Of a DNA stretch of 33,633 bases, positions 1 to 33,633 are shown piece by piece. Origin of the DNA: Desulfuromonas sp. (lineage in GTDB: Bacteria; Desulfobacterota; Desulfuromonadia; Desulfuromonadales; Geopsychrobacteraceae); the NCBI GenBank assembly GCA_002868865.1, contig PKUC01000029.1, forward strand, positions 1 to 33,633, read 5' to 3'. The notes below the pieces were generated by a model. The model saw nothing but the letters and a program-made list of their open reading frames with translations. It was not told where the DNA came from and made no database searches. Numbering within the stretch: the stretch's first letter is position 1; every line of letters begins with the position of its first letter. The translations under genes and the position numbers were made by a program.

Positions 1-995
1 ACCCCGCCATGCCAGCAGTCACCCTCTTCGCGGTAGTGATAGAACACATCGATGGCGACACCGTTGACATGCTTGATCCGAATGATTTCTGGTGAGCGCG
101 ACGCCTGTATATAAAACAATCCACTGGTGCGCAGGCTCGACAACAGCAAGTCTTGTGGCACGTCTTCCCAGATACCGACATCAATATCCTTATCATGCCC
201 GAGAAGCCGTCCTTCCCTGACACAGCCGAGCAACGTGCCGCTGACCAGGAACATTTGGATGCCGGCATCCAGAAGGACTCGCCTTAGAGCAATCAGGGCC
301 GCCTCAGCCCGACCTGTTGAATAATTCACTTTGGCCGGTTTCAGCTTCGAAAAGCCATCTTTGGCGCTGGCTAAGCCAAGTAGGGTTTCGCGCCATATCT
401 TGCGGGCTTCCTCATAGTTTCCACTCCGCAGTGCGCCGTTGGCAATGTACTCGTTGACATCCTTGTGGAATAAAGGGGCCTGGCCGGTTTTTTGGGCCCG
501 TCGCCAGTTTTCGACAAGGCGGTCATAATCTTCCGCTGTGCGGACAAGATTGGCCATGACAAGCCAAGTTTTCAGGCGCCGAGAAACAAGCGCAAGCTGC
601 TCCAGAGAGTTCCAGGCGGCTTCTCGCTTGTCGAGCAGCTCATATGCGTTGACGAGCAGATAGACAGCATCAGGATGATTCGGTTTGCGCTGCAGGAAAA
701 AAAGCAATGACTGTCTGCATGCGTGATAATCGCCGCACAGAAACTGGCTCTGTGCGAGATAGTAATACCCGTGTGGGGAGTCACACCCATCGAGCAAGAT
801 GTTGGCGACTTTAGTCAATGCCTCGTGATCGCCGCGAGTCAGTTCGAGCTCAGCGAGCAGGGCATACATTTTCGACTTGAGACTGAACCGGGATCCGACA
901 CGCAGTCCCCTGAACCAGGCCATTTTAAGAGCATGACGATCTCCTCTGATGAGAAGATCGCGCCATAAAATCAAGAAAAAGCTGTATTTCTGCAT
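1..995 (-). CDS. TPR-like / LicD-family phosphotransferase, 3' end outside window
   Basis: An open frame of 331 codons runs from an ATG at 995 to the left edge with no stop, so the C-terminus is missing. Residues ~45-210 look like degenerate TPR-type helical repeats (GDHEAL, GDYHAC, GNYEEA turns). Residues 252-276 carry the LicD/fukutin signature: SGTLLGCVREG followed by HDKDIDVG, with the D270-x-D272 metal pair, and a third acidic site in AIDVFYH (~315). LicD proteins move phosphocholine, ribitol-phosphate or similar groups from a CDP-activated donor onto glycans. The start lies 6 bases after the tagD stop and has no good Shine-Dalgarno of its own, so translational coupling is likely; Met25 is an alternative start. 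The neighbouring CDP-glycerol synthase suggests a glycerol-phosphate donor, which is inference. Family confidence is high; substrate is unknown. Confidence 0.85.
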   Translation of the reverse strand, partial: MQKYSFFLILWRDLLIRGDRHALKMAWFRGLRVGSRFSLKSKMYALLAELELTRGDHEALTKVANILLDGCDSPHGYYYLAQSQFLCGDYHACRQSLLFFLQRKPNHPDAVYLLVNAYELLDKREAAWNSLEQLALVSRRLKTWLVMANLVRTAEDYDRLVENWRRAQKTGQAPLFHKDVNEYIANGALRSGNYEEARKIWRETLLGLASAKDGFSKLKPAKVNYSTGRAEAALIALRRVLLDAGIQMFLVSGTLLGCVREGRLLGHDKDIDVGIWEDVPQDLLLSSLRTSGLFYIQASRSPEIIRIKHVNGVAIDVFYHYREEGDCWHGG

Positions 996-1001
996 AAAAA
1001 G

Positions 1002-1421
1002 TTAAACAGCTGCCTTGATCTGTGTGGTACGTCCCTTCGAGATATGAGTCTTGATTTCTGAGGAGGAAATATTTTCGGTTCGAGGTAAGTAGACGACCTC
1101 GCAGTATTCGTTTAGAAAATCAAACTTACCCTCCCAGTCGTGCCCCATGACAAAGGTGTCTACCTGGTGTTTTAAGACATCCTCAATTTTCTGTTCCCAG
1201 TTATTTTCAGGGATTACGAGATCCACGCAGCGTAACGCCTCCAGGATTTTTTTTCTGTCCGGGTAGGGGATCGCTGTCACCTTGTTTTTCATCTTAAGGT
1301 TGAATTCATCAGTGGACAACGCGACGATCAATTGATCGCCGTGTGCTCGCGCACGGTTCAGAAGATTTAAATGACCGACATGGAACAGGTCAAAAGTTCC
1401 ATAGGTAAGAACTGTGCGCAT
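1002..1421 (-). CDS. tagD: Glycerol-3-phosphate cytidylyltransferase (TagD/TarD-like)
   Basis: This 139-residue protein matches the usual length of TagD. It would make CDP-glycerol from CTP and sn-glycerol-3-phosphate in the cytoplasm, the activated donor for poly(glycerol-phosphate) or glycerol-phosphate decorations. The sequence shows the nucleotidyltransferase motif YGTFDLFHVGH (residues 7-17, HxGH at 14-17) and the C-terminal RTENISSSEI block, equivalent to the RTEGIS(T/S)T signature of TagD. The start at 1421 is set by a perfect AGGAGG 6-7 bases upstream; an upstream in-frame extension to 1592 is not supported. The gene is followed 6 bases later by the TPR-LicD gene, consistent with donor synthesis and transfer being co-expressed. 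A related adenylyl- or ethanolamine-phosphate cytidylyltransferase role is the main alternative. Confidence 0.88.
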   Translation of the reverse strand: MRTVLTYGTFDLFHVGHLNLLNRARAHGDQLIVALSTDEFNLKMKNKVTAIPYPDRKKILEALRCVDLVIPENNWEQKIEDVLKHQVDTFVMGHDWEGKFDFLNEYCEVVYLPRTENISSSEIKTHISKGRTTQIKAAV

Positions 1422-1626
1422 TAGGCTCCTCCTAACGATGTTTTCAGGTTTACAACTTGATTGAATGTGAACGAATACAGTACTAACAAAGCAATGCGAA
1501 CTTGCTGCATTAAGTGAATTGTCTTCTGGCGTATCGATTGCGATCGCTAGCCAGGTTTGAGAGTCGACACCACCTTTCGGTGAATCGCCCAAAATTTATC
1601 CCTTAAGTGACGCCAGAGGTGGATGG
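1422..1626. other. 205-base spacer between kpsD-like gene and tagD
   Basis: All other joints in this minus-strand cluster are tight, so this gap is distinctive. No convincing gene or terminator is visible. It contains a small hairpin, CACC-GAAA-GGTG on the minus strand (1571-1582), with a GNRA-type loop, and an AT-rich stretch just upstream of the tagD ribosome binding site that could hold a promoter, although no good -35/-10 pair was found. It may mark the border between conserved export genes and variable polymer-specific genes. Confidence 0.5.
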
Positions 1627-3180
1627 CTAGAGATCAAGCGCCACCTTCGCCGCCACCGCGACCTGATACAAAATCTGCGAAATATCCTTCAATACCTGCA
1701 TGTTTTTGGTGTCGATCTTCGGCAGGACCAGCAGATGATCACCTGCAGAGATGTCGCTGTCACCGGCATTCAGGACCGCCCCATTCGGTTTAACCACCAG
1801 AACATGCTTTTTGTCCGCTCGGCGGGTGTAGCCTCCGGCGTTGTCGATGTAATCTTTATAGTCCATTTTTGCGGTATAAACCACAGCCTGTGGCACAAGG
1901 ACCTCGCCGCTGATGAGGATGACATCGCTTTTGGGCGGGATGACAACCACATCACCATTTTCCAGGTAGATGTCGGCCAGCTCGCCATTTTGTTCAACCA
2001 CTACGGTTCCGTCCGGCTCGACTTCCCTTGCCTTGGCGACAAACTGAGTAATCAGTTCCGCTTCGCGCACACGGATATTGGCTTCTTCGACTCCCTGTGA
2101 CGTGGCGGTCAGGGCGGTTTTCTCGAGTCGTTGAAGGGCCTCTTCGAGGGCTTTTTTCTGCTGTTTGGCGACGCTGCGCCGTTTGATGTGGACACCGCTT
2201 AGGTTGGCCAATTCCGGCTCGACGGGAATCAGCTCCATGACGGTTTGCAGGCGGGTGCTTTTGTGGACCGGGTAGCGCGATGCGCCGACGATGGCACCGC
2301 TGGCGGCGACCATAATGGTCTCGCCGGGGATGTCGGCGTGAAACTCGATTCGATCGCCGTCCTGCAGGGTGATACCGTAAAACTCATCCAGTGGCAGATA
2401 GGCATTGTGGGGTGCCCCGTTGCGGGTGCCGATAACGCTGGCATGAGAGGCCTTGTTTTGCAACATCGCCAGAGTGGTAAGCTGCTGCCCGCTGATTTGA
2501 TCCTCTGTGGAAAATTCGAAGCGCGCATGATGGCGGACCTGGCCCTCGGCGACAATTCCGGCACCTCGAGGGCCGACCAGAATCAGGTCGCCATCTTCAA
2601 GGCGGGGGCGGGGCAGAACGCCTTCGAGGATAAAGGGGTAGAGGTCGATGCTCTGCAGCTGTTTGCCGTCGCGGAGAATGCGGATGTTGCGATAGCTACC
2701 GCGCTCGGTGTCGATGCCGCCGGCCTGGTCGAGATAGTAGAGGACCGAATCGGTTGAGCCGCCAGCGTAGCGTCCGGGGTTGGAGACAAAGCCGGTGACG
2801 AACACTGCGACGGGCTGGCTGTTGAGTAAGTTGGTGTAGACTTCGACGTTCTGTTTGTAAACTGACTGGACTTTGTCGAGGACGGCATATTGCAGGTCGG
2901 CGTGGCGCAGCCCTTCGACGGCAACCGGCCCGACTTCGGGCAGAAACAGGTTTCCGCGGGCGTCGACATTAAGGACGCCTTCGAAGGTGCGTGCGCCCCA
3001 CAGGCGGACCGCGACCCGGTCGCCGGGCATGATGCGGTAGTCGCTGTTGAGCTCATCGTAGGTGGTTTTAGCGAAGTTGCCCTGAAACAGGTCGGCGCCG
3101 AAGGGGGCTGGCGCGGCAGGGGAAACGGCCAGAGCGTGGAGCGGTGCAAACAGAATAAAAAGAAGTAAGATCAGGCGCAT
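1627..3180 (-). CDS. kpsD: Capsule polysaccharide export protein, KpsD/Wza-like (OPX family)
   Basis: The 517-residue protein begins with a signal peptide (MRLILLLFILFAPLHALA) without a lipobox cysteine, as in KpsD rather than Wza. Residues ~45-125 form the Poly_export domain (DYRIMPGDRVAVRLWG, then LPEVGPVAVEG). At least two SLBB-type beta-grasp repeats follow (VFVTGFVSNPGRY at ~127 and ILISGEVLVPQAV at ~425). It should form the periplasmic/outer-membrane conduit that carries capsule to the surface, working with the KpsE-like protein encoded immediately upstream. The start codon is one base after the kpsE-like stop, so the genes are co-translated. Residues ~335-385 are Lys/Glu/Arg-rich and probably helical. 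The family call is firm; whether the polymer is a true group 2/3 capsule cannot be decided here. Confidence 0.87.
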   Translation of the reverse strand: MRLILLLFILFAPLHALAVSPAAPAPFGADLFQGNFAKTTYDELNSDYRIMPGDRVAVRLWGARTFEGVLNVDARGNLFLPEVGPVAVEGLRHADLQYAVLDKVQSVYKQNVEVYTNLLNSQPVAVFVTGFVSNPGRYAGGSTDSVLYYLDQAGGIDTERGSYRNIRILRDGKQLQSIDLYPFILEGVLPRPRLEDGDLILVGPRGAGIVAEGQVRHHARFEFSTEDQISGQQLTTLAMLQNKASHASVIGTRNGAPHNAYLPLDEFYGITLQDGDRIEFHADIPGETIMVAASGAIVGASRYPVHKSTRLQTVMELIPVEPELANLSGVHIKRRSVAKQQKKALEEALQRLEKTALTATSQGVEEANIRVREAELITQFVAKAREVEPDGTVVVEQNGELADIYLENGDVVVIPPKSDVILISGEVLVPQAVVYTAKMDYKDYIDNAGGYTRRADKKHVLVVKPNGAVLNAGDSDISAGDHLLVLPKIDTKNMQVLKDISQILYQVAVAAKVALDL

Positions 3181-3181
3181 A

Positions 3182-4276
3182 TTAAAATCCAGCGTGCTCG
3201 CGGATGGCCGCGATAATCAGGGAGACAATTCCGAACAGCAGATTGGCGGAGACAAAGGCCAGTATGACCGATCTGCTGCGACGTGGCCAGAGGGATTCGT
3301 CCGGCAGGGTCGGCGGTGAAAAGGCGACCAGGTAGCGACTCTGACTCTCTGCGCGGATGCGGGCCGCTTCAAGAGATGTCAGGGCCGAGGTGTAGCGTTT
3401 TTCGGCAAACTCGCGCTCTATGGCCAGCTTTTCGTAGTCAGCCATGACGTCGTTGAGAACCTGCTGGTCTGGACCGGTCAGGCGGTTTTTTTCAGCATCG
3501 ATCTGGCCTTCGAGGGCCGCGATTCTGGCTTTGAGGGCATTGATGCGGGCGCTGTCTTCACGCATATAGGAGCGGGCTTCGGCCATTTCGGTCCGGGTTT
3601 TCACGGCTTCGGCTTCGAGGGTTGCCAGTAGGGAGACCAGCGCTCCCGCGGCGGCTTCGGGATTGAGCAGCTCACTCCTCTGGCGGAACTGTTTCATCCT
3701 TTCACGGAGGGTAGAGACCTGCTGTTCCGCGTGGTCCAGTTCGGTGTGTGCCAGTTCGAGGGCATCATCGAGGGCGCGGTCACGCAGTTGGTTGACGAGG
3801 CCTTCGCTGAGGGTCAGAATTTCCTGGGAAATGTCACGGGCAACCTCTGGTGCGTAGGCGCGGACAGTGAGGGTGAAAATGCCTGTTGTCGGTTCAAAGG
3901 CGATATGAGTGGTTTTTTGGTAGTAACGCAGAAACTCTTCGGCCGAAGCGTCTTTGGACAGCCTGGAGAACAGATCGCCCGGGTCAGACTGATAGTGGGT
4001 TTTGAGATCGAGCCGCGAATCAAGAGTCTGCAGTAGGCCCATGGAGCGGATGTAGTCCTGCACAACATAGGCGTCGGCTGTGGTCGAACCACCGCTCTGT
4101 CCGAGCAGGGCCAGAACATCGGTGCTGCCGCCCCCTTCTGGACCGCGCAAAGAAAAACGGGCTTCGGACACATACATGTTTGTTGCCCATATGCCGTAGT
4201 AAAATGCGACCAGTAGGGTGGGGAGCAGAACAAACAGTAAATATTTGTTACGAAATGTCATCTTTATGTGAGGCAC
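3182..4276 (-). CDS. kpsE: Capsule export inner-membrane protein, KpsE/CtrB-like (PCP-3)
   Basis: The protein is up to 364 residues. It has the polysaccharide co-polymerase architecture: an N-terminal membrane segment (KYLLFVLLPTLLVAFYYGIW), a large periplasmic part with long coiled coil (~150-300; HTELDHAEQQVSTLRERM, LKARIAALEGQIDAEK) and a C-terminal membrane segment (VILAFVSANLLFGIVSLII). The YVSEARFSLRG motif after the first membrane segment is typical of KpsE/CtrB/BexC. It links the KpsMT transporter to the outer-membrane exporter. The longest frame starts at a GTG (4276); an ATG at 4261 gives MTFRNKYLL and is equally plausible because neither has a strong Shine-Dalgarno. It follows kpsT by 29 bases and abuts the kpsD-like gene. 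Confidence 0.87.
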   Translation of the reverse strand: MPHIKMTFRNKYLLFVLLPTLLVAFYYGIWATNMYVSEARFSLRGPEGGGSTDVLALLGQSGGSTTADAYVVQDYIRSMGLLQTLDSRLDLKTHYQSDPGDLFSRLSKDASAEEFLRYYQKTTHIAFEPTTGIFTLTVRAYAPEVARDISQEILTLSEGLVNQLRDRALDDALELAHTELDHAEQQVSTLRERMKQFRQRSELLNPEAAAGALVSLLATLEAEAVKTRTEMAEARSYMREDSARINALKARIAALEGQIDAEKNRLTGPDQQVLNDVMADYEKLAIEREFAEKRYTSALTSLEAARIRAESQSRYLVAFSPPTLPDESLWPRRSRSVILAFVSANLLFGIVSLIIAAIREHAGF

Positions 4277-4305
4277 AGTCTTAATGATCCTGGTGTCGAA
4301 TATGG

Positions 4306-4953
4306 TTAATGACGCTCGTAGTAGCCGATGGCATCATTGACATTGTCAAAGGCCGTCAGCGTTCCCTCTTCAAGGACCGCCGCCGCATCGCAGTGGGTTT
4401 TGATGGTGGAAACGCTATGGGATACGACCAGCAGGGTGGAATGGTCTTTGCGTCGATCAAATTCCTCTTTGCTTTTTTTTTGAAATTTCGAGTCCCCGAC
4501 TGCCGTGACTTCATCGATGAGATAGTAATCAAAATCGATCGCCATGGACAGGCCGAAAGCAAGTTTGGCCTTCATTCCCGAAGAATAGGTGTTGACCGGC
4601 ATCTCCATATAGTCGCCCAGTTCCGAAAAATCTTCCACAAAAGCGGTGACGGTGGGGATGTCGGCGTTATAGATCCGGCAGATAAAGCGCAGGTTCTCTC
4701 TGCCCGTCAAGCTGCCATGGAATCCACCGGAAAAACCGATCAGCCACGACACACTGGCTTTGCGAAAGACCTCTCCGGCCGTGGGGAGTTCGGCTCCGCT
4801 GATCATGCGCATCAGGGTCGACTTGCCCGCGCCGTTGCGACCGAGGATCCCCATGTTGGTTCCCGGCGGAAAGTCGATACTGATGTCGTTCAGGACTGTC
4901 TTGATCCCCCGGGTGGTTCGGTAGCGTTTTGTGACCCCGCGCAGCTCGATCAT
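4306..4953 (-). CDS. kpsT: Capsule ABC transporter ATP-binding protein KpsT
   Basis: At 215 residues it matches KpsT length. Visible motifs are Walker A GRNGAGKST (38-46), a degenerate ABC signature YSSGMKAKLAFG (123-134) and Walker B YYLIDE (143-148), followed by TAVGDSKFQ. The SSGM form of the signature and the VGD after Walker B are characteristic of the KpsT/TagH/Wzt group, which exports capsule, teichoic acid or O-antigen. It would hydrolyse ATP on the cytoplasmic face to drive KpsM. The start codon overlaps the kpsM stop by four bases (ATGA), with GAGGA just upstream, so the two are translationally coupled. There is no C-terminal glycan-binding extension of the Wzt type, which favours capsule over O-antigen export. 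Confidence 0.93.
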   Translation of the reverse strand: MIELRGVTKRYRTTRGIKTVLNDISIDFPPGTNMGILGRNGAGKSTLMRMISGAELPTAGEVFRKASVSWLIGFSGGFHGSLTGRENLRFICRIYNADIPTVTAFVEDFSELGDYMEMPVNTYSSGMKAKLAFGLSMAIDFDYYLIDEVTAVGDSKFQKKSKEEFDRRKDHSTLLVVSHSVSTIKTHCDAAAVLEEGTLTAFDNVNDAIGYYERH

Positions 4954-5756
4954 GAGTCCTCGTTGATATATTTGCGCGAGTAACGTTCAAGGAGAAGGCC
5001 GATCGCCAACGTGGTCAAAACGAAACCACCAACATAAGGAAGGTAGACGAATTGACTCTGATAACCGGCGGACAGTCCGTTGCGCAGCAGCTCGATCAGG
5101 TGCGACAGCGGGTTGTAGAAGAGGATATCGCGCACATAGGCCGGAGCCTGCTCGACCGAGAAAAACAATCCGGAGGTGAAGAACATCACCCGCAGGACCA
5201 TTGGGACCAGTTGCCGGGTTGTTGGCCACATCAGGTTGAATGCTGAGCAGCAGCAGCCGATGCCGAGTCCGAGCAATAGGGCCAGCACCAGAGCGGTCAG
5301 GACGGATCCCGGATCATGGATGGGGACTTTGTGGCCGACAGTCGCCGCCGCTGTGAGTAGAATAACCATAACGCAGCTGTACATGGAGCCGTGCAGCAGA
5401 GTACGTGCGAGGATGACGTCGATAGAAAAAACCTGGGGATAGGCCAGCAGGGCGCGGTTGCCGCTGACCCCGTTCATGGCGCCGGTGATGGTTTCGTTGA
5501 ACAGGTACCAGGGGATGAAGCCGCCGACCAGAAAGACCGGCATGGCCATGTCATGGGGGGCATGGGCGCCAGCAAGGGCGCGGATCCCCCAGAAAATGCC
5601 GATGGTAAATGAGGCGTTGATCAGGGCCCACAAATAGCCGAGCTTATGTTTTCCAAACAGGGTCTTGGTTTCGCGCAGCATCAGCGCCCAGATTACGCGG
5701 CGTTGAACCCGCAGTCCGGTCAGGAGTGTTCCTGCTGTGTTGGTGCTGGCGTGCAT
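4950..5756 (-). CDS. kpsM: Capsule ABC transporter permease KpsM
   Basis: The 268-residue protein is of ABC-2 permease type with about six membrane segments (for example FTIGIFWGIRAL, MVILLTAAATVG, ALVLALLLGLGIGCCC, FVLTTLAIGLLL). The N-terminal LMLRETKTLFGKHKLGYLWA segment is the conserved region of KpsM/CtrC/BexB permeases. The IPWYLFNE and YNPLSHLIELLRNGL segments also fit the family. It forms the inner-membrane channel for the polymer, partnered by KpsT. The ATG at 5756 is preferred to an upstream TTG (5786) because the family begins close to this point, but the Shine-Dalgarno is weak (GGGGA about 12 bases upstream). It is the first gene of the minus-strand capsule operon, with a good sigma70-type promoter about 85 bases upstream. 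Confidence 0.9.
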   Translation of the reverse strand: MHASTNTAGTLLTGLRVQRRVIWALMLRETKTLFGKHKLGYLWALINASFTIGIFWGIRALAGAHAPHDMAMPVFLVGGFIPWYLFNETITGAMNGVSGNRALLAYPQVFSIDVILARTLLHGSMYSCVMVILLTAAATVGHKVPIHDPGSVLTALVLALLLGLGIGCCCSAFNLMWPTTRQLVPMVLRVMFFTSGLFFSVEQAPAYVRDILFYNPLSHLIELLRNGLSAGYQSQFVYLPYVGGFVLTTLAIGLLLERYSRKYINEDS

Positions 5757-5841
5757 GAAAGGTCTGTCCCCGCCCCTGTCAGTCAATTGTAAGATTTAAT
5801 GAAAGTCGAGAGGCCATCCAATCGTCTCTAACAAACCCGTT

Positions 5842-5869
5842 ACTATAGCGATTTTTTTCTGGAGGTCAA
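5842..5869 (-). promoter_or_regulatory. Candidate sigma70 promoter of the kps operon
   Basis: On the minus strand TTGACC (5869-5864) is followed after 16 bases by TATAGT (5847-5842), five of six consensus bases in each box. Transcription would begin near 5835 and give an untranslated leader of about 80 bases before the kpsM ATG. No operator-like palindrome is obvious. It is the only strong promoter-like pair seen upstream of the operon. Confidence 0.6.
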
Positions 5870-5941
5870 GTTTTGGGGCGCCGCGAGAGGGGTTTATGGG
5901 ACACGGATAAGGTCTGATCAGGGCGGATTAGCGGAGGGCTA

Positions 5942-5976
5942 AGCTATAAGCTGTCAGCTGTAAGTTTTCAGCAGTT
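5942..5976. repeat. Heptameric tandem repeat (AGCTRTM-type, 5 units)
   Basis: Consecutive 7-base units read AGCTATA, AGCTGTC, AGCTGTA, AGTTTTC and AGCAGTT. The first three are clear copies and the last two degenerate. It lies in the 380-base stretch between kpsM and ald (5757-6136), which otherwise holds the kps promoter and a candidate ald promoter but no gene. Confidence 0.55.
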
Positions 5977-6047
5977 CAAGGATACAATCTGAAGTAATCT
6001 GGTTTTGTCGATGACTGAAAATGTTTTTGGGTCTGTTTTATGCTCTT

Positions 6048-6075
6048 TTGCCGGGTGATAAACTTCGGTTACAAT
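6048..6075 (+). promoter_or_regulatory. Candidate ald promoter
   Basis: TTGCCG (6048-6053) and TACAAT (6070-6075) are separated by 16 bases and lie about 60 bases upstream of the ald start. The -10 matches five of six consensus positions and the -35 four of six. A second TTGACC at 6084 has no good -10 partner. Moderate to weak support. Confidence 0.35.
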
Positions 6076-6136
6076 CGCAGGTGTTGACCGATAGAGACGG
6101 TCGTTCGTATTTGACTTTTGCGCCAGGAGGCCAGCG

Positions 6137-7252
6137 ATGCGTATTGGAGTCCCCAAGGAGATAAAAAATCTGGAGTATCGGGTTGGATTGACCCCGTCGT
6201 CGGTGCGAGAGTTGATCGATCATGGTCATGAGCTGTGGGTTGAGAAGCATGCCGGTCTGGCGATCGGGTTTGCCGATGAGCTCTATGCGTCTGCTGGTGC
6301 CCGGATCGCGGAGAATGCGCAGGAGATTTTCGACGGTGTCGAAATGATCGTCAAGGTCAAGGAGCCGCAGCCCGAAGAATGCGCCATGCTGCGTGAAGGG
6401 CAGATCCTGTTCACCTACCTGCATCTGGCCCCGGATACGGTGCAGACCCGGGGGTTGATCAATTCCGGTTGTACAGCGGTGGCCTATGAGACGGTGACCG
6501 ATGATTTTGGCGGGTTGCCGCTGTTAGCGCCGATGTCAGAGGTGGCGGGGCGGATGTCGATTCAGGCCGGAGCGCATGCATTGGAGATGGCGCAGGGGGG
6601 ACGGGGAACGCTGATGGGTGGGGTGCCCGGGGTGGCGCCGGCAAAAGTCACGATTATCGGTGGCGGAGTGGTCGGCACCAATGCGGCGCGGATGGCGATC
6701 GGGCTGGGGGCGGAGACATTGATCCTCGATCGGTCGATCCACCGCCTGCAGTATCTGGATGATCTGTTTCAGGGGCGGGTGCGGGTCGAGTTTTCGACGG
6801 CGACGACCATTGAAACCCATGTGTTGAGTTCCGATCTGGTGATTGGTGCGGTGTTGATCCCCGGAGCTGAAGCCCCGAAACTGGTGTCGAAAGGTCTGGT
6901 GGCGCGGATGCTGCGCGGATCGGTGCTGGTCGATGTGGCGATCGATCAGGGCGGCTGTTTTGAAACCTCGCGGGCGACGACCCATCAGCATCCGACCTAC
7001 AATGTTGATGGCGTAGTGCATTACTGTGTCGCCAATATGCCCGGCGCGGTCGCCCGGACCTCGACTCTGGCGTTGAATAATAGCACCCTGCCGTATACGA
7101 TTGCGCTGGCAAATTACGGCACCGAGGCTCTGCTGGCCCATCCGCATCTGCTCAACGGCTTGAACGTTCATCGTGGTCAGGTGACCTATGAGGCGGTGTC
7201 TGTCGCGCAGGATCTGGACTACGTTCCGGCGGAAGAGGCGCTGCGCGGGTGA
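6137..7252 (+). CDS. ald: Alanine dehydrogenase
   Basis: The 371-residue protein has the standard length of NAD-dependent L-alanine dehydrogenase, which interconverts alanine with pyruvate, ammonia and NADH. It begins MRIGVPKEIKNLEYRVGLTP. The family's active-site residues all fall at their expected numbers: Arg15, Lys75 (VKVKEP), His96 (TYLHLA) and Asp270 (VAIDQGG). The Rossmann glycine motif GGGVVG is at 175-180. The start is set by AGGAGG seven to eight bases upstream. It is monocistronic by position: the kps operon diverges upstream and the next gene converges. In this type of organism it would either feed alanine to central metabolism or assimilate ammonia. No frameshift or unusual feature is seen. 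Confidence 0.95.
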   Translation: MRIGVPKEIKNLEYRVGLTPSSVRELIDHGHELWVEKHAGLAIGFADELYASAGARIAENAQEIFDGVEMIVKVKEPQPEECAMLREGQILFTYLHLAPDTVQTRGLINSGCTAVAYETVTDDFGGLPLLAPMSEVAGRMSIQAGAHALEMAQGGRGTLMGGVPGVAPAKVTIIGGGVVGTNAARMAIGLGAETLILDRSIHRLQYLDDLFQGRVRVEFSTATTIETHVLSSDLVIGAVLIPGAEAPKLVSKGLVARMLRGSVLVDVAIDQGGCFETSRATTHQHPTYNVDGVVHYCVANMPGAVARTSTLALNNSTLPYTIALANYGTEALLAHPHLLNGLNVHRGQVTYEAVSVAQDLDYVPAEEALRG

Positions 7253-7339
7253 GTTCTGGGGTTAGAGCGGCCAAGAAAGAGCGGCCTGTCGGGGAGCGAG
7301 ATCGGTGCTGGTGCGTCTGTGATGGTCAGGCTGTCGTCT

Positions 7340-7573
7340 TCAGCGAACTGAAACGTCCGCTTCGGGGAGGAGAAAGACGCCTTTGAGCACCTGTTCGATC
7401 TGCGTGGTGGTCATCCACCCCTCGTCATACAGGATCAGGCCCAGTACGCGGTGGTGATTCGAGCGATTGTCCTGCTCTTGTCTGGCCAGCGCGGTGCTGA
7501 GTTGCTCCGGTGTGATGTATCCCATTTTCAGTGCCAGTTCGCCAAATCGCAGGCACTGTCGGCTGCATTCCAT
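7340..7573 (-). CDS. Small freestanding MshEN-like (GspE N-terminal-like) protein
   Basis: The 77-residue protein consists almost entirely of two copies of a ~24-residue motif. Copy one is residues 9-32: RFG, then G18-Y-I, then L25, AL and Q32. Copy two is residues 43-66: VLG, then G52-W-M, then I59, VL. This is the pattern of the MshEN domain (RLGxxL...GxIxxxxLxxALxxQ), which binds cyclic di-GMP in several type II secretion and pilus ATPases. Here there is no ATPase domain attached. It could be a small c-di-GMP receptor, an adaptor or a degenerate relative without ligand binding. The start is an ATG preceded by a GGGGGC stretch. It sits between convergent ald and the iron operon with no obvious partner. 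Assignment of the fold is moderate; function is unknown. Confidence 0.65.
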   Translation of the reverse strand: MECSRQCLRFGELALKMGYITPEQLSTALARQEQDNRSNHHRVLGLILYDEGWMTTTQIEQVLKGVFLLPEADVSVR

Positions 7574-7689
7574 GGTCTGTTGCCCCCGCCCCGCATCGCT
7601 GAATAACTGGACAGTTTGTTTATCGGTTCGATGTCATGGTTTGAAGTCTTCTATACACCATAAAATATGAGAAAATGCCAGTTTTTTGT

Positions 7690-7717
7690 TGGCGGAACCG
7701 ATCTCCTGCTGGCGGAA
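7690..7717. repeat. Direct repeat TGGCGGAA, 20-base spacing
   Basis: TGGCGGAA occurs at 7690-7697 and 7710-7717, with start points exactly 20 bases (about two helical turns) apart, in the 198-base spacer upstream of the MshEN-like gene. This spacing fits a same-face regulator site, but the regulator is unknown and chance cannot be excluded. Confidence 0.3.
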
Positions 7718-7771
7718 GATTGTGTCTGCCCGGTGAACATGCGATCAACGTTTCTTGTGACCGCTTCGCGG

Positions 7772-8731
7772 TCAGCCACTTTTCTGTTCTGAGGTGGTGA
7801 CGCAGGGCGGCCCTTCACAGCCGATTATCTCCATGGTCAAGTGTTTGATCTGGGAGAATTCTGCGAGCAGGTGCCGGTACTCGCCTGCCGGACGGGGGTG
7901 ATGGGTTACCAGGGTGATGATCGCTGACAGGTGCTGCGGCCCGACCTGCCAGACGTGCAGGTCGCTGACGCGGTTGTCGGCGTCGGCTTCTATGGCCGTC
8001 TTGATCTGTGCGCGCAGGTCTTTGTCGATGCTGGCATCGAGCAAAATGGCGCTGCTCTCCCTGATCAGTCCCCGTGCCCAGTGGGCGATTACCAGTGCTC
8101 CGGCGATTCCCATCAGTGGATCGAGAATCCGCCAGTCGTAAAGTCCCCCCAAAATCAGTGCAACGATCGCCAGCACCGAGGTGAGTGCGTCGGCGATGAC
8201 GTGCATGTAGGCCGCCTTGAGGTTGTGGTCGTGGTGATGGCTGTGTTCGTGCCCATGGCCGTGATGGTGGTCGTGCCCGCCGTCGTGGAGCAGAAAGGCG
8301 CTGGCGATATTGACCGCTAATCCGATAACGGCCACCATCAGCGATTGTGTGTAGTGGATTTCCACCGGTGAGAAAAACCGACCGACCGATTCGATGGCCA
8401 TCATCAGCGCCACCACTGCCAGTGCGACGGCGCTGGCGAAACCGCCGAGGACATTGATCTTGCCCGGGCCGAAGCTGAAATCTGGATTGTTCTGATTGCG
8501 CCGCGCATAGCGATAGGCGAACAGGGTGATGAGAAAGGCGGCGACATGGGTGCCCATGTGCCACCCGTCGGCCAGCAGCGCCATCGAGCCGTAGGCGATT
8601 CCGGCCGAAATCTCCAGCACCATAGTCACTGCGGTGAGGATCATCACCTGTAGGGTTCTTTTTTCGTTGTGGCTCTGGTGGATAAAGAACCTGTGGTCGT
8701 GCTGCCAGTTTTTGAGAGTCTGTGTGTGCAT
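7772..8731 (-). CDS. dmeF: CDF cation efflux protein, DmeF type (Co/Ni/Fe export)
   Basis: The 319-residue cation diffusion facilitator has about six membrane segments. Its transport site is HMGTH in TM2 (His58 and His62) with HVIAD in TM5 (His177, Asp181). The TM2 HxxxH form, the N-terminal NWQHDH segment and the FSFGPGKINVLGGF loop match the DmeF group, known for Co2+/Ni2+ export, rather than ZitB/YiiP. A histidine-rich loop lies between TM4 and TM5 (~149-169; many HDH/HGH units). The C-terminal cytoplasmic domain has the usual VSDLHVWQVG core. It is the last gene of a run with feoA, feoB and feoC, 24 bases after feoC, so it is probably co-transcribed with iron uptake. Export of excess Fe2+ or contaminating Co2+/Ni2+ is therefore likely; the metal is inference. 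Confidence 0.85.
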   Translation of the reverse strand: MHTQTLKNWQHDHRFFIHQSHNEKRTLQVMILTAVTMVLEISAGIAYGSMALLADGWHMGTHVAAFLITLFAYRYARRNQNNPDFSFGPGKINVLGGFASAVALAVVALMMAIESVGRFFSPVEIHYTQSLMVAVIGLAVNIASAFLLHDGGHDHHHGHGHEHSHHHDHNLKAAYMHVIADALTSVLAIVALILGGLYDWRILDPLMGIAGALVIAHWARGLIRESSAILLDASIDKDLRAQIKTAIEADADNRVSDLHVWQVGPQHLSAIITLVTHHPRPAGEYRHLLAEFSQIKHLTMEIIGCEGPPCVTTSEQKSG

Positions 8732-8755
8732 CGTTCGATCCGGTGGTGTCGCGAC

Positions 8756-8986
8756 TTAGTTGAGCCACTCGTAGATTTCTTTGGATGCGTGCGAGCCGCA
8801 GCCGCCACAGCATTGACCGCTGCCACCGCAGCCATCGTCCTGGTGCTTGCGGACCTTGCCCTTGCGTACCCAGAGGCTGAGCATGCCGCGGACCGTGTCC
8901 GGTTCCAGGTCAAAGTGGGTGGCGATATCGTCAAGGGGCGCGACGCGCCGTTCGCTCAGATAACGTTTTACATCGCTGGGGGTCAT
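8756..8986 (-). CDS. feoC: FeoC-like winged-helix protein with cysteine cluster
   Basis: The 76-residue protein has a short winged-helix-like N-terminal half (SDVKRYLSERRVAPLDDIAT, then FDLEPDTVRGMLSLWVRKGK) and a glycine/cysteine-rich wing with Cys53, Cys59, Cys60 and Cys63. FeoC proteins carry such cysteines, which in some species bind an iron-sulfur cluster and modulate FeoB stability or activity. A GGGAGA lies about eight bases upstream of the ATG. It begins 31 bases after the feoB stop, and dmeF follows. The family call rests on size, cysteines and position. A direct DNA-binding role is possible but not shown. Confidence 0.85.
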   Translation of the reverse strand: MTPSDVKRYLSERRVAPLDDIATHFDLEPDTVRGMLSLWVRKGKVRKHQDDGCGGSGQCCGGCGSHASKEIYEWLN

Positions 8987-9017
8987 GTCGATGGTCTCCC
9001 GTGTTGTGGTTTTGTGG

Positions 9018-11342
9018 TTAACGGACCGGGGCGGTGACGCCCTTGGGTGCCGGATCCTTGCCCAGCTGACGCATGACCATGATGGTGATCAGCAGAGCCA
9101 GGGCGCAGCCGGTCAACCAGGTTGCGGAGAAGGTCGGATGGCGCGCAAAGGTGGCGAACTGATAGAAGGCGGTGGCCGCGGTGTAGGCCAGCCCCGTGGT
9201 CCAGCCAGCGATAAACAGGGTCCAGCGCAGATTCGTTTCACGGTAGACCGCGGCCATGGCGGCGACGCAGGGGAAGTACATGAGGATAAACAGCATGTAG
9301 GCGATAGCGCCGGCCTTGCCGTCAAACAGCTGCCCCATGGCGCCGAAGGTGCCGGCGTTGACTGCTAATTCTTCGGCGGCGCTGTCGGCTGAACTGGTGT
9401 CGCCGATACTCAGGCCGAGGGGGTCGGTCAGGGTGTCGGAGACTGCAATCAGATTATCGGGAACGGTTCGCACCGCTTCGCGTAATGCTTCGGAAAGGCT
9501 GAAGGCTTCCTCTGTACCGTCGGCGGCAGCCTGCTGGGTTTCGTTCTGCAGATAGATCGCATCGAGGGTGCCGACCACGGCTTCTTTGGCGAAGACACCG
9601 GTGAAGATGCCGACGGTGGCCGGCCAGTTATCCTGCGAGATGCCCATCGGGGCAAAGATCGGAGTGATGGTCTGGCTGACCGATGCCAGCAATGACTCTT
9701 TGCTGTCGTCGTGACCGATGGTGCCGTCGATCGACATGGTATTGAGCAGAGCGAGGAGAGCGACCATCGGGATCAGGATCCGGCTGGCTTTGAGCAGGAA
9801 CGACTTGAGCCGGTCCCAGGTGCGCAGCAGGACCGATTTGAGTGTGGGGACATGATAGGGTGGCAACTCCATGACAAAGGGAGTGATGTCGCCTTTGAGC
9901 AGGGTGTGCTTGAGGATCATCCCGGTGAGGACCGCAAACGCGATGCCGGCCAGGTAGAGCAGAAAGACCACATTCTGACCGCCGACCGGAAAGAAGGCCG
10001 CGGCGAACAGGGCGTAGACCGGCAGTCGGGCTCCGCAGCTCATAAAGGGGTTCATCATGATGGTCAGGGTGCGGTCTCTCTGGTTTTCGAGTGTACGGGT
10101 CGCCATGATCGCCGGGACGTTACAGCCGAAGCCGACCAGCAGAGGGACGAACGATTTGCCCGGCAGGCCGAGCATCCGCATGAAGCGGTCCATGACGAAC
10201 GCGGCGCGGGCCATGTAGCCCGACCCTTCCAGGACTGCGAGGGCGAGGAACATGAAGCCGATCGGTGGGATGAAGGTAGAGACGGTTTGAATGCCGCCGC
10301 CGATCCCCGTTGCGAGGACACCGATCATCCAGGCGGGGGCGTTCAATCCGGTGAGGAGCTCGCTCATGCCGTCGACGAAGACGGCGCCGACGGCGATATC
10401 GAAAAAGTCGATAAAGGCCCCGCCGACGTTGATGGTAAACATGAAGGTCAGGTACATCATCAGCAGAAAGATCGGCAGGCCGAGGGCGCGGTTCAGCACC
10501 ACCTTGTCGATCCGGTCGGTCCAGGTTCTGCCGACCTTGGTGGTGTGGGTGACGGTCTGCTCGGTGAGCCAGTGGATAAAGCCGTAACGGGCGTCGGCGA
10601 TGGCGATATCGGCATCTTCATCCAGTGCCGCAGCGATATTGTCCTGCAGGGTCGTTAGCTGTGTCTTGACTTCGGGGTCGAGGATCGAAACGAATTCGGC
10701 ATCATCTTCGAGCAGCTTCATCGCCAGCCAGTGTGGGTCAACGGACAGGCGGCGGGCCGGTTCGTCCAGTTGAGGGACGAGCTGTGTGGCGGCCTCCTGG
10801 ATTTCGACAGGATAGACTACGTCGGTGGCCGGGTCGGGATTCTGCTCGGCGCAGGTGTGCACGGTGCGCTTGAACAATGCCAGACCGCTCCGTTTGGATG
10901 CCGAGACCGGGATGACCGGCACACCCAATCGACCGGAGAGCTCGTCGACATCGATCTTGATCTGACGGGACTTAGCGACGTCCATCTTGTTGAGGACGAC
11001 GATCATCGGCACGCGCATCTCTAGCAATTGGGTGGTCAGGTAGAGGTTGCGCTCGATATTGGCGGCATCAACGATGTTGACGATCAGGTCGTACTGCTTT
11101 GACAGCAGGAAGTCGCGGGCCACTTTTTCGTCGCTGGAATGGGCCGACAGGGCGTAGATGCCCGGGATGTCGACCAGCTCGAAGTCGTGCCCTTCAAAGG
11201 AATAGGCGCCGGTTTTGCGGTCGACGGTTACGCCGGGCCAGTTGCCGACCATCTGACGGGACCCTGTCAGTTCGTTGAACAGGGTGGTCTTGCCGCAATT
11301 GGGATTGCCGGCCACGGCGATCTTGAGTCGTTGTTTCTGCAT
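9018..11342 (-). CDS. feoB: Ferrous iron transport protein B
   Basis: The 774-residue protein has the usual FeoB plan. The N-terminal G domain shows G1 GNPNCGKT (12-19), G2 Thr39, G3 DIPG (58-61) and G4 NKMD (118-121), with a VSASKRSG G5. A helical GDI-like domain follows, then the membrane region with the two Gate motifs (PFMSCGARLPVY and FPCVAAMA) and conserved LVGFGCNVPA. It moves Fe2+ across the inner membrane. The ATG at 11342 is chosen because AAGGA lies about 8-10 bases upstream and an upstream TTG (11366) would overlap feoA; the G domain also begins at the usual distance. feoA ends four bases upstream. Regulation is probably by Fur through the box before feoA. Confidence 0.96.
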   Translation of the reverse strand: MQKQRLKIAVAGNPNCGKTTLFNELTGSRQMVGNWPGVTVDRKTGAYSFEGHDFELVDIPGIYALSAHSSDEKVARDFLLSKQYDLIVNIVDAANIERNLYLTTQLLEMRVPMIVVLNKMDVAKSRQIKIDVDELSGRLGVPVIPVSASKRSGLALFKRTVHTCAEQNPDPATDVVYPVEIQEAATQLVPQLDEPARRLSVDPHWLAMKLLEDDAEFVSILDPEVKTQLTTLQDNIAAALDEDADIAIADARYGFIHWLTEQTVTHTTKVGRTWTDRIDKVVLNRALGLPIFLLMMYLTFMFTINVGGAFIDFFDIAVGAVFVDGMSELLTGLNAPAWMIGVLATGIGGGIQTVSTFIPPIGFMFLALAVLEGSGYMARAAFVMDRFMRMLGLPGKSFVPLLVGFGCNVPAIMATRTLENQRDRTLTIMMNPFMSCGARLPVYALFAAAFFPVGGQNVVFLLYLAGIAFAVLTGMILKHTLLKGDITPFVMELPPYHVPTLKSVLLRTWDRLKSFLLKASRILIPMVALLALLNTMSIDGTIGHDDSKESLLASVSQTITPIFAPMGISQDNWPATVGIFTGVFAKEAVVGTLDAIYLQNETQQAAADGTEEAFSLSEALREAVRTVPDNLIAVSDTLTDPLGLSIGDTSSADSAAEELAVNAGTFGAMGQLFDGKAGAIAYMLFILMYFPCVAAMAAVYRETNLRWTLFIAGWTTGLAYTAATAFYQFATFARHPTFSATWLTGCALALLITIMVMRQLGKDPAPKGVTAPVR

Positions 11343-11346
11343 GGGC

Positions 11347-11583
11347 TTAATTCCTTCTGTCGACAAGGACGGTGGCGGCTTCTGCTCTACGCAGACTGAG
11401 GGAAAAACCGCGGACGCTGATTTCGAGCGGGTCCCCTAAGGGGGCAACCCGCGTGATCTGGAGTTCGATCCCTTTGGTAAGACCCATGGCCAGCAGTTTG
11501 GCGCGATAGGCGCGTTTGCCCTCTGTGAAACCGCTGACAACGGCTTTTTCGCCAACGGAGAGTTGTCCCAGATGTGTTTCCAT
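11347..11583 (-). CDS. feoA: Ferrous iron transport protein A
   Basis: This 78-residue SH3-like protein has the FeoA family core: LGQLSVGEKAVVSGF, RAKLLAMGLTKGIELQI and GDPLEISVRGFSLSLRRAEA. FeoA is a small cytoplasmic partner required for FeoB-dependent Fe2+ uptake. The start is set by AGGAG eight bases upstream. It is the first gene of the run feoA-feoB-feoC-dmeF, with the Fur box 36-52 bases upstream of its start codon. Confidence 0.94.
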   Translation of the reverse strand: METHLGQLSVGEKAVVSGFTEGKRAYRAKLLAMGLTKGIELQITRVAPLGDPLEISVRGFSLSLRRAEAATVLVDRRN

Positions 11584-11618
11584 GGTCGTGCTCCTGTCGA
11601 TCAGATTTTGTTGCGATA

Positions 11619-11635
11619 TTGAAAACCATTTTCAA
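11619..11635. promoter_or_regulatory. Fur box upstream of feoA
   Basis: A perfect inverted repeat TTGAAAA-CCA-TTTTCAA lies just upstream of feoA. It closely resembles the TGAAAATNATTTTCA form of the Fur operator, and its placement before an iron-uptake operon is typical. It would repress feoA-feoB-feoC-dmeF when Fe2+ is plentiful. The divergent LysE-family gene starts about 205 bases away and need not be affected. Confidence 0.8.
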
Positions 11636-11713
11636 AATAGACGAACCTGACCCCGCTTGTCAACAACAAAAAATTAAAAAAGCTGAGGAACTATGACGAA
11701 ACTGGTAATGATC

Positions 11714-11736
11714 GGTGAGGGGTGAGGGGTGAGGGG
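11714..11736. repeat. Heptameric tandem repeat (GGTGAGG x3)
   Basis: Three perfect consecutive copies of GGTGAGG (11714-11734) plus two further G lie between the Fur box and the divergent LysE-family gene. The 7-base period is the same as that of the unrelated-sequence repeat at 5942-5976. Confidence 0.6.
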
Positions 11737-11840
11737 AAGCGGATCCCTTGTCACTGTTCGGCATGGCTTTCAGGACGACAACGGGATTGTATCTGTGGCA
11801 AAATGGTTTCCTTTTCGGTTTTTAGCGGAGTACGTAGATT

Positions 11841-12470
11841 GTGGATCATTCTTTTTGGACCTTTCTGGTTGCGATAACCCTGCTGACCATAACGCCCGGC
11901 GTTGACACCTTGCTGGTGATCCGTAATACCGCCCGAGGTGGTTTTGCCGATGGGCTGGTGAGCAGTGGCGGGATCTGCTGTGGGCTGTTTGTGCACGCCA
12001 CCCTCTCGGCGGTGGGCATCGCGTTAATTCTGCTGCAGTCCGCATACCTATTCGCTCTGCTCAAACTGGTCGGGGCCGGGTATCTGATCTGGTTGGGGGC
12101 GAGTAGCCTGCACCGGGCCACCCGCCGCAACGGGACAAGATTGCATGCCGGTGCTGCGCAGGGGATCGATTTTAAATGGCAACGGTCGTTTCTGGAAGGG
12201 TTCCTCAGTAACGTCCTTAATCCCAAAACCATCATTTTTTATATGGCGTTTTTACCGCAGTTTATTCTGCCCGAACAGGCGGCCTTGCCGCAGTCGTTGC
12301 GTCTGGCCGCCATCCACTTCGGCGTGGCGATGTTCTGGCAGACGGTGCTGGCGTTGCTGGTGCTGCGTGCTCATCGCTGGTTGCAGCAGGATCGTGCGGG
12401 CCGGGTGATTGCCGGCCTGTCCGGTGGGGTGCTGACCCTGCTCGGGCTGCGACTGGCTCTGGAGCGATAG
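11841..12470 (+). CDS. LysE/RhtB-family amino-acid exporter
   Basis: The 209-residue protein has about six hydrophobic segments and the family's N-terminal signature TITPGVDTLLVIRNTARGG, followed by GLVSSGGICCGLFVH and the LVGAGYLIWLG segment. The central NVLNPKTIIFYMAFLPQF block is strongly characteristic of LysE/RhtB exporters. These carry amino acids such as lysine, threonine or homoserine lactones outward; the substrate cannot be read from sequence. The start is a GTG with GGAG about 10 bases upstream. It is followed after four bases by an MFS gene, so the two probably form an operon. Confidence 0.88.
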   Translation: MDHSFWTFLVAITLLTITPGVDTLLVIRNTARGGFADGLVSSGGICCGLFVHATLSAVGIALILLQSAYLFALLKLVGAGYLIWLGASSLHRATRRNGTRLHAGAAQGIDFKWQRSFLEGFLSNVLNPKTIIFYMAFLPQFILPEQAALPQSLRLAAIHFGVAMFWQTVLALLVLRAHRWLQQDRAGRVIAGLSGGVLTLLGLRLALER

Positions 12471-12474
12471 CCCG

Positions 12475-13713
12475 ATGTCCTTTTCTTCGCGTCTGCCATG
12501 TCATTACGCCTGGGTGATCGTCGGCTGCGGTATCCTCACCCTGTTTTCCTGTTTAGGGCTGGCCCGCTTCGCTTACGGAATGCTGCTGCCGGGGATGCGT
12601 GCCGGACTGGGGCTGGCCTATGATCAGATGGGTTACATCAGCACTGGAAACTTTGTCGGCTATCTGCTGGCCGTCGGTCTGGCCCCGTTTGCGCTGCGCC
12701 GTTTTAAACCACGGATGTTGATGGCTCTAGCTCTGACCTTGATTGCAATGTGTATGGCGGGGATTGCGCAAAGCGATGGGTATGTGACGATTGTGTTGCT
12801 GTACAGCTTGACCGGAGTCGGCAGTGGTTTTGCCAATATTCCGGTGATGGTGCTGGTGTCACACTGGTTCCGTCGTGAGCGGCGCGGGCGGGCCGCCGGC
12901 CTGATGGTGGTGGGCAATGGTGCAGCAATCGTCTTCTCCGGGTTCTTTATCCCCTACCTGAATCAGATGTTTGCCGCACAGGGGTGGCGGATCGGCTGGG
13001 CGGCACTGGCGGCGATTACGCTCTGTGTTGCTTGTGTTGTCGCCACGCTGGTTCGGAACGATCCGCAGGATATGGAACTGACTCCGCTGGGGAACAAACA
13101 GGCGGTCGATGTCGGAGACCTGACCATCGGGATACCGAGTAATGGCGGGCGCATTGTCCTGTTTCTGGGGGTGTTGTACCTGGTGTTTGGTGCCACCTAC
13201 ATGGTGTACGGTACCTTTATCGTGACGACGATGGTCGAGGAGTTCGGCTTTGCAGAGGCCACCGCAGGCATGTTCTGGTCCTGGGTCGGATTCTTCAGCC
13301 TCTTCTCCGGGGTCTCCTTCGGCATGCTGTCTGATCGCATCGGCCGACGTGGCGGTATAATGGCGGTCTTTTGTGTCCAGACCTGCGCGTATCTGCTGGC
13401 CGGCTCAGATTTCGGCACAGCAGCGCTGCTCGCCTCGGTCGTCCTCTATGGGCTGTCCGCCTGGGCTATTCCTGCGATTATGGGCGCTGCGGTGGCTGAC
13501 TACATGGGGGTCAGCAAGGCTGCCGCGGCATTTTCAACTGTGACCTTCTTCTTTGCCTTCGGCCAGACTTTGGGGCCGGGCACCGCTGGTTTGATCGCCG
13601 ATGCCACCGGCAGTTTTGCGACCAGCTATCTCTGTTCCGCCGCACTGACCGCAGCGGCGATTATCATGGCTCTGTTTTTGCCACGACCCGCCTGTAAAAA
13701 TACCCCTTTCTGA
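12475..13713 (+). CDS. MFS transporter (YbfB/YjiJ-like)
   Basis: The 412-residue protein has about twelve hydrophobic segments in two halves. The N-terminal HYAWVIVGCGILTLFSCLGLARFAYG region, with GLARFAYGMLLPGM, resembles the YbfB/YjiJ group of the major facilitator superfamily. The inter-TM2/3 motif is weak (LRRFKPRML); the second-half copy is clear (GMLSDRIGRRGG). The start ATG lies four bases after the LysE-family stop, with GGAG about 10 bases upstream. Substrate is unknown. Co-transcription with an amino-acid exporter suggests an export or exchange role for small organic molecules, which is inference. Confidence 0.82.
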   Translation: MSFSSRLPCHYAWVIVGCGILTLFSCLGLARFAYGMLLPGMRAGLGLAYDQMGYISTGNFVGYLLAVGLAPFALRRFKPRMLMALALTLIAMCMAGIAQSDGYVTIVLLYSLTGVGSGFANIPVMVLVSHWFRRERRGRAAGLMVVGNGAAIVFSGFFIPYLNQMFAAQGWRIGWAALAAITLCVACVVATLVRNDPQDMELTPLGNKQAVDVGDLTIGIPSNGGRIVLFLGVLYLVFGATYMVYGTFIVTTMVEEFGFAEATAGMFWSWVGFFSLFSGVSFGMLSDRIGRRGGIMAVFCVQTCAYLLAGSDFGTAALLASVVLYGLSAWAIPAIMGAAVADYMGVSKAAAAFSTVTFFFAFGQTLGPGTAGLIADATGSFATSYLCSAALTAAAIIMALFLPRPACKNTPF

Positions 13714-14064
13714 CAGAATTAAAAAACCCCTCTTTATTCAAAAAACACTATGTAAAAAAGTAGGTTAGCACGACTTGCAACTGCGCATAAAAGCGCTACC
13801 CTCTAAAAATTAGAATTGAATCGGACGCTTTGGCTGCAAAGTTTGCGGCGAATTATCGATTCTGTGCATTCGATTGTTGTTGTCCTCTTCTATCGTCGGT
13901 TCAGCGGATTCGGATCGACTTCTATCTGGCAAGCAACCTGACCATTACGGCTTATTCGTGATGAGTTTGTGTGCTCTTACAACGAAAGGAAAGGGGGGGT
14001 AAGAAGATTTGATTCCGATGTTCACGTTGTGTGTTGCTGGCTCGTTTTCGGAAAGGAGGTATGT
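13714..14064. other. 351-base leader upstream of the porin-cytochrome operon
   Basis: No gene is visible here. The first ~80 bases are AT-rich, but no good terminator for the upstream MFS gene was found. A near-perfect inverted repeat is at 13833-13849 (separate entry). A small GCGC-ATAAAA-GCGC hairpin lies near 13787-13800. No confident sigma70 or sigma54 promoter was identified, and the c-di-GMP/cGAMP riboswitch core expected before some electron-transfer genes in related bacteria was not recognised. The last bases hold the strong AAAGGAGGT ribosome binding site of the porin gene. Confidence 0.5.
13833..13849. promoter_or_regulatory. Inverted repeat, possible operator
   Basis: GCTGCAAA-G-TTTGCGGC is an 8+1+8 inverted repeat with one mismatch, about 215 bases upstream of the porin start. 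It could be a regulator site for the cytochrome operon. No known consensus was recognised. Confidence 0.3.
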
Positions 14065-15297
14065 ATGAGAATGTGGCTGAAGGCAGCCTTGCCGCTGGTC
14101 ACCCTGTGTCTGACTTTTGGGTTCGTTTCACAGGCACTGGCGGTCACGGTGTCGGGGCGGACCAGTACTGTTCTGGAATGGTTCGACACGGCAGAGGAAG
14201 AGACGGCAGTGCCGCTCTATCAGTATCTGAATTTGAATGTCACCAATATTGCGGACAAGGGATGGCATCTTCGTAGTTACGGCCGGTTGTCTGGCGATCT
14301 CAACGATGAGGTTGATGCGGACTCCAGACTTTATTACGTGTATCTTCAAAAGCGTAACTTGCTGAAAAAGCTTGATCTGAAGCTGGGCCGCCAATTTATC
14401 ATCACGGCAGCAGGTGCCAGTTTGGTGGACGGAATTTATCTTGACTATCGGAATCTCGGATTGGTTAATCTGGCATTTTTTGGTGGTGGGGATGCAACTT
14501 TTTACGATGGATACCATGCTGATGATACGGTCATTGGTGGGGAACTCTATGGTCAGTTCTTCGGAACGTTGGCTGCCAGTATTTCGTACATGCAAAAGTG
14601 GGATCAAGGAGATCTGTCCCATGAACTTCTTGGTTTGGACCTTGAGTATGACGTGAGAGAGCTTGACGTTTACAGCGAGACCCAATTTAGCTGGTTGACG
14701 GACGAAGTAACTTATTTTGTGTTGGGTGGAAACTACCAGCCAAATACAAAGTGGACCCTCAATACGGAATATCTCTATTCTTTGCCGGTTTTCTCATCAA
14801 CATCAATCTATTCGGTGTTTGCTGTTGATGAGTATCAAGAGCTCTCTCTGGAGGCAAACTTCCGAATCGACAATGGTTTCAATGCTTTTGGGCGTTATGT
14901 TCATGAATATTACGAAAGCGTGGATGATGCCAATGTCTTTGAGGCGGGTATCGAAAAATTGCGTACTTTGAATTTCTCTGGCTATTTGATCGGGACCTAC
15001 CGTGGTGACGATGATGGACAGGATCTTTACGGTGCCAAGGCCTATGCCGCATACCTGTTTTCTCCTAAGGCAGAGGCGGGTATTGGTTTTCATTATGACG
15101 TGCTTGAAAGAGAGCTTGGCTTTATCTCTGATGGGACAGACTCTCGTGTCGATGATACGACCAGTCAGCGGTACTGGATCGATGCAACAACCTACATAAC
15201 CCCCAAACTGAATGTGCAGGGCAAACTGGAGTATGTCCAGAGCGATCTCTGGGATGAATATACTCGCGGCCGTGTTCGCCTGAACATTCTCTTCTGA
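14065..15297 (+). CDS. Outer-membrane beta-barrel porin of an electron conduit
   Basis: The 410-residue precursor has a clear signal peptide (MRMWLKAALPLVTLCLTFG...SQALA). The mature part is rich in alternating hydrophobic/aromatic strands with short turns (YLNLNVTNIADKGWHLRSYG, LDLKLGRQFIITAAG, FNAFGRYVHEYYES, LNVQGKLEYVQSD). It ends in RVRLNILF, with the terminal Phe expected of BAM-inserted barrels. No cytochrome motif is present. It is followed 14 bases later by a periplasmic 10-haem cytochrome and then by a lipoprotein 13-haem cytochrome, the arrangement of porin-cytochrome complexes such as OmbB-OmaB-OmcB in Geobacter. It should sheath cytochromes so that electrons cross the outer membrane. 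The start at 14065 is set by AAAGGAGGT; a longer upstream frame lacks a signal peptide. Confidence 0.85.
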   Translation: MRMWLKAALPLVTLCLTFGFVSQALAVTVSGRTSTVLEWFDTAEEETAVPLYQYLNLNVTNIADKGWHLRSYGRLSGDLNDEVDADSRLYYVYLQKRNLLKKLDLKLGRQFIITAAGASLVDGIYLDYRNLGLVNLAFFGGGDATFYDGYHADDTVIGGELYGQFFGTLAASISYMQKWDQGDLSHELLGLDLEYDVRELDVYSETQFSWLTDEVTYFVLGGNYQPNTKWTLNTEYLYSLPVFSSTSIYSVFAVDEYQELSLEANFRIDNGFNAFGRYVHEYYESVDDANVFEAGIEKLRTLNFSGYLIGTYRGDDDGQDLYGAKAYAAYLFSPKAEAGIGFHYDVLERELGFISDGTDSRVDDTTSQRYWIDATTYITPKLNVQGKLEYVQSDLWDEYTRGRVRLNILF

Positions 15298-15311
15298 TAA
15301 GGAGGTACAGA

Positions 15312-16136
15312 ATGCTTCGTATTCTTTTCGTCATCCTGGCCTTCGCTCTTTTGGGGAGTGCCCCGGCGCTGGCTGTTACTTTTAATCATTCGGAACACAA
15401 CACATACACGATGGATTCCCCCTGTACGACCTGTCATGTAGAGGACGCTTTCAGTATCGTCCCTGACAAGGAAGTGTGCACGGCGTGCCATGATGATTCT
15501 TTTGCCAAAGACGTGCAGTATCCGGCGTTGAAGACCCATAGGCCACTGTGGGCTTTTAAACACCGAACTGTGGCAAAAGGCAACAGTATCGATTGCACTG
15601 TCTGTCATCAACAGAAAGATTGTCTAGAGTGTCATCAGGCCGGTTTTGCCGATGAACAAGGGTCTTTTGGCAATAATTTAGCGAATGTTCATCGCGGAGA
15701 TTTTCAGGTCAGTCATCCGATTGCCGCACGGACCGATCCGCAGTTGTGCAGTAGCTGTCACGAAAATAAATTCTGCAGCGAATGTCATGACAGCTTCAAT
15801 CGGAATGATCTGGCCTTCGATTCGCATCGCAAAGGGTGGAGTCGTTTGACGGCTGGGGCTGTTAATGCTGCCCATGAGTCCTTTACGGATGCTCAATGCG
15901 TCGGGTGTCATCCCGGCTCAACGGTTCTTGGCGGACATTGGACGTCAGATCATGCCCGGGAAGCGCGTAAAAATTTAGCAACCTGTCAGGCATGTCATCC
16001 GGAAGGAGACGTTTGCTTGCCATGTCACAGTGCAAGGAGTGGGCTCAAGGCCAACCCACATCCTGATGACTGGGGAGATCTTAGCAGCAGACTACAAAAA
16101 GCCAGTGGCGGCAAAAGTTGTCGCAAGTGCCACTAA
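15312..16136 (+). CDS. Periplasmic decahaem c-type cytochrome
   Basis: The 274-residue precursor has a cleavable signal peptide (ending APALA, residues 17-21) and ten CxxCH haem sites, at residues 38, 56, 95, 104, 146, 155, 196, 225, 235 and 270. The last motif, CRKCH, is the extreme C-terminus. Additional His residues (HSEH, KTHRPLW, HRGD, SHP, HWTSDH) can be distal ligands. It would sit at the periplasmic mouth of the porin and pass electrons outward, the role of OmaB-type proteins, which usually carry eight haems; ten here is a difference. Paired motifs spaced nine residues apart (95/104, 146/155) suggest packed haem dimers. GGAGG precedes the start, and the lipoprotein cytochrome follows after 26 bases. 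Confidence 0.93.
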   Translation: MLRILFVILAFALLGSAPALAVTFNHSEHNTYTMDSPCTTCHVEDAFSIVPDKEVCTACHDDSFAKDVQYPALKTHRPLWAFKHRTVAKGNSIDCTVCHQQKDCLECHQAGFADEQGSFGNNLANVHRGDFQVSHPIAARTDPQLCSSCHENKFCSECHDSFNRNDLAFDSHRKGWSRLTAGAVNAAHESFTDAQCVGCHPGSTVLGGHWTSDHAREARKNLATCQACHPEGDVCLPCHSARSGLKANPHPDDWGDLSSRLQKASGGKSCRKCH

Positions 16137-16162
16137 ATAGACGATTATAAGGAGGTTACACC

Positions 16163-18922
16163 ATGCGAAAGAAATTATTTGGTTTGCTCGCTCTGGTTAC
16201 GGTGGCCCTACTGACACTTGGAGGCTGCAGTAGTAATCGTGATTCGGATAGCATCTCTGCAGCAGCAGATACAGTTGAGGATGTTCTGCGCGCTACCGCT
16301 TATGTCGGTGCTGATCGTTGTAGTGGATGCCATGAAACACTCCATGAAGGTTGGGCTGATTCTGCTCACACCAAGAAGCTGCGAGATGGCAGCCTTGAGG
16401 CCAACTATTCCAATGACGGCGATTTTTCAGGCCGTTCGGATTTTTTTGACGATGGTTGTTCCGAGGGAAATGGGCTTAACCTTGGTGAAGCCGCATTCTC
16501 TACAGCATTTGCTAAATTCGGAGCCGATGCCCCCATTCTGTGTAGTGAAGGTGGACAAGCATACGTAAAGATCGGCGATGACAGCTATGCCATTACCTAC
16601 ACACTGGGCGGTGGAGGCCATGATGATGTACCGCTGGGAGGAGATGGTGATGGTTTCGTTTTGAACGATGAAGCCACCTGGAAGCAGCGTTATATTACTA
16701 CCGATGGAAAGAGTAATTATATTCTCCCGGTTCAGTTCAATCAACAGACTCAGGAATACGTGACCTACCACGCCGAAGATTGGTACGATGACGAAAATTC
16801 TCCACTTGCTGAGCGTATCAAGAATCAGTCCTACGAACGCCGTTGCGCTGGTTGTCATGTGACCGGTCTTCAGGTTGCATTGGACGGCGACGAATGGACG
16901 ATGAAGTTTTCAGATATTTCTGTCGCCTGTGAAGCCTGTCACGGTCCGGGTGGTCAGCACTCCACCACTCCGAGCAAAGAGAACATCATTAACCCTGCCA
17001 CGATGATTGCCGCCACCGATCTTAACGACGATGGCGAAGTTGATCAGATAGACAACCTGATTATTCGTAACTATGTGTGTTATGCCTGTCATACTCGGGG
17101 TAGTGGATATGCCAGTGCTGCTGCTGGCACCTCGCTTGGCTATCCGAGCAAGGGCGGCAGCGACGACAATATTACGATGTATATCCCGGGACTGGACTGG
17201 AGAGAATATTACAACGTGACAGAAAGTACCGGTTCTTATTGGGGAGGAACACCTTCGACCGGGTTTATAGCGTCCAAACAGCATCATCAGCAGCAGCAAG
17301 ATCTCGACAAAGGGCCCCACGCACCGGACAAATCCTACGATCATGAGTGTTTTGTCTGTCATGATATGCACAAGCCGGATACCAGTATGGTGGTTTCAAC
17401 CATTGAATCTGATGGGCTTGAGATTGAAGTAGAGGATCCGGATGACAACGATCTTTGCCTCTCTTGTCATGCGACCCATGGAGATTTCGAAGAGATAGAT
17501 GCGTTTGATGTCAAGACCGGTGCAGATGTGGTTGAAGAGGCTGTGATTGCGCATATGGCCAAACAGTCTGGAAAATCTCGTACGAAAGACTTGGACTGCA
17601 CCGGTTGCCATATGCCAAAGATGTCGAAATCGGCGATCTGGGTTGAAAAGGATACCGGTGAAGTCGATGATGCGGGTGAACCAATTATGGAAGTGATTGG
17701 TGGTGATGTGTCGGCCCATACCTTCGAGATTGTCTGGCCGAATCTGTCGGTTGTTAACTCCGGTATGCCCAATTCGTGTAACCGTTGTCATAATGGTGGC
17801 GGCGAAGACGATCCCCTCAGCGATGAGAGTGAGAAAGACAATGGCACCCTCATCATCCGTGACTGGTCCAATTCGGGTCATGGTGATTCAACCTCGGGAG
17901 CCTTTAACTCGGGGTTTGCACAGAGTAGTTCCAGCTGTAACTATTGCCACACCGCCAAAGGCGCCAGAAATCACTTTAACGAGTTGATCGATGATACCTT
18001 TGAAGCTGAAGGATTTGCAGCGGATCCGGGTGATGCACATTATTGCTATGCCTGTCACAGTGATGTGGCCAATGACGATGGCTTCGGGATGAAGCCGTAT
18101 GCTCCTGGTGCGATTGTTGCCGATTACGCCGCCGCAGGGACCGCAAAGACAGCCGCTGTGTTTGATGATCTTGGTACTTCCAATATTTGCGTTAGTTGTC
18201 ACTCAGGTAAGCGCAGCGGGCAGGACATTAAAGATGGGACCAATGTGCTTGAAGCGCGAGTCACTTCGCATTATGCCGCAGTTGCGGGGGTCATTTACAA
18301 TAAGATCAGTTATCAGTTTACGGGTCAGGTTTATGACTCAACTGGCCATGGATCGATCGGAAATGGCGCCGGGCCGTGCGTAGGGTGCCATATGGAAGAG
18401 AGTACCCATACGTTCCTGCCGTTTGACGAGGAAAGCGATACTGGCTTGGTCAGCATCTGTGCAGAATGCCACGGAGATTCCATGACTGCCGATGGCCTTG
18501 CTTCTCGTGAAGTGAACTATGCCTCCGCATTGGCCGTTTTGGGGCAAATCATGGCGGATCAGGGGATTACTATCGGTGGTGATGGCGTTAAGGTCGACGG
18601 TGTTATTACGACTGATCTGGATCTGGCTGGTTCTGCCTTCAACTACAAGCTGTTGAAGGATCACACCAGCGGTTATGTCCACAATCGGTATCAGGCTAAG
18701 CAGTTGCTGTTTGACAGCATGTTCTATCTGTTGAATATCGGAAGCGTACCGGCTGCTCCTTGGCTGGAAATGGCCGATGTGACTTTTGGTGAAGTTGCGG
18801 TGGACACGTCTTCGTATGTTGAGGGCGATGATCTCTTTGGACTGACCAGTGAAGAGATTGTGGCCAATGCTGCCGGTTATCTCGATGGTAATGGTCTGAC
18901 GGCAGGTATCCAGAGACGTTAG
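16163..18922 (+). CDS. Outer-membrane lipoprotein multihaem cytochrome (13 haems)
   Basis: The 919-residue precursor has a lipoprotein signal (LTLGGC, lipidated Cys22). It contains thirteen CxxCH motifs, at residues 53, 228, 256, 306, 396, 432, 479, 539, 592, 628, 676, 739 and 766. A haem-free insert separates haems 1 and 2 (~58-227; it holds Cys99 and Cys127, which could form a disulfide), and residues 771-919 are a haem-free C-terminal domain. An EF-hand/dockerin-like loop, DLNDDGEVDQID (286-297), lies between haems 3 and 4. The protein is acidic and Gly/Asp-rich. With the porin and 10-haem protein it fits the surface cytochrome of a porin-cytochrome conduit (OmcB role), passing electrons to extracellular acceptors. 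AAGGAGG precedes the start. A terminator follows 33 bases after the stop. Confidence 0.93.
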   Translation: MRKKLFGLLALVTVALLTLGGCSSNRDSDSISAAADTVEDVLRATAYVGADRCSGCHETLHEGWADSAHTKKLRDGSLEANYSNDGDFSGRSDFFDDGCSEGNGLNLGEAAFSTAFAKFGADAPILCSEGGQAYVKIGDDSYAITYTLGGGGHDDVPLGGDGDGFVLNDEATWKQRYITTDGKSNYILPVQFNQQTQEYVTYHAEDWYDDENSPLAERIKNQSYERRCAGCHVTGLQVALDGDEWTMKFSDISVACEACHGPGGQHSTTPSKENIINPATMIAATDLNDDGEVDQIDNLIIRNYVCYACHTRGSGYASAAAGTSLGYPSKGGSDDNITMYIPGLDWREYYNVTESTGSYWGGTPSTGFIASKQHHQQQQDLDKGPHAPDKSYDHECFVCHDMHKPDTSMVVSTIESDGLEIEVEDPDDNDLCLSCHATHGDFEEIDAFDVKTGADVVEEAVIAHMAKQSGKSRTKDLDCTGCHMPKMSKSAIWVEKDTGEVDDAGEPIMEVIGGDVSAHTFEIVWPNLSVVNSGMPNSCNRCHNGGGEDDPLSDESEKDNGTLIIRDWSNSGHGDSTSGAFNSGFAQSSSSCNYCHTAKGARNHFNELIDDTFEAEGFAADPGDAHYCYACHSDVANDDGFGMKPYAPGAIVADYAAAGTAKTAAVFDDLGTSNICVSCHSGKRSGQDIKDGTNVLEARVTSHYAAVAGVIYNKISYQFTGQVYDSTGHGSIGNGAGPCVGCHMEESTHTFLPFDEESDTGLVSICAECHGDSMTADGLASREVNYASALAVLGQIMADQGITIGGDGVKVDGVITTDLDLAGSAFNYKLLKDHTSGYVHNRYQAKQLLFDSMFYLLNIGSVPAAPWLEMADVTFGEVAVDTSSYVEGDDLFGLTSEEIVANAAGYLDGNGLTAGIQRR

Positions 18923-18954
18923 CGTGATCAGACACGTCTTTAATCTCTTTTCAG

Positions 18955-18982
18955 CCGGGCCCTTCGGGGTCCGGTTTTTTTT
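18955..18982 (+). terminator. Rho-independent terminator of the conduit operon
   Basis: CCGGGCCC-TTCG-GGGTCCGG forms an 8-bp stem (one G-T pair) capped by a stable UUCG tetraloop and followed by eight T (18975-18982). It ends the porin-cytochrome operon and isolates it from the calcium ATPase gene. Confidence 0.92.
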
Positions 18983-19015
18983 GTTCATTAGATACAGGGT
19001 CGCAAAAAGCAGACT

Positions 19016-19034
19016 TGTTCTGAACAGGTATAAT
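19016..19034 (+). promoter_or_regulatory. -10 box with adjacent palindrome before the Ca ATPase gene
   Basis: A perfect -10 box TATAAT is at 19029-19034, about 50 bases upstream of the start codon; no good -35 is 16-18 bases away. Directly in front of it lies the palindrome TGTTC-T-GAACA (19016-19026), placed where a repressor or an activator would touch polymerase. The regulator is not identified. Confidence 0.4.
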
Positions 19035-19083
19035 TCAGCTGAGGTTGGTGTGCTTTTCTGATGCTTCCTTCTGGAGGAATTGA

Positions 19084-21783
19084 ATGGTGAAAAAGGGTTT
19101 TTCATCGGTTCTCTGGTACTGTCTTTCTGTGGAGCAGGTACTGGAAAAACTTGCTACTGAGTTGACAGGGTTAACTTCTGAAGAAAGCCAGCAACGACTG
19201 GTCAGCTATGGCCCTAATGAATTGGAATTAACTGGTGGCGTGAGCCCCTGGACCCTGCTGTTGGCCCAGTTTAAAAATATCCTGATCGTTATTCTGCTAG
19301 TTGCAACCTGCGTGTCTGCTTTTCTTGGCCACGGTATCGAGGCGGCGGCGATTACGGTAATTGTGCTGTTTGCGGTGCTGCTCGGATTTGTTCAGGAATA
19401 CCGGGCCGGAAACGCCTTAAAAGCGCTGCAGCGTATGGCGGCACCGATGGCACGGGTGCTGCGAGATGGACAAGAATCGATCATCCCTGCACGTGATCTG
19501 GTGCCGGGCGATGTGGTGATGTTAAAGGCCGGGGACCGGGTGCCCGCTGACCTGCGTTTGGCAGAGGCGGTCAATCTGCAGGCTGATGAGTCCTCGCTGA
19601 CGGGGGAATCGTTGCCGGTGAGCAAGCAGACGGCTGCGTTGGCGGAGGAAGAGCTAGCGGTGGCTGATCGCAGCAATATGCTCTACGCCGGAACCCACAT
19701 CAATTACGGTCGCGGTCGAGCGCTGGTGGTTGCTATCGGCATGGACACCGAGTTTGGCCGGATCACCGGACTGTTGCGTGCGGTGAGGGTCGATAAAACG
19801 CCGCTGCAGAAGAGCCTCGATCGTGTCGGGCGCATGCTGGGTCTGGTCGCGCTGGTTATCGTTGCACTGATCATCGTTCTCGGCATTCTGCGTGGATCGC
19901 CACTGCTGGAGATGTTGATCTTCGGCATCGCTCTGGCGGTTGCTGTGGTGCCTGAGGCGTTGCCGGCGGTGGTCACGATTTCACTGGCGATCGGCATGCA
20001 GCGCATGGTGGGGCGCAACACCTTGGTCAATCGGTTGCCGACGGTGGAAACCCTGGGCTGTACTTCGATTATCTGTTCGGACAAGACCGGAACCCTGACC
20101 AAAGATGAGATGACGGTTCGTGAGCTGTGGCTCAATGGCGAGCGGATCGGGGTGACCGGCAGTGGTTACGATCCGGTGGGAACGTTTACGTGCGATGGCG
20201 GGGAGATTGGGCCGAAACCGTATTGGGCCGAACTGTTTCGAGCAGCTGCCCTTGCGGGGGATACCGTGCTGATCGAAGAGGATGGCCGATGGGATATTCG
20301 GGGGGATCCGACCGAAGGAGCACTGGTGGTGCTGGCGGTCAAAGCGGGATGGACGAGGAGCAGCCTCGAAGTCGATTTTCCACGTATCGACGAGATCCCC
20401 TTTACCTCTGAGAGTAAGCGGATGGCGACCCTGCATCGCACCCCCGATGGTGCAGCGATCGCGTATGTGAAGGGGGCTGCCGAAGTCGTTTTGCAGAGCT
20501 GCAGCCAGATTATGACCGCAGCGGGATCGATGGACTTGTCACCGGGACGTCGTGAGGAGATCAATGCAGAAGTCGATCAGATGGCGTCACAGGCGCTGAG
20601 GGTTCTTGCGGTGGCGTGCCGTGATGGCGAAACGCTGGACGACATCGATCGGGGGTTGGTTTTTCTCGGACTGGTCGGCATGATCGATCCGCCGCGTCCC
20701 GAAGTTAAAGAGGCTATTCGTGTCTGCGAACGGGCCGGAATCCGGCCGGTGATGATGACTGGCGATCACCCGCAGACTGCTGTGGCGATCGCGACCGAAC
20801 TGGGTCTGATGCGTGGCGGCGAAGTTATTACTGGACTTGACCTGCAGCGATTGAGTGATGCTGAGCTGGCGCAGCGGGTTGAGGGAATTGATGTCTATGC
20901 CCGGGTTTCTCCCGAACATAAATTGCGCGTGGTCGAAGCCTGGAAAAATACCGGTCGGGTGGTGGCAATGACCGGCGACGGGGTCAACGATGCACCGGCG
21001 CTGAAGCGAGCCGATATCGGTGTTGCCATGGGAATCACTGGAACCGATGTCAGCAAACAGGCCGCGGATATGACCCTCACCGACGATAATTTTGCCTCAA
21101 TTGTCGGTGCAGTGGAAGAAGGTCGCGCGATCTTCAGCAATATCAAAAAGTATCTGATGTTTCTGCTGTCGTCGAACCTGGGCGAGATTGGTCTGCTGGC
21201 CGGGGCCGCGCTGCTCGGTTGGCCGCTGCCCCTGACCGCGGTGCAGATTCTTTACGTCAATCTGGCCACTGACGGCCTGCCGGCGCTGGCGCTGGCGGTG
21301 GATCCGGAGGACGATGACCTGATGCTGCAGCCTCCCCGCGATCCCCATCGCGGGATCTTTTCGTTGCCGGTGATTCTGCTGCTGCTGGTCGGTGGTTTCT
21401 GGTCGATGTTGGTGAATCTGTCACTGTTTCGCTGGGCCCTCGATTCTGGGCGCAGTGTCCCAGAGGCGATGACGATGGCCTTTGTTTCGCTGGTTCTGCT
21501 TGAGTTTATCAAGGCCTACCTGTTCCGTTCGGATCGTCATTCTGTGCTGCGTCGGCCGTTTGCCAACCGTTGGCTGAATCTGGCGATGCTTTGGGAGTGC
21601 AGTTTGCTGCTGCTGATCATCTATCTCCCGGTTTTTCAGGTACCCTTTAAAACCTATGCGTTACGTGTCGATGACTGGCTGATCGTGTTGCCGGTGGCCA
21701 TGACCATCATCCCCGTGCTCGAGTTCTGTAAGTGGCTGATCCGTCTGCAGGGCCAGAAACTGCCTACCGTTGCGTCGGAATGA
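19084..21783 (+). CDS. P-type calcium-transporting ATPase (P2A)
   Basis: The 899-residue protein has the complete P-type ATPase plan: actuator TGES (173-176), phosphorylation motif DKTGTLT (Asp333), TGD, and hinge TGDGVNDAPALK. Ion-site residues match the SERCA pattern: PEALP in M4 (Glu291), N and E of SSNLGE in M5, N-T-D of NLATDGLPAL in M6, and a Glu in the M8 segment SLVLLEFIKAY. This supports Ca2+ rather than K+, H+ or heavy-metal transport, and the protein would expel Ca2+ from the cytoplasm. There is no N-terminal heavy-metal domain. GGAGGA lies five bases upstream of the ATG. The gene stands alone, between a terminator and the regulator gene. Confidence 0.92.
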   Translation: MVKKGFSSVLWYCLSVEQVLEKLATELTGLTSEESQQRLVSYGPNELELTGGVSPWTLLLAQFKNILIVILLVATCVSAFLGHGIEAAAITVIVLFAVLLGFVQEYRAGNALKALQRMAAPMARVLRDGQESIIPARDLVPGDVVMLKAGDRVPADLRLAEAVNLQADESSLTGESLPVSKQTAALAEEELAVADRSNMLYAGTHINYGRGRALVVAIGMDTEFGRITGLLRAVRVDKTPLQKSLDRVGRMLGLVALVIVALIIVLGILRGSPLLEMLIFGIALAVAVVPEALPAVVTISLAIGMQRMVGRNTLVNRLPTVETLGCTSIICSDKTGTLTKDEMTVRELWLNGERIGVTGSGYDPVGTFTCDGGEIGPKPYWAELFRAAALAGDTVLIEEDGRWDIRGDPTEGALVVLAVKAGWTRSSLEVDFPRIDEIPFTSESKRMATLHRTPDGAAIAYVKGAAEVVLQSCSQIMTAAGSMDLSPGRREEINAEVDQMASQALRVLAVACRDGETLDDIDRGLVFLGLVGMIDPPRPEVKEAIRVCERAGIRPVMMTGDHPQTAVAIATELGLMRGGEVITGLDLQRLSDAELAQRVEGIDVYARVSPEHKLRVVEAWKNTGRVVAMTGDGVNDAPALKRADIGVAMGITGTDVSKQAADMTLTDDNFASIVGAVEEGRAIFSNIKKYLMFLLSSNLGEIGLLAGAALLGWPLPLTAVQILYVNLATDGLPALALAVDPEDDDLMLQPPRDPHRGIFSLPVILLLLVGGFWSMLVNLSLFRWALDSGRSVPEAMTMAFVSLVLLEFIKAYLFRSDRHSVLRRPFANRWLNLAMLWECSLLLLIIYLPVFQVPFKTYALRVDDWLIVLPVAMTIIPVLEFCKWLIRLQGQKLPTVASE

Positions 21784-21884
21784 GGGTTTGTCTCTCTGTA
21801 GACATTTTGGTGTATGATGTATTTTCGCATTGAGATATCCGTTTGTGTATGATTTGTGGAGGGCAAGGGAGCAGGCTGTAATCT

Positions 21885-23279
21885 ATGGATCAATTCCCCG
21901 AAAAAACAGAAGATCTTGCCCGTGAGTTGTCGGCGATTATCAACTCTTCGTCCGATGGCTTGTTCGTCTGTCGGGCCGATGGCACCGTAATCCGGGTCAA
22001 CCCGGCCTCCGAGCGGTTGCACGGGGTTCGGGCCGAAGAGATCATCGGTCGCAACATCAAGGATCTCGTCGCCAGCGGCTTTGTCGAGCGGAGCGCAACC
22101 CTGGAGGCGATCAACAGCAGACAGCAGGTCAGCGTTCTGCAGCATCACGATGGCCGCAAGCTGATGTCGACCGGAACCCCGGTTTTCGATCAGAACGGGG
22201 CGCTGATTCTCGCGGTGACCACGGTCCGCGATGTGACCGAAATGGATCGTCTGCAGCGCAACCTGGAAGAGCAGGAGGTGATCAACAGCCAGATTCGAGA
22301 GCAGCTTCTCGCGCTGCAGCACGATCAGCTCAGTTCACATCAGATTATAGCGCGCAGCCCCAAGATGATGACCGCTTTGGGGCAGGCGATACGGGTGGGG
22401 GGCGCTGAGTCGACGGTGCTGATCCGTGGTGAGTCGGGCAGTGGAAAAGGGGTGCTGGTCGACCTGATCCATGCGAATTCCCGTCGTGCCAAGGGTCCGC
22501 TGGTCAAGCTCAACTGTGGTGCTATCCCAGAAACCCTCATCGAATCTGAGCTGTTCGGTTATGAAAAAGGGGCCTTCACCGGCGCGATGGGGAGCAAACC
22601 GGGCTATTTCGAGATGGCCGATGGCGGGACACTGTTCCTCGATGAAGTCGCCGAGCTGCCGCCCTCATCTCAGGTCAAGCTGCTGCGGTTTCTGGAAGAT
22701 GGTGCGATCACTCGCCTTGGCGGTACCGGGGTGCGGCGGGTCGATGTCCGCATCCTTGCCGCGACCCACCGCGATCTCGATGCAATGGTTGAGGACGGCA
22801 TCTTCCGTCTCGATCTTTTCTATCGCCTCAACGTGATTCCGATTGTCGTGCCTCCGCTACGTGAACGGAGAGAATGCCTGCTGCCGCTACTGCGTCATTA
22901 CATCGATCACTTCGCCCAAGCAACCGGGGTGCACCGGCGTCTCAGTCGCGCCGCTGTTGATGCCTTGCTGGAATATTCTTTTCCGGGCAATGTGCGTGAA
23001 TTGATGAATCTGTGCGAGCGACTGGTGGTGATGTCCGATACCGAAATGATTGGGCTGGTAGATCTGCCGCCGTCGATCGTCGCGCAGAGTGAAGCGAGCA
23101 ATGTGCTGCCGATCCACTGGCAGCGCGGAGTGTCACTGAGTGAGATCGTCGCCGAAGTCGAACGCGAAGTGCTGAGCGCGGCACAAGGACGCTATTCCAG
23201 CCAGGCTGAGATTGCTGAGGCGCTGGGTGTCAACCAGTCGACGGTGGCCCGTAAACTGAAGCGCTACGGGTTGCTCTGA
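21885..23279 (+). CDS. PAS-AAA+-Fis sigma54-dependent activator, probable proline regulator
   Basis: The 464-residue protein has three parts. Residues ~12-120 form a PAS domain (IINSSSDGLFVCRADGTVIR, then the RDVTEM end), followed by a short coiled coil. Residues ~155-385 are the AAA+ sigma54-interaction domain with Walker A GESGSGKG (182-189), the GAFTGA loop (229-234) and Walker B GGTLFLDE. A C-terminal Fis-type helix-turn-helix follows (AEIAEALGVNQSTVARKLK). It lacks a two-component receiver domain, so it should respond through its PAS domain to a ligand, redox state or partner. It lies directly upstream of the proline genes, whose leader holds a sigma54 promoter, so it is the likely activator. 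The start ATG has a weak AGCAGG/GGGAG upstream. Confidence 0.92.
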   Translation: MDQFPEKTEDLARELSAIINSSSDGLFVCRADGTVIRVNPASERLHGVRAEEIIGRNIKDLVASGFVERSATLEAINSRQQVSVLQHHDGRKLMSTGTPVFDQNGALILAVTTVRDVTEMDRLQRNLEEQEVINSQIREQLLALQHDQLSSHQIIARSPKMMTALGQAIRVGGAESTVLIRGESGSGKGVLVDLIHANSRRAKGPLVKLNCGAIPETLIESELFGYEKGAFTGAMGSKPGYFEMADGGTLFLDEVAELPPSSQVKLLRFLEDGAITRLGGTGVRRVDVRILAATHRDLDAMVEDGIFRLDLFYRLNVIPIVVPPLRERRECLLPLLRHYIDHFAQATGVHRRLSRAAVDALLEYSFPGNVRELMNLCERLVVMSDTEMIGLVDLPPSIVAQSEASNVLPIHWQRGVSLSEIVAEVEREVLSAAQGRYSSQAEIAEALGVNQSTVARKLKRYGLL

Positions 23280-23326
23280 CTGGTTTATGCGGTATTGCAT
23301 TAAATTTTGATCCCACCAGCTTAACG

Positions 23327-23348
23327 ACAGCTTTTTTGCGCTGTTTTT
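23327..23348 (+). terminator. Weak hairpin plus T-run after the activator gene
   Basis: ACAGC-(8-base loop)-GCTGT is followed by TTTTT. The stem is only five base pairs, so termination would be partial. It lies between the activator gene and the sigma54 promoter, in a 366-base stretch (23280-23645) with no other gene. Confidence 0.35.
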
Positions 23349-23498
23349 CCTGCCAAATCTTTTCTTTTCCGAAAAAAATCCTGCACGACACACAATGTCT
23401 TTTCTTTCTCTTCTGGCGCCAATTCAGGGTGTTGCGTTCTGTCTGCGGAGCGTATCTACCGATTTTAATGCCCTTTTAAATGGAGCAGAGCCAGGCGC

Positions 23499-23514
23499 TG
23501 GCACCGGGCTTGCT
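23499..23514 (+). promoter_or_regulatory. Sigma54 (-24/-12) promoter of the proline operon
   Basis: TGGCAC-CGGGC-TTGCT matches the RpoN consensus TGGCACRNNNNTTGCW at every defined position except R, with the required ten bases between GG and GC. Transcription would start near 23525, leaving a ~120-base leader before the P5C dehydrogenase gene. The adjacent upstream gene encodes a sigma54 activator, which strongly supports function. Upstream activator sites were not identified. The inverted repeat GCCAG-GCG-CTGGC (23490-23502) overlaps the -24 element. Confidence 0.85.
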
Positions 23515-23645
23515 CTAGATGTTGATAGATCGTTCATCGCCAAATTGAAGTCGCGGCCTGAGCTGGTACTATTTCAGCAGACAGTTTTTACCGCTCACGC
23601 CGTTCAGTTCCCGCATTTTTTGAATATCGTTGAGGAGTCACCCAA

Positions 23646-25286
23646 ATGAACCTGATCAACAATGCCATCATTCGCATCCCCAAACCGTACAACGAACCGA
23701 TCAATAGCTACGCACCGGGGACGCCGGAGCGAGCTGCGTTGAAAGCGGCTATCGCCGAGATGAAGGGGGAGACGCTCGATATCCCTCTGTTTATTGGCGG
23801 TCGTGAAATCCGTACCGGCAATCTGGGAAAAGTCGTGATGCCGCACGATCATCAGCATGTCATGGCGGATTATCACAAGGCCGGTAAGGCCGAGGTACAG
23901 ATGGCTATCGATGCTGCGGTTGCCGCGCAGCCGGCTTGGCAGGCGCTGCGCTGGGAAGAGCGCGCGGCGATCTTCCTCAAGGCTGCTGAGCTGCTGGCCA
24001 CCAAATATCGTTACAAGATGAACGCTGGATCGATGCTGTCCTGCAGCAAGAGCGCTTTTCAGGCCGAGATCGACGCGACGTGTGAATTGATCGATTTTCT
24101 CCGTTTTAATGTCAGCTTTGCCGAGCAGATTTACCGTGAGCAACCCGAGTCTTCACCCGGTGTCTGGAACTATGTCCAACATCGCCCGCTCGAAGGTTTC
24201 GTCTTCGCGGTGACGCCGTTCAATTTTACCGCGATTGCCGGCAACCTGCCCACCGCTCCGGCGATTATGGGCAACTGCGTGGTGTGGAAGCCCGCCTCAT
24301 CCTGCGTCTATACGCCGTGGCTGTTCATGGAGATCCTGCGGGAAGCCGGATTGCCTGACGGCGTCATCAACTTTGTCCCGGGGTCCGGCGCCGCTGTTGG
24401 CGATATCTGTCTGGCCGATCCCCATCTGGCCGGTATTCACTTCACCGGATCGACCGAAGTGTTCCAGCAGATGTGGAAGACGGTCGGTGAGAACATTGCC
24501 AGCTATAAGTCGTATCCGCGCATCGTCGGTGAGACCGGTGGCAAGGACTTCGTTTTTGCCCACAACAGCGCTGACGTCGATCAGCTGGTGACCGGTATGG
24601 TCCGCGGAGCCTTTGAGTATCAGGGACAGAAATGTTCTGCTGCGAGCCGTGCGTATATTCCAAAAAGTCTGTGGCCCGCGGTCAAGCAGGGTCTGGAGAC
24701 TGAGATCGGCCGGATTAAAATGGGCCCGACCGACGACTTCCGCAACTTTTTTAACGCGGTGATTGACAGGGCGGCGTTCGATACCATCACCGAATTTATC
24801 GACTACACCAAGGAGAATGACGGCGGCGATATCATCATCGGTGGCGGTTACGACCAGAGCGTCGGTTATTTCATCGAACCTACGGTGATTCTGGCGGATG
24901 ATCCCCGGTTCCGCACCATGGTCGAGGAAATCTTCGGACCGGTTCTGACCGTTTATGTGTATGACGACGACAAGTACGAAGAAACCCTCGAGCTGTGCGA
25001 TCAGACCAGCATCTACGCCCTGACCGGCGCGATCTTCGGCCTCGACCGCGAAGCGGTCAGTCTCGGCATGGCCAAGCTGGAGCACAGCGCCGGCAATTTC
25101 TACATCAACGACAAGCCCACAGGTGCTGTGGTCGGCCAGCAACCGTTCGGTGGCGGGCGTGCGTCCGGTACGAACGACAAAGCCGGTGCCTACACCAATA
25201 TGCTGCGCTGGGTCTCTCCCCGGACCGTGAAGGAAACTTTTGTTGCTCCTTCCCGGTTTGACTATCCGTTTATGGAAGAGGAATAG
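23646..25286 (+). CDS. pruA: Delta-1-pyrroline-5-carboxylate dehydrogenase
   Basis: The 546-residue aldehyde dehydrogenase fits the group 1 P5C dehydrogenases, which oxidise glutamate semialdehyde (from P5C) to glutamate with NAD+. Catalytic residues are Glu296 in GETGGKDF and Cys330 in GQKCSAAS; their 34-residue spacing is the same as in the animal enzyme. Other family segments are FVFAVTPFNFTAIAGN, GSTEVFQQMWK, EEIFGPVLTVYVY and GQQPFGGGRASGTNDKAG. GAGGAG about eight bases upstream supports the start. The proline dehydrogenase gene follows 18 bases downstream, so the bifunctional PutA activity is encoded as two separate proteins. Expression is probably sigma54-dependent. Confidence 0.96.
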   Translation: MNLINNAIIRIPKPYNEPINSYAPGTPERAALKAAIAEMKGETLDIPLFIGGREIRTGNLGKVVMPHDHQHVMADYHKAGKAEVQMAIDAAVAAQPAWQALRWEERAAIFLKAAELLATKYRYKMNAGSMLSCSKSAFQAEIDATCELIDFLRFNVSFAEQIYREQPESSPGVWNYVQHRPLEGFVFAVTPFNFTAIAGNLPTAPAIMGNCVVWKPASSCVYTPWLFMEILREAGLPDGVINFVPGSGAAVGDICLADPHLAGIHFTGSTEVFQQMWKTVGENIASYKSYPRIVGETGGKDFVFAHNSADVDQLVTGMVRGAFEYQGQKCSAASRAYIPKSLWPAVKQGLETEIGRIKMGPTDDFRNFFNAVIDRAAFDTITEFIDYTKENDGGDIIIGGGYDQSVGYFIEPTVILADDPRFRTMVEEIFGPVLTVYVYDDDKYEETLELCDQTSIYALTGAIFGLDREAVSLGMAKLEHSAGNFYINDKPTGAVVGQQPFGGGRASGTNDKAGAYTNMLRWVSPRTVKETFVAPSRFDYPFMEEE

Positions 25287-25304
25287 CGCGCAGGGAGAAC
25301 CACT

Positions 25305-26210
25305 ATGTCTCTATTCAACTGGCTGGTCTCCAAGACCATTATGCACGTTCCCGGTTCGATCGTCGGTCTGTTTGCCAAGGGATATATCGCCGGAGAAGAG
25401 CTGAAGGATGCGGTCCGCGTCACCCGCGATTTTAACCGGCAGGGAATTATGGCGACCATCGATATCCTCGGGGAATTTATTAAGACAAAGGGTGAGGCGA
25501 CCTATTTTAAAAACCAGTGTCTGGATATTCTACAGACCATTTACGATGAAGGGCTGGATGCAAATCTGTCGATGAAGCCGACCCAGATGGGCCTGTTGCT
25601 CGACAAGGAGTTTGCGTTTGCCAATATCCGCGAGATCGTTGAAAAAGCGGCCGAACTGGACAACTTTGTGCGAATCGATATGGAAGATATCGAATGCACG
25701 GATGCGACCATCGAATGTTACCGGCAGCTGCGTGACGATTATCCTCAGCATGTCGGGCTGGTGCTGCAGGCGTATCTGCGGCGCACTGCGCGCGATGTTG
25801 AGGCGCTGGCTGATAAACCGATGCATTTTAGACTCTGTAAGGGAATCTACAACGAACCGCGTATCGCAGCCTGGAAGGATATGGAGATCATCAACCGGAA
25901 TTTTGCCTCGGTGCTCGATCGGATGTTCCGGCACGGCTCTTATGTCGGGATCGCCACCCATGATGAAAAGCTGGTCTTTGAGGCCCTTGAGCTGATCGAA
26001 AAATACGATCTGACCCCCGAGCAGTATGAATTTCAGATGCTGCTGGGGGTCGATTCCGAGCTGCGCCAGATGCTGGTGGATCAGGGACATCGATTGCGGG
26101 TTTATGTCCCCTTCGGCGAGTCGTGGCTGCCGTATTCCAAACGGCGCTTAAAGGAAAACCCTAACATCGCGCGTCATGCACTGCTCCAGATTTTGCGCGG
26201 TAAAGGTTGA
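25305..26210 (+). CDS. putA: Proline dehydrogenase (monofunctional)
   Basis: The 301-residue protein matches the FAD-dependent monofunctional PRODH group (as in Thermus and Bacillus), which oxidises proline to P5C and passes electrons to the membrane quinone pool. Conserved segments are RIDMEDIE, VLQAYLRRT, RLCKGIYNEP, IATHD, FQMLLGVD, VYVPFGESWLPY and the proline-binding YSKRRLKENP. The catalytic (beta-alpha)8 core starts near residue 40. It is 18 bases after pruA and is read from an ATG preceded by GGGAGAA. The electrons it releases could feed the respiratory chain that ends in extracellular reduction, which is inference. The symbol is used loosely, since this is not the fused PutA. Confidence 0.94.
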   Translation: MSLFNWLVSKTIMHVPGSIVGLFAKGYIAGEELKDAVRVTRDFNRQGIMATIDILGEFIKTKGEATYFKNQCLDILQTIYDEGLDANLSMKPTQMGLLLDKEFAFANIREIVEKAAELDNFVRIDMEDIECTDATIECYRQLRDDYPQHVGLVLQAYLRRTARDVEALADKPMHFRLCKGIYNEPRIAAWKDMEIINRNFASVLDRMFRHGSYVGIATHDEKLVFEALELIEKYDLTPEQYEFQMLLGVDSELRQMLVDQGHRLRVYVPFGESWLPYSKRRLKENPNIARHALLQILRGKG

Positions 26211-26369
26211 AAATCATTTGTTTCTAGGCAGGCCGGAAAAATCGGTGTACCCTTTTACCAAACTGATGTTTGGCGAGACGAACCCTCATCCGGTTTTTTC
26301 GCTACTGTCCGGTGACTCCCCGTGGGAGTACGACGTGGTCGTAACATTTACATGATGGAGGTAAAAACA

Positions 26370-27509
26370 ATGCAAAAAGTGATGAAGATGGTGTTGGCCT
26401 CATTTGCCGTCTGTCTGCTGGTTGTTCCGGCGATGGCGGACAGTCACATGGAGACCCTCAAAGTCGGTGTTCAGGCTCCGATTACCGGCAGCTACGCCAA
26501 TGAAGGTCAGGGTATTGAAAACGGGGTACGCCTCCTCGCCGGACAGATTAATGCCAAAGGTGGTGTGCTCGGCAAGCAAATCGAAGTTGTCACTTGCGAC
26601 GATCAGGGCACCGCTCAGGCCGCAGCGATCTGTGCTAAGAAGCTGGTCAACGAAGGAGTCAAGATGGTCATCGGCTCCTACACGTCGACCTGTGCTCAGG
26701 CGGCACAAAAAACCTACTACAAGGCCGGCGTTCTGCAGACCTCGGACGGTACCGCGGACAGCTTGACTGAAGCAGGGTACTGGACCTTCCTGCGTAACTC
26801 TTTCCCCAACAGCGCTGAAGCCGAGTTTGTCGCTAAGTATCTGGTGGATGTTAAAAAGTACAAGCGGATTGTTGTTCTCTCCGACTTTTCGACTTATGCG
26901 GACGGTCTGGCCAATGCAGCGGAGGCGGCCATCAAAAAGATGGGTGGTAACGTTGTTTCTCGCGACAAGATCAAGGCCGATTCACAGAACTTCACCCCGG
27001 TTCTGACCAACATCAAGTCGAAGAACCCTGATGCGATTTTCTTCGCTGGCTACTACTCTGACGGCGGCCAGCTCCGCGCCCAGCAGATGGCCCTCGGCAT
27101 CAAGGCCGATTTTTACGGTGGTGACGCCAACGACAACCCGGATTTCGTCAAGCTGGCGGGTTCCGCGGCTGAAGGTGCTTTCATTGTCAACGTTCCGTCT
27201 CCAGACGTCCTGCCCTACGAAGTGGCCAAAACCTTTATCGCCGACTATGTCAAGGAATATGGCGAAATGCCTCCGTCGATCTGGGGTCTTATGAACATCG
27301 ATGGAATGCGCGCAATTATCCACGCCATGGAGCAGAACGGTAGTTTCGATACCAGAAAAGCGGCCGATTATCTCCATAATCTTACTGAGCCGCTGCCCGG
27401 CATTACCGGCCCGATCGCTTTTGCCAAAGATGGCAACCGCAAGGGTGGCGCATATGTCGTCAAGCGGATTCAGGCGGACGGCAGCTACGTCAACGAGTAC
27501 GTCCAGTAA
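26370..27509 (+). CDS. livK: Branched-chain (hydrophobic) amino-acid ABC transporter binding protein
   Basis: The 379-residue precursor has a signal peptide (MQKVMKMVLASFAVCLLVVPAMA). The mature part is a LivJ/LivK-type periplasmic binding protein: LKVGVQAPITGSYANEGQ, ENGVRLLAGQINAKGGVLGK, VIGSYTSTCAQAAQK, DGTADSLTEAGYW and YSDGGQLRAQQM. It captures leucine, isoleucine, valine or related amino acids for the LivHMGF importer encoded next. The ATG at 26370 follows GGAGGT by seven bases and gives the signal peptide directly; a longer upstream frame is rejected. A terminator just after the stop probably raises its level relative to the membrane genes. Its position after the proline genes raises the possibility that proline is also a ligand. 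Confidence 0.93.
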   Translation: MQKVMKMVLASFAVCLLVVPAMADSHMETLKVGVQAPITGSYANEGQGIENGVRLLAGQINAKGGVLGKQIEVVTCDDQGTAQAAAICAKKLVNEGVKMVIGSYTSTCAQAAQKTYYKAGVLQTSDGTADSLTEAGYWTFLRNSFPNSAEAEFVAKYLVDVKKYKRIVVLSDFSTYADGLANAAEAAIKKMGGNVVSRDKIKADSQNFTPVLTNIKSKNPDAIFFAGYYSDGGQLRAQQMALGIKADFYGGDANDNPDFVKLAGSAAEGAFIVNVPSPDVLPYEVAKTFIADYVKEYGEMPPSIWGLMNIDGMRAIIHAMEQNGSFDTRKAADYLHNLTEPLPGITGPIAFAKDGNRKGGAYVVKRIQADGSYVNEYVQ

Positions 27510-27525
27510 TCGCAGACTGAAGAAC

Positions 27526-27562
27526 GGGGGCGGGGGAGAAAATTCTCCCGCCCTTTTTTTTT
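27526..27562 (+). terminator. Terminator/attenuator between livK and livH
   Basis: A GC-rich hairpin, core GGGAGA-AAAT-TCTCCC (27534-27549) extended by GGGC/GCCC with a two-G bulge, is followed by nine T (27554-27562). It lies 16 bases after the livK stop, and the remaining liv genes follow in the same direction. Partial read-through would yield abundant binding protein and less membrane transporter. Confidence 0.85.
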
Positions 27563-27591
27563 CCCGGAGTGCCTGCGAGAGCTTCTCCGGG
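27563..27591 (+). repeat. Second stem-loop before livH
   Basis: CCCGGAG (27563-27569) and CTCCGGG (27585-27591) form a perfect 7-bp stem with a 15-base loop, starting right after the terminator T-run. It could protect the 5' end of the downstream transcript or affect read-through. No T-run follows it. Confidence 0.45.
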
Positions 27592-27675
27592 ACCTGCCGT
27601 TCAGGCGCGAGCGCAGGAGTATATCCTTCGCTGGCGTCTGACAGGCAGACCGTTGCACTTATCCGGAGACCTTTT

Positions 27676-28572
27676 ATGGACATCTTTCTACAGCAGCTCG
27701 CCAACGGCTTGACCATCGGTAGCATGTTCGCTCTGGTTGCGCTGGGTTACACCATGGTCTATGGCGTGATGAAGCTGATCAATTTTGCTCATGGCGATAT
27801 GGTCGCGGCCTCGGCATTTGTCGGCTTGACCATCTATACCCAGGTGATGGGACAGGCGACCTCGCTTCCAGCGGTTATCATCATCTTTCTGTTGTCAGCG
27901 CTGGCCATGGCCTGTATCGGCGTGATTCTCGAGCGGATCGCGTACCGGCCGTTGCGGACCGCCCCCCGTCTTTCGGCCGTGGTGTCGGCACTCGGCGCGT
28001 CTCTGGTGATCCAGAACGGTATCATGCTGATCTGGGGACCGCGGATGCGTATCTTCCCCGAGCTGGTGCCACAGATCTACTGGGACTTTGGCGGTGTCGT
28101 CATCAGCCTGATTCAGGTGATCATTCTGGTGCTGTCACTGGTGCTGATGGTGACGCTCTACCTGTTTGTGGAAAAGACGCGGATGGGCGCGGCGATTCGC
28201 GCGGCTTCGATCGATCAGGATGCGGCGCGACTGATGGGGATCAACGTCAACAGCATCATCGCTCTGATCTTTATCATCGGCTCGTCCCTCGGCGCGGTCG
28301 GTGGCCTGTTTATCGGACTCTATTACCGCGGGATTACCTTTAATATGGGGTGGCAGTACGGTCTCTACGCCTTTATCGCGGCGATCATCGGCGGCATCGG
28401 CAATATCCCCGGGGCGATGCTCGGAGGGATGTTGCTCGGACTGTTCAACGCCTTTATCGCCGGTTATATCTCCAGCACCTGGTCCGACGCCTTCACCTTT
28501 ATCCTGCTGATCGTCATCCTGATAGTTCGCCCCACCGGTATCCTCGGTGAACGGGTCGCGGAGAAAGTCTGA
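27676..28572 (+). CDS. livH: Branched-chain amino-acid ABC transporter permease LivH
   Basis: The 298-residue membrane protein begins MDIFLQQLANGLTIGSMFAL, the canonical LivH start, and has about eight hydrophobic segments. The family motifs ALGYTMVYGVMKLINFAHGD, AALIRAAS-like RMGAAIRAASIDQDAARLMGI, and the EAA-loop-like FIAAIIGGIGNIPGAMLGG region are present. It forms half of the inner-membrane channel with LivM. The start at 27676 is chosen by homology pattern and a CCGGAGA upstream; the open frame extends back into livK but that part is out of frame with livK and not coding. Its stop overlaps the livM start (TGATG). Confidence 0.94.
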   Translation: MDIFLQQLANGLTIGSMFALVALGYTMVYGVMKLINFAHGDMVAASAFVGLTIYTQVMGQATSLPAVIIIFLLSALAMACIGVILERIAYRPLRTAPRLSAVVSALGASLVIQNGIMLIWGPRMRIFPELVPQIYWDFGGVVISLIQVIILVLSLVLMVTLYLFVEKTRMGAAIRAASIDQDAARLMGINVNSIIALIFIIGSSLGAVGGLFIGLYYRGITFNMGWQYGLYAFIAAIIGGIGNIPGAMLGGMLLGLFNAFIAGYISSTWSDAFTFILLIVILIVRPTGILGERVAEKV

Positions 28573-29528
28573 TGGAAAAATTAAAACGATTCAGCCTTCC
28601 TGGTTTTATCTTGGTTATGGCGGTGTTGCCGCACCTGCTCGATTCCAGTTGGCAGGAGGTCGCCATCACCTTCCTGGTGTTTTCCGTGGTGGCCCTGTCG
28701 CAGGATATTATTCTCGGTAAGAGCGGCATGTTTCACATGGGACAGGGTCTGTTCTTCGGCATGGGGGCCTACGCCACTGCGATCCTCAATAATGAGTTCG
28801 GATGGCCGATTCTCGCGACCATCCCCGTGGCGATCTTGGTCCCGGCACTGATCGGAATCCTTCTTGCGGGGCCGATTGTTCATCTGCGGGGGGACTATCT
28901 GCTGGTGGTGACGATCGGTTTTAATATCGTTTTCGTTCAGGTGCTGCAGAACAACCTCGGCGGTGTGACCGGCGGTCCTAACGGGATCTTCGGCCTCGAT
29001 TCGCTGAGCCTGCTCGGCGTCGAGCTGATGAGCCAGCTATCGGTGTACTATTTCGCCTTCGCGGTGCTGCTGTTGACCTTCTGGGTGATGCGCAATCTCG
29101 AGGGCAGCAAGGCGGGGCGTGCTCTTCACTACCTGCGCGAAGATCAGCTTGCTGCCGAAAGTATCGGGATCAATACGCGTGTCTATAAGATCTTCGCCTT
29201 CGGCCTTGGTGCGGGGCTGGCAGGACTGGCGGGGACGGTCTTTGCCGTCCAGTATTCGGCGGTCAGTCCTGAAGCGTTCGACTTTATCCAGTCGGTGCTG
29301 TTCTTCAGCATCGTTATCGTCGGCGGGTCGTCGATCCCCGGGGTTCTCCTCGGGGTTTTCGTGATGTTTGTCGTCCCCGAAATCTTCCGTGAGTTTGCCA
29401 CCTGGCGCTATTTTATCTTCGGCTTAGCGATGATCGCCGCCATGATTTTACGCCCACGCGGCATTGTGCCTGCCACTTTCGGCAAGATTCCCAAGTTTCT
29501 GATCAAGGGAGGCGGCCATGGCGCGTAA
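28572..29528 (+). CDS. livM: Branched-chain amino-acid ABC transporter permease LivM
   Basis: The 318-residue membrane protein has about eight to ten hydrophobic segments and LivM motifs: SQDIILGKSGMFHMGQGLFFGMGAY, LRGDYLLVVTIGFNIV, GGPNGIFG, GRALHYLREDQLAAESIGI and FSIVIVGGSSIPGVLLG. It pairs with LivH. Start and stop overlap its neighbours by one base (livH) and eleven bases (livG), so the genes are translationally coupled. No anomaly is seen. Confidence 0.94.
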   Translation: MEKLKRFSLPGFILVMAVLPHLLDSSWQEVAITFLVFSVVALSQDIILGKSGMFHMGQGLFFGMGAYATAILNNEFGWPILATIPVAILVPALIGILLAGPIVHLRGDYLLVVTIGFNIVFVQVLQNNLGGVTGGPNGIFGLDSLSLLGVELMSQLSVYYFAFAVLLLTFWVMRNLEGSKAGRALHYLREDQLAAESIGINTRVYKIFAFGLGAGLAGLAGTVFAVQYSAVSPEAFDFIQSVLFFSIVIVGGSSIPGVLLGVFVMFVVPEIFREFATWRYFIFGLAMIAAMILRPRGIVPATFGKIPKFLIKGGGHGA

Positions 29529-30297
29529 CGAACTGATCCTGACCGATGTGACCAAGCGCTTCGGTGGTCTGACCGCGGTGGACGCCCTCAGCCTCAAGGT
29601 GGAAAGCGGCCAGATCTACGGCATTATCGGACCTAACGGCGCCGGCAAGACCACTGTGTTCAACTGTATCACCGGGATCTACAAGTCAGAAGAAGGTTCG
29701 GTGAACTGGCGTGGAGAAGAGATCCGCGGGATGACGCCTTACCAGATCGTCGATCGTGGCATCGTCCGCACCTTTCAGACGATCCGTTTGTTCAGCCAGA
29801 TGTCGGTGGCTGAAAACATCATGAGCGGTCGTCACATCAAGAGTCGGCAAAGCTGGTGGCACGGAATTATTCATACCCCGGGCTCGCGACGTGATGAGCT
29901 GGAAAATTGGAAAAAGGTCGAAGAGCAGCTCGATTTTTTCCGTCTCGGTGAATATGCAGCATCCCCCACTGGCAGTTTGCCCTACGGAATCCAGCGGCGG
30001 GTGGAGATGGCCCGTGCCATGGCAGTCGACCCGACCCTGCTGATTCTCGATGAGCCTGCTGCAGGTCTCAACGACAAAGAAACCCTGGTGCTGCTGGAGA
30101 CCATCTTTAAGATCCGCGACAAGGGGGTTACCGTGCTGTTGATCGAGCATGACATGGATATGGTCATGGAGGTCACCGATTATCTGACGGTCATCAACTT
30201 CGGCAAGCAGATCGCGGAGGGAACGCCGGAACAGATCCAAAAGGATTCAGCGGTCATCGAGGCCTATCTGGGAAGTGAGGATGACGACGATGAGTAG
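29518..30297 (+). CDS. livG: Branched-chain amino-acid ABC transporter ATPase LivG
   Basis: The 259-residue ATPase shows Walker A GPNGAGKTT (38-46), Q-loop region TFQTIRLF, signature LPYGIQRRVEMARAMA and Walker B LLILDEPAAGLN. The LPYG form of the signature is the LivG type; here the usual second Q (LPYGQQ) is Ile. The C-terminus has the extra acidic tail of LivG. It drives LivHM with LivF. The start overlaps livM by eleven bases with AAGGGAGG just upstream; its stop overlaps the livF start. Confidence 0.94.
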   Translation: MARNELILTDVTKRFGGLTAVDALSLKVESGQIYGIIGPNGAGKTTVFNCITGIYKSEEGSVNWRGEEIRGMTPYQIVDRGIVRTFQTIRLFSQMSVAENIMSGRHIKSRQSWWHGIIHTPGSRRDELENWKKVEEQLDFFRLGEYAASPTGSLPYGIQRRVEMARAMAVDPTLLILDEPAAGLNDKETLVLLETIFKIRDKGVTVLLIEHDMDMVMEVTDYLTVINFGKQIAEGTPEQIQKDSAVIEAYLGSEDDDDE

Positions 30298-31009
30298 CGA
30301 CGTTCTGTTTGAAATCAAGGATCTGGAGGTCTCCTACGGGAGTATCGCCGCGATCAAAGGGATTTCGCTGACGGTCAATAAGGGTGAAATAGTCACCATC
30401 CTTGGGGCCAATGGTGCCGGAAAAACCACGACCATGCGCACCATCAGCCAGCTGCTGAAGGCCAAATCGGGTTCGATCCGCTTTAAGGGGCAGGAACTGA
30501 CCAGCCTTGCGGCGCACAAGATCGTCAAGCTGGGGATCAGTCATTCTCCCGAGGGACGGCGGGTGTTCGGGATTCTGACCGTTGAAGAGAATCTGATGCT
30601 CGGCGCGTTTTCACAGAGTCGCCTCGACAAGACGACCCTGGAGTGGGTTTATGAACTGTTTCCGCGCCTACAGGAACGTCGCAAACAGTTGGCCGGCACC
30701 CTGTCGGGCGGAGAGCAGCAGATGCTGGCAATCGGTCGTTCGCTGATGAGCAATCCGGAAATGTTGTTGCTCGATGAACCTTCGCTGGGAATTGCGCCGA
30801 TTCTGGTCAAGGCGATCTTCAGGCAGATCAAGGAAATTTCCAACAAGGGGGTCACGGTGCTGCTCGTCGAGCAGAACGCCAAGGCGGCGCTCAAACTGGC
30901 CGATCGCGGTTATGTCCTCGATGTCGGCAAGATCGCCCTGTCCGGGACATCGGCTGAACTGCTGGCGTCGGAGCGCGTTCAGGAAGCCTATCTCGGGAAA
31001 AAGCATTAA
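30290..31009 (+). CDS. livF: Branched-chain amino-acid ABC transporter ATPase LivF
   Basis: The 239-residue ATPase shows Walker A GANGAGKTT (39-47), signature LSGGEQQMLAIGRSLM and Walker B MLLLDEPSLGIAP, all typical of LivF. The VPEGRRVF segment, usual before the signature, appears as SPEGRRVFGILTVEENL. The ATG at 30290 gives the family's normal N-terminus; ATG 30281 and GTG 30275 are alternatives in frame. It overlaps livG by eight bases with GTGAGGA upstream. A universal stress protein gene follows 33 bases downstream in the same direction. Confidence 0.93.
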   Translation: MSSDVLFEIKDLEVSYGSIAAIKGISLTVNKGEIVTILGANGAGKTTTMRTISQLLKAKSGSIRFKGQELTSLAAHKIVKLGISHSPEGRRVFGILTVEENLMLGAFSQSRLDKTTLEWVYELFPRLQERRKQLAGTLSGGEQQMLAIGRSLMSNPEMLLLDEPSLGIAPILVKAIFRQIKEISNKGVTVLLVEQNAKAALKLADRGYVLDVGKIALSGTSAELLASERVQEAYLGKKH

Positions 31010-31042
31010 GCGCACAGCGGCTTGATCGCTGCGGAGGCACCT

Positions 31043-31852
31043 ATGAATCTGAAGGATATCCTGATTCACATCGACAATCGTCCAACCTGCACGTCACGCC
31101 TGAAGACGACGATTCTGCTGGCACAGCGTCAGTCCGCCCGCGTCACCGGTCTTTATGTAATACCCCATCCCTATTATGCGTCGCATCATCGCAACCCTCT
31201 GGATCAGGCCGAGGCCGCGCGGCAGAATTTTATCACTCAGGTGACAGAGGCCGAGCTCGAATGGGAATGGATCTGTGTCGACGTGGTCAACAGCGGCCTC
31301 GATCTCCCCAACGCATTGAATTTGTACGGACACTACCGTGATCTGGTGGTGGTCAGTCAGACCGATCTGTCGCACCCTGATCGAACCATTCCGCCTAACT
31401 TGCCGGAGAAGACAGTTCTCGGATGTGGCCGGCCGGTATTGATAGTGCCCTACGCAGGGCAGTTTGAGAATCTCGGACGACAGGTGATGCTGGCCTGGCG
31501 CGGCGGGCCTGAATCGTCCCGTGCCTTGCACGATTCTATGCCCTTACTTCGAACTGCAGATCATGTCCAAGTCATGACGATTCAAGGGCAGGGTGGTGAC
31601 GAAGCGTATGAAGCTCACGACGCTGATATCTGCGCACACATGGCCCGCTACAATCTATCTTTGTCCTGTGAAAAACATGTGACCGGCGGGCTGCGGGTCG
31701 GTGATTTGCTTCTCAACCGCTGCGCGGATGAAGGGATCGATCTTCTGGTGATCGGGGCCTTTTCCCAGTTCAGGCGGGGGCATCAGATCCTCGGTGAGAC
31801 CGGACGCTACCTGCTCGAGTACATGACTGTCCCGGTACTGATGTCGCACTGA
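31043..31852 (+). CDS. Universal stress protein, two UspA-like domains
   Basis: The 269-residue protein has an N-terminal UspA-like domain (MNLKDILIHIDNRPTCTSRL, then ARVTGLYVIP) and a C-terminal one, where VMLAWRGGPESSRAL restarts the fold near residue 145. The end has LVIGAFSQFRRGHQILGETG, related to the ATP-binding G-2x-G-9x-G(S/T) motif, so only the second domain may bind nucleotide. GGAGG is five to six bases upstream of the ATG; a longer start at 31022 is unlikely. It follows livF by 33 bases, so stress or starvation control of the amino-acid module is plausible. The exact role is unknown. Confidence 0.82.
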   Translation: MNLKDILIHIDNRPTCTSRLKTTILLAQRQSARVTGLYVIPHPYYASHHRNPLDQAEAARQNFITQVTEAELEWEWICVDVVNSGLDLPNALNLYGHYRDLVVVSQTDLSHPDRTIPPNLPEKTVLGCGRPVLIVPYAGQFENLGRQVMLAWRGGPESSRALHDSMPLLRTADHVQVMTIQGQGGDEAYEAHDADICAHMARYNLSLSCEKHVTGGLRVGDLLLNRCADEGIDLLVIGAFSQFRRGHQILGETGRYLLEYMTVPVLMSH

Positions 31853-31883
31853 TCCGCCGTTTTCCACCGCTGCATAATATTCG

Positions 31884-31913
31884 ACACCCTTCTGCGTCTT
31901 TGCGGGAGGGTGT
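31884..31913. terminator. Hairpin between convergent genes, possible bidirectional terminator
   Basis: ACACCCTTCTGC and GCGGGAGGGTGT form a 12-bp stem (two G-T pairs) with a six-base loop, in the 67-base gap between the convergent Usp and MFS genes. T-runs on either side are poor, so intrinsic termination may be weak. Confidence 0.45.
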
Positions 31914-31919
31914 TGTCGT

Positions 31920-33122
31920 TTAAGGGGAAGGGGTCGGTGTGCTGCGGCGATTCAGCAGGATGCCAGCGAGGGCCGCGCAGCCGATCAAAATCAGAATCAG
32001 CAGGGTAACACCCGGCCAGCCCCACGCCGAATAAAACAGGCCGCCGCCGGTACCGGACAGGCTCGAGCCCAGGTAATAAGCAAACAGGTAGAGGGATGCG
32101 GCCTGGGCGCGCGCACTGGTGGCGAGATGACCGACCCAGGCCGAAGCGATGGCGTGGGCACCGAAAAAACCGATGGTAAAGACCACGATCCCGACGATGA
32201 CGGCGGGCAGTGCCGCCGACAAGGTGAGGAACAGTCCCAGCCCCATAATCAACAGCGAAACAAAGAGGATGTTGCTGCGCCTGAATTTGTCGACCAGCAC
32301 ACCCATGACCGTCGATCCACATGCCCCGAAGGCGTACGCCAGAAAGATCAGCGCCACTTGGGCATGACTGAGGTTGAACTCCGGGCCCATCAGGCGAAAG
32401 GTGATGTAGTTGTAGAGGGTGACAAAGCCCCCCATGCAACACAGAGCAATGCTGAACAGGCAGAACAGGCCGGGATCGGTCAGATGAGTCCACAGCGAGC
32501 GGCTGAGTGGCCCGATTCGCAGCGGGCGGCGCTGAAAATTACGGGATGGTGGCAGCAGTGCAAGAAACAGCATCCCCAGAACGAGTCCGATAAGACCGAT
32601 GCCGATGACCGCGGCGCGCCAGTTCATCAGTTCGGTCAGCCAGGCGGTCAAAATCCGCCCCGTCATCCCACCGAAAGCATTTCCGGCTATATAGAGCCCC
32701 ATGGCGCTGCCGACCGCCTGTGCTTCGATTTCTTCGTTGAGGTAAGCCATCGCCACCGCCGGCACCCCGGCAAGGATAATCCCCTGGATCAAACGGATGC
32801 CGAGCAGGGTCGGTAGCGACAGGTGTAGCCCGCTGAGTATGGCGAGCAGTGAAGCGAGGATGACGGAGATCCCCATCAGCCCACGCCGGTTCCAGGCGTC
32901 CGAGAGCGAACCGGATACGGGCAGGGTCAACGCCAGGGCCAGGGTTGCGAACGAGAGCGACAAGCTGGCGACGGTGGGGGTGATGCCGAACTCATCAACC
33001 AGATTGGGAAACAGGGGCTGGAAGGTGTACAGGGTCGAAAAGGTGACAAATCCGGCAAAAAACAGTGCCGAATTGGCCCTCAGGTAAGCACGGCTTCCGC
33101 GGGTGATGTGTGTTGCGGGCAT
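31920..33122 (-). CDS. MFS transporter, YnfM-like
   Basis: The 400-residue protein has twelve predicted hydrophobic segments. The N-terminal RANSALFFAGFVTFSTLYTF region with YTFQPLFPNL, followed by FGITPTVASLSLSFATLALA, resembles the YnfM/arabinose-efflux-like group of MFS carriers. The loop motif GSLSDAWNRRGLMG and its second-half copy GVLVDKFRRSNIL are present. Substrate is unknown; export of drugs or metabolites is the usual guess for the group. AAGGAG is eight bases upstream of the ATG at 33122; a longer frame to 33182 has no ribosome site. A candidate promoter lies about 120-145 bases upstream. Confidence 0.83.
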   Translation of the reverse strand: MPATHITRGSRAYLRANSALFFAGFVTFSTLYTFQPLFPNLVDEFGITPTVASLSLSFATLALALTLPVSGSLSDAWNRRGLMGISVILASLLAILSGLHLSLPTLLGIRLIQGIILAGVPAVAMAYLNEEIEAQAVGSAMGLYIAGNAFGGMTGRILTAWLTELMNWRAAVIGIGLIGLVLGMLFLALLPPSRNFQRRPLRIGPLSRSLWTHLTDPGLFCLFSIALCCMGGFVTLYNYITFRLMGPEFNLSHAQVALIFLAYAFGACGSTVMGVLVDKFRRSNILFVSLLIMGLGLFLTLSAALPAVIVGIVVFTIGFFGAHAIASAWVGHLATSARAQAASLYLFAYYLGSSLSGTGGGLFYSAWGWPGVTLLILILIGCAALAGILLNRRSTPTPSP

Positions 33123-33489
33123 GTTGCGACTCCTTGGATTCTGTCCGAACGGTTTACTCCAAGCGCAGGAACGAAGCAACATTTAAATCGATCAGCTGTT
33201 TGTATGGGCGCACTGGGCTTGCACACACCTGGACTGCCAGTATCTTCTCGATAGAAACGGTTGTGAATTGAGGTTTTGTGGAACCTGTTTGTTGACAAAA
33301 ACAAATAAAATGATTCTCTGGTGCGAGGGCTCCTTTTGTCTCGTAGCAATTTTTAAGGTGTTGAATGCGGCATTGACGAAAAACTGATACGGTGGTGTTT
33401 TCTAAAATTTGCAGAGATCACGTCGAAGCCTAAACCTTCTTGGATGTAACAAATTGGGGGGGTACGCTTGATGCAGTTTTATGGCCTCA
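33123..33489. other. Spacer between the YnfM-like gene and the tRNA-Sec terminator
   Basis: No gene is supported in this stretch of about 370 bases. It holds a candidate promoter for the MFS gene (33239-33267, separate entry) and AT-rich sequence around 33290-33320. No palindrome or repeat of note was found. Confidence 0.5.
33239..33267 (-). promoter_or_regulatory. Candidate promoter of the YnfM-like gene
   Basis: On the minus strand TTCACA (33267-33262) and GATACT (33244-33239) are 17 bases apart. The -35 has five of six consensus bases and the -10 four of six. It would leave a leader of about 110 bases. Confidence 0.35.
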
Positions 33490-33527
33490 AAACAAAAAGC
33501 GAAGCCTCATAAACAGCGGCTTCGCTT
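33490..33527 (-). terminator. Terminator of tRNA-Sec
   Basis: A perfect 10-bp stem, AAGCGAAGCC / GGCTTCGCTT (33518-33527 with 33497-33506), has an 11-base loop and on the minus strand is followed by TTTGTTTT. It lies eight bases past the encoded CCA of the tRNA gene. Confidence 0.85.
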
Positions 33528-33534
33528 AATAAAT

Positions 33535-33629
33535 TGGCGGAGGTAGATGGGAATCGAACCCACCGGGGACGTGAACGCCCCCCATCGGTTTTGAAGACCG
33601 TGAGCGCCACCAGGCTACTAACTACCTCC
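33535..33629 (-). tRNA. selC: tRNA-Sec (anticodon TCA)
   Basis: The 95-base gene includes an encoded CCA (33535-33537). The acceptor stem GGAGGTAG (33629-33622) pairs over eight base pairs with CTACCTCC (33546-33539), the long acceptor typical of bacterial selenocysteine tRNA, with G as discriminator. The anticodon TCA is at 33594-33592 in loop CTTCAAA. The T arm has GGTTCGATTCC, and a long variable arm (GGGGGGCG...CGTCCCC) is present. It inserts selenocysteine at UGA with SelB and a SECIS element. The promoter would lie beyond the right edge, where selA/selB may also be found. Confidence 0.96.
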
Positions 33630-33633
33630 GTAT

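Follow-up and report, generated by a model that had tools for sequence, protein, structure and literature searches.

A predicted porin-cytochrome conduit with a ten-haem periplasmic cytochrome in Desulfuromonas sp. and its eight- and nine-haem relatives

The window, i.e., the whole stretch of 33,633 nucleotides of Desulfuromonas sp. DNA that was analysed, contains three adjacent genes that very probably encode a conduit of the porin-cytochrome family (Pcc, OmbB-OmaB-OmcB), by which electrons cross the outer membrane and leave the cell. As judged from the sequences, it is a Pcc conduit of the OmbB-OmaB-OmcB kind belonging to a ten-haem branch, and no new type. The basis for the conduit is the gene order, the homology that each of the three parts has to the type with 8 + 12 haems, the clade membership, the confidently predicted barrel fold and a gene for a trihaem c7-type protein in the host genome (L144). 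The literature already describes the conduit family, a Desulfuromonas group within it and the variation in haem number; the ladder of eight, nine and ten haems described below was not found in print. Set within it, a puzzling count of 10 + 13 haems becomes a clean comparison within a known, genetically tested family.

Table 1. Features of the conduit locus (positions in the window)
Feature	Position	Strand	Remarks
Shine-Dalgarno AAGGAGG ahead of the barrel gene	14053..14059	+	read from sequence
Outer-membrane beta-barrel gene, OmbB-like	14065..15297	+	410 aa including signal peptide; 22 strands predicted
Periplasmic decahaem wire cytochrome gene, OmaB-like	15312..16136	+	274 aa; last CxxCH C-terminal
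Outer-membrane lipoprotein cytochrome gene, OmcB-like	16163..18922	+	919 aa; 13 CxxCH
Intrinsic terminator closing the operon	18953..18982	+	hairpin 18953-18976 and T-run; called from fold energy and position

The three genes are predicted to form one operon (Table 1). Strong Shine-Dalgarno sequences precede all of them, and the intergenic gaps measure 14 and 26 bases. The start of the barrel gene was placed at the ATG with AAGGAGG in front; the mechanical open reading frame (ORF) opens upstream of it, at GTG 13969. The strong terminator that the original prediction had placed after the three genes was recovered, as its hairpin with T-run reaches -19.1 kcal/mol (z = -4.7), a value equalled by none of 200 shuffles. 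This hairpin sits just beyond the end of the interval first described (14065-18922). A plain consensus scan of the region gave no excess of terminator-like sites (5, shuffle mean 4.8) or of promoter-like sites (5, shuffle mean 6.4); the terminator call stands because fold energy and position support it, not the consensus scan. Some Geobacter cytochrome genes have a cyclic-dinucleotide-type riboswitch upstream. A riboswitch ahead of the conduit was rejected: at the Rfam gathering score no riboswitch was found in the whole window, where the sole match was tRNA-Sec, and at E ≤ 10 the stretch 13700-14080 upstream of the barrel gene gave a single chance-level match.

The protein features claimed in the original prediction were all found. 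The barrel protein, with its signal peptide, has no CxxCH in 410 residues. The decahaem protein has CxxCH motifs at residues 38, 56, 95, 104, 146, 155, 196, 225, 235 and 270, and indeed ends in the tenth of them (...CRKCH-stop). The lipoprotein, with lipobox TLGGC, has its thirteen motifs at residues 53, 228, 256, 306, 396, 432, 479, 539, 592, 628, 676, 739 and 766. Both counts are far over chance, since 2000 residue shuffles per protein yielded means of 0.11 (maximum 2) and 0.03 (maximum 1) for the two cytochromes. Apart from these, no stop-to-stop frame longer than 60 codons anywhere in the window contained a CxxCH. The host genome is CxxCH-rich, with 561 sites vs 156 for the reversed pattern.

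The original prediction had likened the architecture to that of OmbB-OmaB-OmcB, and the resemblance goes beyond analogy. The sequences were compared with a cluster of 8 + 12 haems from Citrifermentans bremense (L097), which stood in for OmbB-OmaB-OmcB of G. sulfurreducens, and all three parts are significantly homologous: the wire at 33% (E 5e-40), the barrel at 30% (E 3e-43) and the surface cytochrome at 28% across residues 572-856 (E 4e-18). The two clusters share the order barrel, periplasmic cytochrome, surface cytochrome, and their barrels are equally long, at about 380 residues counted from strand 1. For each of the 8 haems of the C. bremense wire the window wire has one at the matching place, and 11 of the 12 haems of the C. 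bremense surface cytochrome align with haem columns of the window protein, although aligners favour placing CxxCH on CxxCH. The differences lie in the additions: haem 1 and haem 7, both accompanied by a conserved His of their own, come on top of these 8 in the window wire, and the window surface cytochrome has 13 haems in 919 residues, whereas that of C. bremense has 12 in 777. Coherently with the Pcc gene make-up, the barrel, periplasmic multihaem and outer-membrane multihaem genes are adjacent, and the 22 strands of the AlphaFold model fall within the 18-22 predicted for Pcc barrels in the available part of PMC4245776. The 10 + 13 haems depart from the 8 + 12 of G. sulfurreducens. Since published family haem numbers range widely, from 5-14 for the periplasmic member (in the same part of PMC4245776) and from 1-15 for the outer-membrane member, 8 + 12 is not a defining Pcc feature.

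The barrel fold is a confident prediction (pLDDT 91.9, pTM 0.81). The top matches in fold searches were TonB-dependent receptor barrels with VIA-align (Z 21.1, 342 residues, 3.6 A) and ushers and OprD-type pores with Foldseek; these speak for a closed barrel of about the matched size, not for kinship. PDB sequence searches with the three proteins found no solved structure of a close relative. With the barrel, nothing was retrieved at E ≤ 5 by its sequence and one designed barrel (E 0.26) by its profile. The wire gave weak matches by sequence (best E 9e-4) and three multihaem proteins by profile (E 1.7e-4 to 0.0065), and the lipoprotein matched 6i5b at E 7e-20, with 226-378 as the best stretch; we take this entry to be OcwA of Thermincola. 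AlphaFold gave a poor model for the wire (pLDDT 61, pTM 0.30), so that the position of the wire inside the barrel is inferred.

Ten haems in the wire could suggest membership in the MtrCAB family, since MtrA has the same number, and the Shewanella system works alike, with a barrel, a 10-haem wire and a surface multihaem cytochrome. The Pfam Mtrc-MtrF domain II/IV model matches both the lipoprotein (50.8 bits) and the wire (34.4 bits) above its cut-off of 30, the DmsE-type model TIGR03508 weakly matches the lipoprotein and the 8-haem wire of a relative (31.6 and 23.3 bits; cut-off 192), and the wire profile touches MtrF 3pmq (E 0.005). However, these matches reflect haem-packing modules common to many multihaem proteins, and the two systems have barrels of different family and size and wires of different families. 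At E ≤ 1, the barrel is matched by none of the Pfam and NCBIfam models, among which those for MtrB/PioB are presumably included, and the window wire is not listed at E ≤ 1 for TIGR03508, which we take to cover MtrA. MtrB is absent among the 50 matches listed in each barrel fold search, a result that carries no weight against kinship. Moreover, the wire and barrel family includes 8- and 9-haem members from Geobacteraceae, and the barrel has 22 predicted strands vs the 28 predicted for the MtrB family (PMC4245776, available part). We thus consider membership in the MtrCAB family extremely improbable, and the Pcc assignment is kept in what follows.

A search of genome contigs for relatives retained the best 80 of 104 confirmed stretches, a choice by which distant family members are under-sampled; none of the retained records carries Geobacter sulfurreducens or Desulfuromonas acetoxidans in its title. 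Close relatives come from Geothermobacter hydrogeniphilus, Pelovirga terrestris and Desulfurivibrio sp., among others. In 76 of 86 operons a barrel-sized ORF immediately precedes the wire gene; the 10 without it are an upper bound because the ORF picker drops genes that lie under longer antisense or overlapping frames (probably so in L034) or at contig ends. A haem protein lies directly downstream in 78/86; none was picked up there for 7 of the 46 10-haem wires. Taking as partner the first same-strand ORF of more than 150 aa within 700 bases, the partners of 8-haem wires have 9 (15/25), 12 (8/25) or 8 (2/25) haems. The latter counts exclude L083, a fragment that starts inside the protein and was tallied as 8-haem, in partner counts and lengths, on its 8 CxxCH, but looks like a cut 10-haem wire.

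Across the 74 aligned periplasmic cytochromes of these relatives, the 8 core haems are kept in every row, and 8 more His columns are present in all rows or all but one. The 9-haem wires have one extra mid-chain haem (haem 7, with His188), and the 10-haem wires have, beyond it, an N-terminal one (haem 1, with His26). When the segments of haem 1 and haem 7 were removed, a long branch with full support still set the 10-haem rows apart, all on one side of it, in the wire tree, and the same held for the 10-haem operons in a quick barrel tree. The 10-haem branch is a well supported clade-like group, found in Desulfuromonas-like bacteria. Barrel length is constant across the three haem classes (L083 counted as 8-haem). 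The similarity matrices of barrel and wire agree closely over 63 operons (Spearman 0.86, reached by 0/500 permutations), and the divergence of the surface cytochrome tracks both weakly.

That the conduit may be a distinct type had been proposed from its composition; the difference in counts (10 + 13 vs 8 + 12) stands, the new type does not follow from it. Wires vary between 8, 9 and 10 haems within the family, and 13 is the commonest haem number among the complete partners of 10-haem wires (19/34, the window counted in). A truly distinct conduit, with a mechanism of its own and no more than a superficial likeness to OmbB-OmaB-OmcB, could be read from the two extra haems of the wire and from the long branch in both trees, but all parts are clearly homologous, with equal gene order and barrel length and with all 8 core haems kept, and we regard it as very unlikely. 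The novelty had also been tied to how tightly the proteins cluster with a described conduit: they do so at the level of the family, not with any one named, tested conduit.

Within the Pcc family, a tentative reading, which we hold to be possible but rather doubtful, is that the wires gain or lose whole haem cassettes at constant barrel length, and that the 10-haem group then has a functionally distinct wire. A mid-chain stretch of about 26 residues (median length difference) would bear haem 7 and its likely ligand His188, and an N-terminal stretch of about 18 residues would bear haem 1 and His26, so that the 10-haem wire would have an added periplasmic entry haem and one haem spliced mid-path. 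If true, this would provide a natural series of homologous wires (8, 9 and 10 haems in barrels of equal length, and perhaps also 5, a number seen in the proteins of L033, L043, L051, L092, L105 and L109), and the effect of haem number on the rate and potential of trans-membrane electron transfer would become directly testable.

Among named systems, Group II in the Pcc grouping by Shi et al. (2014) is defined jointly on barrel and periplasmic cytochrome and covers Desulfuromonas acetoxidans, Desulfurivibrio alkaliphilus and Desulfurispirillum indicum (available part of PMC4245776). Desulfuromonas sp. rows sit in the 10-haem group of the trees, and a Desulfurivibrio row outside the trees (L073) has the 10-haem form; these taxa suggest that the 10-haem group may correspond to Group II. 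In Geobacter metallireducens, as reported in the available part of PMC11389400, two adjoining three-gene conduits, Gmet0908-0910 and Gmet0911-0913, have 9- and 8-haem periplasmic cytochromes, barrels predicted at 20 strands and surface cytochromes of 10 and 9 haems; genetics assigns them roles in the reduction of ferrihydrite and of anodes and partly in interspecies transfer. According to the same part, joint deletion of two clusters restored ferrihydrite and anode reduction, which makes single-cluster roles hard to read. Compared by description, they share the three-gene make-up and differ from the 10 + 13 haems of the window. The Ext conduits (ExtABCD, ExtEFG, ExtHIJKL), with 12-haem periplasmic ExtA or ExtG and pentahaem lipoproteins, or the rhodanese-like ExtH (PMC6148476), are set apart by description, as their haem counts and genes are unlike those of the window; the ExtKL model scored 20.6 bits on the window lipoprotein (cut-off 250).

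In the proposed function, barrel, wire and lipoprotein would join in one complex, with the 10-haem protein lodged in the 22-strand barrel and serving as an insulated wire of haems. Its periplasmic side, where the extra haem 1 may form the entry, would receive electrons from trihaem (Ppc-type) carriers, and the 13-haem lipoprotein would cap it on the outside and deliver the electrons to Fe(III)/Mn(IV) oxides, to an electrode, to another cell or to a further cytochrome outside the cell. The same complex could work in uptake or in both directions, taking electrons from Fe(II) or sulfide minerals, from a cathode or from a partner cell. Coherent with this are the presence of the family in Nitrospirota and a Desulfurivibrio, the ferrous-iron transporter gene feoB at 9018-11366, and Pcc clusters in organisms that do not reduce solid Fe(III) and Mn(IV) oxides (available part of PMC4245776). 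However, feoB is unmatched in the ORFs near relatives' conduits (flanks ≤ 9 kb, many shorter and often ended by contig ends), and the tested family members act outward, as far as the available parts of PMC4589669 and PMC11389400 state. We therefore hold uptake to be unlikely and outward flow to be the probable direction. More generally, 15 of the 16 flanking genes lack a match (E ≤ 1e-20) in the ORFs of L032-L110 and L125-L131 within those flanks, and only the sigma-54 regulator was matched near relatives' conduits (11 matches, E ≤ 1e-20). Plasmid records searched with the barrel gave no match.

The 74-row wire alignment derives from 79 loci, without L063, L073, L086, L087 and L089, which the ORF picker missed; read directly, these have 10, 10, 6 (fragment), 9 and 6 (fragment) CxxCH and fit the haem classes. 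Alignment A2 omits L064, L090, L106 and L108, and alignment A3 omits L083 (fragment), L106 and L108. L069, L071 and L072 each have a second cytochrome after an 8-haem ORF, and L048 is broken. A crude lipobox pattern was present in 16/34 complete surface cytochromes of 10-haem operons, 22/26 of 8-haem and 7/12 of 9-haem operons, the low rate in the first being due partly to uncertain start codons; the window lipoprotein passes this pattern.

The sequence bears out the gene content put forward in the original prediction: a barrel, a decahaem protein with the tenth CxxCH at its very end, and a lipoprotein in which the motif occurs 13 times. Here we call the three products the barrel (outer membrane, OmbB-like), the wire (periplasmic, OmaB-like) and the tip (surface, OmcB-like). 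A strong Shine-Dalgarno sequence precedes each gene, and the number of CxxCH motifs in both cytochromes far exceeds that of shuffled proteins. In its own genome (2.66 Mb, 109 contigs) the window is contig C96.

Coordinates of the conduit operon (window) and of the loci encoding 5-haem proteins
Feature	Position	Strand	Remark
Barrel with signal peptide	14065-15297	+	OmbB-like
Decahaem cytochrome with signal peptide, ending at its tenth CxxCH	15312-16136	+	OmaB-like
Lipoprotein with 13 CxxCH	16163-18922	+	OmcB-like
Terminator hairpin	18953-18976	+	Closes the operon
5-haem protein loci	L033:3118-7389; L043:1641-4278; L051:3260-6755		BLAST match to the wire
5-haem protein loci	L092:16117-18672; L105:13614-14884; L109:5082-6058		BLAST match to the wire

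The same prediction had raised the possibility of a distinct conduit type, which is not borne out. Comparing the window's proteins by BLAST with the ORFs of the collected loci, we found that barrel, wire and tip are all homologous to the three-gene clusters with 8-haem wires of Geobacteraceae. An example is the cluster of Citrifermentans bremense (404 aa, 231 aa with 8 haems, 777 aa with 12 haems), whose haem counts match the published 8 + 12 make-up of OmbB-OmaB-OmcB (PMC4245776), OmaB being described as a 25 kDa protein with 8 haems (PMC12977616). Pfam and NCBIfam returned only generic multihaem domains for the cytochromes, some of them under the cut-off, and no match for the barrel. One of these domains, Mtrc-MtrF II/IV, scores above its cut-off in wire and tip, but neither barrel nor wire answers to the Mtr models, and the barrel is predicted to have 22 strands. 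The window's conduit is ordinary in kind, an assignment that is well supported, and the one clean comparative result is the series of 8-, 9- and 10-haem wires (the haem ladder).

This series was read from an alignment of 74 wires, 43 with ten, 11 with nine and 20 with eight CxxCH. Eight haems are present in all rows. Haem 7 (residues 196-200 of the window's wire) occurs in 43/43 10-haem, 11/11 9-haem and 0/20 8-haem rows, and haem 1 (residues 38-42) in 43/43 10-haem rows and in none of the 31 others. Two histidines follow the same steps: His188 (43/43, 11/11 and 1/20 for ten, nine and eight haems) and His26 (42/43, 0/11 and 0/20), while eight further His columns are retained throughout (20/20 with eight haems, 11/11 with nine, 42 or 43 of 43 with ten). 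The alignment is read most simply as the gain or loss of each extra haem along with its second axial ligand, in one inserted or deleted stretch; His188 and His26 are putative ligands, since they are assigned from their co-occurrence with the haems across rows. Wires with 8, 9 and 10 haems have median lengths of 231, 257 and 275 residues, while the medians of their barrels, from strand 1 to the end, are 380, 379 and 380.5 residues (19, 11 and 34 barrels). Among open-licence texts we found no statement of a nested 8/9/10 wire series with its ligands, and the ladder merits brief publication and experimental follow-up.

The classes are also reflected in the wire phylogeny. In an unrooted tree of 85 wires (first 48 residues and haem 7 region left out), a single branch (100/100) separates all 46 10-haem rows from the rest. 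The tree requires four class changes in all against a mean of 33.5 in shuffles; its bootstrap had nearly but not fully converged, and three rows were flagged as long. The 8-haem rows do not lie on one side of a branch, and the starred branches force at least two changes. They occur in Nitrospirota and in Geobacteraceae, each time near 9-haem rows, which argues that haem 7 changed, by gain or by loss, more than once. In a quick tree of 76 barrels, built without bootstrap and with meeting long branches flagged, the 38 barrels with 10-haem partners are on one side (SH-aLRT 100). In two genomes an 8-haem and a 9-haem conduit adjoin, with wire genes about 5.4 kb apart (L126 in G133, L127 in G129), which makes both genomes well suited to a comparison of the two wire types.

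Proteins with five haems (144-166 aa) align at 26-32% with the beginning of the wire, inside residues 1-159. Their neighbour in L033 and L043 is a barrel that matches a portion of the window's barrel at 25-27% (E 3e-9 and 4e-12), and four of the six loci place them next to a 7- to 21-haem protein. They may be a further kind of conduit, extending the ladder to five.

Then, we compared the similarity matrices of the three proteins across 63 complete operons. The Spearman correlation was 0.86 for barrel-wire, 0.21 for barrel-tip and 0.17 for wire-tip, with 0/500 permutations as high for each pair. Within the 27 10-haem operons among them, the values were 0.71 (0/500), 0.23 (17/500) and 0.13 (68/500), respectively. 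At the sequence level, the conduit is a conserved core of barrel and wire with an exchangeable tip. Shi et al. 2014 reached this conclusion from fewer clusters (PMC4245776), so it is no novel principle, and replacement of the surface lipoprotein with the periplasmic cytochrome kept is described for omcB clusters of Desulfuromonadales (PMC6148476).

Tip haem counts vary within every wire class. Among the 34 10-haem wires with complete partners, window included, the tip has 13 haems in 19, 12 in four, 8 in four, 7 and 16 in two each, and 6, 10 and 17 in one each. For 9-haem wires it has 8 in 4/12, 10 in three, 9 and 13 in two each and 4 in one; for 8-haem wires, 9 in 15/26, 12 in eight and 8 in three (one of these three, L083, being a misfiled fragment). 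Thus, 12 is not the usual tip count of 8-haem wires in this sample. The window's tip is nearest to those of L038 (55%) and L036 (43%), nearly full length and with 13/13 haems in register. L102:7557-12298 joins an 8-haem wire to a long tip of the window's type (916 aa, 12 haems). This tip aligns at 27% with residues 1-853 of the window's, 12 haems being in register, and is a likely instance of tips having been exchanged between wire classes. Residues 281-305 of the window's tip resemble a dockerin-like, EF-hand-type calcium loop, at 18.7 bits, short of the 22.9 that Pfam sets as cut-off; by simple motif search, a similar loop is present in L036 and L033 and absent in L038 and L102.

AlphaFold models the barrel with confidence (pLDDT 91.9, pTM 0.81), as 22 strands lacking a plug domain, but the wire only poorly, as expected for a protein folded around haems. 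The best structural matches of the barrel are TonB-dependent receptor barrels (Z 21.1), which have 22 strands. The 22 predicted strands compare with the 18-22 strands, and 5-14 haems, reported for the porin-cytochrome (Pcc) family by Shi et al. 2014, whose Group II contains porins and periplasmic cytochromes of Desulfuromonas acetoxidans, Desulfurivibrio alkaliphilus and Desulfurispirillum indicum (PMC4245776).

By analogy with known conduits, the operon most likely serves electron export. Quinol would be oxidised at the inner membrane, and trihaem carriers in the periplasm would pass the electrons to the wire; one c7-type trihaem gene lies on contig C81 of the same genome. The wire, inside the barrel, would carry them across the outer membrane to the 13-haem tip at the surface, and from there to a solid acceptor or further cytochromes, an outward direction that we infer. 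Relatives in G. sulfurreducens have a genetic role (PMC4589669), and for G. metallireducens clusters whose periplasmic cytochromes carry 9 and 8 haems, the roles in ferrihydrite, citrate and anode reduction are described as distinct, overlapping and compensating (PMC11389400).

The decahaem wire matched 52/98 genomes at E ≤ 1e-5, own genome included. In the match table, the best match reaches E ≤ 1e-40 in 39/98: the own genome, 7/43 other members of the family and 31/54 other members of the order. In the sole other genome of the genus the match is weak. An alignment of 24 sequences, counting that of the window, has the ten haems and the C-terminal CxxCH in every row. At least 79 loci were found by scanning named genome contigs; going by record titles, most belong to Desulfuromonadales or unspecified Deltaproteobacteria, and some to other Desulfobacterota, Nitrospirota and Geobacteraceae. 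One contig labelled as a Gammaproteobacteria MAG (L037) carries a wire placed among the window's closest relatives, by misbinning or transfer. Complete ombB-omaB-omcB clusters are reported for Desulfuromonas strains AOP6, DDH964 and TF (PMC8235581), OmcB homologues for D. versatilis (PMC8465243) and OmaB-OmbB-OmcB homologues for Desulfurivibrionaceae (PMC12545173); the Pcc, Omc and Mtr pathways of Desulfobacterota are a subject of Shaw et al. 2025 (PMC12133095). A Desulfurivibrio locus (L073, in neither tree), read directly, has a 10-haem wire.

The own genome contains 561 CxxCH sites against 156 for the reversed control pattern, with further clusters of large multihaem proteins on C16 (L142:6752-9920; 14 + 20 CxxCH) and C21 (L143:2630-15320; 5, 16, 26 and 12), and 25 CxxCH on C107 (L146:671-2908). 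It probably makes selenoproteins, since the window holds a selenocysteine tRNA gene at 33539-33629 on the minus strand (Rfam RF01852, 76.6 bits).
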